64,000 bases of DNA from Sneathiella limimaris. Its GTDB lineage: Bacteria; Pseudomonadota; Alphaproteobacteria; Sneathiellales; Sneathiellaceae. The notes beneath the pieces are model-generated. The model was not told the origin of the DNA and did not search any database. It saw nothing but the letters and a program-made list of their open reading frames with translations. The DNA is taken from positions 2,108,001 through 2,172,000 of the forward strand of contig NZ_JABBYJ010000001.1 in assembly GCF_012932565.1 (NCBI RefSeq). Reading direction: 5' to 3'. The translations under genes and the position numbers were made by a program. Below are positions 1-64,000 of this stretch, in pieces (position 1 is the stretch's first letter; the number at the start of each line of letters is the position of its first letter).

Positions 1-503
1 GAAATGGTTACCAATAGGGCCGATTTCTGATGTGTTAGCTGCTGGGTGTGACGGCGCCAGTTGGGGCATAGCGGGGAGTGGGATTGGTAGAGAAGCAGCT
101 TTCTTGCGCCGTTTCTTGTTTGTTTTGGGGCTTCCACCAAGAAACATTGGTCCAGTTGAATAAGCTTCGGGAGCGGAAGGCTCAACAGGTAATGGTGCTG
201 ATGAGGCCAGACGGACAGGGGAGCATCCGGACTTTTTTGCTCTCCAACAACCCACAATGCGACAGGTTGTTGTCGGGGATGAATTCCTCTGTTGCTGGAG
301 GTATTCCCCTCCAGAAGCCAAAACAGATGTGTTAGGGGTAATCGGAGAAAACGAGCCATGGGACGAAGCTCATTCAATTTAACCTGACGCTTGCCAGCAA
401 TGATTTCTGTGACCCGTGAGGGGGGGAGGGAAAGGGCAGAGGCGAGCTCACTTTTGTTTTTAGAAAGATCCGCAAGCCTCTCTTCAATCCATTGATGCTT
501 CAT
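1..503 (-). CDS. XRE-family HTH regulator, partial (3' end off window)
   Basis: Open frame on the minus strand from ATG at 503 with no stop before the window edge (at least 167 residues). The N-terminus (KSELASALSLPPSRVTEI) is a Cro/CI-type helix-turn-helix of the compact phage-repressor kind, followed by a typical 'MARFLRLPLTHL' helix at about residues 50-62. The remaining ~100 residues are proline- and histidine-rich and not recognised; an S24/LexA-like dimerisation domain would be usual for this architecture, but I cannot see its Ser-Lys motif. A perfect palindrome lies 32 bp upstream of the start, suggesting autoregulation. Function beyond DNA binding is inference. Confidence 0.6.
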   Translation of the reverse strand, partial: MKHQWIEERLADLSKNKSELASALSLPPSRVTEIIAGKRQVKLNELRPMARFLRLPLTHLFWLLEGNTSSNRGIHPRQQPVALWVVGEQKSPDAPLSVWPHQHHYLLSLPLPKLIQLDQCFLVEAPKQTRNGARKLLLYQSHSPLCPNWRRHTQQLTHQKSALLVTI

Positions 504-534
504 TACTTTTCCAAGTTTCGTATGGGATTTGCCA

Positions 535-551
535 TTTACGAAAATCGTAAA
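535..551. promoter_or_regulatory. 17-bp palindrome, candidate repressor operator
   Basis: Perfect inverted repeat TTTACGA-AAA-TCGTAAA located between the XRE gene reading leftwards (start 503) and a possible promoter reading rightwards at 557. Arm length and position suit a dimeric HTH repressor controlling its own gene and the divergent transcript. Confidence 0.45.
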
Positions 552-556
552 AAACC

Positions 557-585
557 TTGACTATCAGAGAATTATAATTTATTCT
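557..585 (+). promoter_or_regulatory. Candidate sigma-70-type promoter
   Basis: TTGACT (557-562), 17-bp spacer, TATTCT (580-585) in an AT-rich stretch, reading toward the gene at 780. It abuts the palindrome at 535-551, so a bound repressor could occlude it. Inferred from consensus matching only. Confidence 0.3.
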
Positions 586-640
586 CATAGGTAGAATATA
601 TATCAATATAATTATCCTATAAATAATATTTAATACATGA

Positions 641-706
641 AGTTGTTGAAAAATAAAATCCTTTTAAGTTGGGGGTGCAGGGTTTTAAATTTTAAATTCA
701 ACAACT
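641..706. repeat. 10-bp inverted repeat with 46-bp spacer
   Basis: AGTTGTTGAA at 641-650 is perfectly inverted as TTCAACAACT at 697-706, in the AT-rich leader before the gene at 780. It could be a distant operator pair or a long-loop hairpin in the leader; no function is visible. Confidence 0.35.
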
Positions 707-779
707 ACAGGTAACGGGGTGGCCTCAAATAATTCGCTTTTATTATATAACCATAATTTTGGTTTGATGGGGTATCAAA

Positions 780-1313
780 ATGTCAAAACGTGTAAGACAC
801 AAGCGTAAAAACGTAATTTTGGGGGAAAATGAATTAAACTTGGGAGAGCCGGCCAATCTCAACTATCGGCCACAGGATATAAGGCAATATGCAGATGAAA
901 AACTGCAACTGGCTCAAAATAAGCCGCGACAGCAACTCGCCTTTTGGAAGGGGTTTAGTGATTGCCAGATAAAAGCCGCGTCCCGATTGTATGGCGGCTT
1001 TCAGCGGCTCTATGCGGGCTCCGGGGTTCGGGCGCAAAATTACACCTTTACGCCGGGAAGCCGGGGTCCTTATACCGAACCGTCCCATGAACTGGAGTTT
1101 ATATTCTCCAATTGGGCGCGCTATGCCGGGGAAGAGGGAATACATGTGTCGGCTGTATTGGATATAGTTGTTTTCGGGAGAAGCTGCCGGGAAGTAGATC
1201 GGACATTGGCCCGGCGCAAAGGATTTGCGCGGAAAAACCTGGAAGATGGCCTTTCTTTTTATCAGCTTATATATCGCCAATACACCATTATGGAGAAAAA
1301 AGACTTGACATAA
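780..1313 (+). CDS. Hypothetical protein, possibly phage-related
   Basis: A 177-residue soluble, basic and tyrosine-rich protein, not confidently recognised. It starts with a strongly basic segment (MSKRVRHKRKN), then a central region with FSRL/Y-rich motifs and a C-terminal section (REVDRTLARRKGFARKN) that could bind nucleic acid. An ATG with an upstream GGGG-like ribosome site supports the start. Setting between two XRE regulators, downstream of AT-rich operator-like DNA, resembles a phage-derived or mobile accessory island, but no integrase, terminase or structural gene is present in view. The opposite-strand frame (834-1280) reads as a shadow. Confidence 0.5.
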   Translation: MSKRVRHKRKNVILGENELNLGEPANLNYRPQDIRQYADEKLQLAQNKPRQQLAFWKGFSDCQIKAASRLYGGFQRLYAGSGVRAQNYTFTPGSRGPYTEPSHELEFIFSNWARYAGEEGIHVSAVLDIVVFGRSCREVDRTLARRKGFARKNLEDGLSFYQLIYRQYTIMEKKDLT

Positions 1314-1333
1314 CGGGTACGCTCTGATAGTCT
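1305..1333 (+). promoter_or_regulatory. Candidate promoter at the 3' end of the 780 gene
   Basis: Perfect TTGACA at 1305-1310, 17-bp spacer, TAGTCT at 1328-1333. Transcription would start near 1340, only some 15 nt before a strong terminator hairpin, so it would yield a very short RNA or read through to the small frame at 1564. Confidence 0.4.
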
Positions 1334-1354
1334 ATCTCTCACAGTTCGAAAAAG

Positions 1355-1392
1355 GGTTCAGAAATCTGGCTATGATTTCCGGGCCTTTTTTT
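1355..1392 (+). terminator. Rho-independent terminator
   Basis: GGTTCAGAAATC (1355-1366) pairs with GATTTCCGGGCC (1374-1385) across a 7-nt loop, with one mismatch and two G-U pairs, followed by a run of seven T. It closes the gene at 780 and possibly a short independent RNA. Confidence 0.6.
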
Positions 1393-1563
1393 GTGCCTGA
1401 TCGGCAAGAGAATTTGTTTCATAGTATTGAAAAATAAGAAAAATTTCGAAACAGGTTAAGGCGATCAGGTTTGATGAGACTATCGATCATCGGAGCCTAC
1501 TGACTAAAATTTCAGGGCAGTCACATTTTTAGCCAACATTCATAGGTGGAAAAAGGAATGGAT

Positions 1564-1692
1564 ATGAAATTTCCAGGCCTGACCGATGCGCTTGCGGTTT
1601 TTGCAAAAACGCTGGGCAGTCGGATCCTCAATCGGCAGTCGGCCATAGACCTGCTGGCACAGATGCCTGAACTTGCAATGAATGGTCTGTAA
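1564..1692 (+). CDS. Possible small protein (42 aa)
   Basis: Short frame beginning ATGAAATTTCCAGG, preceded by AAGGA six bases upstream (1553-1557), which makes this ATG more likely than the one at 1558. The product is an amphipathic helical peptide with several leucines and no recognised motif. It ends eight bases before the convergent XRE gene. Coding status rests only on the ribosome site and composition. Confidence 0.3.
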   Translation: MKFPGLTDALAVFAKTLGSRILNRQSAIDLLAQMPELAMNGL

Positions 1693-1699
1693 ACGGGCA

Positions 1700-2551
1700 T
1701 TAAACTGTATTTGCTTTCAATATGTCTTCGATATGCTCCGATACTGAGCGGGCATCAATCTCGGATTCTTTAACCAAGTTGTCGAAATGTTGAGTGAGCG
1801 CCTGTATCTGCCTGTTTTCTCGAAAAACCATATAATATTGGCCGATATAAATGACGGCCAGCAAAGGGCCGAATATGGTGATCGGGGCTGAAAAAACGAC
1901 TTTAGGGTCGTAGACATATATTCTGACGGATGGATAGAAGTTCCGGCAATACTGGATGATATGCTCGACCTGTTCTTCTCTTGCTGTCTTTGATAAGCCC
2001 GTCCAATACCCATCGCCACGGATCAGTGAGTGAAGCATATCTTTGGGGATACAGATTTCATAATCTGATCCTGGTTGCTGGACCCATTTCATATGATCAG
2101 AAGTGGTCTTGGCGGCTTGCTCGGGTGTCTTGGTCAGGAAGGCCGAATATTCAAACTGCATGACCGCATCTGTTTTAATAATATCAGGCAGGGTCGCCGG
2201 GACATGGCGGATTTTGTGGCCTTTGGCCTCTCGAAACCAGTCCCTTAATTGAGCGTCTGTAGGCGTGCGCGCAGCTTCAGTCAAATTGATAGAAACTTGC
2301 AGCAGGTCGGCTGCGGTTTCGCTTCGTTCTGTCAAACCAAGCAGCCAGTCGAGGCTAACGCCCAGGGCATTTGCACATTCTGCTGCCAAATGGGCGTTCG
2401 GTAGTCTGGTTGACTCCTCATTGAGCAATTGTGCGATGGTTGATCGATCAACACCACAACGGCGCGCTAATTCGCTCTGGTTCAGTTTTGATGCCTGCAT
2501 TCGGCTGAGCAATCGGTCGCGAAATGTCCAGGCGCGTTCTCTCTTATCCAT
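1700..2551 (-). CDS. XRE-family transcriptional regulator with C-terminal effector-like domain
   Basis: A 283-residue protein. Residues about 10-75 form a Cro/CI HTH (LNQSELARRCGVDRSTIAQLL) followed by the dimer-type helix 'ANALGVSLDWLLGL'. The rest, roughly residues 90-280, is an unassigned domain with aromatic-rich strands (FYPSVRIYVYDP, IYIGQYYMVF), resembling the long C-terminal part of stand-alone XRE regulators common in Alphaproteobacteria. A 21-bp palindrome lies just upstream of the start (2560-2580), consistent with autorepression. Regulated targets are unknown; the divergent DUF2061 gene is a candidate. Confidence 0.75.
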   Translation of the reverse strand: MDKRERAWTFRDRLLSRMQASKLNQSELARRCGVDRSTIAQLLNEESTRLPNAHLAAECANALGVSLDWLLGLTERSETAADLLQVSINLTEAARTPTDAQLRDWFREAKGHKIRHVPATLPDIIKTDAVMQFEYSAFLTKTPEQAAKTTSDHMKWVQQPGSDYEICIPKDMLHSLIRGDGYWTGLSKTAREEQVEHIIQYCRNFYPSVRIYVYDPKVVFSAPITIFGPLLAVIYIGQYYMVFRENRQIQALTQHFDNLVKESEIDARSVSEHIEDILKANTV

Positions 2552-2559
2552 TTAAAATT

Positions 2560-2580
2560 TTTATCATCATTGTTGATAAA
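2560..2580. promoter_or_regulatory. 21-bp palindrome, candidate operator of the XRE regulator
   Basis: TTTATCA and TGATAAA arms (perfect 7 bp) flank a nearly symmetrical 7-bp centre. It begins 9 bp before the XRE start codon at 2551, so binding would block its transcription or initiation. Confidence 0.5.
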
Positions 2581-2678
2581 AATAAACAAAATAGAGAAAT
2601 ATGAGCGGAAACACCTAATGTTCGCGTGAGCAGAAAGTCTGTATCTCTTCACAATCAGCTCAAGAAGGATGGTTGTTG

Positions 2679-2891
2679 ATGGAGAGTACCTTTCGGATCG
2701 TTATTAAGTCCGTTACCTGGCAGTTGCTGGGCATTATTGTTGTGACGATGCTCAGTTATATCCAGACAGGTGAAGTTCTGAGCGCCTTTATGTTGGCAGT
2801 CAGTGCCTCGTTCTCTGGCTTTGTATTCTTCTTTATTCACGAAAAGATATGGAGCCGAATAACCTGGGGGAGGCAGCGAAAGTCAGCCTGA
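2679..2891 (+). CDS. DUF2061 small inner-membrane protein
   Basis: About 70 residues with two predicted membrane helices (WQLLGIIVVTMLSYI and SASFSGFVFFFIHEKIW). The start 'ESTFRIVIKSVTWQ' and the end 'HEKIWSRITWG' match the DUF2061 pattern (short, hairpin-like membrane protein of unknown role). I chose ATG 2679 because AGAAGGA lies nine bases upstream; TTG codons at 2673 and 2676 are alternatives. Divergent from the XRE regulator. Confidence 0.75.
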   Translation: MESTFRIVIKSVTWQLLGIIVVTMLSYIQTGEVLSAFMLAVSASFSGFVFFFIHEKIWSRITWGRQRKSA

Positions 2892-2915
2892 GATGCTGCC
2901 TGACAGGAGCGTTTG

Positions 2916-3242
2916 TTACAGATTGACGCGGCTCAGCTTTCCTCGCATTTGCATATCCGGAACTTCATCTGCAACCCCATCGATGACAATAGTATCCCCA
3001 TCGATTTCGCCCTCCATATGGATCGTGATGTCGTCCACACCGAAGATGGAGGCCACCTCACCGGATATGGTGAAGCGTTTGGTCCGCACTTCGGCGTTTA
3101 AGGTATTCCCGTCAACGGAATAGGTGCCAACGTAGAAAAGGGCAGAATTACCGCCATTTATCTCACCATTGGAGAAATGCAGTACCCCGGTCCCCTTGCC
3201 GAATGGGGTTTCGAACTCCCCAGTGTATAGTCCCTCCTGCAT
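2916..3242 (-). CDS. GrlR-family small protein
   Basis: A 108-residue protein beginning MQEGLYTGEFETPFGKG and containing 'NGEINGGNSALFYVGTY', the beta-rich pattern of the GrlR family (named for a type III secretion negative regulator in enterobacterial pathogens; a lipocalin-like fold). In environmental Alphaproteobacteria these genes normally stand alone, and no type III genes are visible here, so the family name should not be taken as function. A GGGGAG ribosome site precedes the ATG. Confidence 0.6.
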   Translation of the reverse strand: MQEGLYTGEFETPFGKGTGVLHFSNGEINGGNSALFYVGTYSVDGNTLNAEVRTKRFTISGEVASIFGVDDITIHMEGEIDGDTIVIDGVADEVPDMQMRGKLSRVNL

Positions 3243-3370
3243 GATCAGATACTCCCCTTTTCCTGAACAGATTGTGCAACCTCTACTGATATGGCCCTGT
3301 TGGTTGTGAAGTAAAGTCCATAGCAGAATGCCCGTTTTCTTGTGGGTGAGGTGTGAGGTGTCATATTTCT

Positions 3371-5305
3371 TTACCTGCTGATTTGCCGCGAAATTGCATC
3401 GAAAAGTTGGCTGGGCTTGAAGGGCTTGGTCAGTACCTCATTCATTCCTGCATCCTTGAATTCGCTATGACTATCGGTGAAGGCTTCCGCTGTTAAGCCA
3501 ATGATCGGGATGTCAGCAGAAATGTGTTTGCGAATGGCTTGTGTCGCCTCAACACCATTCATTTCAGGCATGTGGACATCCATGAGAATAAGGTCCGCCC
3601 AATCGGTTTGGCAGGCCTCGACAGCTAGTCGACCGTTTCCAACCAGTTGGACCTCGTGGCCGGCTTTTTTCAGAAAGGCCATTGTAATTTGGGCATTTAC
3701 CGGATTGTCTTCAGCGACAAGCACCTTGCATGATTTTGTGGAGAGCTCATAGCCAGCTTCTGCCTGATCTTGAGGGGCCTCCCGCATGGCATGAGGCGCG
3801 TCGAAGGGAAGATAAATGCTAAAGGTCGATCCGTGATCGACCTGGCTTTTAACCTCAATGTCGCCGCCCATGAGTTTTGTCAGATTAAGGATAATGGACA
3901 GTCCAAGCCCGGTGCCGCCGAATTTTCGGGTGATGGTGTTGTCTTCTTGTGAGAAGGGTTCGAAAATCGCTTTCAGTCGGGCAGGGTCAATGCCCTTACC
4001 CGTATCTGCCACGGTCAATTTCAGAATTGTATCCTTTTCCATCAAGGACAAGGCAGAAGGTAAGTCGGCATTTTTGATAAATTCGCTGGTCACAGAAATT
4101 TTGCCGGTGCCCGTAAACTTCAGCGCATTGCTGAGTAGGTTCCATAGCATCTGCTTGATCCGGTTGCCATCTCCGTCCAGTTCCAGATCTGGGTCAATCT
4201 GGTTCTGGATGATCAATTCAAGGGATTTCTTTTGGGCCAGGGATTCAAAGGGCAGAATGACATCGTTCACCAGCTTGGTTGGCGAGAAGGCTTTGGTTTC
4301 CAGTTCAAACTTGCCGGATTCTATTTTGCTCATGTCCAGAACATCGTTGACGATGGCCAACAGATCCTTGCCGGAGGAGAGAATTGTTTCGACTTTTGCC
4401 GTTTGATTTGGATCGAGATCGGAAAGGCGCAACAGCTCAGCGATGCCAAGGACCCCGTTCAAGGGTGTTCGAATTTCATGGCTCATGGACGCAAGGAAAG
4501 CGGATTTTGCCTTGGTTGCTGCCTCCGCCTGTTCTTTTGCAACGGAAAGATCGCGTTCGGTATCTTTTTGCGCCGTAATGTCATAGGCCCAGAAAAGATG
4601 GCATTTTTCCTCGTTTAATACGAAGCTTTTCCAGTTCAGCGAGAGCCAAAGTAACCTACCGCTTTTATGTTTTCCTCTGACGACCCGGTGCTCGATAAAC
4701 CCTTGTTGTTGATACAGTTCAATGACTTCCTGCCGCTCTTTGGGATCCGCCCATACATCGACAGCTTTCTGGCCAATCAGATCTTTGAGATCGTAACCCA
4801 ATAATTCTGCATAGTTACTATTGGCGTATTGAATGATTTGATCTGTCTCTCGCGTGATGCCGATGGCAATGGGGCTGGCTTCCAGGATCTGCCGAAACCG
4901 GGCTTCGTTCTCTCGAACCCTGCTCTCCGCTTTTTTGCGTTGGGTGATATCGATCTGCCAGAAGATTTCAGCCGGTCTGCCTTCGAATTCGGTGGATTGG
5001 GAGTTGATCAGGACCCAGCGAATATTGCCATCCATGCAAAGCCGTTCGGCCTCAAAATTCTGAAGGGGTTTGCCAGACGTGATCAGCTCTTTGGCCTCGT
5101 TATAAGCCGTCTTGCTAATCCAGGTCTGTTGCCTGTTGAAGTTGAGGAATTCTTCTTCACTGGTGGCACCGATAAAATCTAGAAAAGCCTGGTTCGCCAT
5201 CAGAACTTCAACCGTTTCAGGAACGAACACTGTCGCGCCAATCGGACTGTTGCGGATGAGGTTCCGGATGTCGGACTCTTGCGGAGACATTTCAATCACC
5301 GACAT
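3371..5305 (-). CDS. Hybrid sensor histidine kinase/response regulator with two PAS domains
   Basis: A 644-residue soluble protein with no membrane segment. Two PAS domains (about residues 10-125 and 135-250) lead into HisKA with the H-box SHEIRTPLNG (phospho-acceptor His near 276), an HATPase domain with N-box LLSNALKF, G1 DTGKGI and G2 GGTGLGLS (about 385-500), and a receiver domain (about 525-640) with acceptor Asp near 576 (LILMDVHMPEMNG) and conserved Lys (LTKPF). It likely senses a cytoplasmic signal and phosphorylates its own receiver. No partner regulator or Hpt protein is adjacent. Confidence 0.92.
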   Translation of the reverse strand: MSVIEMSPQESDIRNLIRNSPIGATVFVPETVEVLMANQAFLDFIGATSEEEFLNFNRQQTWISKTAYNEAKELITSGKPLQNFEAERLCMDGNIRWVLINSQSTEFEGRPAEIFWQIDITQRKKAESRVRENEARFRQILEASPIAIGITRETDQIIQYANSNYAELLGYDLKDLIGQKAVDVWADPKERQEVIELYQQQGFIEHRVVRGKHKSGRLLWLSLNWKSFVLNEEKCHLFWAYDITAQKDTERDLSVAKEQAEAATKAKSAFLASMSHEIRTPLNGVLGIAELLRLSDLDPNQTAKVETILSSGKDLLAIVNDVLDMSKIESGKFELETKAFSPTKLVNDVILPFESLAQKKSLELIIQNQIDPDLELDGDGNRIKQMLWNLLSNALKFTGTGKISVTSEFIKNADLPSALSLMEKDTILKLTVADTGKGIDPARLKAIFEPFSQEDNTITRKFGGTGLGLSIILNLTKLMGGDIEVKSQVDHGSTFSIYLPFDAPHAMREAPQDQAEAGYELSTKSCKVLVAEDNPVNAQITMAFLKKAGHEVQLVGNGRLAVEACQTDWADLILMDVHMPEMNGVEATQAIRKHISADIPIIGLTAEAFTDSHSEFKDAGMNEVLTKPFKPSQLFDAISRQISR

Positions 5306-5554
5306 GCTTAATTAAACCTGGCGAAAACTAACTTCATACAGACACCAACTCAGAGAATGGAGCGACGGCACATTCTGCTGATGATTTTACTGAGAATACA
5401 CACGCTCCCGATACATCAGAATATATTGGATCCAATTGATTAATTTTGTCTAAATTTTGCCCGAAATTGGGGGTGTGTTCAGCGCTTTTGCAGAGCTGGT
5501 GAGCGGCGGGTGTGACGGGTGCCATCCCGAACAGTTTTATGATCCCAAAAAGCA

Positions 5555-5590
5555 AAACCCCCCGGGAGCGGATGCTCTACCGAGGGGTTT
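5555..5590 (-). terminator. Terminator downstream of tRNA-Asn
   Basis: On the minus strand AAACCCCTCGG pairs with CCGGGGGGTTT (one mismatch) and is followed by TTGCTTTTT. It lies seven bases after the tRNA-Asn 3' end. Confidence 0.6.
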
Positions 5591-5596
5591 CAATAT

Positions 5597-5672
5597 TGGC
5601 TCCCCGAGCAGGACTCGAACCTGCGACAAATTGATTAACAGTCAACTGCTCTACCAACTGAGCTATCGGGGA
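5597..5672 (-). tRNA. tRNA-Asn (anticodon GTT)
   Basis: 76-nt cloverleaf read on the minus strand: acceptor TCCCCGA/TCGGGGA, D-arm AGCTCAGTTGGTAGAGC, anticodon loop CTGTTAATC, T-arm GCAGGTTCGAGTCCTGC and encoded CCA. Confidence 0.95.
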
Positions 5673-5799
5673 TCAGTGGACCCGATTGTATCGGGTTCGC
5701 GGCTTATAGCAAGGGAATGTTTCGCTGCCAAGCCCTGATTTTCATTTTTTTGAAAAAAATTCGTAAAAGTTGAACTTTAGTCTTTTCTTTCAAAGGGTT

Positions 5800-5820
5800 G
5801 AGGGGCGTTTTTCACCCCTC
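5800..5820. repeat. GC-rich hairpin after Pmp3 gene
   Basis: GAGGGG and CCCCTC arms around a T-rich loop, 25 bp downstream of the Pmp3 stop. It may act as a weak terminator, but no clear T-run follows on the minus strand. Confidence 0.3.
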
Positions 5821-5844
5821 GACGCCAGCTGAATAATCACAAAA

Positions 5845-6027
5845 TTAATGATGTTCTGCGATCTTTTTATCCGTGTTGTACTGGCTGAGCGCATAAACAG
5901 CCCAGATTGCTGCTGGAATCCAGCCGATCAAGGTAATCTGCAAGATCAGGCAGAGAATGCCCTGAAAGGGTTTTCCAATGGTGAAGAACAGCAGGAAGGG
6001 CAGCAACAGCGCGATAATCAATCTCAT
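5845..6027 (-). CDS. Pmp3/YqaE-family membrane protein
   Basis: A 60-residue hydrophobic protein with two helices (LIIALLLPFLLFFTIG and GILCLILQITLIGWIPAAIWAVYAL) and the conserved 'IGWIPAAIWAVYAL' end of the UPF0057/Pmp3 family, linked in other organisms to membrane potential and salt or cold stress. ATG 6027 is chosen because GGAGGA lies six bases upstream; the longer frame adds five residues without a ribosome site. Confidence 0.88.
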   Translation of the reverse strand: MRLIIALLLPFLLFFTIGKPFQGILCLILQITLIGWIPAAIWAVYALSQYNTDKKIAEHH

Positions 6028-6223
6028 ATGGGTATCCTCCAAGGATTTAATTCGTGCCTCATGTTAGCGAAGCGAGATTAGAGGGGCAATATGTTTGCGA
6101 CAAACGTATCTCAAACGACTTTTGTGAGGGGCGGCGGGATGGGAGCAAACATCGCAAGCCAAAGAAGCGGTCGCGTGATCAGCGTTCAATGTTGAGCCGT
6201 TCAGATTTTCAGAAAAGAGAAGA

Positions 6224-6297
6224 TGGAGGCCTGGACCGGAATCGAACCGGTGTACACGGATTTGCAATCCGCTGCGTCACCACTCCGCCACCAGGCC
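6224..6297 (-). tRNA. tRNA-Cys (anticodon GCA)
   Basis: 74-nt cloverleaf on the minus strand: acceptor GGCCTGG/CCAGGCC, anticodon loop ATTGCAAAT, T-arm CACCGGTTCGATTCCGGT and encoded CCA. Confidence 0.95.
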
Positions 6298-6438
6298 CCA
6301 GATAATGTGGTGTAACTTCGAAAAGTGCATGGGTTTTATGAGTTTCTGCCTGTCCTGTCAACAGGAGAGTTTCAGAGCTTTCAGAGTTTAAGCGGCCTCA
6401 GGGAAATCAGAGGTTTGAAAAGAGGGGAGTGAAGTTTA

Positions 6439-7098
6439 ATGACACCAGCAGAAGCGGCAGAATGGGCGGCGATCGCCTATCTGGAGCCGGATATTGGACG
6501 AGCAGAGGCGCAGGCCCGAGGCTACGGGTATATTTTATTTTCAAAGGGGGCTCATCAATGTGTTGTGGCCAGCCGACAGGATGAAACGGTTATCGCATTT
6601 CGGGGGACAGAGTTTTCCCTGTTCAACTGGCGGGATGTTGTAACGAGCCTGAAAGCCCGTTTGATCCCCAATCCCGCAGGGGCAGGGCGTGTACATAATG
6701 GATATTCAAAAGGGGTATGGGCCTTAATTCCGCTGATAAAACCCTTGATGAGGGGGCAGATCTACCTGACAGGACATTCCATGGGCGGAGCCATGGCAAT
6801 TCTGGCTGGGGGATGGCTTAAGGTCGATGCCGTTTTCAGTTTTAACGCGCCCAAAAGTAGTGACCAGAAATTCGCATTAGCCTATCCGGTTCCCTTGTTT
6901 AGATTTGAGAGCCGGCATGACTGGGTTCCCTGGTTTCCCTCTGCGTTAGCTGACTGGGTTCATGTCGGTGGACGGATCCTTCTGGACAGTCAGGGGCACT
7001 CACTTGAGGCAGTCAGAAAAGTCCTCTGCGCACCCAAGACCCTCTGTCCTGAAGGTCGGCTTGCGGGCGAAATTACAACGCTACTTCCAAGAGGTTGA
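6439..7098 (+). CDS. Lipase class 3 family protein
   Basis: A 219-residue alpha/beta-hydrolase with the lipase_3 pattern: oxyanion segment VIAFRGTE (about residues 50-57), nucleophile elbow LTGHSMGGA with Ser near 114, candidate Asp near 161 (SRHDWVPW) and His near 187 (SQGHSLE). There is no signal peptide, so the product is probably cytoplasmic or non-classically exported; the natural substrate is unknown. It stands alone in its orientation, 120 bp before the Pcm-like gene. Confidence 0.82.
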   Translation: MTPAEAAEWAAIAYLEPDIGRAEAQARGYGYILFSKGAHQCVVASRQDETVIAFRGTEFSLFNWRDVVTSLKARLIPNPAGAGRVHNGYSKGVWALIPLIKPLMRGQIYLTGHSMGGAMAILAGGWLKVDAVFSFNAPKSSDQKFALAYPVPLFRFESRHDWVPWFPSALADWVHVGGRILLDSQGHSLEAVRKVLCAPKTLCPEGRLAGEITTLLPRG

Positions 7099-7220
7099 AG
7101 AAAACCGTTGGCAAGCGTCGCTTCTTTCTTGCCTTGCGGGTTAAAATTTCAGTATAAAAGCCGCAAATTGACCGAATTTTCCGGTCTCTCTGAGTTAAAA
7201 GGCAGGATAACAGGAATCTC

Positions 7221-7877
7221 ATGATGACTGAAAACTACGCAGAAGCGCGCCATGCCATGGTGCTCTGTCAGCTTCGTCCCAATCGAGTTACTAGCGATAG
7301 TGTTGCTGAGGCCATGGACACCGTTCCAAGAGAGGCCTTTGTTCCCAAGGCGCTCAAAGGCGTTGCCTACATGGACGAGGACCTGGAGATCGAAGCGGGC
7401 CGTTACTTGATTGAGCCACGGGTTTTTGCCCTGATGCTGCAGGCTGCGAAGGTTCAGGAAAGCGATGTCGTTCTGGATGTGGCTTGTGGAACAGGCTACA
7501 CATCTGCGGTTATCGGACGTCTTGCGCAGGCTGTCGTTGCTATCGAAGATCGTGAAGAGTTGGTGGAAAAAGCCAGCGAAACACTGACATCACTTGAAGC
7601 AGATAATGTGGCTGTTGTGAGCGGTGACCTGGAAGCAGGCAACGCCAAGCAGGGACCTTTTAATGTCATTCACATTAATGGTGCAATTGATGAAGTGCCT
7701 CAGGCTTTGTTTGATCAATTGGCTGAAGGGGGTCGTCTGGTCTGTGTGATCGGATCCAATCCTGGCGTTGCAACACTTTATGTCAAAGAGAATGGGACGC
7801 TGGTTCGGTCTGCTCTGTTTGATGCAGAAGTCCCGCGTCTGGGTGTGATGGCGAAAGCTGCTGGCTTCCAGTTTTAA
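7221..7877 (+). CDS. Divergent protein-L-isoaspartate methyltransferase-like protein
   Basis: A 218-residue class I SAM methyltransferase of the Pcm family. PREAFVP near residue 35 and the SAM site VLDVACGTGYTSAVIG near residues 87-102 are visible, but the Pcm substrate-site hallmark GQTISQP is replaced by GRYLIEP. A canonical pcm is present at 47782, so this copy probably has another role. Its position directly before tolC is typical of Alphaproteobacteria, where such genes are usually annotated simply as Pcm. Confidence 0.78.
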   Translation: MMTENYAEARHAMVLCQLRPNRVTSDSVAEAMDTVPREAFVPKALKGVAYMDEDLEIEAGRYLIEPRVFALMLQAAKVQESDVVLDVACGTGYTSAVIGRLAQAVVAIEDREELVEKASETLTSLEADNVAVVSGDLEAGNAKQGPFNVIHINGAIDEVPQALFDQLAEGGRLVCVIGSNPGVATLYVKENGTLVRSALFDAEVPRLGVMAKAAGFQF

Positions 7878-8124
7878 GATCTGAGGGTGAATTTCGAGCC
7901 TCAAGGTCATGTTTGTGCGCTTGAGAGACTATGACATAGGTCACAATGTTGTGAGTTTGACACAATGTTGGCTTTGTTCAGGGTTCTGAATTGAGTAGAC
8001 CTTTATAGGGGTTTGCAACTGCTGCCCCAGACAGTTTATGGTTAATCTAGCGAAAAACTCCAATGTTGAGACCAGCTATACTGGTAGACTTGGGCGACGG
8101 GGAATTGTTAAAGGGCGTTATCTG

Positions 8125-9489
8125 ATGAGAAAACTAAAGATTTCGGTGGCTTCAGTTCTGGCGGTTTTGGTGCCATTTGCATCAGCTCAGTCGGAGACCT
8201 TGGAAGAAGCTCTGATTATGACCTACAACAGTAATCCGACGATCCTGTCTCAGCGAGCGAACGTGAGAAGTGTGGATGAGGGCGTGCCGCAGGCTTTGTC
8301 TGGCTGGCGCCCAACGGTCACCCTGGTTGGTGAAGCCGGTAGCACCTATAACAAATCTGCCTCCACGACTGCGACAGGCGGAGATCGCACTTACAATCCG
8401 TCGTCTCTTGCGCTCAGTGTTTCGCAGCCTCTGTATGAAGGTGGGCAGACGAACGCCAATACAAATGCGGCTGAAGCTGATGTGAAGGCGGCACGGGAAA
8501 ACCTGTCTTCTGTTGAGCAGAACATTTTTCAGTCTGCTGTTTCTGCCTACATGAATGTGGTTCGGGATACAGCAGTTGTTGAATTGAACCGGAATAACGT
8601 GGAAGTTCTGACCCGTCAGCTTGAGGCTGCCAATGACCGGTTTGAAGTGGGTGAAATTACCAGAACTGACGTTGCTCAGGCAGAAGCCCGCCTTGCTGGT
8701 GCCAATTCAGAATTGATCCGCTCGATCGGAAACCTGAAGGCCAGCGAAGCCACTTACGAAAAGATTGTCGGCCAAAAACCGGGTCAGTTACAGTATCCGG
8801 GTTTTCCAACAGATTTTCCAGAAAGCCTGGAGAGTGCAATTGAGCTTGGGATCAACAACAACCCAAGTGTAAGAGCTGCCAAATTTCAGGAAGAAAGCTC
8901 TATGCACAATATCCGAGCCACATCGGGCCGGTTGCTGCCGAGCCTGACCCTGGATGGTTCTGTTGGGCATTCAGATGATCAGTCTGCTGAAACCCAGTGG
9001 GGCGAAAGCGCTAGTATTTCTGCGACCCTGACTGTGCCACTTTATCAGTCAGGTGCAGTCTATAGTAGTGTCCGCCAGGCCCGCCAAATCAACAGCCAGC
9101 GGAAGATTGAAATCGAAAGTGCGGTTCGTGATGTCCGGGAAGCGGTAACTCAGGCGTGGGAGCAACTAGAATCAGCCCGTGCTGACATCCAGTCAACCGA
9201 AGAGCAGGTTCGCGCGAACACCATCGCCCTTGAAGGTGTGCAGCAGGAGGCCCAGGTTGGCTCCCGTACCACGTTGGATGTGCTGGATGCGGAGCAGGAA
9301 TTGCTGAACAGCCAAGTGAACCTGGTCAGTGCTCGCCGTAATGTGTATGTTGCACTCTACGATGTGTTGGCAGCGGTTGGTAATTTGAGTGCCAAGGAAC
9401 TGGGTCTGAATGTGGAATATTATGATCCGGAAGCCAACTACAAGCGGGTTCGCAATAAGTGGATCGGTACAGATGGTGGCCTGGATTAA
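8125..9489 (+). CDS. tolC: TolC-family outer-membrane efflux protein
   Basis: A 454-residue outer-membrane channel for type I secretion and RND/ABC efflux. Signal peptide MRKLKISVASVLAVLVPFASA, then two OEP repeats; the first includes 'LEEALIMTYNSNPTILSQR' and the second 'ESAIELGINNNPSVRAAKF'. Late motif SRTTLDVLDAEQELLNSQVNL is characteristic of alphaproteobacterial TolC. ATG 8125 is preferred over the upstream in-frame ATG at 8038 because it begins the signal peptide and follows AAGGGCG. No pump genes are adjacent, so it probably serves several exporters. Confidence 0.92.
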   Translation: MRKLKISVASVLAVLVPFASAQSETLEEALIMTYNSNPTILSQRANVRSVDEGVPQALSGWRPTVTLVGEAGSTYNKSASTTATGGDRTYNPSSLALSVSQPLYEGGQTNANTNAAEADVKAARENLSSVEQNIFQSAVSAYMNVVRDTAVVELNRNNVEVLTRQLEAANDRFEVGEITRTDVAQAEARLAGANSELIRSIGNLKASEATYEKIVGQKPGQLQYPGFPTDFPESLESAIELGINNNPSVRAAKFQEESSMHNIRATSGRLLPSLTLDGSVGHSDDQSAETQWGESASISATLTVPLYQSGAVYSSVRQARQINSQRKIEIESAVRDVREAVTQAWEQLESARADIQSTEEQVRANTIALEGVQQEAQVGSRTTLDVLDAEQELLNSQVNLVSARRNVYVALYDVLAAVGNLSAKELGLNVEYYDPEANYKRVRNKWIGTDGGLD

Positions 9490-9597
9490 ACATCTCCCTG
9501 ATTTTGCAATCTAAAATTATGTACTTGACTGGTTTTTTCTGTCATTCTTCGGTAAGTTCAGGAAATTGAGCTTTCGTTTCTGGTGGTGAGTTAATCG

Positions 9598-10293
9598 ATG
9601 AGTGACGCAAAAACAGAACAAGAACCGACGATGGAAGAGATCTTGGCTTCCATTCGCCGGATCATTTCAGAAGATGGTGAGGAAGAGAAAGCCGAGGGTG
9701 CGGAAGACGAAGCGCCTGAAGCTGCCGAGGCCGAGCCGGAAGTTGCTGTTGAGCCTGAAATGGAAGCTGAGCCGGAGCCTGAGCCGGAACCAGAGCCTGA
9801 ACCTGAAGACGATGTTCTGGAGCTGACCGACGTCGTTGACGAAGTCGAAGAGGATGAAATGGTTCTGGATGCCACCATGGAAGTGATGGAAGAGCCGGAA
9901 CCAGAACCTGAGCCTGAGCCTGAGCCGGAACCAGAACCAGAGCCTGAAGTTGAGATGGAAATGGAACCGGTTCCGATGCCTGAACCTGAGCCTGAGCCAG
10001 AACCGGAACCAGAGCCCCAGGTCACTGCGGCAGAACAAAAACATTTGGATAGCTTGCTGGAAGAGCCGGTTGTTCAGGCGGCGACGAGTTCCTTTGCCAG
10101 CCTGGCAGGGGCGGTATCTGCAGCGCGTGGCATGCCCATGGGGAACTCTGCTGCGACTTTGGAAGAATTGGTTCGCGATCTATTGCGACCCATGCTGAAA
10201 GAATGGCTGGATGAGCATCTTGCCAGTATCGTTCAACGCATCGTGGAGCGTGAGGTGAGCAAGCTCGCAGATCGCGCTGACGACGACGACTGA
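9598..10293 (+). CDS. popZ: PopZ-like polar organising protein (DUF2497)
   Basis: A 231-residue protein with the three-part PopZ plan. The N-terminal helix [18 protein letters not shown] (residues about 8-25) is the partner-binding region in Caulobacter PopZ. An acidic, proline-rich linker (about residues 40-145) contains repeated EPEP runs. The C-terminal oligomerisation helices include [19 protein letters not shown] (about 188-206). In Caulobacter, PopZ forms a polar matrix that anchors the ParB-parS centromere. Location between tolC and valS is the usual alphaproteobacterial context. Confidence 0.9.
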
Positions 10294-10325
10294 TCAGCTG
10301 GGACTGCGGGCCGACCACCAATCTA

Positions 10326-10344
10326 CGGGGCGCTTTGCGCCCCG
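10326..10344 (+). terminator. GC hairpin between popZ and valS
   Basis: CGGGGCGC and GCGCCCCG arms with a 3-nt TTT loop, followed only by CTTTAC. The stem is very strong but the T-tract is poor, so it could be a weak terminator or an mRNA processing/stability element. Confidence 0.45.
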
Positions 10345-10393
10345 CTTTACATCTGATTATTGACTGATTTTAGAAATTAAGAAGGCAACAGAA

Positions 10394-13057
10394 ATGTTGG
10401 ACAAATCTTATCGACCCCAGGAGGTCGAGGAGAAGCTCTATTCCCGATGGATGGAAAGCGGAGCTTTTGAATGTGGGCGAAACGATAGTGAAGATGCGTT
10501 TACCATCGTGATCCCACCGCCGAACGTTACCGGTAACCTGCATATGGGCCATGCGCTCAATAACACCTTGCAGGATATTCTGGTCCGCTTTGAGCGGATG
10601 CGGGGCAAGGATGTCTTGTGGCAGCCGGGCACTGACCACGCGGGTATTGCCACCCAGATGGTGGTTGAACGTCAACTGGCAGAGCAGAATGTCACCCGTC
10701 ATGACCTTGGGCGGGAAGCCTTCATTGACAAGATCTGGGACTGGAAGGCCCAGTCTGGCGGCTCCATCATTGGGCAGTTGCATCGCCTTGGTGCGTCCTG
10801 TGATTGGCGACGGGAACGCTTCACCATGGATGAAGGCCTCTCAAAGGCTGTTCGGAAGGTTTTTGTTCAGCTCTATAAAGAAGGGCTGATCTACCGAGAT
10901 AAGCGGCTGGTCAACTGGGATCCGAAATTCCACACTGCTATTTCCGATCTGGAAGTTGAGCAGAAGGAAGTCAACAGTCACATGTGGCACTTCCGCTACC
11001 CAATCGAAGGGGAAGAGGGCAGGTATATTATTGTTGCCACTACTCGGCCGGAAACCATGCTGGGTGATACAGGCGTTGCCGTTCATCCAGACGATGACCG
11101 CTACAAGGACCTGATCGGCAAGCATGTTATCCTGCCAATTGTTGGCCGTCGGATCCCGATTGTTGCCGATGAATACGCCGATCCAGAGCAAGGCTCCGGT
11201 GCAGTGAAGATCACGCCAGCTCATGATTTTAATGACTTTGAAGTCGGCAAACGCGCCGGTCTTGAGGTGATCAACATCATGGATATCAATGCTTGCCTGA
11301 ACGATGAAGTGCCGGAAGCATATCGCGGCATGGAGCGCTTTGAGGCGCGGAAGAAAATCGTTGCGGAAATTGAAAGCCTTGGCCTTTTGGAGAAGATTGA
11401 GGATCACACCCATATGGTGCCTTACGGCGATCGCTCCGGTGTTGTGATTGAACCTTTTCTAACCGATCAGTGGTTTGCCGATGCCGCAACCCTTGCCCAG
11501 CCGGCCATTCGCGCGGTGGAGCAGGGACGCACCAAGTTTGTCCCTGCCAAATGGACCAACACCTATTACGACTGGATGCGCAACATTCAGCCTTGGTGTA
11601 TTTCACGGCAACTCTGGTGGGGTCATCGCATTCCGGCCTGGTTTGGCCCTGATAACATGATCTTCGTAGAAGAAACCGAGGAGCAGGCCCTTGCTGCGGC
11701 GAAAGCCCATTATGGCAGTGATGTTGAACTGCATCAGGATGAGGATGTTCTGGATACCTGGTTCTCCTCTGCGCTTTGGCCATTTTCAACCCTAGGCTGG
11801 CCGGATAAAACACCGGAGCTTGCGAAATATTACCAGACGGATGTGTTGATTACTGGCTTTGATATTATCTTCTTCTGGGTTGCCCGGATGATGATGATGG
11901 GCCTTCATTTCATGGATGATGAGCCGCCGTTCCATACGGTCTACATCCATGCGTTGGTTCGCGATGAGCATGGCGCGAAGATGTCCAAATCCAAGGGCAA
12001 TGTGGTTGATCCGCTGGATCTGATTGATCGCTATGGTGCAGATGCACTTCGCTTCTTCCTGGCGGCCAGTGCGGCGCAGGGGCGCGATGTTCGCCTGTCC
12101 GAGCAGCGGGTCGAAGGCTATCGGAACTTTACGACAAAGCTCTGGAACGCAGCGCGCTTTTGCGAAATGAATGATTGTGCGGTCGCTGATGGATTTGATC
12201 CGTTTGGGGTGAAGGATCCAGTCAATCGCTGGATCGTTGGTGAGGTTGCCAAATGCGAAGCCGCCGTTCGTGAAGCTCTGGAAGGGGAGCGCGATGGTTA
12301 CCGCTTCAATGACGCGGCGGGCGCGGTTTACGCGTTTACCTGGAATGTTTTCTGCGACTGGTATCTGGAACTGGCAAAAATTCCGTTCCAGGGCGATGAC
12401 GAGGCCATCAAGTCAGAAACCCGCTCCACCGCAGCCTGGGTTCTGGACCAGATCCTGAAACTTCTGCATCCGTTTATGCCGTTCGTGACCGAGGAATTGT
12501 GGCAGTCTGTGGCCGCGAACCGGAGCACGGATCTGATCGTCGCCGACTGGCCGGTTTATCCGGAGAATGCTGTGGATGCGGACGCGGAAGCGGAACTGGA
12601 ATGGTTGCAGGGCCTTGTCAGCGGCATTCGCGGTGTCCGGGCTGAAATGAATGTGCCTGCTGGCGCCAAGATCCCGCTCATTTTCAATGATGGCAATGAC
12701 GTCCAGAAGGATCGGCTCACCCGACATTGGGAAGTGATCTCTCGTCTTGCACGGCTGGAAAGCAAGGATGTGGATGCAGAGCTTCCAAAAGGCTCCTTGC
12801 AGTTTGTCCATGACGGAGCGACGGTTGCGCTGCCACTTGCCGGTGCCATGGATCTGGACGCGGAAAAAGCGCGCCTGGCCAAGGAAATTGGCAAGCTGGA
12901 AGGCTACATGACCGGGCTGAATAAGAAGCTTGGCAATGAGAAGTTTGTCTCAAGTGCGCCCGAAGCCGTTGTGCAGGGTGAGCGCGACAAACTGTCTGAG
13001 GCCGAAATTAAACTCGCCAAACTCAAAGAAGCTGCCGAAAGACTGGCTGAACTCTAA
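10394..13057 (+). CDS. valS: Valyl-tRNA synthetase
   Basis: An 887-residue class Ia synthetase that charges tRNA-Val. HIGH-type motif PPPNVTGNLHMGHALN (about residues 41-56), editing-domain motif TTRPETMLGDT, KMSKS at about residues 528-532, anticodon-binding domain, and a C-terminal coiled-coil arm (AEKARLAKEIGKLEGYM) expected for bacterial ValRS. Length fits the family. It is followed by a strong terminator. Confidence 0.97.
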   Translation: MLDKSYRPQEVEEKLYSRWMESGAFECGRNDSEDAFTIVIPPPNVTGNLHMGHALNNTLQDILVRFERMRGKDVLWQPGTDHAGIATQMVVERQLAEQNVTRHDLGREAFIDKIWDWKAQSGGSIIGQLHRLGASCDWRRERFTMDEGLSKAVRKVFVQLYKEGLIYRDKRLVNWDPKFHTAISDLEVEQKEVNSHMWHFRYPIEGEEGRYIIVATTRPETMLGDTGVAVHPDDDRYKDLIGKHVILPIVGRRIPIVADEYADPEQGSGAVKITPAHDFNDFEVGKRAGLEVINIMDINACLNDEVPEAYRGMERFEARKKIVAEIESLGLLEKIEDHTHMVPYGDRSGVVIEPFLTDQWFADAATLAQPAIRAVEQGRTKFVPAKWTNTYYDWMRNIQPWCISRQLWWGHRIPAWFGPDNMIFVEETEEQALAAAKAHYGSDVELHQDEDVLDTWFSSALWPFSTLGWPDKTPELAKYYQTDVLITGFDIIFFWVARMMMMGLHFMDDEPPFHTVYIHALVRDEHGAKMSKSKGNVVDPLDLIDRYGADALRFFLAASAAQGRDVRLSEQRVEGYRNFTTKLWNAARFCEMNDCAVADGFDPFGVKDPVNRWIVGEVAKCEAAVREALEGERDGYRFNDAAGAVYAFTWNVFCDWYLELAKIPFQGDDEAIKSETRSTAAWVLDQILKLLHPFMPFVTEELWQSVAANRSTDLIVADWPVYPENAVDADAEAELEWLQGLVSGIRGVRAEMNVPAGAKIPLIFNDGNDVQKDRLTRHWEVISRLARLESKDVDAELPKGSLQFVHDGATVALPLAGAMDLDAEKARLAKEIGKLEGYMTGLNKKLGNEKFVSSAPEAVVQGERDKLSEAEIKLAKLKEAAERLAEL

Positions 13058-13077
13058 GAGTTGGTAATCGAGACCTG

Positions 13078-13110
13078 AAAAGCCCGGGGTTACCGCCCCG
13101 GGCTTTTTTT
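13078..13110 (+). terminator. Rho-independent terminator of valS
   Basis: AGCCCGGGG (13081-13089) and CCCCGGGCT (13096-13104) stem, 6-nt loop, followed by seven T. Confidence 0.9.
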
Positions 13111-13192
13111 ATGTGCTTGGAAGCGTATAATCTTGTGGGCGATGGATCTCTCGGCAGGAACAGAGAGAGTTCATGAATAAGGGTCAACACCA

Positions 13193-13405
13193 ATGACAGA
13201 CTTTAAAACTCATTCAACACTTACCTGTCCATTATGCGGTCATCAGGAAACGGAGGAAATGCCGACGGATGCCTGTCAGTATTTTTACGAATGCAAAGGC
13301 TGCGGTGAATTGTTGAAGCCAGAGCAGGGAGATTGCTGCGTTTTTTGTTCCTATGGAACAGTAGCATGTCCTCCGATACAGCTCGGAGACCAGTGTTGTC
13401 ATTGA
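13193..13405 (+). CDS. Small cysteine-rich GDCCVFCSYG protein
   Basis: A 70-residue protein with paired CxxC-type motifs (CPLCGH, CKGCGE) and the signature GDCCVFCSYGTVACPPIQ. It probably folds around one or more metal ions, most likely zinc. Homologues with this signature are widespread small hypothetical proteins, sometimes near heavy-metal genes, but nothing of that kind is adjacent here. Function unknown; an isolated gene between terminators. Confidence 0.75.
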   Translation: MTDFKTHSTLTCPLCGHQETEEMPTDACQYFYECKGCGELLKPEQGDCCVFCSYGTVACPPIQLGDQCCH

Positions 13406-13443
13406 TCGCGGAAAGATAGTCAGTTTTGGTCGAACTTATTATT

Positions 13444-13478
13444 CCTGAAAGCGCCATGGTTTTGGGGGCGCTTTCAGG
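13444..13478. terminator. Bidirectional hairpin between convergent genes
   Basis: Perfect 12-bp inverted repeat CCTGAAAGCGCC / GGCGCTTTCAGG with an 11-nt loop between the GDCC protein gene and the convergent TRAP permease gene. The T-run is weak on both sides. Confidence 0.55.
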
Positions 13479-13490
13479 CTTTGGTTGTCT

Positions 13491-15488
13491 TTAGGTTGCC
13501 AGTTGGCGACGGCCCATCAGGTTAAGACCGAGGCCAAGGCCCGTGCAGATCACTGCGATGATGGCCAGCTCTCCGTGGGTAAAGGGCAGGATACCGCCGC
13601 CGGGTAAGGCAAGCAGCAGACCACCGATCAGGAACAGCGCCCGCACAGGTAAGCTGAACAGATGCCGGGTGAGGGAGCCCACCCAAATCAGATAACCTTG
13701 CAAGGCAGCCGAGATCAGGAAGATCCCGATGATTGCAGTCAAGCAGACGACGACCACCTCAACTGGGCTGCCATTTCCGAGGAAGGCAGGATTGAAGACA
13801 AAGAAGAACGGAATGAAGTAGATAATCGATCCGATCCGCATGGCTTCCACACCTGTTTCCATAGGCTTACAGTTGGAGACGGAGGCGGCCGCAAAGGCAG
13901 CCAGCGCCACTGGTGGCGTAATGAAACTGAGCATCCCCCAGTAGAGCAGGAACATATGCACGGACATGGCATCAAGACCGCTCGTGATCAGTGCCGGCGC
14001 CAGAATAATCGCCAGGAAAATATAGGCGGCTGTCACTGTCATCCCAATTCCCAGCACAAAGCTGGTTGCAGCCCCCATAATGAGGAGCGCAAACTGATTT
14101 TCGCCTGCCAGATAAACGAGGTCATTGGTCAGTGTGCCCGTCATTCCGGTCACTTGCAATGCGCCGACAATAAGACCAACTGCCGCCAGGAGCCCCGCCA
14201 GTTCTGCAAGCAGGCCACCTGCTGCAAATACCATGTCCTTGAACCGTTGTAAGGTCAGGCGGTATTTGGGGTTAAACTGGTTGATCGCCAAGAGCAGGAT
14301 CGTCGCGTAGAAAGGCGCGTGGGATTCCCGTTTCAGGAAAATCAGCATCCAGACGAGGAAGACAAAGACAGCAATATAGTACCAACCTTCCTTAAATACC
14401 TGCTTGAGGGAGATCAGTTCCTCCTTCGGTAGACCAGAGAGTTTATTCTCTGCCGCATAGGCATCGATCTGAATGAAAAGACCCAGATAGTAGAGAATGG
14501 ACGGGATTGCTGCGGCAATCGCGACATCAATGTAGCGAACGTTCAGAAAGTCCGCCATGATGAAGGCGGTTGCCCCCATGATGGGCGGCATCATCACCCC
14601 ACCGGTAGACGCACAAGCCTCAATCGCGGCGGCCGTTTTAGGCCTAACCCCGATACTTTTCATGGCCGGGATGGTTAGAGCGCCCGTGGTCAACACATTG
14701 GTCACGGGGCCGCCGCTCATGGAGCCAAAAAGACCGCTTGAGAAAATGGCGACCTTGGCCGGCCCCCCCCGCACATGACCCATGAGGGCAAAGGCGAGAT
14801 TGATGAAGAACTGGCCAGCGCCGGTGTAGATGAGCGCCACTCCAAACAGGAGGAAGCCAAATACCAACGATGAAAAGGCCTTCATGGGGATGCCCAAAAG
14901 GCTCTCTTCCGAGAACATGTGGAACGCGCCGGTCAACAAAAATGGTCTGCTAACACCTGAGATTACTGTTGGCATCAGATCCGCATAGACCGGATAAAGC
15001 GAGAGCACTGCGACAATGATAAAGACCGCAATCCCGCCTGCGCGGCGACCTGCTTCCAGAACCACGGCCCATAGAGCAAGTGAGACATATAACCCGTGCT
15101 CTGGTGGGTTGAACTCCCACGCCTCATCGAGGATATCTTCTGCGAACCAGACGTAATAGGCCGTGAGTGCAAGGGTCCCCAGAAAGAGAAAGGCATCGTA
15201 CCAGGGAACAGTGGTCTTTGAGGAGCCTTTGGTAGCTGGCATGATCAGGAACAGCATCGCGATCATAACACCCGCCAACAGGTACATATAACGGTTGGTC
15301 ACCAGCACCATACCTGCGGTCATTTTAAAGAAGCCGAGGTTAAAGAGCTGATTAACCGCAAGAAGAATTGTAAGGGTGGTGAGCCCGAGGATAATAGTCA
15401 TCCAAAAGGGTGACAAACGGCGATACCGAAGAGATTCTAAGTCTTCGATTTCCTCCGTTCCAGCCTCAGGATTATCGGTCGTGGACAT
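13491..15488 (-). CDS. TRAP transporter fused large/small permease (TAXI type)
   Basis: A 665-residue polytopic inner-membrane protein in which the small (4-helix) and large (12-helix) TRAP subunits are fused. Diagnostic segments are GSMSGGPVTNVLTTGALTIP, ACASTGGVMMPPIMGATAFI and GMTVTAAYIFLAIILAPALI. With the TAXI binding protein encoded upstream it would form a sodium- or proton-driven importer; the substrate is unknown (TAXI systems often take dicarboxylates or glutamate-like compounds). A stable hairpin separates it from the binding-protein gene. Confidence 0.93.
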   Translation of the reverse strand: MSTTDNPEAGTEEIEDLESLRYRRLSPFWMTIILGLTTLTILLAVNQLFNLGFFKMTAGMVLVTNRYMYLLAGVMIAMLFLIMPATKGSSKTTVPWYDAFLFLGTLALTAYYVWFAEDILDEAWEFNPPEHGLYVSLALWAVVLEAGRRAGGIAVFIIVAVLSLYPVYADLMPTVISGVSRPFLLTGAFHMFSEESLLGIPMKAFSSLVFGFLLFGVALIYTGAGQFFINLAFALMGHVRGGPAKVAIFSSGLFGSMSGGPVTNVLTTGALTIPAMKSIGVRPKTAAAIEACASTGGVMMPPIMGATAFIMADFLNVRYIDVAIAAAIPSILYYLGLFIQIDAYAAENKLSGLPKEELISLKQVFKEGWYYIAVFVFLVWMLIFLKRESHAPFYATILLLAINQFNPKYRLTLQRFKDMVFAAGGLLAELAGLLAAVGLIVGALQVTGMTGTLTNDLVYLAGENQFALLIMGAATSFVLGIGMTVTAAYIFLAIILAPALITSGLDAMSVHMFLLYWGMLSFITPPVALAAFAAASVSNCKPMETGVEAMRIGSIIYFIPFFFVFNPAFLGNGSPVEVVVVCLTAIIGIFLISAALQGYLIWVGSLTRHLFSLPVRALFLIGGLLLALPGGGILPFTHGELAIIAVICTGLGLGLNLMGRRQLAT

Positions 15489-15541
15489 GAGATAAAACCC
15501 GGATCAGGAATAAAAATGAATGGCTGAAGGCCGATTAGAAT

Positions 15542-15574
15542 GTGTCTGGAGCGACCATTGTTCGCTCCAGACAC
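15542..15574 (-). promoter_or_regulatory. Intercistronic hairpin in TRAP operon
   Basis: Perfect 13-bp inverted repeat (GTGTCTGGAGCGA / its complement) with a 7-nt loop, in the 95-bp gap between the binding-protein and permease genes. Such elements usually shield or terminate most transcripts so that the binding protein outnumbers the permease. Confidence 0.6.
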
Positions 15575-15583
15575 CAAGGTCGA

Positions 15584-16747
15584 TTACCAGCTTTGGAAAA
15601 CCGCCATCATGCCAGCTGCTTCTAAAGCACTGGCGCGGGCTTTTGCCCAACCGTTCTTGAAAGCCTCATCATCAGATGGAGCATCCGCAGTGAAGTCTTT
15701 CCAGGCTTTTTGCAGGACTTCCTGACGTTTCAGGTTTTTCTGCTGATTGGCCTCGGCCGCATCAGACCATTTGCCGCTTTCTTTGTAGTAGCGAACAGCG
15801 CCTTCATGGAATGGCATGAAGGAAACTTCCAGTTTTTGACGCTCCCACGCCCAGCCATTCGCACCTGGTGCACTATCCTTGTAGTCGTCGAAATGCTCAT
15901 ACATGGCTTTTGTCATGTTATAGGCAATGTCTTCAGACACGGCTGTGTTGGAAATCAGGATTGGATAACCTGTACCAACACCTTCATATCCACCTTCTGG
16001 AACACCAGGGCCCTGCAGACATTTGTGGCGGTAGTACCAAGGGACAACACTGTTCAGACGGTCCCATCCTTCTTTGGAGCCATGAGGAGCTGGTGGATGG
16101 TAGAGACCCCGTGGGGAGGCATCAATTTTCAGCATGGTGCTAGAGAAAGTTGCACCGATCAGGGCGTCCACGTCCCCATTGATCAGTGCATCAATTGACG
16201 CACCATAGCCCCCAATTTCCACTTTTTCTACATCATCCCAATCCATGTTTGCGTAGGCCATATAGGCGCTCATCGCCTGATTGAGGGATGCGGTACCCCG
16301 AATCCAGGCGACTTTTTTGCCTTTCATATCCTCAATGGTTTTAATGTTCGCATCTTTTGCGGTGACCAAAGAAGCTGCGCAGCCATCAGCCAGGTTATGC
16401 AAGAGGAGCCGGATTGGTTGTGGTCCCCATTTGTCGGTGCCGAACACATAAACACCTTCCTGAGCGTAGATACTGTCAGAACCGGTAGCTGAGAAGTGGG
16501 CAACGCCACTTTTCAAAGGCGACAGGCGTGACACATCGTTCTTGCCCGGAATAACCCGAAGGTTGACGCCATATTTGTTTTTCAGAACACTCCCGACACC
16601 AACCATCTGGTTATAGCCGCTGGTCCCGGTGTTATATGCGGTGGAGACAAGCGTATTTGGAAGCTTGATGTCAGCAGCGGACACAGAACTGGCAATTCCA
16701 GCAGCTGCAAAAGTGACAAGGGTGGCGTGAAGTAACTTGGTTTTCAT
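15584..16747 (-). CDS. TAXI-family TRAP transporter solute-binding protein
   Basis: A 387-residue periplasmic protein. Signal peptide MKTKLLHATLVTFAAAGIASS ending in a SSVSAA cleavage site. The mature part has the TAXI pattern 'VSTAYNTGTSGYNQMVGVG' near its start and later 'KKVAWIRGTASLNQAM'. ATG 16747 is preferred because GGGAGGAA lies eight bases upstream and it opens the signal peptide; the longer frame adds 15 residues. First gene of the two-gene TRAP operon. Ligand not predictable from sequence. Confidence 0.92.
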   Translation of the reverse strand: MKTKLLHATLVTFAAAGIASSVSAADIKLPNTLVSTAYNTGTSGYNQMVGVGSVLKNKYGVNLRVIPGKNDVSRLSPLKSGVAHFSATGSDSIYAQEGVYVFGTDKWGPQPIRLLLHNLADGCAASLVTAKDANIKTIEDMKGKKVAWIRGTASLNQAMSAYMAYANMDWDDVEKVEIGGYGASIDALINGDVDALIGATFSSTMLKIDASPRGLYHPPAPHGSKEGWDRLNSVVPWYYRHKCLQGPGVPEGGYEGVGTGYPILISNTAVSEDIAYNMTKAMYEHFDDYKDSAPGANGWAWERQKLEVSFMPFHEGAVRYYKESGKWSDAAEANQQKNLKRQEVLQKAWKDFTADAPSDDEAFKNGWAKARASALEAAGMMAVFQSW

Positions 16748-16928
16748 TTTTTTGGTTCCTCCCGTTAACGGTCCTACCTGGTTGTTCTTCATTTTCAGTA
16801 AGACCCATTAGTAGGGTTAAGATCACATAAAAGATCGTTTGAAGCAATGGTTGAAAAATAGGCTCTTTTCCAAATTAGTGTTTTCAGTCACTGTGACTGC
16901 CAAAATTATAACGACAGGGAGAGACGCG

Positions 16929-18038
16929 ATGACTATGCGGTGGCAGATTGCGATTGAGAAAGACGATATCCGGCAGGCTCGTCTGGAGACAAATATACCG
17001 GAACCCACCCTCGAAGAGGGAGAGATTGAAGTTGCGCTTCGCCATTATGCCCTGACGGCAAATAACGTTACCTATGCCACAATGGGTAAATCCTTTGGAA
17101 GCTGGACGGATATGCCAGGCTACTGGGCTTTCTTTCCTCATAACGATGACAGCCTTGGCAAGTTACCCGTTTGGGGATTTGCGGAAATTGTACGGAGCAA
17201 ACATCCAGAACTTGAGGTGGGAGAAGAGCTCTACGGCTACTTTCCACTTTCCAGCCATGTGATCTTGAAACCGGGTCGGGTCAGCGGATCCTCCCTTGTC
17301 GATGAAATGCCCCACCGGCAGAAACTGGCACCGGTCTATAACCAGTATAACAGGGTCCGCGGGATGGGGCCGGATATTCAAGGAGAGCGGGATCTCTGGC
17401 CTGTATTTCGCCCCCTCTTTGTCACAGGTTATATGATTTGCGACCAGTTCGCCGAGGCAGGCTTTTATGGGTCAGAGCAGATCCTCATTGGCAGTGCATC
17501 CAGCAAGACGGCGCTGATGACGGCCAGATGTTTTCAGAAATTTGAAAATGTTCCGCGCCTTGTTGGGCTGACTTCGCCGGGTAACCGGGCCTATGTAGAA
17601 GCCTCAAACCTCTATGATCAAGTTGTTGTGTATAGCGATGTGGAAGCGCTGGATGCAAGCCTTCCAACAGCGCTGATTGATATGTCAGGCGCTGGGGATG
17701 TGATCAACCGGATCCATCTTCATTTTCAAGAACAGCTGAAATTTTCCTGCCTGGTTGGGATTTCCCACTGGGATGCGGGACGGCCGCAACGGGATCTACC
17801 TGGCGCGCCTATTGCCCCTTTCTTTGCCCCCGGCCGGATCAAGCAGCGGACTGAGGATTGGGGCGCGGGCGGCTTGCAGGCGCGCCTCGCTGATATCTGG
17901 GCCGACGTGGTTGCCATGGCACCAAACCTGACGGTGATTGATCGGCAGGAAGGGCCGAAACCAGCGCTCGAAGCTTATCAGTCCTTGGTCATGGGCAAAG
18001 TGGACCCGTCAAAATCTTTGATCCTGACCCATTCATAA
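16929..18038 (+). CDS. DUF2855 family protein
   Basis: A 369-residue soluble protein of the DUF2855 family, which resembles medium-chain dehydrogenase/quinone oxidoreductase folds: an N-terminal GroES-like part (ALRHYALTANNVTYATMG; YWAFFP) and a Rossmann-like half (ILIGSASSKTALMTARCF). The usual zinc ligands of alcohol dehydrogenases are not apparent. ATG 16929 follows GGGAGAG. Divergent from the TRAP transporter; a shared substrate is possible but unproven. Confidence 0.8.
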   Translation: MTMRWQIAIEKDDIRQARLETNIPEPTLEEGEIEVALRHYALTANNVTYATMGKSFGSWTDMPGYWAFFPHNDDSLGKLPVWGFAEIVRSKHPELEVGEELYGYFPLSSHVILKPGRVSGSSLVDEMPHRQKLAPVYNQYNRVRGMGPDIQGERDLWPVFRPLFVTGYMICDQFAEAGFYGSEQILIGSASSKTALMTARCFQKFENVPRLVGLTSPGNRAYVEASNLYDQVVVYSDVEALDASLPTALIDMSGAGDVINRIHLHFQEQLKFSCLVGISHWDAGRPQRDLPGAPIAPFFAPGRIKQRTEDWGAGGLQARLADIWADVVAMAPNLTVIDRQEGPKPALEAYQSLVMGKVDPSKSLILTHS

Positions 18039-18059
18039 GTAGAGATCTAAAGGACAGGA

Positions 18060-19694
18060 TCAGATTGTTTCGATTTTGTCCTTGAAGATATGAAAGCGGG
18101 ATAACCGCAAGAGCGCCAGAATACGGGGCATGGTGTGGGTCATACCAGAGACCAGTTTGTTGACCCGATCAAACTCCCCAAGATAGGCGAGGGCAGGGAT
18201 GATCTGCCCTTGCAGCTCTTCACGCAGGAAGGTGTTGGAGACCTGCTCAGTCGCTTTTAAGTAGCGGTCAATCCCTTCCAGGCTGGCCCGGTTGACCAGC
18301 ATCAGCTTGGTCGCGTTCTTGAGGATCTGGCCATATTCCTCGCTTCTGGAAAGTTTCATATCCTGTTCGGCGATCTGCATGATGTCTTCATATTGGATTG
18401 GTTTGTTGGGTGAGTTAAAAGCGCTTGAGAAGACAAGTTCCCGAACTAATTTCCGAAGGGGCGGGATCTTGTACATATGCAGGGTTTTGATGGATTCAGA
18501 GAAATAGCCAGCATGTGCAAGATCGCTGGACAGGAAAACAAGTCCCTGAATGACTTTATGGCCTTCCTGCTTCTGCCGCTCTGAGGCAAGGACCATCGCC
18601 TGTTGGAAGTAACTCATTTCACCTGTGACTTTGCCGAGCTGTGAGAGGGAATAGATGGTTTCCTTGTCGTTCGGAATTTCAGCGAGCAGATCCTCCGCCT
18701 CATCCAAATGACCGGATTTGGCAAAATTGGCAACCAGCTTCACATAGGACAGGTCATCCCGGTAATTATAAGGCAGTTCCCCAATGATATATCGGATTTG
18801 GTCCAGATCGCCCCGCTCTGCATATAGATGAAGGATCCCTTCATAAGCCAGCTTGCGGGGAAAAGAGGTGATGATCTTGTCAACAAGCGTTAGGGCTGCC
18901 TCCAGTTGTTCATCTCCGGCAAGGGCGATCGCTATCCCTGCGTGGGCGGCGTCTTTATCTGACTGAAAATTCAGTGCCTGAAGACTTTCAAATGCCTCTG
19001 CCTTCAGGCCTTCCTGATAGAGCTTGTTGTGAATAATAGTGAAGGCTTTACTTCTGGCCTGTTTATTTCGGCCAGCTGGAGCCAGTTCCTTGGCAAAATT
19101 CTGAGCAGCGCCATACTCCTTGCTGTCCAGTGCCTTCAAACAGAGAAGGAAAAGGACTTTGTCCCGGTTGCCCTTGTCCTTAAACCCCTTGCTGAGAGCG
19201 TTGGCGGCGTCGATCTCCCCATTTAGGGCCAAAAGAAACGCATACAGGGTATCATATTCCTCGTTGCGACCAATCAGGCTCTCAGGGAGGGGGAGGTCCA
19301 CATTTTCCCAGCGTTGAGTATCAATAATGAATTTATTGATCTTGTTTTTTTCGATTTGCCCAAAGTTTTTATAGAAGATCTGCTCGAATTTCTTGATCTT
19401 GATGTTGGACAAAATGTCGAGCGCCTCCGTTTCCTCGTCCAGAAGAATATGGGTTGCGGCAAATGCGACCCGGGCGGAATCTTGCTCGAACCGGTTCCCA
19501 TAGGACAGCTGGGTCTTGGCGAGATCCATATAGCAGCGGGCATCGGCGCATGTTCCAACCTCAGATGGGGCCAATACTTGGGAGATGGAAGGCGGGATGA
19601 CTTCTTGGGTTCGGCTGCCATATAAGCTGTTGCCCGGTGTCACACAGGCAGAGAGGGTAGAGAGAGCCGCGAATACCAAGCCAAATCTTAACAT
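18060..19694 (-). CDS. Lipoprotein with tetratricopeptide-like repeats
   Basis: A 544-residue protein. The N-terminus MLRFGLVFAALSTLSACVTPG is a lipoprotein signal with lipobox LSAC. The rest is alpha-helical with repeated A/L-rich pairs such as GIAIALAGDEQLEAALTLVD, LVANFAKSGHLDEAEDLLAEI and IPALAYLGEFDRVNKLVSGM, consistent with degenerate TPR/Sel1-type solenoids. ATG 19694 is chosen to open the signal peptide. Probably outer-membrane-anchored in the periplasm; partner unknown. Confidence 0.75.
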   Translation of the reverse strand: MLRFGLVFAALSTLSACVTPGNSLYGSRTQEVIPPSISQVLAPSEVGTCADARCYMDLAKTQLSYGNRFEQDSARVAFAATHILLDEETEALDILSNIKIKKFEQIFYKNFGQIEKNKINKFIIDTQRWENVDLPLPESLIGRNEEYDTLYAFLLALNGEIDAANALSKGFKDKGNRDKVLFLLCLKALDSKEYGAAQNFAKELAPAGRNKQARSKAFTIIHNKLYQEGLKAEAFESLQALNFQSDKDAAHAGIAIALAGDEQLEAALTLVDKIITSFPRKLAYEGILHLYAERGDLDQIRYIIGELPYNYRDDLSYVKLVANFAKSGHLDEAEDLLAEIPNDKETIYSLSQLGKVTGEMSYFQQAMVLASERQKQEGHKVIQGLVFLSSDLAHAGYFSESIKTLHMYKIPPLRKLVRELVFSSAFNSPNKPIQYEDIMQIAEQDMKLSRSEEYGQILKNATKLMLVNRASLEGIDRYLKATEQVSNTFLREELQGQIIPALAYLGEFDRVNKLVSGMTHTMPRILALLRLSRFHIFKDKIETI

Positions 19695-19895
19695 GATCCC
19701 ATCCTTTTCAGCCCCACCCAAAATCCCAATATTAGGATAGTAAAGAGAAGAACTTGAGCCTGTCCAGTTGAATAATTGTGAATGCGCTCACCTTTATGCC
19801 AATTTGCTCCATGTGATTGAGCGCCGTTTCAAATGATTGATCTCAAGCAATCTTTCGGATAGGTTCGCCGGGTTATCTCTCGAGAAGTTATCCTC

Positions 19896-21110
19896 ATGTC
19901 CCAGAAAAATCCCCCAGTTCTGAGCCACTCAACCATTCTTGCTCTGATCCTGATCAGTATGGTTGGGCCGCTCGCAATGAATATTATTCTGCCGTCCATT
20001 TCCTCCTATCAGGTGGCGTTCGAGACGGAATATGCGCTGGCTCAACTGACTTTGACATTTTATCTGGCTTCAGTTGCTATTGGTCAGCTTTTCTACGGGC
20101 CCATATCAGATCGGTTCGGTCGGATGCCTGTGATTTATTTCGGTCTGGTGACCTATGTGATTGGCGGCGCGCTCTGCTATTTTGCTCAGTCAATTGAAAT
20201 GCTGATAGTTGCGCGAATTATCCAGGCCTTTGGGGGCTGTGCAGGCATGGTTATGGGACGGGCCATGGTGCGTGATAAATATGACGCCAATCAAGCAACT
20301 TCAGTGATTGCCTATATGACTATGGGGATTGTACTGGCGCCAACTTTAGGGCCGGCTATCGGGGGCATTCTTGAGGATCTGTATGGCTGGCAATCGAGCT
20401 TTATTTTCGTCGCCCTCTGCGGGCTCACCGTTTTCTTCGTTGTAACGCGTTCCCTTTCGGAAACCCTGCCGCGAGAAAAACGTCATCCCACACATATTGG
20501 CCATATGTTGCTGTCGTTTTACTTTCTATTCCGCAACCCAAAATTCAATGCGTATGCGTTTATGGTGGCGTTCAGCACATCCGCTTATTTCGCCTTTCTG
20601 GGGGGCTCATCTTATGTACTGATCGATTTGATGGGAATTTCTGCCAGTGAACTCGGCCTTGCATTTGTTGCTGTCTCAGCGCTTTACATCTTGGGAAATT
20701 TCCTGACCGCCCGGCTGAATATCCGTTTTGGGTTGAACAAGCTGATAGCCTTTGGGGCGACCGTTAGCCTTTTGGGGGCCTTGGCGATCCTGATGGTTGA
20801 TCAGCTAGTCGGCTTGAACCCATACACCTTTATTGGATTGATGTCGTTTATTGCCTTCGGGAACGGCTTTTGTATATCAACAGGGCTCGCTGCGGCCGTT
20901 GGGGCAGATCCAGCACGAGTTGGGGCTGCGTCAGGTCTTGCCGGTTCTCTGCAGATCGGGATGGGATCCATCGCAACATTCATTGTTGGAACCTTGTTCA
21001 GCCTTTTCCCCGGAAGCGTAGCACCGCTTGCCATGACAATTGTGGGGTGCTGCACCTTGGCTGCTATCAGCTTTGGGCTTGGGTTGTGGATTAACAGGCG
21101 AGCCGACTGA
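19896..21110 (+). CDS. Bcr/CflA-type multidrug MFS exporter
   Basis: A 404-residue, 12-helix major facilitator. Family markers: LPSISSYQVAFETEYALAQ in helix 1-2, GQLFYGPISDRFGRMPV (loop 2-3 motif A), and RIIQAFGGCAGMVMGRAMVRD, typical of Bcr/CflA drug-proton antiporters. It stands alone before the acyl-CoA ligase gene; substrate unknown. Confidence 0.9.
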   Translation: MSQKNPPVLSHSTILALILISMVGPLAMNIILPSISSYQVAFETEYALAQLTLTFYLASVAIGQLFYGPISDRFGRMPVIYFGLVTYVIGGALCYFAQSIEMLIVARIIQAFGGCAGMVMGRAMVRDKYDANQATSVIAYMTMGIVLAPTLGPAIGGILEDLYGWQSSFIFVALCGLTVFFVVTRSLSETLPREKRHPTHIGHMLLSFYFLFRNPKFNAYAFMVAFSTSAYFAFLGGSSYVLIDLMGISASELGLAFVAVSALYILGNFLTARLNIRFGLNKLIAFGATVSLLGALAILMVDQLVGLNPYTFIGLMSFIAFGNGFCISTGLAAAVGADPARVGAASGLAGSLQIGMGSIATFIVGTLFSLFPGSVAPLAMTIVGCCTLAAISFGLGLWINRRAD

Positions 21111-21203
21111 AAGATCCACGACTGACTTCTCCGTATGAGGTTTTTCTGCTTTACGCTTCCCTGATTATCCGGATACTGGAAAAAAATAATCGAGGGAGGA
21201 AAC

Positions 21204-22763
21204 ATGCGGATCTCGCAATTGCTGGAACGGGCAGTGCAGACCAAAAGGGATGCTGTGGCAACCGTCTATAATGACCGTCAACATACATATGGAGAGTTTC
21301 AGGACAGGGTGCAGCGCCTTGCCGGTGCGCTTCAGAAATTAGGGCTTGAAGAGGGGGAACGGGCAGCGATCCTGGCCCAGAATTCCGATCGATATCTGGA
21401 GTTCTATTACGCGGTTCCTTGGGCCGGCGGTGTTTTCGTCCCCGTCAATACACGTCTGGCTGTTCCGGAATTTGCCTATTGGCTGAATGACTCTGGCTCC
21501 AAGATCCTGTTTGTAGATGCCGCGTTTGCGCCTGCTGTCCCAGAACTTTTGAAGCAAGTGGAAAGCCTGGAGACTGTTATTTACCTCGGGGATGACCAGA
21601 CGCCTGAGGGAATGCACGCGTATGAGGAAATCCTCGCAGCTGCTGAGGCGGTTCCTGATGCAGGTCGTAAGGGTGATGATCTTGCCGGCTTGTTCTACAC
21701 AGGTGGGACAACAGGGGTGTCTAAGGGAGTGATGTTGAGCCACAATAACCTGGTCATCAATAGCTTGAATTCGATGCCGGCCTATGGCTTTACTGAGCAA
21801 AGTGTTTGGCTTCATGCCGCGCCGATGTTTCATATTGCGGACGGGGCCGCTGTTTTTGCCGCTGTCCTTGGCCTTAGCAAGCATGTCTTTATACCCGGCT
21901 ACACGCCAGAAGGAACCATGCAGGCTATTGAGCTGCATGGCATTACGGAAACCTTACTGGTGCCCACCATGGTCAACATGTTGGTAAACCATCCCAAGAT
22001 CCGGGATTATAATCTGACCAGTTTGATCAATATCGTCTACGGTGCGTCCCCCATGCCGGAAGCCGTAATCGTCAAAGCGCTTGAGGAATTGCCGGGTTGT
22101 GGCTTTACCCATGCATATGGCCAAACAGAATGCGCGCCGTTGGTTACATATACTGGGCCTGAATTTCATGTGTTGGATGGTCCTAACGCAGGACGGTTTA
22201 AATCAGCGGGCCGGGCGGCTTATTCTGTAGATGTCAAAATCTTCGATGAGAATGATGAGGAAGTCCCCTATGGCACCGTAGGGCAGGTCTGCGTTCAGGG
22301 CGACAACGTCATGCTTGCCTACTGGAATAAGCCCGAACAGACGGCAGAGGCCTTGAAAGGCGGATGGATGCACACGGGGGACGGCGGCTATATGGACGAG
22401 CAGGGCTTTGTTTATATTGTTGATCGGGTCAAGGATATGATCATTTCCGGCGGTGAAAACGTGTATTCGGCGGAAGTTGAAAACACGATTTATCAGCATG
22501 AAGCGGTTGCCGAATGTGCCGTGATCGGGATCCCGAGTGAGAAGTGGGGGGAACAGGTTCATGCCATTGTTCGCCTGCATGAAGGGATGACGGCGACTGA
22601 GCAGGATTTGATAGACTTTGCTCATACGCTAATCGCCGGATTTAAATGCCCTCGAAGTGTAGACTTCACAACCGACCCGCTACCGCTTTCTGGTGCAGGC
22701 AAGATCCTCAAAACAGAACTTAGGAAACCCTATTGGGCAGATCAATCTAAGGCCGTTAGCTAA
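21204..22763 (+). CDS. Long-chain acyl-CoA synthetase (AMP-forming)
   Basis: A 519-residue ANL-superfamily enzyme that adenylates a carboxylic acid and transfers it to CoA. P-loop-like motif FYTGGTTGVSKGVMLSH, AYGQTECAPLV near the middle, and the hinge WMHTGDGGYMDEQGFVYIVDR followed by MIISGGENVYSAEVE; the C-terminal catalytic lysine lies in SGAGKILKTELR. GGGAGGAAAC precedes the ATG. Chain-length preference cannot be read. Followed by a strong terminator. Confidence 0.92.
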   Translation: MRISQLLERAVQTKRDAVATVYNDRQHTYGEFQDRVQRLAGALQKLGLEEGERAAILAQNSDRYLEFYYAVPWAGGVFVPVNTRLAVPEFAYWLNDSGSKILFVDAAFAPAVPELLKQVESLETVIYLGDDQTPEGMHAYEEILAAAEAVPDAGRKGDDLAGLFYTGGTTGVSKGVMLSHNNLVINSLNSMPAYGFTEQSVWLHAAPMFHIADGAAVFAAVLGLSKHVFIPGYTPEGTMQAIELHGITETLLVPTMVNMLVNHPKIRDYNLTSLINIVYGASPMPEAVIVKALEELPGCGFTHAYGQTECAPLVTYTGPEFHVLDGPNAGRFKSAGRAAYSVDVKIFDENDEEVPYGTVGQVCVQGDNVMLAYWNKPEQTAEALKGGWMHTGDGGYMDEQGFVYIVDRVKDMIISGGENVYSAEVENTIYQHEAVAECAVIGIPSEKWGEQVHAIVRLHEGMTATEQDLIDFAHTLIAGFKCPRSVDFTTDPLPLSGAGKILKTELRKPYWADQSKAVS

Positions 22764-22784
22764 AAGATTTTCGCGTTTGAATAG

Positions 22785-22813
22785 AAAAGGAGGGGGAAGG
22801 ACCCCCTCCTTTT
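22785..22813 (+). terminator. Rho-independent terminator after the ligase gene
   Basis: AAAAGGAGGGGG / CCCCCTCCTTTT 12-bp perfect stem with a 5-nt loop. Confidence 0.85.
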
Positions 22814-23081
22814 ATATGGAGATGTGAGCTCTAAAATGATCTCATGAGGTCTATTAAAGCGGTATTGTGGTTAAAAAAGTCTTAAAGTTTCCACATATTT
22901 TAAGTGTGTTTCTGCAATTTTTGCCCAAAAACCAGCTATTTCAACTTTATTACAGAAATTAGGTCCATTTATAGTTAATAAAGTCTTAATTTCGTGTTGA
23001 ATTTGATTCGTGCAACTTTTCATATTTTTCGAATGATTCTGCAACTGATAGGATTAGTTGTGCAACATGTACAACCTTAAG

Positions 23082-23107
23082 TTTTTGTTAACCATTTTTG
23101 TTAACCA
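23082..23107. repeat. Tandem 13-bp direct repeat
   Basis: TTTTTGTTAACCA occurs twice head to tail without spacer, each with an internal GTTAAC palindrome. The TATAAT at 23128 lies 21 bp downstream, so this is a candidate activator or repressor site. Confidence 0.5.
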
Positions 23108-23235
23108 AGAATCCCGACAAATCCTATTATAATGCGTAAAATTTTATCTAATTTGTAGGCGTTGGTGTTTCCGTCAGGCATAATAAAGCCAGTCTTGAAG
23201 TAAGGGCTCTCCATGTTCAGGGGGAGCAATAGGGG

Positions 23236-23262
23236 TCTGCGACAATTCCCAATTGTTGCAGA
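23236..23262 (+). promoter_or_regulatory. 12-bp hairpin in the array leader
   Basis: TCTGCGACAATT and AATTGTTGCAGA around CCC; in RNA the only imperfect position is a G-U pair, so the stem is complete. No T-run follows, so it is not a simple terminator. Could be an operator or an RNA element. Confidence 0.45.
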
Positions 23263-23282
23263 ATAAAAATGATCAGGGTTGT

Positions 23283-23302
23283 TTCAACACGGCGGTGTTG
23301 AA
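23283..23302 (+). promoter_or_regulatory. 8-bp hairpin just before the first CTERM gene
   Basis: TTCAACAC-GGCG-GTGTTGAA, a perfect stem 24 bp before the ATG at 23327. It may influence mRNA stability or translation of the first secreted protein. Confidence 0.45.
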
Positions 23303-23326
23303 CACCTATTGACGGAGAGATGAGTT

Positions 23327-23953
23327 ATGTTCAAAAAACTTTTTGCGGGAGCAGCCGTCGCGGCGGCTGTACTTTTTAGCGCATCATTGGCTAGTGCTGC
23401 CAGTTTTGATTTTACATCAGGTACTAACAGAACAGACGGGCAAGGGGCTGGCTGGCACGGTAACATTAGCTACAGTGTCGATGGAATTTCTGTTAATGCT
23501 ACTCCAGTTGGATATTCTTCTGGTGGCCAGTGGATCCGACAGTATGATGACCATGGATTAGCTGTATATAGTGGCGACTACTGTTGCAACGTTGATTCTA
23601 ATCACGAGGTTGACGGTTGGATTTATGGGGAAGCTGTAAAGTTGACTTTTAGTGAAGAAGTCTATCTTACATCTGTTAGTTTCACACATGTCGATCGCGA
23701 TGATCAGTTTGCTTATCGTGTTAATGGTGGTTCCTGGACTGAAAACATCAGTATCGCAGGCAATAATCCATATGGCTTCTCGCTTCCTGGTCTAAAGGGT
23801 ACAGTATTTGATATTGCTGCTCTTGATTGGAATGATGACTGGAAATTGAGTGGTGTAACAGTTTCCGCTGTTCCACTGCCACCTGCCGTTTTGATGTTTG
23901 GTGCGGCTCTGGCTGGACTGGGTTGGTTCCGTCGTCGTAAAGCGGCTGCATAA
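23327..23953 (+). CDS. VPLPPA-CTERM secreted protein 1
   Basis: A 208-residue exported protein. Signal peptide KKLFAGAAVAAAVLFSASLASA, a beta-rich body with 'VDGWIYGEAVKLTFSEEVYL' and 'FSLPGLKGTVFDIAAL', and a C-terminal sorting tail VPLPPAVLMFGAALAGLGWF followed by RRRK. The tail has the VPLPA-CTERM plan (short Pro motif, hydrophobic helix, Arg cluster) that an exosortase-like enzyme would process. No exosortase is in the window. First and founding-like member of a four-gene tandem array; GAGAGATGAG precedes the ATG. Molecular role unknown. Confidence 0.85.
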   Translation: MFKKLFAGAAVAAAVLFSASLASAASFDFTSGTNRTDGQGAGWHGNISYSVDGISVNATPVGYSSGGQWIRQYDDHGLAVYSGDYCCNVDSNHEVDGWIYGEAVKLTFSEEVYLTSVSFTHVDRDDQFAYRVNGGSWTENISIAGNNPYGFSLPGLKGTVFDIAALDWNDDWKLSGVTVSAVPLPPAVLMFGAALAGLGWFRRRKAAA

Positions 23954-23981
23954 GAAACCAGCAAAAGTATAGTTGTTGAAG

Positions 23982-24009
23982 ACGGAGGCGATTTCGCCTC
24001 CGTTTTTTT
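23982..24009 (+). terminator. Terminator of CTERM gene 1
   Basis: ACGGAGGCGA / TCGCCTCCGT stem with a 2-nt loop and a run of T. The ACGGAGGC core recurs after all four array genes. Confidence 0.88.
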
Positions 24010-24147
24010 GTGAGGGGTGTTCAGGAATTCTGAGGGTTTTCCCGTCACGGCTCATCTCTCAAAGCGTTTGTTTCTGGAGGACCTGTCGCTTGTCTTTCGT
24101 CAGGGCACTGGTCCGACTTGTTCAGGAACAATGAAGAGAGATGAGTT

Positions 24148-24798
24148 ATGTTAAAAAAATTATTCGCCGGCGCCCTAATAGCCGCCAGCCTATCAATCGG
24201 CGCCTCTGTTGTCAGCGCTGCTTCTGTTGATTTTTCGTCTAACGGCAATGGAGCACAGGATGGAGAAGGATATAAATATACTGGATCCGATGGCACTATG
24301 ATCACCACGTCAGTTTTGCAAGGGGTTGTTGCTGATGAACTTTTTTTCGACGGAGTTCTAAATCAAACAGATAGTGGGCTTGGAATCTGTATAAAAGATT
24401 ATGAAGGTATTTGCGTTGATTATGACAATCCTGAAATAGATGGTTGGGGTAATGAGGGTATTCGGCTGACTTTCAGCCAAGAAGTCTTTTTAAACAAAAT
24501 CTATTTTACCGCGGTGGGTAGAAATGATGATTTTTCATACCGCGTTGGTGATGGAAACTGGGTAACGGTGGATATTGAGGGTGGTAATGGAAACGATACT
24601 GGTAAGGGATATTATGAATTTAGTTTACCGGGTTTAAAAGGGAGTGTGTTTGATATTGCTGCGATTATGGATTTTGATGATTTCAAAGTATCTGCTGCAG
24701 ATTATGAAATGTCAGCTGTCCCGTTACCACCCGCGGTTCTTTTGTTTGGTGCGGCGCTCATGGGGCTTGGGTGGTTTAAGCGTCGGAAATCCGCTTGA
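24148..24798 (+). CDS. VPLPPA-CTERM secreted protein 2
   Basis: A 216-residue paralogue of the preceding protein. Signal peptide LKKLFAGALIAASLSIGASVV, conserved core 'EIDGWGNEGIRLTFSQEVFL', 'FSLPGLKGSVFDIAAI' and the tail VPLPPAVLLFGAALMGLGWF with KRRK. Its start region GAGAGATGAGTTATGTT is identical to that of gene 1. The middle contains a pair of cysteines (GICIKDYEGICVDY) absent from gene 1. Likely surface-exposed after CTERM processing; no enzyme motif seen. Confidence 0.84.
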   Translation: MLKKLFAGALIAASLSIGASVVSAASVDFSSNGNGAQDGEGYKYTGSDGTMITTSVLQGVVADELFFDGVLNQTDSGLGICIKDYEGICVDYDNPEIDGWGNEGIRLTFSQEVFLNKIYFTAVGRNDDFSYRVGDGNWVTVDIEGGNGNDTGKGYYEFSLPGLKGSVFDIAAIMDFDDFKVSAADYEMSAVPLPPAVLLFGAALMGLGWFKRRKSA

Positions 24799-24830
24799 TA
24801 CCTGTCTTTTTGACAACCAAATATTTTTAA

Positions 24831-24860
24831 AACGGAGGCAGGTTTGCTTCCGTTTTTTTT
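24831..24860 (+). terminator. Terminator of CTERM gene 2
   Basis: AACGGAGGCA pairs with TGCTTCCGTT (one G-U) followed by eight T. Confidence 0.85.
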
Positions 24861-25093
24861 GTGCCGCAACTCAGATAAAATTAATCGAAAAGGTCCCGAA
24901 AAATTGCTTAAAATTTGATCCTTTTTCTATCTCAATTTTAACTTTTTCGGCCTAGTTTACCACCCAGTATTGAATTTTATGCCTCCTTTTGAGGTTGGGG
25001 GGAGCAGGGGTTCTGCAAGGTTTTGCGGGTCTGCTCCAGTAGATTGCCTGTCATCACTTAAAAAGTGTCGGCAGGAGGTAACGGAGAGAGAAA

Positions 25094-25732
25094 ATGCTGA
25101 AAAGAATTTTGGCAAGCCTGGGGGCGGTAATCGCCCTGACCTTGAGCGCGACAGCTGCTCAGGCGATCACCATGCAGTTCACAAATGGAAAATATGATAG
25201 CGGAGCCTATCATTATAGCGAAGGCGGCTATGATCTAACCGCGTCCGCTAATTTTGGCGGAAACCACGGTGGATATTTTGGTCAATCTTCCAGTTCTGGC
25301 CTATATGTCACCAGCTATAAATGTAGCGCTCATAAATATCACTGTTACAGCGATAATCACCAGATCGATGGCTATAAGAAAAGTGAAAGCATCACTTTGA
25401 CTTTTAACCAGGAAGTGTCGCTCCAGTCCGTCTATTTTAACTATGTGGGCTATGACGATGACTTCTCCATCATGGCGGATGCAGGTCCCAACAGCGTCTT
25501 CGATATCGTTGGTGGTAATCGATATGACTCTGACAGCGGATATTATGACTTTGCCGATGGTGGACTTGTTGGAACAGTCTTTACCATTGCAGCGCCTTAT
25601 TATGATGACGACTTTAAGCTGGCGGGATTGCAATTCTCACCCGTCTCGGCCGTTCCGCTGCCACCAGCCGTGCTGATGTTTGGTGCCGCCCTGATTGGCC
25701 TTGGTGTCCTGAAACGGCGCAAGCAAGTCTGA
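25094..25732 (+). CDS. VPLPPA-CTERM secreted protein 3
   Basis: A 212-residue paralogue. Signal peptide LKRILASLGAVIALTLSATA, body rich in Tyr, Gly, Asp and Ser (YDSGAYHYSEGGYD; YYDFADGGLVGTVFTIAA), tail VPLPPAVLMFGAALIGLGVL with KRRK. It is more divergent and histidine-richer than genes 1 and 2. The stretch 60-100 bp upstream repeats a GGGGGAGCA...GGGGTTCTGC-like box also seen before gene 1. Confidence 0.84.
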   Translation: MLKRILASLGAVIALTLSATAAQAITMQFTNGKYDSGAYHYSEGGYDLTASANFGGNHGGYFGQSSSSGLYVTSYKCSAHKYHCYSDNHQIDGYKKSESITLTFNQEVSLQSVYFNYVGYDDDFSIMADAGPNSVFDIVGGNRYDSDSGYYDFADGGLVGTVFTIAAPYYDDDFKLAGLQFSPVSAVPLPPAVLMFGAALIGLGVLKRRKQV

Positions 25733-25758
25733 ATATTAAAGACATTGATCCTAAGTTC

Positions 25759-25786
25759 AAACGGAGGCTTTTAGCCTCCGTTTTTT
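25759..25786 (+). terminator. Terminator of CTERM gene 3
   Basis: ACGGAGGCT-TTT-AGCCTCCGT perfect stem followed by six T. Confidence 0.9.
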
Positions 25787-25882
25787 GTTGTTTTGCCTTA
25801 TCTACTGATCTCACGGATTGCTTGGGGGGATCGTCTCTCTTTTTGAGTTTCCTGGTTTATTGAAACAAAGATTGGAGAGAAA

Positions 25883-26512
25883 ATGAAATTCAGAATTTTA
25901 GCAGCCTGTACGGTTGGGGTTGGACTGCTGTTGAGCAGTTTACCAGCACATGCGGCGCCCGTTTCCTTCTTGACAGGAGAAGGCACAAAAGATGGCGATA
26001 GTTACAAATTTAGCGGTGGCGGTGTTGATATTACGGCGACTTCCTGGTCAAGTAGCGGACAACCGTCTATCCAGCAATATCTAGGGGGATTAGGTGTTAC
26101 GAGCTGCCCAGTCATAGCAGAACTTTTTGTTACTAACCAAGAATGTATTGATGATAGCGTCGATGTAGAGGGTTATGGTAACTGGGAGGCAATCCTTCTC
26201 AGTTTTAGTGTGCCAGTCTATATTACAAAGCTCCTCTTCACGGATGTTGGTGAGAATGATCACTTTAGTTACCGGATAAACGATGTCTCGAGTTCAACTG
26301 AGGTTGATATTCAAGGTACCGGTGATAACGGTTTCCATGAGTTTTCACTGCCAGGGTTGCTCGTCTCCTCAGTGTATATTGGAGAACTAGATCAGCAGGA
26401 AGGTTTTAAACTAAGAGGTATTGAGTTAGTTTCAGCTGTTCCATTGCCGCCAGCATTTGCCCTTTTTGCAGCGCCGCTGCTATTACTGGGATGGATAAGG
26501 CGTCGGCGATAA
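25883..26512 (+). CDS. CTERM-like secreted protein 4 with weakened sorting tail
   Basis: A 209-residue paralogue. Signal peptide FRILAACTVGVGLLLSSLPAHA, body with 'VEGYGNWEAILLSFSVPVYI' and 'FSLPGLLVSSVYIGEL', and tail VPLPPAFALFAAPLLLLGWI with RRRR. The tail keeps VPLPPA and the Arg cluster but has lost the FGAAL-GLG helix pattern of the other three, so processing could differ. Two cysteines (CPVIAELFVTNQEC) resemble the pair in gene 2. Confidence 0.8.
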   Translation: MKFRILAACTVGVGLLLSSLPAHAAPVSFLTGEGTKDGDSYKFSGGGVDITATSWSSSGQPSIQQYLGGLGVTSCPVIAELFVTNQECIDDSVDVEGYGNWEAILLSFSVPVYITKLLFTDVGENDHFSYRINDVSSSTEVDIQGTGDNGFHEFSLPGLLVSSVYIGELDQQEGFKLRGIELVSAVPLPPAFALFAAPLLLLGWIRRRR

Positions 26513-26528
26513 GCTGCGTAAGTTGTCA

Positions 26529-26560
26529 AAAAAAACGGAGGCATTTAGCCTCCGTTTTTT
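26529..26560 (+). terminator. Terminator of CTERM gene 4
   Basis: AAAAACGGAGGC / GCCTCCGTTTTT stem with a 5-nt loop; the same ACGGAGGC core as the three terminators upstream. Confidence 0.88.
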
Positions 26561-26565
26561 GTGTG

Positions 26566-27066
26566 TCAGGGGCAGATCCTGATATCCACTCTTCTTGGAT
26601 ATGACGTATTCTCCGGTTGGTTGCTGCCTCGGCCGGAGAGGATCAGGCGGGTGGCGGATAATCCATGCTGCTGCAGGATCCGGCTAACGGTTTGGGCGCG
26701 CTGAAAAGAAAGCTTTTCGTTCAACGCGTTTGGTCCGGTTGGATCAGCATATCCTTCAAGATAGAGGTTTTTGTCTTTTCTTTTTTTATAAATCATCGCG
26801 AGGTATTTGAGGCTTTGCAGATCTTTTGCCTGATGGAGGGATGCGCTGCCGACCTCAAAGGGGATTTGAAAAACTGGTTTTTTATCTGCGCAGCGCTGCG
26901 TGACCTTTAATTGAGGCTCGCTCAGAGGCTTTTTATTCCCCGCTTTGACCGCTTTTTCCACGTCGCTCAGTCGCGACTGAAAATCCTGCAATTGTGATTT
27001 TTGGTCTCTGACAGTGCCCAGAATAACGGAGAGGCGTTCGTTTAGTTTTCCGTAGAAGTCTTGCAA
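26566..27066 (-). CDS. OmpA/MotB C-terminal domain protein
   Basis: A 166-residue reading from TTG 27066. Residues about 1-45 are a predicted coiled coil (RDQKSQLQDFQSRLSDVEKAV); the C-terminal half is an OmpA-like peptidoglycan-binding domain with LYLEGYADPTGPNALNEKLS, 'RAQTVSRILQQHG' and 'SGRGSNQP'. The upstream frame remains open over the end of the preceding membrane protein without an ATG, so the true start is uncertain and may be translationally coupled. Together with the neighbour it could form a membrane-to-cell-wall link. Confidence 0.7.
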   Translation of the reverse strand: MQDFYGKLNERLSVILGTVRDQKSQLQDFQSRLSDVEKAVKAGNKKPLSEPQLKVTQRCADKKPVFQIPFEVGSASLHQAKDLQSLKYLAMIYKKRKDKNLYLEGYADPTGPNALNEKLSFQRAQTVSRILQQHGLSATRLILSGRGSNQPENTSYPRRVDIRICP

Positions 27067-27089
27067 TCCATTGAGCAGGGGGGACAGGT

Positions 27090-27920
27090 TTAAAACAGGA
27101 GCTGAGTGAAGATGGACGCCTGGCCTTGTGGCGCGCAGGCGGGCGAGAGAGAGAATAAAGAGCTTGTCTTGTCATCTGTAAGTGGGGCTGCAAGCTCACA
27201 TGTGAGTGTTTTCTGAGCCTCCCGCCAGGTTTGATAGCCAATGGCAAGGGAAAGTCCTACCAGGATCAACGTGAAGGAAAAGAACTTGTGATTTCCAACT
27301 TCCTTGAAGAATAGATACCGCTGAAAAACCGCTTTAGCCGCCAGAAACGGGCGACCTGCTCGAAGCTCTCCGTCCTTGTTTTGAAGGTTGATAAAAGCCC
27401 GAGAGAAGCGTTTATCGGACACCTTGACCTCGCCATCCTTCACCCGACCTGAGAAGGGGACGATCAACAGCACCCTCATCAGCATATTGAACGAGAGCAC
27501 TGTCAAGCTGATGAGCACAACGGTGATTTTTCGGCCAAGTGAGATGGGCATGTTTTTGACTTCACCCACCATATGAACGGTGAGCAAGCAAAAGAAGGCG
27601 ATGGCCAGGATTACCGAATAAACAAGCCAAAGCGCAAAAGTCCCGACGAGGACAAGTGCGCCAAGGTGAAGAAGGCCCAAGACGGCATCCTCAACCCCGA
27701 TTAGCTTGAAGTAGGGGATCTGGAATAGGTTAAAGACTGTTGCATCCAGAAACAGGCTGAAAATCAGAAAATAAAGGGACAGAAGAAGACATAACCCCGG
27801 GACGAGAAGTGCTAGGTTGCGGGTGCGATTGACCCGCATATGGACATCGCAAAAAAGCTCGCCTTCCAGAGACCTATTTCGACATCTCTGTCCGGACCTG
27901 GTGATACCCTGACATTGCAT
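27090..27920 (-). CDS. Multi-pass membrane protein with N-terminal Cys/His motif
   Basis: A 276-residue protein. Its first ~28 residues have a zinc-binding-looking pattern (QCQGITRSGQRCRNRS...FCDVH, C-x8-C-x12-C-x2-H) followed by four or five transmembrane helices (LALLVPGLCLLLSLYFLIF; VLISLTVLSFNMLMRVLLIV; FSFTLILVGLSLAIGY). The Cys/His motif is of a type found in DUF5763-like proteins. It directly precedes the OmpA-domain gene on the same strand, suggesting a functional pair. Role unknown. Confidence 0.68.
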   Translation of the reverse strand: MQCQGITRSGQRCRNRSLEGELFCDVHMRVNRTRNLALLVPGLCLLLSLYFLIFSLFLDATVFNLFQIPYFKLIGVEDAVLGLLHLGALVLVGTFALWLVYSVILAIAFFCLLTVHMVGEVKNMPISLGRKITVVLISLTVLSFNMLMRVLLIVPFSGRVKDGEVKVSDKRFSRAFINLQNKDGELRAGRPFLAAKAVFQRYLFFKEVGNHKFFSFTLILVGLSLAIGYQTWREAQKTLTCELAAPLTDDKTSSLFSLSPACAPQGQASIFTQLLF

Positions 27921-28092
27921 GGTGGAACCTCAACTACAAGAACAAAATTATGTAAATACTAGTAATGATAGAATTTGGGGGGTTTTTGTGAGAGTTTTGA
28001 GGTGAAAGGGGGATTGCAAATGTTGCTCTAGCGGCCGAATAGGTTTAGGAATATGACAATAAGAAGCTAGAGATTTTTGAGGAAATACCAGA

Positions 28093-29946
28093 ATGCCCCA
28101 ATACAGATCAAAAACGTCGACGCAGGGTCGTAATATGGCCGGTGCCCGTGCCTTGTGGCGGGCCACAGGAATGACAGACGGGGATTTTGATAAGCCGATT
28201 ATTGCCATTGCCAATTCATTTACCCAGTTCGTGCCGGGGCATGTGCACCTTAAAGATCTGGGGCAGATGGTTGCGCGCGAAGTCGAAAAATGTGGCGGTG
28301 TGGCTAAGGAATTCAACACAATTGCCGTGGATGATGGTATTGCCATGGGCCATGATGGGATGCTGTACAGCTTGCCCTCCCGCGAGGTGATTGCGGATGC
28401 CGTGGAATATATGGTCAACGCGCATTGTGCCGACGCGCTCGTTTGTATTTCTAACTGCGACAAGATTACCCCCGGCATGTTGATGGCGGCCATGCGGCTG
28501 AACATCCCTGCAGTGTTTGTGTCCGGTGGCCCGATGGAAGCCGGTAAAGGTATGGCAGATGGTAAGGAAATTGGCCTCGATTTGATTGATGCCATGATTC
28601 AGGCCGGTAATCCGGACATTTCTGACGAGCAGGTTGCGGAAGTTGAACGCTCGGCTTGTCCGACCTGTGGATCCTGCTCCGGTATGTTTACGGCCAACTC
28701 CATGAACTGTTTGACAGAGGCCCTGGGGCTTGCGCTTCCTGGAAACGGAAGTTTGCTCGCCACCCATGCGGATCGCAAGCAGCTGTTTTTGGATGCGGCG
28801 AGGACTGTCGTTGATATTACGCGTCGGCACTATGAGCTTGAGGAAAAAGACTTGTTGCCTCGGGATATTGCGAACTTCAAGGCTTTTGAAAACGCCATGA
28901 CGTTGGACATTGCCATGGGCGGTTCCACAAATACAGTTCTGCATTTGCTGGCCGCTGCGCAAGAAGGAGAAATTGACTTTACCATGCAGGATATTGATCG
29001 GTTGAGCCGAAAAGTTCCGCATCTTTGTAAAGTTGCTCCAAGCACCCAGGATTATCATATGGAGGATGTGCACAAAGCTGGCGGTATTATGGGGATCCTT
29101 GGAGAGCTCGATCGGGCAAACCTGATCCACAATGATCTGCCGATGGTGCATTCGCCTTCTGTAAAAGATGCCTTGGCTATGTGGGATGTAATGCAGACTC
29201 GGGCCAACACGGTGCAGGAATTCTATCGGGCGGGTCCAGGAGGTGTTCGGACAACACAAGCCTTCAGCCAGAGCAAACGGTATCCTGAACTGGATGTGGA
29301 TCGGGAAAACGGATGTATTAGGGCGAAGGAGCATGCCTATAGTCAGGATGGTGGCCTTGCCGTTCTCTACGGCAATATTGCGCATGAAGGCTGCATTGTG
29401 AAAACAGCCGGCGTAGATGCCAGCATCTTGAAATTTACGGGTCGTGCCCGGATTTTTGAAAGTCAGGATAGCGCCGTGAAGGCAATCCTTGGGGATCAGG
29501 TTGTGGCCGGTGATGTGGTTGTCATCCAGTATGAAGGACCAAAAGGCGGTCCGGGTATGCAGGAAATGCTCTATCCAACCTCTTATCTTAAGTCCAAGGG
29601 GTTGGGTAAGGAGTGCGCACTTCTAACTGATGGCCGCTTCTCTGGCGGTACTTCTGGTCTATCAATCGGGCATGTGTCGCCTGAGGCTGCTGAGGGCGGA
29701 AATATCGGCCTGGTGCAGGAAGGCGATACAATTGAGATTGATATTCCGAACCGGACCATCAACCTCGCTATCACCGATGCGGAAATGGACGCCAGACGGG
29801 CTGCGATGGAAGCAAAAGGTGCTGATGCCTGGAAGCCAACAGAAAAGCGGGAGAGGGTTGTCTCCAAAGCTTTGCAGGCGTATGCAGCTCTTACAACCAG
29901 TGCCGCCCGCGGCGCGGTCCGCGATGTGACGCAGGTTCAGAAATAA
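28093..29946 (+). CDS. ilvD: Dihydroxy-acid dehydratase
   Basis: A 617-residue Fe-S dehydratase of branched-chain amino acid synthesis (2,3-dihydroxy-acid to 2-oxo-acid). Signature motifs include [20 protein letters not shown] and [19 protein letters not shown], giving the cluster cysteines. GDGR-like end motif [23 protein letters not shown] is typical. GAGGAAA precedes the ATG. Solitary gene with its own terminator. Confidence 0.97.
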
Positions 29947-29966
29947 GCTTCAAGCTGAGTGGAATG

Positions 29967-29997
29967 AAAAAGCCCGGCACAATGCCGGGCTTTTTTT
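29967..29997. terminator. Bidirectional terminator of ilvD and the YjbR gene
   Basis: AAAAAGCCCGGCA / TGCCGGGCTTTTTTT perfect 12-bp or longer stem between convergent genes. Confidence 0.92.
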
Positions 29998-29998
29998 A

Positions 29999-30355
29999 TT
30001 AGGTAATATCTAATTCCTTACGGACCGCTTTGCTGAGTTTGGACGCGATGATGTCATAGGCGGTTTGGATGTAGGCTTTTAAATCCTCATCACTCATGGC
30101 ATCCGGGGTCTGGATCTGAACCCACTTGGCGCGGGCGAGGTATGGGGCCGGAATAATGCCGTCCTGTTCGGTCAAAATCTGATAGGAAAGATCACTGCAT
30201 TTGAATGAGATCTTAGGGTGCTCACCATCGCCCCAGCGAGAACTGATGGCAAAGATTTTTCCGCCCACCTTCCACACACTCGCATTGCCCCATTGGATCA
30301 CGTTGTTGGTCGATTTCAGGTTTTGGCAAAATTGATCAAATTCTTCCCTTGTCAT
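29999..30355 (-). CDS. MmcQ/YjbR-family DNA-binding-like protein
   Basis: A 118-residue protein starting MTREEFDQFCQNL. It carries the family pattern VGGKIFAISSRWGDGEHPKISFKCSDLSYQILT and 'PAPYLARAKWVQIQ'. These small proteins have a CyaY-like fold; their role is unclear. The ATG at 30355 sits four bases after the stop of the GNAT gene upstream, so the pair is translationally coupled. Confidence 0.8.
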   Translation of the reverse strand: MTREEFDQFCQNLKSTNNVIQWGNASVWKVGGKIFAISSRWGDGEHPKISFKCSDLSYQILTEQDGIIPAPYLARAKWVQIQTPDAMSDEDLKAYIQTAYDIIASKLSKAVRKELDIT

Positions 30356-30359
30356 TTTT

Positions 30360-30854
30360 TCAGAGATCCAGCCGAAATGTATAGGAGGTGGGACGATCAT
30401 ATCCCACATGTGCCGTTTCACCAGATTTCACAAAACCTCGTTTTTCAAAGAAGCGTTGATTTTCAACAAGTTCAACTCGGACCTGGAGCTCGATATATGA
30501 TTTTTTCTGGGATTTCGCATGGTTGATGCAGGCCTCTAGCATTTCATGCCCGAGACCACTGCCTTGGAGGGAGGGGTCTGTCGCGACCTTTCCAAGATAA
30601 TAATGATCTCCCCGGTCATCCATAAAGGCACAGGCAACTAGTTTTCCCTTATTCTTAATGAAGAAAAGCTCTTCCGTCGCTGCTTTTTCCTGGATGGTTT
30701 TCGGATCAAGCCGATGTAAGGAAGACGGCGGATCTATTCGATCCTCCATATAGGCAAAAGATGATTTGAGGAGGGCTAATAGAGCGTCCCAGTCAGAAAA
30801 GTCTCCTAGGTTTTTCTCAACTGAAGCGGGTTTAATAGGCTGTTCGGCGGTCAT
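30360..30854 (-). CDS. GNAT-family N-acetyltransferase
   Basis: A 164-residue acetyltransferase with the acetyl-CoA site LGKVATDPSLQGSGLGHEML and later HAKSQKKSYIELQVRVELVE, where the RFFEKRGFVKSGE strand-loop is typical of GNAT. Substrate unknown; coupled to the downstream YjbR gene. Confidence 0.85.
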   Translation of the reverse strand: MTAEQPIKPASVEKNLGDFSDWDALLALLKSSFAYMEDRIDPPSSLHRLDPKTIQEKAATEELFFIKNKGKLVACAFMDDRGDHYYLGKVATDPSLQGSGLGHEMLEACINHAKSQKKSYIELQVRVELVENQRFFEKRGFVKSGETAHVGYDRPTSYTFRLDL

Positions 30855-30895
30855 TGGAGATCCGGCTCTCTACTGATGAGGACCTCTTAAATTTG

Positions 30896-31417
30896 TCAGG
30901 ACTTTCTAGCTGAGTAAAGTGACAATGCTTCCTGCTCCAACTGGGCTTCAGATTTCTCAATATACTCCACAAAAGTGACTGTTCGAGAAACGGTCTGACC
31001 ATCTTCGGACATAGGCAAAACGACAGTTTGAATTTCTTTAAAGGCGTTTTGAGGACCAACATAGGGAATCGTTTGGAAGTTTGGCTGTTTCGTTTGAACC
31101 ACGTCCTCCATTGTTTTCCAGATTTTACTATCTGGACCGCGTCCTTCATAGGTCCGCCAGTTACGTCCCATACTGTTCTTGGAGCTGTGGGAAAGAATAG
31201 TGTCCCCAGTGATCCGCTCGACAAAATCCAAGGGATCATTAAGGACGTGGATCACCACAATATGTGGGAGCAAAGGCTTAATCGCCGCAGGATCAAAATC
31301 CGACCATTTCGGGACAAGGTTATTGCCTTTAATGGACTGCCAATAGCGAAACCCATCTTCAATGATGTGGTTCGGTGTTACCTTAGCTGAATCCTGAAAC
31401 ATAGTACTCAAACTCAC
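30896..31417 (-). CDS. PAS_5-type PAS domain protein
   Basis: A 173-residue protein resembling PAS_5 domain proteins of Rhodospirillales: GFRYWQSIKGNNLVPKWSDF near residues 22-41, 'PHIVVIHVLNDPLDFVERITGD' and later 'VLPMSEDGQTVSRTVTFVEYI'. No output domain is present, so it may sense a signal and act on a partner. Two start codons are possible (GTG 31417, ATG 31402) with weak ribosome sites. It lies next to the PAS-kinase gene, which is a plausible partner. Confidence 0.68.
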   Translation of the reverse strand: MSLSTMFQDSAKVTPNHIIEDGFRYWQSIKGNNLVPKWSDFDPAAIKPLLPHIVVIHVLNDPLDFVERITGDTILSHSSKNSMGRNWRTYEGRGPDSKIWKTMEDVVQTKQPNFQTIPYVGPQNAFKEIQTVVLPMSEDGQTVSRTVTFVEYIEKSEAQLEQEALSLYSARKS

Positions 31418-31491
31418 TGGCTATCTTGGGAAGATAAGTATAGCCAAGGATTAGAGATACCTCAAATTTCTAAAGTAGATACCGATTGTTT

Positions 31492-33135
31492 TTAGGCTGC
31501 CAATGTTGCAAGGCGCTGCTTAGGAAGAATGACATGAGCGCTTGTTCCAACCCCAAGCTCGCTTTCCAATTTGAAGTATCCACCATGGGCTTCTGTCAAC
31601 AGCCGGACAAGACTTAATCCAAGCCCAGTTCCTTGATGGTTGCGATTATAGGTAGAATGGATCTGTCCAAATTGGGTCTGAACATGATCGATATATTCCT
31701 GCGCAATCCCGATGCCGTTATCTGTTACGCTGAACATGATATCTCCGTCAGGCAAGTAGGAGATTGATGTTTTTACATAACCTTCTCGGTCAGTAAATTT
31801 GATTGAATTTGACAGGAGGTTTGCAAGGATCTGCTTGATCCGAGTTGGGTCCGCATGCAGAAGAGGGGCTGGGTCAGGGCAGTCAACAATGAGCTCAATT
31901 TCGCGTTTTTGAGCTGGTACGGAAATCATTTGAACACAGCTATCCAAGATCGCCCGAACATCGATTTCCTGTTCGACAAGGTTTACCTGGTTGGCCTCAA
32001 TTTTAGCCACATCCAGAATGTCGTTGATAACCTGCAAAAGGTGGGTGCCGGCTGCATTTACATCTGCTGCGTATTCTTTGCGTTTTTCTTTGTCCACAAG
32101 AGAATAGTCATCCATCATCAGCAGCTCTGAAAATCCAATAATCGCATTCAAGGGTGTTCGGAGTTCATGGCTCATGTTAGCCAAAAACTGGGATTTGGCT
32201 TTACTTGCCTGTTCCGCATCTTCCTTGGCTTTACGAAGTTCCTGCGTCCGCTCCTCAACCTTTTCCTCAAGTAGCTCAGCATTATGACGCAGTACGTCTT
32301 CAGCTTTCTTCTGATCAGTTACATCGATGAAGGAAAACAGCATACCGCCGGGAATGCTTTCTCGTCGGGAATGTAGATATCGGCCATCGGGGAGTTTTCG
32401 GATTTTGTCGAAGGATTCAAAATTCTCAATACTGCTTTTTAACTTGCTGAATTTCTCGACCGAGAATTCTTCACCAATATCTTTGTCTTTATACACCCGA
32501 TCAACAAAGGCACTAATATGGGTTCCCTTGACTTTTAGGTCTTTGGGGAACCCCATGATTTCAAAGAAATATTCATTCCACAGCGATAGTCTTAAATCTT
32601 CATCAAACAAAGCAAGACCAGTGTGAACGTTCTGCACGACGGTTTCTAGAGTGGTTGCTTTCTCGGATAGTTCAATTCGCCTTTCGGCGAGTTCCATTGT
32701 CCGCTGACGAACTCGTTCATCGAGCTTATTATTTGTGTCTTCGAGTTCTTTTCGGGATTTTGAAAGCTCAGTAACGTCGGAATATGCCGTAATGAAGCCG
32801 CCTGTCGGGAGGGGGTTTCCGACAATCTTAATAACGGTTCCATCTGGTCTCACACGTTCAAAAGAATGGGCCTCCCGTTTTTCGGTCAGTGCCATTCGTT
32901 CTGCAACTTGCTCCTCGACATCTCCAGGTCCATATTCCCCTCGCTCAGCATTAAAGCGAAAAACCTCACTGATATGGGTTTTGCCGGAGACCATTAAGTC
33001 TGGTGGCAAGTCGAGAATGTTGAGGAATTTTAGATTGACGAATATCAGGTTGAAGTCAGCGTCTGTTACGCTGATCCCATGGTCGAGATATTCCATACAA
33101 ATGTGCGTTAACTCAGGCCCCATAAACTGTGACAC
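31492..33135 (-). CDS. PAS sensor histidine kinase without receiver
   Basis: A 547-residue soluble kinase. Two PAS domains of the 'DHGISVTDADFNLIFVN' (about residues 18-130) and 'VHTGLALFDEDLRLSLWN' (about 170-290) kind, a coiled-coil linker, then HisKA with SHELRTPLNAIIGFSELL (phospho-His near residue 325) and HATPase with LLSNSIKFTD and GTGLGLSLV. Unlike the kinase at 3371 it has no receiver domain. The PAS_5 gene follows in the same orientation. Confidence 0.92.
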   Translation of the reverse strand: MSQFMGPELTHICMEYLDHGISVTDADFNLIFVNLKFLNILDLPPDLMVSGKTHISEVFRFNAERGEYGPGDVEEQVAERMALTEKREAHSFERVRPDGTVIKIVGNPLPTGGFITAYSDVTELSKSRKELEDTNNKLDERVRQRTMELAERRIELSEKATTLETVVQNVHTGLALFDEDLRLSLWNEYFFEIMGFPKDLKVKGTHISAFVDRVYKDKDIGEEFSVEKFSKLKSSIENFESFDKIRKLPDGRYLHSRRESIPGGMLFSFIDVTDQKKAEDVLRHNAELLEEKVEERTQELRKAKEDAEQASKAKSQFLANMSHELRTPLNAIIGFSELLMMDDYSLVDKEKRKEYAADVNAAGTHLLQVINDILDVAKIEANQVNLVEQEIDVRAILDSCVQMISVPAQKREIELIVDCPDPAPLLHADPTRIKQILANLLSNSIKFTDREGYVKTSISYLPDGDIMFSVTDNGIGIAQEYIDHVQTQFGQIHSTYNRNHQGTGLGLSLVRLLTEAHGGYFKLESELGVGTSAHVILPKQRLATLAA

Positions 33136-33250
33136 AACTAGTTTCCCCTCTAGAACTCTACGCGTAAATCAAACTGCAATTTGTCCAGGCGCCAGAGCTT
33201 AGTTGAAAAACCCTAAAATTGTCCTAACAGTAGGGAGGGTTAACGTAGGG

Positions 33251-34024
33251 TTATTCAGGAGTTTCCAAGTTGACCCAAATGGGGGTGTGATCAGAAGGTT
33301 TTTCTTCGCCCCGGGGGCCTTTATCAATTCCAACCTCTGTCATCATGTCGAGGGCCTGCGGAGAGAGCAGCAGGTGATCAATTCTGATGCCATGATCTTT
33401 TTGCCAAGCGCCCCTTTGATAGTCCCAATATGTATAATTTACATCTGGGGTAAAGCTGCGATAGGCATCCGCATATCCAAGCCCCAATAATTGTCTAAAT
33501 CGGTTACGGCTTTCTGGCTGGGTGAGGGCGTCGCCCTGCCATTGTTTTGGATCGTAGCAATCTTCATCCTGAGGAATGACATTGTAGTCTCCGGCCAAGA
33601 TTATCGGAGTTTCACTTTCCAAAAGACTTTTGGCATGCTTGATTAGCCGATCCATCCAATTCAGCTTGTATGGAAATTTTTCTGTCTCAATTGGATTTCC
33701 ATTTGGCAGATAAATAGAGGCAATGCGGAGCCCTTTAATGGTGGCTTCAATGTAGCGTGCCTGTTCATCAGTGTCGTCCCCGGGTAGATCCTTCATCACA
33801 TCCTCAATCGGGTGTTTGGAAAGGATGGCGACACCATTGTAGGTTTTTTGCCCGAAGGTTTCGACATTGTAGCCTAGTGCCTCAACCTCCTCGCGGGGGA
33901 AATTTTCATCTATGCATTTCAATTCCTGAAGGCACAGGACGTCGATCTGACTTTTCTCGAGATAGTCCGTTAAACGTGGCAAGCGTGCTTTCACGGAATT
34001 CACGTTCCAACTGGCGATTTTCAT
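33251..34024 (-). CDS. xth: Exodeoxyribonuclease III
   Basis: A 257-residue AP endonuclease/3'-exonuclease. Family motifs: MKIASWNVNSVKARLPRL at the start, 'LQELKCIDENFPREEVEALG', 'LAGDYNVIPQDEDCYDP', and catalytic His in SDHTPIWV near the end. Length is normal. Repairs abasic and oxidised sites. On the same strand as erpA but with its own ATG and no obvious operon link. Confidence 0.93.
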   Translation of the reverse strand: MKIASWNVNSVKARLPRLTDYLEKSQIDVLCLQELKCIDENFPREEVEALGYNVETFGQKTYNGVAILSKHPIEDVMKDLPGDDTDEQARYIEATIKGLRIASIYLPNGNPIETEKFPYKLNWMDRLIKHAKSLLESETPIILAGDYNVIPQDEDCYDPKQWQGDALTQPESRNRFRQLLGLGYADAYRSFTPDVNYTYWDYQRGAWQKDHGIRIDHLLLSPQALDMMTEVGIDKGPRGEEKPSDHTPIWVNLETPE

Positions 34025-34107
34025 GACGTCTTCCCTACAGGCGAGATTGATAGAAACATCCCATTGATGACCAATTTAGGCTTTTATTTCAAGGATGTTT
34101 ATTGAGT

Positions 34108-34455
34108 TTAGACGGAGAAGGAAGACCCGCAGGAGCAAGAAGCTGTTGCGTTAGGATTGCGGATTTGAAAGGCTGCACCAATCAGATCGTTCACATAGTC
34201 AACTTCTGAGCCAGCAAGATAGAGGAGCGATACGCTATCAACCAATAAAGTTGCGCCTTTATTTTCCACAACCGTATCATCTGGATTCTGGGTATCGTCC
34301 AAATCGAAGCTATACTGAAAACCGGAGCAGCCGCCACCATTTACGGCCACGCGCAGCATCTTCTTGTCAGCGTTCATTTCCTGAACAATGGCATTAATGC
34401 GATCAGCGGCAGAATCTGTAAGTTTGACAGGTGGTTCCATGATTTCCTGAGCCAT
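34108..34455 (-). CDS. erpA: Iron-sulfur cluster insertion protein ErpA
   Basis: A 115-residue A-type carrier. Ligand cysteines in VNGGGCSGFQY and the C-terminal NATASCSCGSSFSV. It delivers [Fe-S] clusters to apoproteins. Genomic position opposite to and just before an argS-type gene is the usual alphaproteobacterial setting, although dgt, which often lies between them, is absent here. Confidence 0.94.
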   Translation of the reverse strand: MAQEIMEPPVKLTDSAADRINAIVQEMNADKKMLRVAVNGGGCSGFQYSFDLDDTQNPDDTVVENKGATLLVDSVSLLYLAGSEVDYVNDLIGAAFQIRNPNATASCSCGSSFSV

Positions 34456-34571
34456 ATTGAATTGCGTCCCACGGGACGGAATTTAAGTTCACTTCGGATC
34501 TTAAGTCACTATGATGTATTTATCCAAAGCCCTTTTGTCAATTCTTCAACCGTCAAGGAGATGTCGCACGA

Positions 34572-35591
34572 ATGTCCGAATATTACTGGACAGAGCTCAG
34601 AAGTTGTTTGATTGAGGCCCTCAAATCTCAACTCACCGGCGATGAGCAGACGGTGGAAGGGATTATAAGCCGACTGACCTTGAGACCCCCAAAAAACAGT
34701 CATTGGGGTGATCTTTGCACGAATGCGGCTCAGTTGTGTCAGAGCGTATCTTCTGAAACTTGTTTATTGGCAACGGATTTGATCCTCGAAAAGATAAGAA
34801 AGCACGAGGCTGTCAAGTCCGTGGATCTGGCAGAAAGTGGGGATATCAACATAACCTTAAAACAGGAAAAGATGGTTCAGGAGTTACCAAAGGTCATTTC
34901 TTCTGGCGTTCGGTACGGCTTGTCATCCTTAAAACCCCATTGCACTCCATTGATTGTTGAGGTTCCGGACGAAACCCATGATCTTTTAGCCTTGCGGCAG
35001 CTTTGGACGGCCAACTATCTGAAAAAGTTTGCGGATCTGATTGGGTTAGAAGCGACAGAAAGTGCCTGGACCCCCGGCGAGTTGCAGGGATACCCTGCTG
35101 AGGCTGCCTTGGCAAAATGTGGTGAAAGTCGGTTGCGACTTGCCCTTTTCGCAAACGACAAGGATTTTGCAACACACTTCAGCCCAGTACTCGCCGTGGA
35201 TCGAACCTATTCGAACCCCGTTTTTGCACTTCTTTATGCTGAAGCGCGACTGAAGAGATATTTAAGAAATGGAGTTCCTCTGGATGCTCAGAAGGAGGGA
35301 TCAACTTTACCGTTGGCAATAGAGCGGGAATTGCTTGTTTTGGTAACCGAATGGCCGCAAGTAATCCGACTAACGCTAAGAGACCAAGACATGGTTAATT
35401 TCGTCTCTTTCCTCCAGCGGTTAAGCCTGCTATTTTTCCGATTAAATGATGAGGAAAAACTTCAATCATCTGAATATTTTCAAGATTCTGATTCTGGAAT
35501 TTTGCGATTACAGTTGCTTGGAGCCGTCAGAACCCTTCTAACAGCTGGACTGGATCTGATGGATGTTGAGAGGCCAGAGGAGTTTATTTAG
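34572..35591 (+). CDS. ArgRS-like protein lacking the catalytic core
   Basis: A 339-residue intact frame. Residues ~1-110 match the arginyl-tRNA synthetase N-terminal additional domain (LRPPKNSHWGDLCTNAA near 37-53; SGDINITL near 89-96). Residues ~210-339 match the DALR anticodon-binding domain (SNPVFALLYAEARL near 214-227; 'LLTAGLDLMDVERPEE' at the end). Between them, where ArgRS has HVGH, the Rossmann core and a KMSKS-type loop, only about 90 residues remain; LIVEVPDETHDLLALRQLW occupies the HIGH position without its His/Gly. About 220-250 residues are missing against the usual ~560-600. It cannot aminoacylate by the known mechanism, yet the frame is clean and its stop overlaps the next gene's GTG by one base. 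Confidence 0.82.
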   Translation: MSEYYWTELRSCLIEALKSQLTGDEQTVEGIISRLTLRPPKNSHWGDLCTNAAQLCQSVSSETCLLATDLILEKIRKHEAVKSVDLAESGDINITLKQEKMVQELPKVISSGVRYGLSSLKPHCTPLIVEVPDETHDLLALRQLWTANYLKKFADLIGLEATESAWTPGELQGYPAEAALAKCGESRLRLALFANDKDFATHFSPVLAVDRTYSNPVFALLYAEARLKRYLRNGVPLDAQKEGSTLPLAIERELLVLVTEWPQVIRLTLRDQDMVNFVSFLQRLSLLFFRLNDEEKLQSSEYFQDSDSGILRLQLLGAVRTLLTAGLDLMDVERPEEFI

Positions 35592-36535
35592 TGAGTGATA
35601 ATCACAGTTTTGATGACGACGACGATTTTTTCGATGACGAGTATGTGCCGACGATGAATCGTTGGAAACTGCTGGGCGCAGCGTTGGCGCTGGTGATTAT
35701 CACAGGGTTTGGGATTGGCATTTGGTACGCCTACGATCAGGGCGTAAAAAAGGGCGTGCAGTTGGCGCCGCCCATTATCAAAGCCGATGACTCCCCGGTC
35801 AAAGAACAGCCCGAAGATCCGGGGGGGATGGATATTCCCCATCAGGACAAGAAAGTTTTCAATGTCCTGAACGGAGAGGAAAATACGGAAGAAAAAGTTG
35901 AAAAACTGATGGAGCCGCCTGAGCAGGTAGTGGAAGAAGCTGCTCCGGTTGATATCAAGGAAGATCCTGCTGTCAAAAAGCCTCTGGAGAAAGAAACTCT
36001 GATGGCAAAGGAAGAGCCAACTGAGGCGATGACCAAGACAGAGGAAGCCGCTACCACTGAAGTGACGTCGGCAGTTGAAGAAAAATCAGAAACCGTTATG
36101 GCGGAAAAGCCAGCCGATAATATTGAAAAAGCTGCTGAAATGGTCGAGAAAACCGAAGAAAAGGCAGTCGAAACGGTAGAAAAGAAAGCTGAGGAAACGG
36201 CACAAAAAACAGAAGCTGCACCCAAACCGGTAGCAGAAGCGGCTCCAAAAACTCAACCAACAGAGGCCAAGGAAGCGCCAGCTGGCGTTGCGTTTCGGGT
36301 TCAGTTAGGTGCCTTCCGGTCTGAGGATGCGGCCAAGAAAGCATGGCGAGACTTACAGAAGAAGCACGAAGGGTTGCTGGCAGGCGAGGTCTATAAAATT
36401 CAGACTGCAGAGGTCACCGGGAAGGGGCTGTTCTATCGGTTACAGGCTGGAGCTTTTGAAGACCGATCGAAGGCTGCAGAACTCTGTGATCAACTCAAGG
36501 CTCGAAAGCAGGACTGCCTCATTGCCAAAAACTGA
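35591..36535 (+). CDS. SPOR-domain cell-division-type protein
   Basis: A 314-residue inner-membrane protein. Cytoplasmic N-terminus rich in Asp, one membrane helix near residues 27-47 (LLGAALALVIITGFGIGIWY), a long acidic, Lys/Glu/Ala-rich linker in the periplasm, and a C-terminal SPOR domain (VAFRVQLGAFRSEDAAKKAW; LFYRLQAGAFEDRSKAAELC) that binds denuded peptidoglycan at division sites. It starts with GTG overlapping the preceding stop, so translation is coupled to the ArgRS-like gene. Confidence 0.88.
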   Translation: MSDNHSFDDDDDFFDDEYVPTMNRWKLLGAALALVIITGFGIGIWYAYDQGVKKGVQLAPPIIKADDSPVKEQPEDPGGMDIPHQDKKVFNVLNGEENTEEKVEKLMEPPEQVVEEAAPVDIKEDPAVKKPLEKETLMAKEEPTEAMTKTEEAATTEVTSAVEEKSETVMAEKPADNIEKAAEMVEKTEEKAVETVEKKAEETAQKTEAAPKPVAEAAPKTQPTEAKEAPAGVAFRVQLGAFRSEDAAKKAWRDLQKKHEGLLAGEVYKIQTAEVTGKGLFYRLQAGAFEDRSKAAELCDQLKARKQDCLIAKN

Positions 36536-37574
36536 TTATGATGGCGTGCGATCTGTCATCTTCTCGATTGAGGGGACAGAGATAACTGACCAAGAGCGAA
36601 GATTTTTTGAAACGGAAAAACCTTTTGGTTTCATACTTTTCGCTCGGAATGTTGAGAGCCCGCCACAACTTCAGAAGCTGACGTCAGAGTTACGGGCATC
36701 TGTGGGCCGACCTGATGCCCCTATTTTGGTGGATCAGGAAGGGGGGCGTGTCCAACGGCTTCGGGAGCCGCATTGGTTTAACGCACCATCCTTTGGTAAA
36801 ATCTCTGAACTCTACACCAAAGATGTAAGGGCTGGCCTGAGGGCGGCTGAGCTATCCACTCAACTTATTGCGGCCGATTTAAGGGCGACTGGCTTTTCCG
36901 TCAATTGCAGCCCTTGTTTGGACCTGAGACGGCCTGAGACTTCCTCTGTGATTGGGGATCGCTCCTTCGGTGAGGTCCCTGAGGAGGTCATTGAACTTAG
37001 CCGGATAGTTATCGATGGCTATCTGGAGGCCGGTATCCAACCCGTTATTAAGCATATGCCTGGCCATGGACGAGGGACGGTTGATAGTCATCTTGAATTG
37101 CCTGTCGTTTCGGCTTCTCATGAGATCCTTAGTGGTTCGGATTTTCTGCCGTTCAAGGAGTTCAATTTCTGTGCATGGGGAATGACGGCTCACATCGTAT
37201 TTGATGCTCTCGATCCAGAAAACCCGGCGACCCAGTCACCTAAAATCATTCAAGAGATTATCCGCGGGGAAATTGGGTTTGAAGGGCTGTTACTCACCGA
37301 TGATCTAAATATGCAGGCGTTGAAAGGAACTCTTGAAGAGCGGGCCGCTAAGTCTATCTCAGCAGGGGTAGATATTGTTTTACATTGTTCGGGTAAGCTG
37401 GGCGAAATGGAAGCCGTCGCCCCTGCATGTCCATTCCTCGGTCATGAGACTTTAGGTCGAATTGAAAGATGGGAGCAGAACAGCCTGTTGAACAGAGACG
37501 GTGATTCTGTTGCGGCGGATTTGGTCCAGATGCGCCGTGAGTTGGAAGGTCTGCTCGGGCAGGGTGAGGTTTGA
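36522..37574 (+). CDS. nagZ: Beta-N-acetylhexosaminidase
   Basis: About 350 residues, glycoside hydrolase family 3, which removes N-acetylglucosamine from cell-wall turnover fragments. Motifs: ILVDQEGGRVQRLREPHW, KHMPGHGRGTVDSHLELPVV (catalytic His-Asp dyad) and LLTDDLNMQAL (nucleophile Asp). I choose TTG 36522, eight bases after AGGA and 14 bp inside the SPOR gene; GTG 36546 is the alternative. An ATG-started longer frame from 36309 would overlap the SPOR gene in another frame and is unlikely. Confidence 0.92.
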   Translation: MPKTDYDGVRSVIFSIEGTEITDQERRFFETEKPFGFILFARNVESPPQLQKLTSELRASVGRPDAPILVDQEGGRVQRLREPHWFNAPSFGKISELYTKDVRAGLRAAELSTQLIAADLRATGFSVNCSPCLDLRRPETSSVIGDRSFGEVPEEVIELSRIVIDGYLEAGIQPVIKHMPGHGRGTVDSHLELPVVSASHEILSGSDFLPFKEFNFCAWGMTAHIVFDALDPENPATQSPKIIQEIIRGEIGFEGLLLTDDLNMQALKGTLEERAAKSISAGVDIVLHCSGKLGEMEAVAPACPFLGHETLGRIERWEQNSLLNRDGDSVAADLVQMRRELEGLLGQGEV

Positions 37575-38263
37575 TGGAGAATTTGTCCGATATCATCTGG
37601 GTTGCCTCCACTTGGATATTGCCTGCCTTGCTGGCAATTACCCTACATGAAGCGGGCCACGCATTTGCTGCCTGGAAGTTTGGGGATCCAACGGCTAAAA
37701 ATCAGGGTCGGGTAACCCTCAATCCTCTTAAACATATTGACCCCATGGGAACAATCATCCTTCCAGCTATCTTATTGCTGTTGAAGGCACCGTTCTTGTT
37801 TGGGTATGCAAAACCGGTTCCGGTGAATTTTGGACGCTTAAATAATCCCAAACGGGATATGATCTGGGTCGCGCTAGCGGGTCCAGGTATGAATTTCCTA
37901 CTGGCTTATGTCTGCGCTATAGGGATCCATGGTCTGGTTCTGTTTCCAGAATTGGCCAGTAACTGGTTGCTGGCAAATCTGGCCAATGGACTTCTACTGA
38001 ATGTGGTTCTGGGCGTGTTTAATCTGCTACCTATTCCGCCGCTTGATGGTGGAAAGGTTGCCGTTGGGATTTTACCAAACTTTTTGGCTATTCAGCTTCT
38101 CAAGTTGGAGAAGTATGGATTTTTATTCCTGATCGGGGTGATTTTCATTCTGCCCATGATTAGCCGGGCGTTAGGATATGAGCTGAACCTGCTTCGCTGG
38201 GTGCATGATGGGCCCATCAGCTTTGTAATCTCCCTGATTGCCAAGACTGTCGGTCTTCACTAG
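37574..38263 (+). CDS. Site-2 protease family (M50) membrane metalloprotease
   Basis: About 229 residues with several membrane helices. The zinc motif is in LLAITLHEAGHAFAAWKFGD (HExxH) and the third ligand in NLLPIPPLDGGKV. Intramembrane cleavage of unknown substrates. The ATG overlaps the nagZ stop by one base, showing tight operon coupling. Confidence 0.9.
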   Translation: MENLSDIIWVASTWILPALLAITLHEAGHAFAAWKFGDPTAKNQGRVTLNPLKHIDPMGTIILPAILLLLKAPFLFGYAKPVPVNFGRLNNPKRDMIWVALAGPGMNFLLAYVCAIGIHGLVLFPELASNWLLANLANGLLLNVVLGVFNLLPIPPLDGGKVAVGILPNFLAIQLLKLEKYGFLFLIGVIFILPMISRALGYELNLLRWVHDGPISFVISLIAKTVGLH

Positions 38264-38298
38264 ACTTTCCTCATTGAAAACAGGGGAGCAGAAGACCG

Positions 38299-39111
38299 AT
38301 GGACAAGTCCAAAGGCCTTTTTGAAAAATCGGAAACGTTTGAACAGGATGAACGTCCAGTTCCTGTTGATTATGCCCTTGTTGTGGATCTGGAAGGGTAT
38401 GAAGGTCCCCTCGATATCCTATTGGCACTAGCCCGTGACCAAAAAGTGGATCTGCTTAAGATCTCAATTTTGCAACTGGCCGAGCAATATCTGGCTTTTA
38501 TTGAGGAAGCCCGCAAACTTCGTCTTGAAATTGCAGCAGATTACCTTGTCATGGCAGCCTGGCTGGCTTTTTTGAAATCCCGACTGTTGCTGCCCCCTGA
38601 AGAAACAGATGAAGGACCTTCCGGTCAGGAAATGGCGGAGCGACTTGCCTTTCAATTGAAAAAGCTGGAAGCCATGAGAAAGGCAGCAGAACAGCTCACA
38701 GGTGGCATGATGACGGGGCGTGATCGATTGCGTCGCGGCCGGCCAGAAGGGGTTAAGGTTATCCGCCATTCCAAATATGATTGCAGCCTTCGCGAGTTGC
38801 TGCAGGCTTATGCACAGCATCAGGAGCGCAAAGGGATCCGCAACCCACTACGGCTGATGCGTGAAGCGGTTTACTCCGTTGAAGCAGCGCTGGAGCGGCT
38901 GGAGAATATGCTGGGCAAAATGCCAGACTGGATGGATCTATGGTCCTATTTGCCAGAGAACCTGAAAGATCCCTTTACCAGACGCTCTGCGGAAGCCTCA
39001 ACTCTTCTTGCTAGTCTGCAGTTGGTTAAGGAAGGGGAGCTGGAGTTGCGTCAGTCAGAAACTTTTGGTCCTATTCAGATACGGTCCCATACCCGGAAGG
39101 AAGAGGAATGA
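38299..39111 (+). CDS. scpA: Segregation and condensation protein A
   Basis: A 270-residue kleisin subunit of the SMC-ScpAB condensin. N-terminal motif YEGPLDILLALARDQKVDLLKISILQL near residue 33 and WLAFLKSRLLLPPEE further on. Overlaps scpB by four bases (ATGA). No smc is in the window. Confidence 0.94.
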   Translation: MDKSKGLFEKSETFEQDERPVPVDYALVVDLEGYEGPLDILLALARDQKVDLLKISILQLAEQYLAFIEEARKLRLEIAADYLVMAAWLAFLKSRLLLPPEETDEGPSGQEMAERLAFQLKKLEAMRKAAEQLTGGMMTGRDRLRRGRPEGVKVIRHSKYDCSLRELLQAYAQHQERKGIRNPLRLMREAVYSVEAALERLENMLGKMPDWMDLWSYLPENLKDPFTRRSAEASTLLASLQLVKEGELELRQSETFGPIQIRSHTRKEEE

Positions 39112-39710
39112 GCGTAAATCCCGAACATGTCCGGATGGTAGAGGCGTTGTTATTTGCCGCAAAAGAGCCGCTTGATGAGGTTTCTTTAGCAGCGCGCCTT
39201 CCCGATGATGCGGAAGTGCCGGAAATCCTAAAGTATCTGGTGAAAGCCTATGAGCATAAAGGGGTGAACCTGATCCAACTTGCCGGGAAATGGACCTTTT
39301 TAACCGCTCCAGATCTTGCCTGGCTGTTACAGGATGAAAAGGAAACGGAGCGGAAACTGAGCCGCGCAGCGCTGGAAACCCTCTCTATTATCGCCTATCA
39401 CCAACCGATCACCCGTGCGGAGATTGAAGAAATCCGCGGCGTAGGTCTTAGTCGAGGTGTGATGGATATCCTGTTTGATGCTGGTTGGATCCGTCCGCGT
39501 GGACGCAGAAGAACGCCAGGTCGTCCTGTGACCTATGGCACGACGGAGGAATTCCTGATCCATTTTGGCCTTGATGATGTCCGTGATCTTCCCGGTTTTG
39601 ACGAGATGAAGGCGAGCGGCCTGTTGAATATGGAGCCGAGTGGGCTGTTTGATGACATCCCTGGAGTTGAAGCCGCTACTGAGCTCGATCCTGAGGAAGA
39701 AGAGGACTGA
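39108..39710 (+). CDS. scpB: Segregation and condensation protein B
   Basis: A 200-residue winged-helix partner of ScpA. Motifs 'MVEALLFAAKEPLDEVSLAARL', 'RAALETLSIIAYHQPITRAEI' and 'GRRRTPGRPVTYGTTEEFLIHFG'. The stop abuts the convergent GNAT gene with no gap. In relatives tatABC normally follows; here four unrelated genes intervene. Confidence 0.94.
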   Translation: MSVNPEHVRMVEALLFAAKEPLDEVSLAARLPDDAEVPEILKYLVKAYEHKGVNLIQLAGKWTFLTAPDLAWLLQDEKETERKLSRAALETLSIIAYHQPITRAEIEEIRGVGLSRGVMDILFDAGWIRPRGRRRTPGRPVTYGTTEEFLIHFGLDDVRDLPGFDEMKASGLLNMEPSGLFDDIPGVEAATELDPEEEED

Positions 39711-40238
39711 TCAAAGGTTAAGGTACATGTAGCTGGTGGGAACCAGTTTGTCTGTATCAGGCTCTTTGGCAAACCCAGGTATAATTCCTGCTAGCTGAAA
39801 CCCATGTCCTTCGTAGAGGCGCTGTGCCGGACTGTCGGTAACAGTATCCAGTGTAACCAGGTTTTTGCCCATCGAGTTTGCTCGCTCAATCAGAACCCGC
39901 ATCAGCTTATCCGCGATACCGAGCCTTCTGTAGTTTGGATGGACCAGCAGTTTGGTCACTTCTGCACGATGGATTTGGTTAGGGGTGAGTTTCTTGATTA
40001 ACTGAACGGTCCCGGCAAGTTTGCCATCTTGTAGGGCTATCCAACAGTCTCTTTCATTCCTTTGAAGAGCTGGTAGGGCGTTTTCTATCCAGTAGGCTTC
40101 TGCCTCTTGCAGGCTGAACGGCAAAATGAAATTTACATTCGCGCCTGCTTCGACACAGGCTTTCAAGCAACCAGATAGATCCGCCACGAAATCGGGAAGG
40201 CTGTCGGCGTTTAATTCTTTAATTTCCAAATTCGTCAT
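39711..40238 (-). CDS. GNAT-family acetyltransferase
   Basis: A 175-residue GNAT enzyme with RAEVTKLLVHPNYRRLGIADKLM as the acetyl-CoA site and 'LVTLDTVTDSPAQRLYEGHGF'. Ends immediately adjacent to scpB and begins 13 bp after the XRE-cupin gene on the same strand, suggesting a small operon. Confidence 0.86.
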   Translation of the reverse strand: MTNLEIKELNADSLPDFVADLSGCLKACVEAGANVNFILPFSLQEAEAYWIENALPALQRNERDCWIALQDGKLAGTVQLIKKLTPNQIHRAEVTKLLVHPNYRRLGIADKLMRVLIERANSMGKNLVTLDTVTDSPAQRLYEGHGFQLAGIIPGFAKEPDTDKLVPTSYMYLNL

Positions 40239-40250
40239 GGATCGAAGCCT

Positions 40251-40805
40251 TTATACAAGAGCAAGAATATATGTGGCTGCGGAGCCAGCAGGGGTTTCAA
40301 AGCGGGTGGGGCCAAAACTGTGATATCTGAGGCTATCACCAGCATTCAGGGTGTAGGAAATTTCGTCTACGGTGACGGACAGGGAGCCGTCCAGCAGATG
40401 GAGGTGATGTTCAAGGCCTGGCAGGCTTGGTTTGTCATATGCGATGACTTGCCCCGCTTCAATTCGGCATTTTAGAAGCTCTGCTTTCAGCGACTGTGAA
40501 GGGGGCGATACAGATAGACGATAGAATCCCTTTTCCCTATCTCGCCATTCAGGTTGATCTGAGGCTGAAACTTTGGCGGTAAAGCTGTCTTCGACCATGG
40601 AGAGCAGTCTTGAGAGGGTGAGACCATAAGCCGCACAGAGTTTACTGAGGATATCAGTTGTGGGGCTAACCTCACTATTTTCCATACGCGAGAGGGTTGC
40701 CCGGCTGATGCCTGTTTCCTGGGCTAACTGTTCCAGCGACCAGCTTTTCTCTGCGCGTAAGCTTTTTAGCCGTTTTGCCAGTCTCGAGCCTAAATCTTCC
40801 TGCAT
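40251..40805 (-). CDS. XRE-cupin transcriptional regulator
   Basis: A 184-residue regulator. Residues ~8-62: HTH with WSLEQLAQETGISRATLSRME and 'LSKLCAAYGLTLSRLL'. Residues ~110-180: cupin domain (CRIEAGQVIAYDKPSLPGLEHHLHLLDG). The class often senses small molecules or metals. A 21-bp near-palindrome 37 bp upstream suggests autoregulation. It could control the downstream GNAT gene and, divergently, the ABC transporter. Confidence 0.88.
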   Translation of the reverse strand: MQEDLGSRLAKRLKSLRAEKSWSLEQLAQETGISRATLSRMENSEVSPTTDILSKLCAAYGLTLSRLLSMVEDSFTAKVSASDQPEWRDREKGFYRLSVSPPSQSLKAELLKCRIEAGQVIAYDKPSLPGLEHHLHLLDGSLSVTVDEISYTLNAGDSLRYHSFGPTRFETPAGSAATYILALV

Positions 40806-40841
40806 GATTGTGTCTGCCCTAGAGGTTTTGACTTGTTTCTA

Positions 40842-40862
40842 ATTTGGGAAATTATTCCAAAT
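40842..40862. promoter_or_regulatory. 21-bp near-palindrome, candidate XRE operator
   Basis: ATTTGG and CCAAAT arms separated by a partly symmetrical centre, between the XRE-cupin start (40805) and the divergent permease gene. Imperfect by one base, so confidence is moderate. Confidence 0.35.
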
Positions 40863-40949
40863 ATGAGAATAGTCAAGCGGGAAATTTTAGACGTGATTGC
40901 TTGACTGCAAATAATTATCATTTACTTCAAACGTTGCTGCGATTATTCA

Positions 40950-42698
40950 ATGGCTTCAAGTTTCAGGGAGAGGTCCGCCAATTTGACAACTGCCGCGTCC
41001 ATAGAAAATAGCCCACCGGTTTCAAGAAACCGAAAGAAGTACTTGGGTGGGACGTTGTCTTTGTTGTCCCTGTTGGTCGCTGCCATTGTTGCGACGCCTG
41101 TGCTCGTTGTCGCGGGTTTCATGTTCGTTCCTGCGTGGGACGTGTGGGCCCATCTCGTCAATACAGTCCTGGCCACTTATCTGCTGAATACACTCATTCT
41201 ACTGGTTTGTGTGACAGTTTTGGTTCTGTCTATTGGGGTTCCAACGGCATGGCTGGTCACCATGTATCAGTTTCCAGGAAGTCGCATTTTTTCATGGGCT
41301 CTCTTTCTGCCCCTCGCAATGCCAGCCTACATTATCGCCTATACCTACACAGGCATGTTCGACTTTGCCGGGCCAGTTCAAACCTTTTTAAGGGAATTAT
41401 TTGGTTGGTCCCGAAACGATTACTGGTTTCCTCATATTAGATCTGTAGGCGGTGCGGCCTTGATGTTGGGGCTTGTGCTTTATCCTTACGTATTTTTGGT
41501 GAGCAGGGCAGCCTTTCTTGAACAATCAATTGCAGCCCTTGAAGTGGGCCGCACACTTGGGCGTAAGCCATTTCGGGTCTTTTTCGAAATTGCTTTGCCG
41601 TTGGCCAGACCTGCGATTGTGGCGGGCCTAGCACTTGCCTTGATGGAGACCTTGAGTGACTTTGGAACGGTTCAGTATTTTGCAGTAGATACTTTTACGA
41701 CCGGAATTTACCGAACCTGGCTAGGCTTAGGTGAGCCAGCTGCTGCTGCGCAGCTGGCAGCGCTGCTGATGGTGTTTGTTTTTACGCTGGTTATTCTGGA
41801 GCGCTACAACCGGGGGCGTCGCAAATATCATCATACCGGTAGTAAATATCAAACAATCCGACGGGTTCCGCTGAAAGGTTCAAAGGCTATTTGGGCATTT
41901 TTGGCCTGTTTCCTGCCCATTTTTCTTGGATTTTTGCTTCCAGTAGGGTGGCTTCTCAATAAAAGCTTTCTTTACCCCGAAACAGTTTTGAATGACGAAT
42001 TTCCGGATTTGCTGACCAGTAGCATCGGTGTCGCAGCGGGAGCAAGTTTTGTGGCTTTGTTGGTGGCGCTTTTCCTTGTTTATGCCAAACGCAGTGGTCA
42101 AAAGCGACACGGGTCGGGTCTAAGATCCCTAAGTTTAAGAGTGGCCGCAATGGGTTATGCGATCCCGGGCCCAGTTCTAGCAGTTGGGATTATGATTCCA
42201 TTTGGATTTCTGGATAACAGTATTGATCAATGGGCGCGGCAGTTGTTTGGAATATCAACGGGTCTTCTGTTAAGCGGAACCTTGTTTGCCTTGATGTTTG
42301 CCTATTTGGTCCGGTTTCTTGCAGTGTCCTTGGGAACCGTGGAAGCCAGCGTCGAGAAAATCACCCCCAGTATGGAACAGGCGGCAACCGTTATGGGCGT
42401 AACCGGGCTCTCGCAGCTCTGGCGGGTTCATATACCTATCATTTCCGGAAGTTTGTTGACGGCGCTTTTAATGGTGTTTGTGGATGTATTAAAGGAATTG
42501 CCAGCAACCTTAATCATGCGACCCTTTGGGTTTGAAACGCTGGCTGTAAGGGCATATGAACTTGCAGCAGATGAGCGCCTTGCGGAAGCAGCAGGGCCTT
42601 CCATTGCAATTGTCTTGGCCGGTATTGTTCCTGTCATTATTCTCAGCCGGGCAATTGGAAAAGCGCGCCCAGGACAGAAAGACGTAATCGGTGAGTAG
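40950..42698 (+). CDS. Fe(III)-type ABC transporter permease
   Basis: A 582-residue protein in which two six-helix permease units are fused, as in FbpB/SfuB iron permeases. EAA-loop motifs: AALEVGRTLGRKPFRVFFEIALPLARPA near residues 190-220 and EQAATVMGVTGLSQLWRVHIPIISG near 472-496. Start is uncertain: ATG 40950 has a weak site, while TTG 40983 follows GGGAGAGG. No binding-protein gene is adjacent, so the periplasmic component must lie elsewhere. Confidence 0.88.
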   Translation: MASSFRERSANLTTAASIENSPPVSRNRKKYLGGTLSLLSLLVAAIVATPVLVVAGFMFVPAWDVWAHLVNTVLATYLLNTLILLVCVTVLVLSIGVPTAWLVTMYQFPGSRIFSWALFLPLAMPAYIIAYTYTGMFDFAGPVQTFLRELFGWSRNDYWFPHIRSVGGAALMLGLVLYPYVFLVSRAAFLEQSIAALEVGRTLGRKPFRVFFEIALPLARPAIVAGLALALMETLSDFGTVQYFAVDTFTTGIYRTWLGLGEPAAAAQLAALLMVFVFTLVILERYNRGRRKYHHTGSKYQTIRRVPLKGSKAIWAFLACFLPIFLGFLLPVGWLLNKSFLYPETVLNDEFPDLLTSSIGVAAGASFVALLVALFLVYAKRSGQKRHGSGLRSLSLRVAAMGYAIPGPVLAVGIMIPFGFLDNSIDQWARQLFGISTGLLLSGTLFALMFAYLVRFLAVSLGTVEASVEKITPSMEQAATVMGVTGLSQLWRVHIPIISGSLLTALLMVFVDVLKELPATLIMRPFGFETLAVRAYELAADERLAEAAGPSIAIVLAGIVPVIILSRAIGKARPGQKDVIGE

Positions 42699-42701
42699 TT
42701 T

Positions 42702-43742
42702 ATGACGCATCTTTTGTTATCCAACATACATCACCGGCTCAGTGAGAGCTTCTCTCTGCAAATTGAGCGACTGGAAATGAAGGATGGAGAAATCCTGTGT
42801 CTTTTAGGGCCATCCGGTTGTGGGAAATCGACGACACTACGAATGGTCGCCGGTCTTGAGAGCCCGGTGAAGGGTAATATCCTGATCCGCGGGCACCTGG
42901 TTGCGGGTGAGGGGCGCTTTGTGGAACCGGAAGATCGGCGCGTTGGTCTGGTTTTCCAGGACTATGCTTTGTTTCCGCATTTGACTGTTGCTGATAATGT
43001 GGCATTTGGACTTGATGATCTGGGGAAATCATCACGCAAGAGGGTTTCGCTCGCCGCTTTAGAGCAGGTTGGCCTTGCGAATTATGCAGATAAATACCCG
43101 CATATGCTATCGGGTGGGGAACAGCAGCGGGTGGCGCTGGCCCGCGCTTTGGCACCCAATCCTCATCTTGTTTTGATGGATGAGCCCTTTTCAGGGCTTG
43201 ATACTGTTCTGAAAGATCAGGTGAGGGAAAATACATTCCGGCTATTGAAAGAAACAGGTACGACCGTTTTGATGGTTACCCATGATCCCGAAGAAGCCAT
43301 GCGGATGGCCGATAAGATCGTTCTGATGAAAGATGGGCAGATTATCCAGCAAGGTACCCCTGCGGAACTATACAGTTCACCGGTTAATGAATTTGTTGCG
43401 TCATTTCTGGGAAGGGTCAATAAAGTTCCGGCCCGTGCCGTTGACGGAATTTTGGAAACGGAACTCGGGCAGGTTGCCCATCCTCAGGCAAGTCTAGCTA
43501 TCGGTGAGTGTGAAGTGCTTGTCAGGCCGGAAGCTATCCGTTTGCAACCTTTGAGAGATGAGGGCGAAGTTCCTGGTAAGGCTATATTTGTGCGAAATCT
43601 AGGGCCTTATTGTCTGATCGATTTGGAATTGCCTTCTGGGCGTCTTGTGACAGCACGAGCTGCCAGTGTACTTCAGCCGGAGGTCGGTGAAACCCTGTCG
43701 ATTACGCTTGATCGGCGGCAAGTTTTTCTTTTTGAGAACTGA
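42702..43742 (+). CDS. ABC transporter ATP-binding protein (iron/thiamine type)
   Basis: A 346-residue ATPase. Walker A GPSGCGKSTT, Q-loop FQDYALFPHLTV, signature LSGGEQQRVALARAL, Walker B LVLMDEPFSGLD and H-loop MVTHDPEEA; a C-terminal TOBE-like segment (VRPEAIRLQPL) follows. Starts four bases after the permease stop and completes its energy-coupling pair. FbpC-like by domain plan. Confidence 0.92.
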   Translation: MTHLLLSNIHHRLSESFSLQIERLEMKDGEILCLLGPSGCGKSTTLRMVAGLESPVKGNILIRGHLVAGEGRFVEPEDRRVGLVFQDYALFPHLTVADNVAFGLDDLGKSSRKRVSLAALEQVGLANYADKYPHMLSGGEQQRVALARALAPNPHLVLMDEPFSGLDTVLKDQVRENTFRLLKETGTTVLMVTHDPEEAMRMADKIVLMKDGQIIQQGTPAELYSSPVNEFVASFLGRVNKVPARAVDGILETELGQVAHPQASLAIGECEVLVRPEAIRLQPLRDEGEVPGKAIFVRNLGPYCLIDLELPSGRLVTARAASVLQPEVGETLSITLDRRQVFLFEN

Positions 43743-43931
43743 TCGGTCGGCAAAAACCCGTTCTTTCCAAAAAATCAGATAAAATAACTGTCGTATCTTT
43801 GGCGTTTCATGGTTATATAGGGGTATGGGAGACTGTCAGGTCGCTTGAGCTTTTAGAAGTATCGGGCTGGACGTCCTGGCGTAGATTTATTTTCAAATTG
43901 CTTCATGGGAAGGAAGCAAGGAGTTTTAATT

Positions 43932-44156
43932 ATGAGTATTGGTCCTTGGCAGATTATTTTGATCCTCGTCATTGTGCTCATCATCTTCGGAGCCGGTAAA
44001 CTGCCTCGCGTTGCTGGAGATTTGGCAAAAGGTATTAAGAATTTCAAGAAGGGAATGAACGACGAGGATAATGCGTCTTCTGAGCCTAAAGAAATTAAGG
44101 ACGCCGCTTCTGCAAACCAATCTGCCGATGAAAAAGACAAGGCTGCTCAAGGGTAA
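43932..44156 (+). CDS. tatA: Sec-independent translocase protein TatA
   Basis: A 74-residue protein with one N-terminal helix [20 protein letters not shown], the FGAGKLP hinge and an amphipathic helix [16 protein letters not shown]. Forms the pore ring of the twin-arginine translocase. ATG 43932 follows AAGGAG by eight bases. Confidence 0.95.
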
Positions 44157-44204
44157 GCCCTAGCGGCAGTTAATTTTCTTCGAGTGAGGATTGAAGGGTG
44201 AGCC

Positions 44205-44672
44205 ATGTTTGATATTGGCTGGTCGGAAATGGTGTTCGTCGCCATTATTGCTGTGCTGGTTATCGGCCCAAAGGATTTACCGGGTGCGATAGCCGCAGTG
44301 GGCAAATACGTGCGGAAAATCAAGGGTTTCGCCCGGGAGTTTCAATCTGGTATTGATGATCTCGCTCGCGAAGCGGAGCTTGATGATCTGAAAAAGACCG
44401 TGAGCGGAGATCAGTTTAACATCAAGAAACAGGTTGAGGATGCGGTTGATCCGACCGGCGATTTCTCAAAAGCTTTTGAGGATGTAAAACCTGATATCCG
44501 TGAAGACACACCGTCTAACGAAACATCTGGTGCAGCATCATCTTCAACTTCCTCAGAAGATGTTGAAAAGCCTCAACCAAAAATTGGGATCACCCCAGTT
44601 TCTGAAATCAATTACGATAAAGAGACGGATGCCGAAAAAGTATCTGCCCCTTCAGACAGTAAAGTTTCCTGA
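44205..44672 (+). CDS. tatB: Sec-independent translocase protein TatB
   Basis: A 155-residue membrane protein. N-terminal helix FDIGWSEMVFVAIIAVLVIG, the GPKDLP hinge, an amphipathic helix, and a long acidic Ser/Glu-rich tail. Part of the substrate-receptor complex with TatC. Follows tatA by 48 bp and precedes tatC by two bases. Confidence 0.94.
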   Translation: MFDIGWSEMVFVAIIAVLVIGPKDLPGAIAAVGKYVRKIKGFAREFQSGIDDLAREAELDDLKKTVSGDQFNIKKQVEDAVDPTGDFSKAFEDVKPDIREDTPSNETSGAASSSTSSEDVEKPQPKIGITPVSEINYDKETDAEKVSAPSDSKVS

Positions 44673-44674
44673 GA

Positions 44675-45550
44675 ATGACTGCAGATAACGAGCTAGATGA
44701 CAGTAAAGCGCCGTTAATGGAGCATATTGTTGAGTTTCGTAACCGGCTTGTTTATTCGGTTATCACGTTGCTCATCACATTCATTTTTTGTTATTTGGTC
44801 AGTGAGGAGCTCTTTAGGTTCCTTGTCCGCCCACTTGTAGATGCCCTTGGGGATGATGTGGCAGGACGCCGTATGATTTATACGGGACTGCATGAGGCCT
44901 TCTTCACCTATATCAAGATCGCCTTTTTTGTGGCGCTGTTTGTCTCTTTTCCTATCATCGCGACACAGATTTGGGCCTTTGTGGCACCGGGTCTTTATAA
45001 GCATGAAAAGAAAGCGTTTCTGCCATTTTTGGTAGTGACGCCTGTCCTGTTTTTTATGGGCGGTGCACTGGCTTATGAATTTGTAATGCCACTTGCCTGG
45101 AATTTCTTGCTTGGCTTTGAGAGTTCTGGTGACAGCTCTATGTATGCAAAGGCTTACGCTGCCATCACTGAGGCTTATCCGGCAGTTATGGCGTATTTGC
45201 CAACACCTTCGGCACCCATGTCACTTCCTATTCAGGCGGAAACTAGGGTAAGTGAATATCTGAGCCTTTCCATGAAGCTCATTTTTGCCTTTGGTCTCTG
45301 CTTTCAGTTGCCAGTTCTTTTGACCCTGTTAGGTCGAGTTGGAATTGTTTCGTCGGAAGGCCTGAAAAAGAAGTTTAAATATGCTGTTGTTTTCGCCTTC
45401 ATAGCGGCGGCTATTTTGACACCTCCTGATCCGCTTTCACAGATTACGCTCGCGGTTCCGATCATCATTCTCTATGCGATTTCGATCGTAAGTGTGAAAA
45501 TGGTTGAGAAAAAACGGGCTCAACGGGAAGCTGAACTGGAAGAGGACTGA
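44675..45550 (+). CDS. tatC: Sec-independent translocase protein TatC
   Basis: A 291-residue, six-helix receptor subunit. Motifs: HIVEFRNRLVYSVI at the N-terminus, 'ETRVSEYLSLSMKLIFAFGLCF' and 'AILTPPDPLSQITLAVPI' in helices 4-6. Completes a tatABC operon. A possible shared promoter lies before tatA. Confidence 0.95.
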   Translation: MTADNELDDSKAPLMEHIVEFRNRLVYSVITLLITFIFCYLVSEELFRFLVRPLVDALGDDVAGRRMIYTGLHEAFFTYIKIAFFVALFVSFPIIATQIWAFVAPGLYKHEKKAFLPFLVVTPVLFFMGGALAYEFVMPLAWNFLLGFESSGDSSMYAKAYAAITEAYPAVMAYLPTPSAPMSLPIQAETRVSEYLSLSMKLIFAFGLCFQLPVLLTLLGRVGIVSSEGLKKKFKYAVVFAFIAAAILTPPDPLSQITLAVPIIILYAISIVSVKMVEKKRAQREAELEED

Positions 45551-45699
45551 CCTGACGAATAGGTCATGGAATTTCTGCAACAGTCTTGAGTTTCTGCAGG
45601 AATTCCCTTTGGTCTGTCCAAGTTGCGACTGGACGAAGGAAAGCCAGACGCTTATACAAAACATTCCAACCTGATTTCAAATTGAAGACCGGCTGACAC

Positions 45700-46974
45700 A
45701 TGCTAGATTTACGATGGATTCGCGAAAACCCCGAGGCGTTTGATGCTGCACTGGCCCGACGTGGGCTGGAGCCACTATCATCCAAAGTTCTGGAGATGGA
45801 TGAGAGCCATCGGCAGCTCAAAACTGATTTGCAGACGAACCAGGCGCGGCGGAATGAAGCTGCCAAAGCCATTGGCAAGGCTAAATCCGCAGGCGAAGAT
45901 GCGGATGCACTCATTAAAGAGGTCGCCAGCCTGAAATCTGCTGTCCAGGAAATGGAAGCGAAGGATCGCGAGATGGGGGAGGAGATGGATGCACTTCTCT
46001 CCGGCATTCCGAATATCCTTAAGGATGACGTTCCAGAAGGGGACGACGAAGACCAGAATGTAGAGCTCCGCAAAGTTGGTGAGATCCCAAGTTTTTCCTT
46101 CACACCCAAAGAGCATTATGAACTTGGAGCAGATCTTGGCTTTATGGATTTTGAAACAGCTGCCAAACTCTCTGGCAGTCGTTTTGTTGTGAATAAAGGG
46201 CCGCTCGCTCGGTTGGAGCGTGCCTTGGCTGCCTTTATGATTGATGTGCACACGCAGGAAAATGGATATTTGGAAGTATCCCCGCCTGTGATTGTCCGCA
46301 ACCAGGCTCTTTACGGAACAAGCCAACTGCCGAAATTTGAGGAAGATCTCTATAAACTGGATACAGGAAGCTATCTGATCCCAACGGCTGAGGTGCCGCT
46401 GACAAATCTAGTCAGTGACAGCATTGTTGGGGAAGCGGAATTGCCTATGCGCTTTACGGCTCATACCCTTTGTTTCCGATCAGAGGCAGGATCTGCGGGT
46501 AAAGATACAGCGGGTATGCTGCGCCAACACCAGTTTGCTAAAGTGGAAATGGTCTCGATCACAACGCCTGAACAATCTGCGGAAGAGCATGAGCGGATGA
46601 CAGCCTGCGCAGAGGGTATTCTGAAGCGATTGGGATTGGCATATAGGGTTGTAGTTCTGTGTAGTGGGGATACCGGTTTTGGTGCCCGTAAAACCTACGA
46701 CATTGAGGTGTGGCTGCCTGGTCAGAACACCTATCGTGAAATTTCAAGCTGTTCTGTCTGCGGTGATTTCCAAGCCCGCCGCATGAAAGCGCGTTTCCGT
46801 CCTGAAGAAGGCAAGGGAACTCGGTTCGTTCATACCCTGAACGGATCTGGTCTCGCTGTCGGGCGGACTTTGATTGCGATTATGGAAAATTATCAGCAGG
46901 AAGACGGATCTATTCTGATCCCGGAAGCTTTGCAGCCCTACATGGGTGGTCTGACAAAAATTGAAGCCAATTAA
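45700..46974 (+). CDS. serS: Seryl-tRNA synthetase
   Basis: A 424-residue class II synthetase. N-terminal coiled-coil arm binding the tRNA-Ser variable arm, then [14 protein letters not shown], motif 2 [22 protein letters not shown] and motif 3 '[18 protein letters not shown]'. Conserved position between tatC and surE. Confidence 0.96.
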
Positions 46975-46999
46975 GAACAAGAAAGGTTTAGGTGTCACT

Positions 47000-47755
47000 T
47001 TGAGAATATTATTGAGTAATGACGACGGTTTTGATGCACCGGGTATGGAAGTTCTGAAACGCATAGCAAACGCGCTTTCAGACGATGTGATTATCGTTGC
47101 CCCGGCTAAAGAGCAAAGCGGTGCTTCGCGCTCGCTGACGCTGCATGATCCGATCCGCATTATCAAGCATTCTGAAACGGAATATGCTGTTGAAGGTACT
47201 CCGACTGATTGCGTGATGATGGCGCTCAATCATATATTCAAAGACAATCCGCCTGACCTGATCCTTTCGGGGGTAAACCGCGGCGGAAACCTGGGTGAAG
47301 ACGTTCTTTATTCGGGCACAGTTGCTGCCGCCAGTGAAGGGACTTTGCTGGGTGTCAGATCCATTGCGCTTAGCCAGTGTATTATGGATGCGGATGAGAT
47401 TTACTGGGAAACGGCAGAGACAAAAGCAGTTGAAATTATCAATAAGTTGCTTGGCTTTGAGTGGGGGGATGGAACCCTCATGAATATCAACTTCCCGCCA
47501 GTTCCCGCTGATCAGGTAACTGGTGTAGCAGTTACACGGCAGGGAAAACGGGACCTGTCCAATCTTTTGATTGATGCAAGGGTTGATGCCCGAGGGCGTG
47601 AATATTTCTGGTTGGGATATCGGCCTTCCGTTGGGACTCCAGGTGAGGGGGATGACCTGCACGCGGTCGCTCGCGGAGAGGTTTCTGTGACCCCTTTGAA
47701 CCTTAATCTGACAGCAGATCCTTTGCTGGACAAATTAAAGCAGACGCTGGCCTGA
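47000..47755 (+). CDS. surE: 5'-nucleotidase SurE
   Basis: A 251-residue phosphatase of nucleoside monophosphates. Metal site LLSNDDGFDAPGM at the N-terminus, DHIF-type and SGVNRGGNLGEDVLYSGTVAAASEG. TTG 47000 (after AGGTG) puts the catalytic motif at the usual distance from the start; ATG 46961 would overlap serS. Confidence 0.93.
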   Translation: MRILLSNDDGFDAPGMEVLKRIANALSDDVIIVAPAKEQSGASRSLTLHDPIRIIKHSETEYAVEGTPTDCVMMALNHIFKDNPPDLILSGVNRGGNLGEDVLYSGTVAAASEGTLLGVRSIALSQCIMDADEIYWETAETKAVEIINKLLGFEWGDGTLMNINFPPVPADQVTGVAVTRQGKRDLSNLLIDARVDARGREYFWLGYRPSVGTPGEGDDLHAVARGEVSVTPLNLNLTADPLLDKLKQTLA

Positions 47756-47781
47756 GGGTAGGGCCGGGTTAGAGAGTAGAT

Positions 47782-48429
47782 GTGAACGAAAATGCGGCAC
47801 AAAAGATCCGTCTTTTGATGGAGCTCCGGCGGATGGGGATCACCGATACGGCTGTCCTCTCGGCCATTGAGAGGGTTCCAAGGGAAGCATTTGTGCCGCC
47901 AACGTTTCGTGATCGGGCGTATGAGAATATTGCTCTTCCTATCAGCAGTGGTCAGACAATCAGTCAGCCTTACATTGTGGCCTATATGACGCAGATGCTG
48001 CATCCAGATCCCAGAGCGAAAGTGCTGGAAATCGGAACGGGATCCGGCTACCAGGCGGCTATTCTTTCCAAGCTTTTTCGCCGCGTTTATTCCATAGAGC
48101 GATATCGCAGCCTTCATTTAAAGGCGTTGGAGATTTTTGAGAAACTAAAAATCTCCAATATCACCAGTAAACTGGGCGATGGTTATAAAGGGTGGGTGGA
48201 GCAAGCTCCGTTCAGCCATATTATTGTTACCGCAGCGGCTGAAGATGTTCCCGCACCGCTCGTTGATCAGCTGGGTGACAATGGCACAATGATCATTCCG
48301 GTTGGACCGGATCAGGGGGATCAAACGATTTTGCGGATCACCAAAGACCACCATGGGATGATCGCTGAAGAAGAGTTAATCCCGGTCAGATTCGTGCCTT
48401 TAGTTCAAGGGCTTGCGGTCGAAACTTAA
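47782..48429 (+). CDS. pcm: Protein-L-isoaspartate O-methyltransferase
   Basis: A 215-residue repair enzyme. Family motifs 'PREAFVPPTFRDRAYENIALPIS', GQTISQPYIVAYM (substrate site) and the SAM site VLEIGTGSGYQAAILS. The start is GTG. Unlike the copy at 7221, all hallmarks are canonical. The surE-pcm order is the standard alphaproteobacterial one. Confidence 0.95.
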   Translation: MNENAAQKIRLLMELRRMGITDTAVLSAIERVPREAFVPPTFRDRAYENIALPISSGQTISQPYIVAYMTQMLHPDPRAKVLEIGTGSGYQAAILSKLFRRVYSIERYRSLHLKALEIFEKLKISNITSKLGDGYKGWVEQAPFSHIIVTAAAEDVPAPLVDQLGDNGTMIIPVGPDQGDQTILRITKDHHGMIAEEELIPVRFVPLVQGLAVET

Positions 48430-48481
48430 GATACTACTATATCTGCGAAATGGTTAATTTCCTTGCGATTCGCTGGATTTT

Positions 48482-49789
48482 GTGATTAAATTAAAACCTA
48501 TGATGGCAAGGAATCTTAATAAGCTGACCAAGCTTGGGCTGCTGACCCTCGTAGCTGCAAACCTCTCCGGTTGTGTTTATGACCGGTATTTGCAGAAGGC
48601 GGATAGTCGTAACTTGAGTCAGCCGCAATCCGTGCAGACGCGTGTTGCAAGCTCTCCTTCCACTTTGGTAAATGCACGCGCTCCCAGTTATTACGATAAT
48701 ATTGCGTATCGGCATGTCACAGTTCAGTCTGGCGACAGTTTGACACTAATTGCAAAACGCCATCGCGTTCCATTTTCAGCTGTTGTTGCGCTGAATGGGA
48801 GTGAGCCACCTTATCTCATTCATCCTGGTCAATTGATCAAAGTTCCAGATTTTCGGTTACATCGGGTCAAATCTGGGGAAACACTCTATGCCATTTCGAG
48901 AGTGTATAATGTTGAAATGAGTGAACTTGCACATTTCAACTTCCTTCAGGCGCCTTATGCCTTAACACCGGGAACATCGTTGAGCATTCCTCAGAATGTT
49001 GATCAGCAAACGCGTGTTGCTGCGGTCGGTAAGGCTGCGTGGGCTGTATCTTCGACGCCGACCTCATCGCGTCCAGTAAATGAGGTAGGAGATGTGGCGA
49101 GCAAATCGCTTCCAGTCCCTCGAAAATCAGTAGCAGTCAAGAGTATGTCAGCGCCAGGCCCGATAAAAACCTCACCTGTTACCGGCACAAAACCGGTTGC
49201 ATCACAGGGTATTGCAGCTCCTAAGACTGTTAGTCAGGTACAGAAACTTGATGCGCAAGATAAACCAGTTCAGGTGGCGTCCATTGCGCCTGAAGTTGTG
49301 ACAGATACGCCTGTTTCAAAACCGGTTATCGGAACAGAAATTCCTGCGGCTGAGATGCCTCCAGTGCCGAAGGCAAGATATACTATTAAAAGCCCTCCAT
49401 CCCGTGAGGGAGGACGGTTCAGCTGGCCAGCGAAAGGCGATGTGATTTCAGGTTATGGCCGCAAAGCAAGTGGATTTCATAATGACGGGATTAATATCCG
49501 TCTGCAGCCAGGTACAGAAATTCGTGCGGCTGAAAATGGAGTGGTATCCTATGTTGGAAATGAGATGCGCTCCTTTGGAAATCTGGTCCTGATTTCCCAT
49601 GCCGATGGGTATGTGACCACCTATGGCCATTTGGCAACCATGTCTGTCTACAAGGGGCAGCGGATCCAAAAGGGTGAAGTCATTGGAACGGCAGGCGCCA
49701 CAGGCGATGTCCAGATCCCGCAACTACATTTCGAAATCCGTAAAAATGGGGCCGCCAAAAACCCTAAAACACTTCTGGCGTCCCGCTAA
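48482..49789 (+). CDS. NlpD/DipM-like lipoprotein with two LysM and a degenerate M23 domain
   Basis: A 435-residue lipoprotein with lipobox LSGC near residue 30. LysM domains at about residues 78-122 (VQSGDSLTLIAKRHRVPFSA) and 126-170 (VKSGETLYAISRVYNVEMSE) bind peptidoglycan. After a Pro/Val-rich linker, an M23 (LytM) domain ends the protein. The metal ligands are altered: the HxGxD site reads HNDGIN and the second site reads QLHFEIR, so the first His of HxH is replaced by Gln. This points to a non-catalytic amidase activator like NlpD/EnvC/DipM. GTG 48482 or ATG 48500/48503 are possible starts. Confidence 0.85.
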   Translation: MIKLKPMMARNLNKLTKLGLLTLVAANLSGCVYDRYLQKADSRNLSQPQSVQTRVASSPSTLVNARAPSYYDNIAYRHVTVQSGDSLTLIAKRHRVPFSAVVALNGSEPPYLIHPGQLIKVPDFRLHRVKSGETLYAISRVYNVEMSELAHFNFLQAPYALTPGTSLSIPQNVDQQTRVAAVGKAAWAVSSTPTSSRPVNEVGDVASKSLPVPRKSVAVKSMSAPGPIKTSPVTGTKPVASQGIAAPKTVSQVQKLDAQDKPVQVASIAPEVVTDTPVSKPVIGTEIPAAEMPPVPKARYTIKSPPSREGGRFSWPAKGDVISGYGRKASGFHNDGINIRLQPGTEIRAAENGVVSYVGNEMRSFGNLVLISHADGYVTTYGHLATMSVYKGQRIQKGEVIGTAGATGDVQIPQLHFEIRKNGAAKNPKTLLASR

Positions 49790-49825
49790 TACTCTTAATT
49801 GTCTGAAACTGGTTGATGTCTGATC

Positions 49826-50683
49826 TTAATCCAGACGGGTTTCTGTTCGACCAGCTAAATCCTGAATATATTGCCAGGCAACGCGACCGGAACGGGATCC
49901 GCGCGTGCGCATCCACTCAATGGCTTCCTTGACCATCTGATCGTCGTCAATAGGGATATTGTAGTGGGCAATATATCCCCGAATCATTTCCAGATATTCA
50001 TCCTGAGAACAGCTGTGGAAACCCAGCCAGAGGCCAAAACGGTCAGAGAGGGAGACTTTTTCCTCAATCGCTTCGGAAGGCATAACAGCTGTTGATCGTT
50101 CATTTTCAATCATATCCCGACGCATAAGATGCCGTCTGTTGGACGTGGCGTAGAAAATAACGTTTTTGGGCCGTCCTTCCAGTCCACCGTCCAGAACTGT
50201 CTTCAGAGACTTATAGGTATCATCATCACCATCAAAAGACAGATCATCACAAAAGAGGATGATATTCCGGTCTGATTTTTGAAGGGTCAGTAAGAGCTCG
50301 GGTAATGAGGGAATATCCTCGCGATGGATTTCAACCAGTACCAATGAGTTCTTTTCCTCGGCATTGACAAGGGCATGGGCAGCTTTGACGAGAGAGCTTT
50401 TGCCCATTCCGCGGGCGCCCCATAGCAAGGCGTTGTTGGCCGGATACCCTTTAGCAAAACGGGTTGTATTGTCGATTAGAATATCACGGACCTGGTCAAT
50501 ACCTTTTAGCATACCCATGTCGACATGGTTGACTGCGGCAATGGGACGAAGAGAGTTTTTCTCTGCATCCCAGATAAAAGCGTTACCTTTCGAAAGATCC
50601 GGTGCGTCTCTTTCTGTTGGTGCAATCCGCTCCAGACTGTCTGCAATTCGCGTCAGCTGTTTGAGAATTTCTTTTTTGCTCAT
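49826..50683 (-). CDS. DUF815-family AAA+ ATPase
   Basis: A 285-residue P-loop ATPase. Walker A LLWGARGMGKSSLVKAA near residue 89, Walker B NIILFCDDLSFDGDDD, then sensor-like 'VIFYATSNRRHLMRRDM'. DUF815 proteins are AAA+ ATPases of unknown role. ATG 50683 matches the start of the conserved N-terminal coil (MSKKEILKQLTRI). Confidence 0.85.
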   Translation of the reverse strand: MSKKEILKQLTRIADSLERIAPTERDAPDLSKGNAFIWDAEKNSLRPIAAVNHVDMGMLKGIDQVRDILIDNTTRFAKGYPANNALLWGARGMGKSSLVKAAHALVNAEEKNSLVLVEIHREDIPSLPELLLTLQKSDRNIILFCDDLSFDGDDDTYKSLKTVLDGGLEGRPKNVIFYATSNRRHLMRRDMIENERSTAVMPSEAIEEKVSLSDRFGLWLGFHSCSQDEYLEMIRGYIAHYNIPIDDDQMVKEAIEWMRTRGSRSGRVAWQYIQDLAGRTETRLD

Positions 50684-50938
50684 GAGATTAGATTGAAAGT
50701 TTAAAGATGCACCCCAATCTAAAGACTTGATCACAAAATCCCAGTGAAAAGAACAAGCCTACCGGATTTTATGTGATTGCAGGGTTTTGGGGCTGGTCAA
50801 TAACAGATTGCTGCTTGCATTGAAGCATAGGTCTACTATAACAGTCCTTCGAGTTTTTCAGTGTTTTGGACCAGCTGTCCAGGAGCTGATCTGAATAGAA
50901 ACGAGCTTAAAGAAAAGCGTAAGTTAAGGAATTATGGA

Positions 50939-51289
50939 ATGAGCCAGGAACTCGTGCAATTGATGCCACTTATCCTGATCGGTGTTGTGTTCTATTTTCT
51001 GTTGATCCGTCCTCAACAGAAAAAAGTTAAAGAGCATCGTGCCATGATTGAAGCCGTGCGTCGCGGAGACAACATTGTGACCTCTGGTGGTATTCTCGGT
51101 AAGGTGATTAAAGTACGGGAAGACAACATTGTTCAGGTTGAAATTGCCCCAGAGGTTCGGATCGATGTTGTGAAATCCACCATCTCTGAAGTTCGCGGAA
51201 AAACTGAACCCGCTGATACGACATCTGCTCCCAAAGCTGATGGTGAAAAATCATCAGGCGGTTTGTCAGGTTTGTTCAAAAAGAAATAA
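50939..51289 (+). CDS. yajC: Preprotein translocase subunit YajC
   Basis: A 116-residue inner-membrane protein with one helix (LMPLILIGVVFYFLLIRPQQ) and the YajC motif MIEAVRRGDNIVTSGGILGKV. Belongs to the SecDF-YajC holotranslocase. ATG 50939 follows AAGGA. Confidence 0.93.
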   Translation: MSQELVQLMPLILIGVVFYFLLIRPQQKKVKEHRAMIEAVRRGDNIVTSGGILGKVIKVREDNIVQVEIAPEVRIDVVKSTISEVRGKTEPADTTSAPKADGEKSSGGLSGLFKKK

Positions 51290-51299
51290 CGGTTAGTTC

Positions 51300-52877
51300 A
51301 TGCTCAGCTTCCCTAAATGGAAGGCAGCCCTGGTAGTTATTGTCTGCCTATTGGGCATTGCCTATACAATCCCGAATTTTGTTCCCAAATCCGCTTTGGA
51401 AGGGCTGCCGGAATGGGCACCCAGTAAGCAAATTACTTTGGGGTTGGACCTACAGGGAGGCTCACATCTGCTGATGCAGGTGGATACAGATGATGTAAGA
51501 GCTAAAGTTTTGGACAGCCTTTTGGATCAGGTTCGGAACAATTTCCGAAACGATGGTGTCCGGATAGGCTACCGCAATCTGAAGGTCACCGGCGATAAAG
51601 TCACTTTTTCTCTTCGTAAGCCAGAAGAGAGAGATGCGGCTTATGAGGCCCTTCGGTCTATTTCTTCTATACTGTCGAATGGCCAGCAAAGCCATCTGAT
51701 TGAACTGAATGATGATGGCTCTGTTGGCTCCATCCAACCAAGTGAGCAGGCTTACACCGATCGCATCAGTGCGGTTGTCGAGCAGTCGATTGAAATTATT
51801 GGCCGCAGGGTTAATGAGACCGGGATTAACGAACCAACCATTCAGCGCCAGGGTGCAGACCGGATCCTTGTTCAGCTTCCTGGTGTCGGTAATCCTCAGC
51901 GTATTATTGATCTGATCGGTCAAACAGCGCAGATGACGTTCCATCTTGTGGATCTGACATCGGCTGACGGCAATGCACCTCCAGGCTCTAAGAAGCTACC
52001 TTCTCTCAATGAGGAGGGAAGACATTATGTCATAAAAAATCGCGTCATGGTCTCTGGTGAAAATCTGGAGGATGCACAAGCGACCTTTAGTCAGGGACAA
52101 CCGGTTGTCAGCATTCGTTTTGATGGACTGGGTGGCAAACAGTTTGCCCGTGTGACAACTGATAATGTTGGAAAGCCTTTTGCTATTGTTCTGGATGGCA
52201 AGGTGATTAGTGCCCCGCGGATTAATGAGCCGATCCTGGGTGGGCAGGCGATTATCACGGGTGGCTTCAATGTGCAGGGCGCGCAAGATCTTGCTTTGTT
52301 GCTCCGTGCAGGTGCACTCCCAGCTCCTTTGAAAATCCTGGAACAACGCTCTGTCGGACCTGATCTGGGAGCTGACTCGATCGCTGCTGGTGAAATTGCC
52401 GGTATCATAGGGCTTATAGCTGTTGCCGTCTTCATGATTGTGACCTACGGCTTGTTCGGACTGGTCGCCAATATTGCGCTGGCTGCAAATATATTCCTGA
52501 TCATGGCTCTTTTGTCGGTATTGGGTGCAACCCTCACCTTGCCAGGGATCGCCGGTATCATTTTGACTATTGGTATGGCCGTGGATGCTAACGTGCTGAT
52601 CTTTGAACGGATCAGGGAAGAAAGCCGAAACGGGAAAACCCCGTCGAACGCGATTGAAAGTGGGTATAAGCGCGCCTTTACAACAATTGTGGACGCCAAC
52701 GTGACAACTGGTATTGCAGCCACGATCCTCTTCGTCATGGGCTCCGGCCCGGTTAAGGGGTTCGCTGTTACATTGGGAATTGGCATTATCTGCTCCATGT
52801 TCACAGCGATCCTGCTGTCGCGCATGATTATCACATTCTGGGCGCTAAAAACGCGGCCACAAACACTGAAGGCTTAA
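51300..52877 (+). CDS. secD: Protein translocase subunit SecD
   Basis: A 525-residue six-helix subunit with a large periplasmic head. Motifs: LGLDLQGGSHLLMQVD, then 'VNETGINEPTIQRQGADRIL', GLDV-type 'GMAVDANVLIFERIREE' in the membrane domain and 'TTGIAATILFVMGSGPVKGFAV'. Uses the proton gradient to complete export. Directly follows yajC. Confidence 0.96.
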   Translation: MLSFPKWKAALVVIVCLLGIAYTIPNFVPKSALEGLPEWAPSKQITLGLDLQGGSHLLMQVDTDDVRAKVLDSLLDQVRNNFRNDGVRIGYRNLKVTGDKVTFSLRKPEERDAAYEALRSISSILSNGQQSHLIELNDDGSVGSIQPSEQAYTDRISAVVEQSIEIIGRRVNETGINEPTIQRQGADRILVQLPGVGNPQRIIDLIGQTAQMTFHLVDLTSADGNAPPGSKKLPSLNEEGRHYVIKNRVMVSGENLEDAQATFSQGQPVVSIRFDGLGGKQFARVTTDNVGKPFAIVLDGKVISAPRINEPILGGQAIITGGFNVQGAQDLALLLRAGALPAPLKILEQRSVGPDLGADSIAAGEIAGIIGLIAVAVFMIVTYGLFGLVANIALAANIFLIMALLSVLGATLTLPGIAGIILTIGMAVDANVLIFERIREESRNGKTPSNAIESGYKRAFTTIVDANVTTGIAATILFVMGSGPVKGFAVTLGIGIICSMFTAILLSRMIITFWALKTRPQTLKA

Positions 52878-52889
52878 GGAGAGGAACCC

Positions 52890-53849
52890 ATGCAGTTAAA
52901 ACTTATTCCTGATAGTCTTCACCTTCCATTTTTGAAGTTTCGGTTCATTAGCTTTATTGCTTCTGGGCTGCTGATCCTGTTGTCGGCTGTCATGTTCTTT
53001 GGTCCAGGACTGAATAAGGGCATTGATTTTGAAGGCGGCATTATGATTGAGATTAAACTGGATGAACCTCCAGTGCTCTCAGATATGAGAAGCTCGCTAG
53101 GCAGCTTAGGCCTCGGTCAAGTTTCCTTGCAAACCTTCGGTGCCTCTGATGATATTCTGATCCGGGTACAGCGACAGGAAGGGGGCAATGAAGCCCAGAA
53201 AATAGCTGTGGATGCAGTAAAGGCTCAATTGGCTGCTGATTATGGTGATGATATCTCTTATCGCCGGATTGAGTTTGTGGGGCCAACTGTCTCTGCGGAA
53301 TTGGTTCAGACTGCGATTGAGGCGGTCCTGGTCGCCGTGATTGCGATCCTGATTTATATCTGGTTACGCTTTGAGTGGCATTATTCGGTTGGCGCGATTG
53401 CGGCCCTAGTCCATGACGTCATTCTGACGATCGGTATGTTCACTATCACCGGGATTGAATTTAATCTGGCATCTGTTGCGGCTATTCTAACGATTGTCGG
53501 TTACTCCATCAATGATACTGTTGTGGTATATGATCGCATTCGGGAAAACTTCCGCCGTTATAAGAAGATGGAAGTGAAGGATTTGCTGGATCTTTCCATC
53601 AATGAAACACTATCCCGTACGGTTATTACCTCGTTGACCACTTTACTGGCCCTTGTCGCGCTCTTCATTTTTGGTGGAGAGGTCATTCGTGGCTTCGCGA
53701 CAGCGATGATTTTCGGTGTGATTGTAGGTACCTATTCTTCCATTTTTGTGGCAGCTCCAATCCTCTTGCAAATTGGTTTGACGCACCACAATGAAGAAGA
53801 AGATGGTTTCAAACCTTCTACTGATGATGCGATTGACAGCGAGCAGTAA
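52890..53849 (+). CDS. secF: Protein translocase subunit SecF
   Basis: A 319-residue partner of SecD. Motifs: GIDFEGGIMIEIK in the periplasmic head, FVGPTVSAEL, and SINDTVVVYDRIREN in the membrane domain. AGGAGAGG precedes its ATG 12 bp after secD. Confidence 0.96.
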   Translation: MQLKLIPDSLHLPFLKFRFISFIASGLLILLSAVMFFGPGLNKGIDFEGGIMIEIKLDEPPVLSDMRSSLGSLGLGQVSLQTFGASDDILIRVQRQEGGNEAQKIAVDAVKAQLAADYGDDISYRRIEFVGPTVSAELVQTAIEAVLVAVIAILIYIWLRFEWHYSVGAIAALVHDVILTIGMFTITGIEFNLASVAAILTIVGYSINDTVVVYDRIRENFRRYKKMEVKDLLDLSINETLSRTVITSLTTLLALVALFIFGGEVIRGFATAMIFGVIVGTYSSIFVAAPILLQIGLTHHNEEEDGFKPSTDDAIDSEQ

Positions 53850-53880
53850 TTAACTACCCTCATCCTCAAAGGAGCAAGAC

Positions 53881-54258
53881 ATGCAGGATATTTCCGGCCT
53901 CCCGGATGAGGGACAGCAACTTATTAATTCTTATGGTGATGGTGGCTTTCGGGTCAGCGGCGTGCGGTATGAAGGCAATGTTTTGATATTGCCGGATGAA
54001 ACCATGGAATGGGATCTCAATAGCCTTGAAGATCTCACGATAGAAGCCCTGCAACCGATCCTGGACGCTGAACCATCTGTTGAGATTTTATTGATTGGGT
54101 GCGGCGCTTCCATGGCTTATGTGGATGAAGCGGTTCGCACCAAATTACGGGCAAGTGGCATTACTGTGGATAGCATGGATAGTGGTGCTGCCGCACGGAC
54201 TTACAATGTACTTCTTTTAGAGAAACGGCGCGTTGCTGCGGCATTGATAGCAGCTTAA
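53881..54258 (+). CDS. Mth938-like DUF498 domain protein
   Basis: A 125-residue protein with the Mth938-like fold pattern (YGDGGFRVSGVRYEGNVLIL; EILLIGCGASMAYVDEAVR). Homologues are sometimes called NDUFAF3-like, an assembly factor of complex I in mitochondria. Its placement after secF and before sodB is common in this group; role here unknown. Confidence 0.82.
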   Translation: MQDISGLPDEGQQLINSYGDGGFRVSGVRYEGNVLILPDETMEWDLNSLEDLTIEALQPILDAEPSVEILLIGCGASMAYVDEAVRTKLRASGITVDSMDSGAAARTYNVLLLEKRRVAAALIAA

Positions 54259-54275
54259 TCTAGTCGCTGGCCAAT

Positions 54276-54307
54276 AAAAAAGGCGCTTTGTTCAAGCGCC
54301 TTTCTTT
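54276..54307. terminator. Terminator between the Mth938-like and sodB genes
   Basis: AAAAAAGGCGCTT / AAGCGCCTTTCTTT stem with a 5-nt loop; works for the convergent genes on both sides. Confidence 0.8.
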
Positions 54308-54325
54308 GTGGGTGCAATACTTGAA

Positions 54326-54919
54326 TTAGGCTTTAGCCAAATTCTCGTTTGCAAAATCCCAGTTAATCAGGTGTTCCAGGAAAGCACCCATGTAGTCAGG
54401 GCGGCGGTTCTGGAAATCCAGGTAATATGCGTGTTCCCAAACGTCCATTGTGATCAGTGGTGTTGCACCATCTGTCAGTGGGCATTCTGCGTTTGGTGTT
54501 TTTGTGACTTTCAGCTTGCCACCATCGAGAACCAGCCAAGCCCAGCCTGAACCGAACTGAGTCGCGCCAGCAGTTTTAAATTCTTCAGCAAATTTTTCGT
54601 AAGATCCGAAATCTTCGTTGATTTTGTCGGCAATGGCACCAGTTGGAGCACCGCCACCATTTGGTGACATGGAATTCCAGTAGAATGTGTGGTTCCAAAC
54701 CTGGGCGGCGTTGTTGAAGATACCAGCCTTGGATGCGTCACCAGCGGTTTCTTTCATCAACTCTTCCAGAGACTTGCTGCTATCTCCATCAAGCAGGTTG
54801 TTGAGGTTTACAACATAGGTGTTGTGATGTTTGCCATGATGGAAATTCAGTGTTTCCTCGGAGATGTGCGGAGCCAATGCTGTTTTTGCATATGGTAGCT
54901 CTGGTAGTTCGTAAGCCAT
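54326..54919 (-). CDS. sodB: Superoxide dismutase (Fe or Fe/Mn type)
   Basis: A 197-residue enzyme. Metal ligands His in HHGKHHNTYVVNLN and the Asp/His of DVWEHAYYLDFQNRRPDYM, with SGWAWLVLDGGKLKV. The residues suggest the Fe-type. Detoxifies superoxide in the cytoplasm. Confidence 0.95.
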   Translation of the reverse strand: MAYELPELPYAKTALAPHISEETLNFHHGKHHNTYVVNLNNLLDGDSSKSLEELMKETAGDASKAGIFNNAAQVWNHTFYWNSMSPNGGGAPTGAIADKINEDFGSYEKFAEEFKTAGATQFGSGWAWLVLDGGKLKVTKTPNAECPLTDGATPLITMDVWEHAYYLDFQNRRPDYMGAFLEHLINWDFANENLAKA

Positions 54920-54960
54920 ATTATCCTCTTGCCAGTTAGTAACAGTTCTATGCTGTTGTG

Positions 54961-54990
54961 ATTATATCGTTATCACATTAGATATGTAAT
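54961..54990 (-). promoter_or_regulatory. Candidate sodB promoter
   Basis: Minus-strand TATAAT (forward 54961-54966) with ATTACA 18 bp upstream as -35, some 40 bp before the sodB start. Consensus match only. Confidence 0.35.
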
Positions 54991-55116
54991 CCAGTTGCTT
55001 ATACCAGTGATGAATGACAAAAAACAGGCTATCTAATCACATTTTTTAATTATTCTAAGGTCGCTTTTCACTAGAAGACCAGGCGATCGGTAAGTTTAAG
55101 TTTCAAGGAGCTAGGT

Positions 55117-55962
55117 TTGGGAACCGAAGGGCTACTGCCGGAAATATCCAACGACGTAAAACAGTATGACTATGATCGTTGGTTGGGATGTCTGTTTACA
55201 GATCCTTCCAAGCGGGATCAGGTGATGACCCTACTGGCTTTTAATTCAGAGATTGCCAGAGTTCGAGAGACTGTGTCTGAGCCCATGCTCGGGGATATCC
55301 GCCTGCAATGGTGGCGAGAAGCGCTTGAGGAAATTCAGAAAGGGCAGGTGAGGGCGCATCCGGTGGTCCAGGCCTTGGCTGAACTGAATAGGGTTTCGCC
55401 TATTGATTTTCACCTGATGCAGGAAATGATTGATATGCGGAGCCGAGATCTGGATCCGGCCCCTATTGCGAGTGAAGGAGAGTTGATAGTCTATGCCGAC
55501 GCAACAGGCGGAAACCTTCACCATCTCATTTACAATGCGCTCGGTGGCAGCGGGGGTTCAAATGAGGTTGAAGCTGTGGTCCGAAGTGGTCGGGCTTATG
55601 CTTTGTCGGGAATATTGCGGGCGATCCCATTTCATGCCCAAAACGATCTGATCCTGCTTCCGACAAATTTGATTGAGCGGCACAGTTTGGATCCAGTCAA
55701 TCTGTTTAAAAAGGAACATGTCTGGTCCTTTAAAAAGATCGTGGAGGAAGTCTGCGATCTGGCCGCCAAGGAATATAACGAAGCCCTAGATTTGTGTTTC
55801 GACATTTCCAAAGAGATCAAACCAGCGGTTTATTGTAATGCACTTACCAGCATTTACCTGAAACGGCTCGTCAAAGCGGGTTATGAGCCAGCGGATCCGG
55901 GGCTAAATCCTGGTAGTCTTCGGAAAATTATCGCGCTATTTTCTTACCGGCAGTTTGGCTGA
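55117..55962 (+). CDS. Squalene/phytoene synthase family protein
   Basis: A 281-residue protein starting TTG after AAGGAG. It retains the family fold (LAFNSEIARVRETVSEPMLGDIRLQWWREAL and ASGNLHHLIYNALG-like stretch) but lacks the clear DxxxD aspartate pairs expected of active synthases. Similar to the NDUFAF6-type proteins of alphaproteobacterial genomes, which accompany complex I assembly genes. Enzymatic function is doubtful. Confidence 0.75.
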   Translation: MGTEGLLPEISNDVKQYDYDRWLGCLFTDPSKRDQVMTLLAFNSEIARVRETVSEPMLGDIRLQWWREALEEIQKGQVRAHPVVQALAELNRVSPIDFHLMQEMIDMRSRDLDPAPIASEGELIVYADATGGNLHHLIYNALGGSGGSNEVEAVVRSGRAYALSGILRAIPFHAQNDLILLPTNLIERHSLDPVNLFKKEHVWSFKKIVEEVCDLAAKEYNEALDLCFDISKEIKPAVYCNALTSIYLKRLVKAGYEPADPGLNPGSLRKIIALFSYRQFG

Positions 55963-55975
55963 GCGGCTGAAGCTG

Positions 55976-56956
55976 CTACATATTACCAAGGCGCCAGGTT
56001 TGGCCTTGCATGAAGTTCTGGGCAAGGAAGCGATAGGTGTGCTTGAGTTGTTTCTCGACACCCGTATTTTCCTCAGGCTCAAGGTCTCTCCAGCCGTCAA
56101 TCATTTCATCCCAGATCATGAACTTCTGATGCAAATCATCACGTGTCTTGCGGATATATTCGATCGTTGGGTCAAAGTTTTTGAGAACCGTCAGAACCTC
56201 ACAAGTTTGGGCGTCCATTTCATCGAACTTGCGATCAAAATCAGCAATAACAGGCTTAATCAGCGCATTGATACGGCTGAGGTCGTCCATCATCCCTCTG
56301 TCTCGCCGATAAACAGTTTGGAGCCTGTCCACATTGATGCCAATCCGTTTGATTTGGGAATAATGGTCCCGGAGAGCTTCAATATAGGAAAGTTCCCGAA
56401 TTACATCATCAACCTTGGCCACAACGTCATCCTTGGTAATGCCGAGTTTATTGGCAATTTCCTTGAAGGCGTCTTGAACTTTTTGCTTGGTTTCAGGGTC
56501 GGCAGCGATGGCTTCCAACTCACCAGAGTTGGTAATAATTTCTTCGCTTCCAGACAACCAGGATACAAGCTGCATGGTAATACGACCACGCGCAATATTC
56601 CGGTGTTTTTCTTCAATGCTCCAGGACGCGGTCCCATCCAGGATTTCTGTGGGAATAGAGTCGTTTGGATGGATTTCTTTTACGAATTTCAGAGAATTGC
56701 TGACAATTTTAAGAAGCTCACCATCTGAGCTGTCTTTATCAATGCCAAACTCCTGACAGATGGAGCGGACAGGAACTGCCCCCACCATATCACCTAAGCG
56801 AACAAACAGAGAGGGTTCCCGATTGTCATTGGTCAGTTTGAAATGAGCGCCGGGGACTTCGAAGATCTTGTGTTTGAAGGCAAAATGCGTGCTCGTGCTG
56901 AGTTCCCCCGCACCTTTATCTTTGTCCATAACGTCTGTTTTTTCTGCTTCTGCCAT
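55976..56956 (-). CDS. Conserved-looking hypothetical protein with coiled coil
   Basis: A 326-residue protein, not recognised. N-terminal region: FEVPGAHFKLTNDNREPSLF then 'VRLGDMVGAVPVRSICQEFG'; middle part alpha-helical, including 'IREAL/SYIEALRDHYSQIKRIG' and 'DDLSRINALIKPVIADFDRKFDEMDAQ'. No signal peptide or membrane segment. Its DNA composition looks like its neighbours', and it sits in a core stretch between the phytoene-type gene and trmFO, suggesting a conserved lineage protein. Confidence 0.65.
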   Translation of the reverse strand: MAEAEKTDVMDKDKGAGELSTSTHFAFKHKIFEVPGAHFKLTNDNREPSLFVRLGDMVGAVPVRSICQEFGIDKDSSDGELLKIVSNSLKFVKEIHPNDSIPTEILDGTASWSIEEKHRNIARGRITMQLVSWLSGSEEIITNSGELEAIAADPETKQKVQDAFKEIANKLGITKDDVVAKVDDVIRELSYIEALRDHYSQIKRIGINVDRLQTVYRRDRGMMDDLSRINALIKPVIADFDRKFDEMDAQTCEVLTVLKNFDPTIEYIRKTRDDLHQKFMIWDEMIDGWRDLEPEENTGVEKQLKHTYRFLAQNFMQGQTWRLGNM

Positions 56957-57083
56957 CTGGCCTCAACGGAATAAGCTGTTCAACTCCAGTGGGTACCCAA
57001 GACTGTCCCTTGAATCTGGTTACCGAAATTAACCTTAGATTAGCCCACACATAGTAACCAAATGGTTACCGAAACAGAATTTC

Positions 57084-58433
57084 TCAAGCCGCTTCAGGGT
57101 TAAGTGATTTTTGCCATTCTGCAAAGTGCTGGAACGCTCTTTTCGTATAGGCTTGCTTCCGTTCTTTTTTCTTAACTCGTTGTTCAAGGGGAGGGAAAAG
57201 GCCAAAGTTGACGTTCATAGGCTGGAAGGTGTCACTTTCCGCACCACCCGTAATGTGGCTTTTTAAGGCACCAAGCGCTGTTGTTAGAGGTGGAGCCGTA
57301 AATATGTTTCCAGTCATCTCACTGGCGAGATAACGGCCAGCCAAGATACCAATTGCGGTGCTTTCAACATATCCTTCAACGCCTGTAATTTGCCCGGCGA
57401 AGCGCAGATTGGGTCGGGCTTTTAAGCGGAGTTCTTCATCCAGTACAATAGGACTGTTGATGAAGGTATTTCTATGCAGACCGCCGAGGCGCGCAAATTC
57501 AGCGTTTTCCAGGCCAGGAATTTTTTTGAAAATACGGGTTTGCTCGGCGTATTTCAGTTTCGTCTGGAAGCCGACAATATTGTAAAGGGTTCCAAGCTTA
57601 TTGTCCTGACGCAGTTGAACGATACCGTAGGGTTTAACGGTTGGATTGTTCGGATTGGTCAGACCAACAGGCTTCATGGGACCAAAACGCAGTGTTTCAG
57701 GACCGCGTTCTGCCATGACTTCAATGGGAAGGCAGCCATCAAAGTAAGGCGTATCTTTTTCCCATTCTTTGAATTCGGTTTTACCGCCTTCGTTTAGGTC
57801 CTGGATGAATTCCCGATACTGTTCCTCAGTCAGGGGGCAGTTGATGTAATCAGTACCGGTCCCTTTATCATATCGGGACTGAAACCAGGCTATGTCGAAA
57901 TTGATGCTATCCTTGTAGACGATCGGTGCAATGGCATCAAAGAAAGACAAAGCATCTGCGCCGGTTGCAGCATGGATTTCATTAGCCAATTGCTCTGACG
58001 TTAGTGGACCAGTAGCAATAATACATTTTCCCCAATCTTCAGGGGGAAGACCGGTAACCTCTCCCCGCTCGACTGTGACGAGGGGGTGAGCTTCAAGTTT
58101 TTCCTGCACATATCCAGAAAACCCATGACGATCGACCGCCAATGCACCACCAGCAGGAACCTTGTTGATATCTGCGCTTTCCATGATCAGGGAGCCAAGT
58201 TCCCGCATTTCCTTGTGCAGAAGGCCAACAGCGTTATTCTCTGCGTCATCTGAACGGAAGGAGTTTGAACAGACAAGTTCAGCCAGACTGTCTGTGATAT
58301 GGGCATCCGTTCCCCGATCTGGGCGCATTTCATGCAGGATTACTGGTACACCCTGGTTGACTAATTGCCAAGTTGCTTCGGATCCGGCAAGACCACCGCC
58401 GATCACATGAACCGGTGTTTTTGCATTACTCAT
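57084..58433 (-). CDS. trmFO: Methylenetetrahydrofolate-tRNA-(uracil-5-)-methyltransferase TrmFO
   Basis: A 449-residue FAD enzyme that makes m5U54 in tRNA using folate. N-terminal dinucleotide motif [35 protein letters not shown], and '[23 protein letters not shown]', then [17 protein letters not shown]-type end. Former name gid. Confidence 0.94.
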
Positions 58434-58459
58434 CTATTCGTCTTTCCTCGGGCTATAGC

Positions 58460-61375
58460 TCACGCCGCACTGGATTTTTTGGGTTTCTTGGTGGAGGTCT
58501 TTTTAGTTGCCGCTTTCTCACCGGCAACCGGCACCTCAGGATATTTCGCCAAGATATCCTTCAAATATTGTCCAGTATAGCTGGCGTCAACTTTTGCCAC
58601 ATCTTCTGGGGTCCCTTCGGCGACAAGATAACCACCTGCATCCCCTCCGTCTGGACCCATATCAACAATCCAGTCAGCGGTTTTGATGACTTCCAGGTTA
58701 TGCTCAATCACTAGAACACTGTTACCCGTATTCACAAGGGCCTGCAGGACTTCCATTAATTTGCGAACATCCTCAAAGTGCAGGCCTGTCGTCGGCTCAT
58801 CCAGAATATAGAGGGTTCGGCCGGTTGCGCGACGGGATAGCTCTTTGGCCAGCTTTACCCGCTGAGCCTCACCTCCTGAAAGTGTCGTCGCCTGCTGTCC
58901 CACATGGATATAGCCGAGGCCAACCTGCTGTAGAGTTTCAAATTTTTCCCGGATGGAAGGAACGGCCTTGAAGAAAACAACGGCTTCATCGACAGTCATA
59001 TCGAGGACGTCGGAAATGCTTTTATCCTTGAACGTAATCTCCAACGTTTCCCGGTTGTAGCGTTTTCCCTTACAAACCTCGCATTCAACATAAACATCGG
59101 GCAGGAAGTGCATTTCAATCTTGATGACGCCGTCGCCCTTACAGGCTTCACAGCGGCCACCTTTGACATTGAAGGAAAAGCGACCGGATTTATAGCCGCG
59201 GGCCTTGGCTTCTGGAAGGCCTGCAAACCACTCCCGGATAGGTGTAAACGCACCAGTATAAGTCGCTGGGTTAGAACGAGGAGTTCGCCCGATTGGGCTT
59301 TGATCAATATCAACAATCTTGTCCAGCCACTCAATGCCTTCAATTCGATCATGGGGGCCAGGGTGATTGCGGTTATTGTTCAGTTTACGGGCAATCGCCT
59401 TATAAAGCGTTTCAATGATCAGCGATGATTTACCGCCTCCAGACACACCTGTGACGCATGTGAATGTGCCAAGCGGAATACTAACATCTACTCGCTTCAG
59501 GTTATTGTGGCGAGCCCCAACGATCTTGATCTGCCGAGCTGACACGGGCTTACGTCGTGCTTTGGGCAGGGGAACTTCCATTTTCCCGGACAGGTATTTA
59601 CCGGTGATACTTTCCTCAGCGTTGCAGATGTCCTCAGGGGTCCCCTGGGCGATAAGCTTGCCTCCGTGACTGCCTGCACGCGGTCCCATGTCAATCACAT
59701 GATCGGCGGTCAAGATGGCTTCTTCATCATGTTCAACAACAAGAACCGAATTACCCTGATCGCGAAGGTTGACCAGTGTTTTCAAGAGGCGGGAATTATC
59801 CCGTTGATGCAAACCAATGGAAGGCTCATCAAGGACATAAAGAACGCCTGTCAGGCCAGATCCAATTTGGGAAGCAAGGCGGATCCGTTGGCTTTCCCCA
59901 CCAGAGAGGGTCCCGGAACCACGCGAAAGCGTTAAGTATTCAAGACCAACATCTACCAGAAAGCCAAGCCGCTCATTGATTTCCTTCAGAACGCGTTCTG
60001 CAATAGATTTATCTTTTGCAGAGAGCTTGTCGTTTAGATCCGTGAACCATTTCTGAGCATCCAGAATGGATTTTTTGGAAACCTCACCAATGTTTAAGCC
60101 ATCGATTTTTATGGCCAGGGCTTCTTGTTTCAGCCGGTGACCGCTACAAGTCCCACAATCTGTTTTGTCCTGGTATTTTTCAAGATCCTCACGGACGAAA
60201 CTGCTTTCGGTTTCACGCCAACGGCGTTGGATATTGGGGATAACCCCTTCAAACGGCTTGTTGGTTTTGTAGGTGCGCATCCCGTCATCAAAGGTGATCT
60301 GCACTTTTTCATCGCCGGTGCCGAAAAGAACCTTATCCTGATGTTCTTCCGAGAGGTCTTCCCAGGGGGTGGTGACTTCAAATCCATAATGCCGTGCCAA
60401 CGCTTCCAGCGTTTGCATGTAGTAGGGTGCAGGGGTGGAAGAGCGGGACCAGGGGGCAATCGCACCGTTGCGCAAAGATAAGGTCACATCAGGAACGACC
60501 AGGACTGGATCGAAGAACATTTCCGTTCCAAGACCACCGCAGGACGGACACGCTCCGTAAGGGTTGTTAAAGGAAAAGATTCGGGGCTCAATTTCCTCAA
60601 TTGTGAAGCCGGATACTGGACACGCAAATTTAGCGGAGAATATCTTCCGCTCCTTAGTGTCCGCATCCTCAACCACAAACAAACCATCGGCCAAGTCGAG
60701 CGCCGTTTCGACACTGTCTGCCAAGCGGGTCTGAATTTCATCATTCAGGACCACACGGTCGACGACTACATCAATATGGTGTTTGAGCTTCTTATCCAGT
60801 TCCGGAACATCTTCAATGTCATAGATCTCACCATCGACCTTGACCCGTTGGAACCCTTTTTTGCGAAGCTCGATAAATTCTTTTCGGTATTCCCCTTTAC
60901 GGCCCCTGACAATTGGAGCCATCAGATACAGGCGTTTACCCTCTCCCATAGCCATAACCTGATCAACCATTTGGCTAACCGTCTGACTTTCGATGGGCAG
61001 ACCCGTTGCTGGCGAGTAGGGAACACCGATACGTGCATAAAGAAGACGCAAATAGTCATAGATTTCGGTGACCGTACCGACCGTCGAACGTGGGTTTTTG
61101 GATGTTGTTTTCTGTTCGATGGAAATTGCAGGGCTCAAACCGTCAATATGATCCACATCCGGTTTTTGCATCATTTCCAGAAATTGCCGGGCATAGGCCG
61201 ACAGACTTTCAACATAGCGTCTCTGGCCTTCAGCGTAGATGGTGTCGAACGCCAAAGAAGATTTTCCTGAGCCGGAGAGGCCTGTGATCACCACAAGTTT
61301 GTCCCGTGGGATATCGACATTCACATTTTGCAGATTATGTTCTCGAGCACCGCGAACGCTGATTTTCGTATGCAT
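58460..61375 (-). CDS. uvrA: Excinuclease ABC subunit A
   Basis: A 971-residue DNA-damage recognition ATPase of nucleotide excision repair. Two ABC modules: Walker [17 protein letters not shown] near residue 30 and [17 protein letters not shown] later; signature [19 protein letters not shown] and [15 protein letters not shown]; zinc-finger cysteines in [14 protein letters not shown]-terminal Lys-rich tail. Opposite ssb; a palindrome lies 38 bp upstream of its start. Confidence 0.97.
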
Positions 61376-61412
61376 CTAAATTTCCTGGGTCAAAAAGGGG
61401 GCCTTAAGAGAG

Positions 61413-61431
61413 GGAACTTAGCTAAAGTTCC
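61413..61431. promoter_or_regulatory. 19-bp palindrome between uvrA and ssb
   Basis: GGAACTT and AAGTTCC perfect 7-bp arms with 5-nt spacer. It contains GAAC and GTTC, but in an inverted arrangement with nine bases between, unlike the direct GTTC-N7-GTTC LexA site of Alphaproteobacteria. Candidate operator only. Confidence 0.35.
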
Positions 61432-61575
61432 ATCAAAATTCCAGTCTTTCGCAGATAAAAATGTTTTTCTTTTGTTCTTATTGCCAAATGGGTGGATTTC
61501 TTCTGGTCAGTTCGCTTTTGAGCCGTTAAGCTGTGGGCAAATTTGTGACTCTAAAAGAATCGAAAGCAATAGGTT

Positions 61576-62067
61576 ATGGCAGGCAGCGTCAATAAAGTTA
61601 TTTTGGTTGGAAATCTTGGTGCGGATCCGGAAATTCGTCATACACAAGCGGGTAAACCAGTTTGTAATTTGCGGATTGCAACGTCAGAAACCTGGCGGGA
61701 CCGGGATTCAGGTGAACGCCGGGAGCGGACAGAATGGCATCGGGTCGTTATCTTTAACGAAGGCCTTTGTAAGGTTGCTGAGAATTACCTCCGTAAAGGA
61801 TCCAAAGTTTATATCGAAGGGCAGTTGCAAACCCGTCAATATGAACAGGATGGCATCACTAAATATTCAACTGAAATTGTTCTTCAGGGCTTTAACTCTA
61901 ACCTGACCATGTTGGATAGTGCCGGTGGTCAAGGTGGTGGCCAAGGCGGCGGCTTTGGTGGTGGAAGCAGTAACCAGGGCGGTGGTTTTGGCGGTGGTAG
62001 CCAGCAAGGTGGCGGCTTCGGCGGTGCTCCAGCCGGTGGTGATTTCGATGATGACATCCCATTTTAA
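61576..62067 (+). CDS. ssb: Single-stranded DNA-binding protein
   Basis: A 163-residue OB-fold protein: [17 protein letters not shown] at the start, [15 protein letters not shown], a glycine-rich linker of about 45 residues (GGGFGGGS-type repeats), and the acidic tip DDDIPF that recruits repair enzymes. Divergent from uvrA. Confidence 0.97.
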
Positions 62068-62089
62068 GGTTGTCGGTCGATGAAACACG

Positions 62090-62117
62090 AAAAAGCCACC
62101 CATTGGGTGGCTTTTTA
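62090..62117. terminator. Bidirectional terminator of ssb and the LysE gene
   Basis: AAAAAGCCACCC / GGGTGGCTTTTT perfect 12-bp stem with a short loop and T-run on both strands. Confidence 0.92.
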
Positions 62118-62124
62118 TTTGGCC

Positions 62125-62733
62125 TCAGCTCAGGTTAAATAGGACCGGTAGCATGGAGCCAATCAGAAGAACTGCCATAGTTCTGTTAAACAGTGTAATC
62201 CGTCGCGCCGTTGACAGCCACCGCCGCAACAAGGCTCCAGAAATAGCCCAAATGCTGATGGATGGAATGTTGATGAGTGCAAAAATACCTATTAAAAGCA
62301 ATAAGTTAAACTGATAATTTTCAGGAACGGTGTATGAAACAGTGACGATTAGGGCAACCGCCCAGGCTTTCGGATTGACCCATTGAAATAATGCAGCCTG
62401 AAAGAAGCCAATCTTGGGTACTGTGTCATTTTCTTTCGGGTTTCCAATGGATTGACTTCTGGAAATTTGAAACGCGAGCCAAATAACATAAGCACCGCAG
62501 AGATACCGAAGGACTGATATGATAACAGGGTAAGTGTCCAAAATCTCTCCAAGCCCAATGCCAACTAAAAAAACCATTGTCAGAAATCCAGCGCTGATGC
62601 CAGTCACAAGGGGAAGGGAGCGCACATATCCAAAGCTTGCGCCTTGCGACATTAGAAGGAAATTACTGGGGCCGGGTGAGATGGACATCACAAAAGCAAA
62701 TCCAATCAAAGCAATAATCATATCCAAAGTCAT
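62125..62733 (-). CDS. LysE/RhtB-family amino-acid exporter
   Basis: A 202-residue, six-helix membrane protein. 'IALIGFAFVMSISPGPSNFLLMSQG' near the N-terminus is the LysE/RhtB signature. ATG 62733 after AGGT; the upstream extension lacks membrane character. Divergent from the AraC regulator, which probably controls it. Confidence 0.9.
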   Translation of the reverse strand: MTLDMIIALIGFAFVMSISPGPSNFLLMSQGASFGYVRSLPLVTGISAGFLTMVFLVGIGLGEILDTYPVIISVLRYLCGAYVIWLAFQISRSQSIGNPKENDTVPKIGFFQAALFQWVNPKAWAVALIVTVSYTVPENYQFNLLLLIGIFALINIPSISIWAISGALLRRWLSTARRITLFNRTMAVLLIGSMLPVLFNLS

Positions 62734-62839
62734 ATTTTCTACCTGAAGCAGTCGAGGGGGCTTTAGGTTGACATAGAGAGACTCTCCGCACATCCTTTAT
62801 GCATCTCATTTTTTTGACAGATCGTCTCAAGAGGCGCGC

Positions 62840-63766
62840 ATGCAGTCTGAAGATATAGTCTCCGAAGTATTTTCAACGCTTCGCTTGAAGGCACATCTGT
62901 ATTTCGAAGCAAAACTGGCGACTGACTTTTCCATCGAAATTCCGAAGGAGCGGCGGTTAATCCGGTTTCACATGGTTTTGGAAGGTGCCTGCTGGGTCGT
63001 TGTTCCAGATTTTGACCCCGTCTGTTTGACGGCAGGTGATGTGGTTCTTATCCCAGATGGTTCAGCCCAAATCCTTGCGTCTGATCCAACACTTAAGCCT
63101 TCGCCATTGCCAAAGTTGCTGACACCGAGAAATCTGGAGAAGGGTGTGTTTCGGTATGATGTCGAAGATGAGGCCCCCGCTAACAGGCTGCTATGTGGTT
63201 ATTGTCAGTTTGATGAGGCTCTGGATCACCCTGTTTTAAAAACTTTGCCTCCTCTGGTTTTGTTGAAATTGAGCCAGACTGAGCAGGACCCTGTATTGGA
63301 TGCTTTCCTCAAACCGATACGGAAATTGGCTGACCAACCAGTGCAGGGAAGGGACGCTCTACTGACCCGCCTGATCGAAGGGTTATTTATTCAAACGGTG
63401 ATGGGGCAATATGACAACACGGGCAGTGGCAGCTTTGTCGCTTCACTACAGGATTGGCGAATAGCAAAAGCCCTAACCTGTATTCATCAAAACCCTGAGA
63501 CTGCGTGGACAATTGATAGTCTTGCTAAAGAGGCGGGGATGTCTCGGGCACGGTTTGCAGATTTGTTTAATCGTTTGGTCGGAATCCCGCCCATTCAATA
63601 TTTAAGTTTACATCGCCTCAGTCAGGGGCGTGTTTTGTTGAAAGATACAAACTTGGGTCTTGATGAAATTGCCAGCCGCTGCGGTTATGCCTCTGCCTCC
63701 TCTTTTTCACGCCGTTTTAAGGAAGAGTTTGGTTTGGGGCCTGGAGCTTACCGCAGGGCTGGCTGA
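62840..63766 (+). CDS. AraC-family transcriptional regulator
   Basis: A 308-residue protein. N-terminal cupin_6-type sensing domain (MVLEGACWVVVPDFDPVCLTAGDVVLIP, residues about 44-75) and C-terminal AraC/XylS HTH (TIDSLAKEAGMSRARFADLF and 'LDEIASRCGYASASSFSRRF'). Adjacent to and divergent from the LysE exporter, its likely target. Confidence 0.92.
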   Translation: MQSEDIVSEVFSTLRLKAHLYFEAKLATDFSIEIPKERRLIRFHMVLEGACWVVVPDFDPVCLTAGDVVLIPDGSAQILASDPTLKPSPLPKLLTPRNLEKGVFRYDVEDEAPANRLLCGYCQFDEALDHPVLKTLPPLVLLKLSQTEQDPVLDAFLKPIRKLADQPVQGRDALLTRLIEGLFIQTVMGQYDNTGSGSFVASLQDWRIAKALTCIHQNPETAWTIDSLAKEAGMSRARFADLFNRLVGIPPIQYLSLHRLSQGRVLLKDTNLGLDEIASRCGYASASSFSRRFKEEFGLGPGAYRRAG

Positions 63767-63772
63767 TATTGT

Positions 63773-64000
63773 TTACTTCAGTGCGTTATACACCCAGCTT
63801 CTGATCCGGGGACGATAACCTGCCCGAAGTTTTGGGGCTTGCATCATAAACACAGTGATCAGGTTTTCAGACGGATCGATCCAGAAATAGGTGCCGGCAT
63901 AGCCGCCCCAATAAAGATCACCTTTGCTGCCTGGGAATGGCCCTTCATCAGAGCGACGAACAGCAAAACCATACCCAAATCCATAGACTGGTCCAAGAAG
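63773..64000 (-). CDS. Serine hydrolase (beta-lactamase family), partial C-terminus
   Basis: The last 75 codons of a minus-strand gene whose 5' part is beyond the window. Sequence 'GYGFGYGFAVRR', GSKGDLYWGGYAGTYFWIDP and 'LITVFMMQAP' match the C-terminal part of class C beta-lactamase-type esterases. Ends AAG-TAA (stop at 63773). Convergent with the AraC regulator. Confidence 0.75.
   Translation of the reverse strand, partial: LLGPVYGFGYGFAVRRSDEGPFPGSKGDLYWGGYAGTYFWIDPSENLITVFMMQAPKLRAGYRPRIRSWVYNALK

Follow-up and report, generated by a model that had tools for sequence, protein, structure and literature searches.

The gene at positions 34572 to 35591 on the plus strand of a 64,000-nucleotide stretch of the Sneathiella limimaris genome (the window) is, judged from profile scores and gene position, the vertically inherited alphaproteobacterial gene for arginyl-tRNA synthetase (ArgRS), argS, whose function has been taken over by an ArgRS from a different lineage. 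We consider the chances about even that the displaced gene has been kept as a core-less protein that docks on tRNA-Arg without charging it, serving as an adaptor or regulator, and that it probably also couples translation of the SPOR-domain gene behind it. This would be the displacement of an essential enzyme caught while the replaced gene is still there and seems to have found a new use, and it comes with matched controls, namely relatives with an intact argS in place, relatives that have the replacement and have dropped argS, and one family with a core-less argS. It offers a concrete test system for the transition from a synthetase to a non-catalytic protein, and it points to a gene that could well be labelled a truncated ArgRS by automatic annotation.

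The core-less gene and its product

The frame begins with ATG, continues for 339 codons without any internal stop and ends with TAG, and the sequence AAGGAG precedes the ATG by 11 bases. The TAG has one base in common with the GTG start of the SPOR gene, confirming both the intact frame and the one-base overlap described in the original prediction. Alignment to 12 syntenic ArgRS from the class (class ArgRS) and an AlphaFold model place the ArgRS N-terminal additional domain at residues 1 to 122 (34572 to 34937), and the DALR anticodon-binding domain occupies residues 216 to 339 (35217 to 35588). Pfam DALR_1 (PF05746) matches residues 220 to 337 with an E value of 4.5e-8 (33.6 bits, cut-off 22.3), and it matches all 21 members of the short family at E ≤ 0.001. 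The ArgRS N domain (PF03485) matches residues 9 to 96 with 18.1 bits, slightly below its cut-off of 21.5, and is found in 14 of the 21 members at E ≤ 0.001; fold comparison and profile alignment are in line with an N domain here. Between the two domains lie a remnant of the Rossmann core (residues 123 to 175, 34938 to 35096), which is supported by the alignment and is a strand-helix-strand unit in the model, and a post-scar segment (residues 176 to 215, 35097 to 35216). Together the remnant and the linker span residues 123 to 215, close to the roughly 90 residues that had been estimated for the core from the sequence alone, and the predicted limits of the flanking domains were also about right.

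When the 21 short proteins were aligned to the 12 class ArgRS with hhalign, the match covered residues 2 to 337 with a probability of 99.9% and an E value of 5.8e-31. Residues 2 to 164 fall on template positions of about 18 to 180 and residues 176 to 337 on about 427 to 600, and the approximately 246 template residues between these blocks face only residues 165 to 175, in scattered small islands. The deletion scar (residues 164 to 175, 35061 to 35096) stands in place of this part, and the gap starts after the HIGH helix and takes in the KMSKS stretch. Where the HIGH motif would be, the protein reads HDLLALRQ (34977 to 35000), with HDLL (H136 to L139) at the HIGH position itself, and the predicted loss of both motifs is borne out by the profile alignment. 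The product is like alphaproteobacterial ArgRS (argS, TIGR00456) in its origin, gene position, DALR domain, N domain as judged from fold and alignment, and remaining fold, and differs from it in lacking HIGH, KMSKS and about 246 core residues. PF00750, the catalytic domain that carries HIGH and KMSKS, does not match it, and its TIGR00456 score of 41.6 bits is under the cut-off of 261.65.

Origin of the core-less gene and of the working ArgRS

The surroundings of scpA were compared in 15 loci hand-chosen from 30 genomes, which included a sister genus of Sneathiellaceae (genome G024), some genomes without and some with a nearby ArgRS. A full-length argS (575 to 766 residues) stands before the SPOR gene, or before nagZ, in 12 of the 15, exactly where the core-less gene is found and as the original prediction had expected of this context; in two loci (L093 and L099) SPOR was not detected and argS precedes nagZ. 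The other three loci contain the short form (G024) or no argS (G028 and G039). A hidden Markov model built from the 12 class ArgRS matches all 21 short proteins at 55 to 103 bits, and one built from 22 full-length ArgRS of the family matches just 4 of the 21, at no more than 16 bits. A tree was built on 327 shared columns from the 12 class ArgRS, 6 ArgRS of Sneathiella's own type, 8 replacement-type ArgRS from other families and the 21 short proteins; in it the short proteins including that of G024 form a single clade (support 100), and the own-type and replacement-type ArgRS form a separate clade (support 100, branch length 1.9). Because long branches separate both clades from the class ArgRS, the main evidence that the short proteins descend from the class type comes from profile scores and gene position. 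The original prediction had called the gene an ArgRS paralogue; its derivation from ArgRS stands, and rather than a copy of the working ArgRS gene it is argS itself, inherited by vertical descent.

A full ArgRS was expected elsewhere, and the sole PF00750 match of the whole genome lies at 993323 to 994360 of the same contig (C1), about 1.15 Mb from the core-less gene, in a protein of 596 residues. This enzyme answers the objection, raised in advance in the original prediction, that no other argS might exist in the genome. PF00750 matches were found in 22 of the 24 Sneathiella genomes, the exceptions being G016 and G002, the latter 91% complete. At E ≤ 1e-90 the own-type ArgRS matches 28 of 190 genomes of the class, 25 of them outside Sneathiella (36 to 56% identity). 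Counting that of Sneathiella, 20 families of the class have such matches, and the scatter suggests either one old displacement or several transfers.

Conservation and constraint in Sneathiellaceae

Among 24 Sneathiella genomes, counting that of the window together with 23 relatives, 21 have the short gene, and the three in which it was missed (G005, G009, and G016) are 66, 65, and 56% complete assemblies. It is intact in 19 of the 21, with lengths of 327 to 348 residues; the G002 copy is broken across two contigs, and that of S. glossodoripedis (G008) is frameshifted close to its N-terminal end. G008 has a single full-length ArgRS (L082/L083), which is likewise split, into frames of 447 and 152 residues with one TAG, and the interruption of both genes suggests sequencing errors. 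The SPOR gene follows the short gene in all 20 genus loci read (L002 to L021), with a divergent erpA in 19 (absent from L014) and xth in 18 (absent from L009 and L014); xth and erpA were also seen in L022, from G002. The sister genus, also in Sneathiellales, has a diverged short form in the same place, with 21% identity to the window protein, which scored 52.7 bits against a short profile built without it and 68.7 bits against the class ArgRS profile. The core-less form is common to both family genera examined, most simply through one core loss in their ancestor. The conservation of the 339-residue form that the original prediction had proposed to look for was therefore found throughout Sneathiella and in the sister genus, and with 21 of 24 genomes and G024 carrying the gene, the assembly deletion that it had named as a possible undoing does not hold.

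Among the ten closest pairs, which come from five species only, the dN/dS of the short gene was 0.22 to 0.36, supplying a measurement that had also been proposed; in the same pairs it was 0.05 to 0.14 for SPOR, 0.01 to 0.07 for erpA, and 0.03 to 0.06 for xth. The gene is constrained, yet it is the loosest of the four compared and evolves faster than its neighbours. That rapid evolution and the S. glossodoripedis frameshift are what could be expected of a decaying pseudogene or an assembly deletion, a reading which we find scarcely credible given the predominance of intact copies, the split of the G002 copy over contigs and the probable sequencing errors in G008, the family-wide age of the form and a dN/dS well below 1.

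Predicted fold and conserved residues

The AlphaFold model of the window protein (20 sequences) has a pLDDT of 88.7 and a pTM of 0.87, and that of the G024 protein has a pLDDT of 81.5. In a Foldseek search of the PDB with the window protein, the best 20 matches were all ArgRS, with query TM-scores of 0.29 to 0.67 (0.52 to 0.67 in 16 of the 20) and large rmsd values of 7.6 to 24 Å, which indicate that the domains match and that their arrangement differs. Asn93 (34848 to 34850), in the GFIN motif of the N domain, is invariant in all 21 short proteins and all 12 class ArgRS. The dN/dS values, the confident model and this invariant Asn argue for a working non-catalytic protein. The pI is acidic in the short proteins (4.6 to 5.9 in 20 of 21) and is 5.0 to 6.4 in 11 of the 12 class ArgRS.

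Twenty-five columns are invariant among the short proteins of the genus, and 54 are conserved in at least 18 of its 20 members, 29 of these with the class consensus residue. Of the positions conserved in the class, 131 have a counterpart in the short proteins, and just 29 of these are retained in 16 or more of the 20. The N-domain motifs RPP..GDL..N and GYIN are kept. Thirteen genus-fixed columns (38, 137, 183, 195, 204, 208, 210, 221, 273, 280, 289, 302, and 303) differ where the class is conserved (at least 10 of 12), some of them by mild changes. G024 has three of these replacements (38, 210, and 221), which makes them mostly a genus-level feature; a new surface common to the whole family was considered and is not supported by so small an overlap. 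Pooled over the ten pairs, the regional dN/dS was 0.29 for the N domain, 0.23 for the core remnant, 0.17 for the post-scar segment, and 0.29 for the DALR domain. The post-scar segment, with the lowest value, also carries C183, N195, F199, S204, and Y213 as residues fixed at genus level (18 or more of 20) that depart from the class consensus.

These features bear on a somewhat unlikely alternative in which the protein, of the same origin, no longer binds tRNA and its fold has been reused for a protein-protein role, for example one tied to the SPOR/division operon that it heads. Such a role would fit the low dN/dS behind the scar and the replacement of class-conserved residues by C183, N195, S204, P221, F289, and Y302, several of them in the anticodon-binding domain, as well as the constant position of SPOR next to the gene, in 20 of 20 genus loci and in G024. 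It fits less well with the retained N-domain motifs, one Asn of which is invariant from short proteins to class ArgRS, and the operon position was inherited rather than newly formed.

Proposed role

What remains of the protein corresponds to the tRNA-holding parts of ArgRS, and tRNA-Arg binding, the first role suggested in the original prediction, is plausible from the domains retained and would be its likeliest activity. We take the Asn of the GFIN motif to be the reader of A20, and YVQYAHAR, with Tyr222, presumably has its role on the anticodon side. G024 and 19 of the 20 members of the genus have Tyr222, next to altered residues. Apart from it, only the Arg of YVQYAHAR is left, in some species, so anticodon recognition may be altered or lost. 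Also weighing against docking are the change of most ArgRS-conserved residues, the differing domain arrangement, the acidic pI, although class ArgRS are mostly acidic too, and an evolution faster than that of the neighbouring genes. PMC9976931 gives A20, in the D-loop, as the main arginine determinant in bacteria.

The reading that we prefer is tRNA-Arg docking by a displaced synthetase. An ArgRS of foreign lineage took over from the alphaproteobacterial argS standing before SPOR-nagZ-scpAB. The displaced gene apparently lost its catalytic core once, in the ancestor of the family, and its product has been kept as a constrained protein of 327 to 348 residues, predicted to fold, with the catalytic motifs gone. 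Such a protein could dock on tRNA-Arg without charging it, its N domain contacting the D-loop elbow and its DALR domain the anticodon stem, and might present, protect or sequester arginine tRNAs for another factor.

Relation to known core-less synthetases

The cut-down architecture is already known from the NCBIfam model NF045898, "ArgS-related anticodon-binding protein NrtL", whose 327 positions join the N and C parts of ArgRS without the core, as in the window protein. Residues 8 to 337 match model positions 5 to 326 in one stretch, with an E value of 9.9e-19 and 68 bits. Ordinary class ArgRS match the same model in two pieces, which mostly end at about 150 to 187 and restart at about 110 to 172, near the scar, and scores reach 108 bits with nothing but the N part of such an enzyme, so the match of the window protein is unspecific. 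Membership in NrtL was rejected, the 68 bits standing against a cut-off of 340 and some ordinary ArgRS matching better on one half than the window protein does over its full length. The model has a match in 370 of 385 genomes of the class, and in none of the 385 does a match exceed the cut-off. The loss of the core in the window gene was probably independent of NrtL, for which we found no account in the literature searched.

Among the matches listed for 380 non-Sneathiella genomes, we found no other core-less gene like that of the window. Extra matches to NF045898 are a second frame of 616 residues in G068, a piece at a contig start in G387 and a weak match in a 221-residue frame in G045, each of these three genomes showing three matches. 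Six ArgRS-matching frames of less than 450 residues were read among the matches listed (G026, G043, G137, G383, G406, and G531; a seventh, the 449-residue frame of G051, was left out), and core columns are present in all of them. Five run off the end of a contig or stretch, and G383 has a full ArgRS that is broken into a pair of overlapping frames. A plasmid search gave 16 records matching the core-less gene, none across more than 80% of the query.

To our knowledge, ArgRS has no editing domain. The truncated ThrRS-ed of some Archaea is, like the window protein, a synthetase stripped of its catalytic site that retains a different function, and according to PMC9976931 it recapitulates editing, unlike the ArgRS-derived protein studied here. 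Another analogy is DALRD3, which in PMC7237682 is reported from vertebrates only; it has a DALR domain without the synthetase catalytic motif, as in the window protein, and as an adaptor it binds particular tRNA-Arg with a methyltransferase partner, METTL2, in their m3C modification. By bringing METTL2 to tRNA-Arg, DALRD3 shows that such reuse exists (PMC7237682). By analogy, the window protein could be a bacterial counterpart of DALRD3, the old ArgRS, cut down after its displacement, serving as a dedicated tRNA-Arg adaptor with a new interaction surface at the scar that stands in for the former active site, in Sneathiella at least, and connecting the state of the arginine tRNAs with a partner enzyme or with the division/segregation operon behind it; we advance this only tentatively and regard it as rather unlikely.

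No earlier description of the Sneathiellaceae core-less ArgRS family was found in the literature searched. The titles and abstract openings of papers on ArgRS-like proteins and paralogues yielded no bacterial core-less ArgRS, no paper on Sneathiella and a tRNA synthetase was found in the literature searched, and nothing of use came from a search on DALR in connection with Streptomyces, lysA, and argS. In a review of duplicated synthetases (PMC9437257), "ArgRS" is absent and "arginyl" occurs once, in the reference list.

Relatives with the same replacement ArgRS

A profile search of the 25 non-Sneathiella genomes with the own-type ArgRS found no separate short gene. Thirteen of the 25 match the short profile, always inside a frame of 569 to 695 residues; G024 matched too, as a part of that profile. 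ScpA was found in 12 of 23 genomes tested and 11 of these loci were readable (L162 stops at a contig edge), giving, with G028 and G039, 13 readable control loci, and the 11 genomes without a ScpA match are outside this count. In all 13, argS is gone and SPOR kept, with dgt followed by SPOR and 34 to 219 bases between the ORF ends. No ORF in any of the 13 loci matches the short profile, and the class ArgRS profile gives weak matches (12 to 17 bits) to frames of 893 to 902 residues in L086, L154, and L157, presumably other synthetases.

The original prediction had also suggested a modulator of the other ArgRS. The core-less protein and the replacement ArgRS do co-occur in the same genomes, and domains that contact tRNA are retained in the former, both of which speak for an accessory subunit or modulator. 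This role is nonetheless disfavoured and in our view distinctly improbable, because the replacement ArgRS, with its 596 residues, is full-length in its own right and 13 other genomes with this type of ArgRS, all readable at the locus, have no short gene there.

Sneathiella is the mirror image of the control loci, having kept the argS remnant, with dgt located outside the interval between erpA and SPOR that it occupies in the 13 loci. A loss of dgt was ruled out, as a copy sits elsewhere in 14 of 15 Sneathiella genomes checked, with none in G005 (66% complete). In the genome of the window dgt lies at 70318 to 71568 of contig C1, and G010 has two copies. G024 has no dgt between erpA and the short gene.

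Operon context and translational coupling

Behind the core-less gene, on the same strand, are the SPOR-domain gene (35591 to 36535), a nagZ ORF (36309 to 37574) whose true start is probably further downstream, an M50-type site-2 protease gene (37571 to 38263), scpA (38299 to 39111), and scpB (39108 to 39710). The nagZ, scpA, and scpB genes have homologues in class loci and the M50 gene in some of them. The divergent neighbours on the minus strand are erpA (34108 to 34455) and xth, of the exonuclease III type (33251 to 34024), both also seen in the genus loci. The names nagZ, scpB, erpA, and xth and the M50 site-2 protease label are those that we presume for the window ORFs. An M50 gene between nagZ and scpA was matched by BLAST in L086, L090, L091, L097, and L100 and in none of the other ten of the 15 loci. 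An Rfam scan of 33000 to 40500 gave no matches, and a scan for promoters and terminators gave a level roughly equal to that of shuffled sequence.

A Shine-Dalgarno-like AGAGGAG (35576 to 35582) lies within the last codons of the core-less gene and encodes its conserved C-terminal Glu, E337. The GGAG is present there in all 20 genus loci and is absent from G024, and the stop overlaps the SPOR start by one base in 10 of the 20 and abuts it in 8; L004 and L009 differ in that SPOR could already start at a point further upstream. The 3' end of the gene holds a likely ribosome-binding site for SPOR and probably couples translation of the operon. On an account proposed in the original prediction, the gene is a translation-coupling leader in which only the act of translating the frame counts. 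The layout it relied on is real, and a Shine-Dalgarno sequence in the last codons would explain the conserved C-terminal Glu, but not the remaining conservation; on its own it leaves a constrained, folded protein unexplained. Residue selection acts across the whole protein, as the regional dN/dS values of 0.17 to 0.29 and the 25 invariant columns indicate, the fold is predicted again in G024 despite its divergence, and SPOR has been kept without argS in all 13 comparable loci, which makes a leader alone improbable.

A conserved stretch in the interval between erpA and the core-less gene, at 34511 to 34542, reads ATGATGTATTwATCC...TTTGTCAAT. TTGTCAA lies 31 to 37 bases upstream of the start of the short gene in 18 of 19 loci, the exception being L003, where the distance was measured from inside its gene. 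On the minus strand, 34511 to 34542 looks like a promoter for erpA that includes a TTGACA box.
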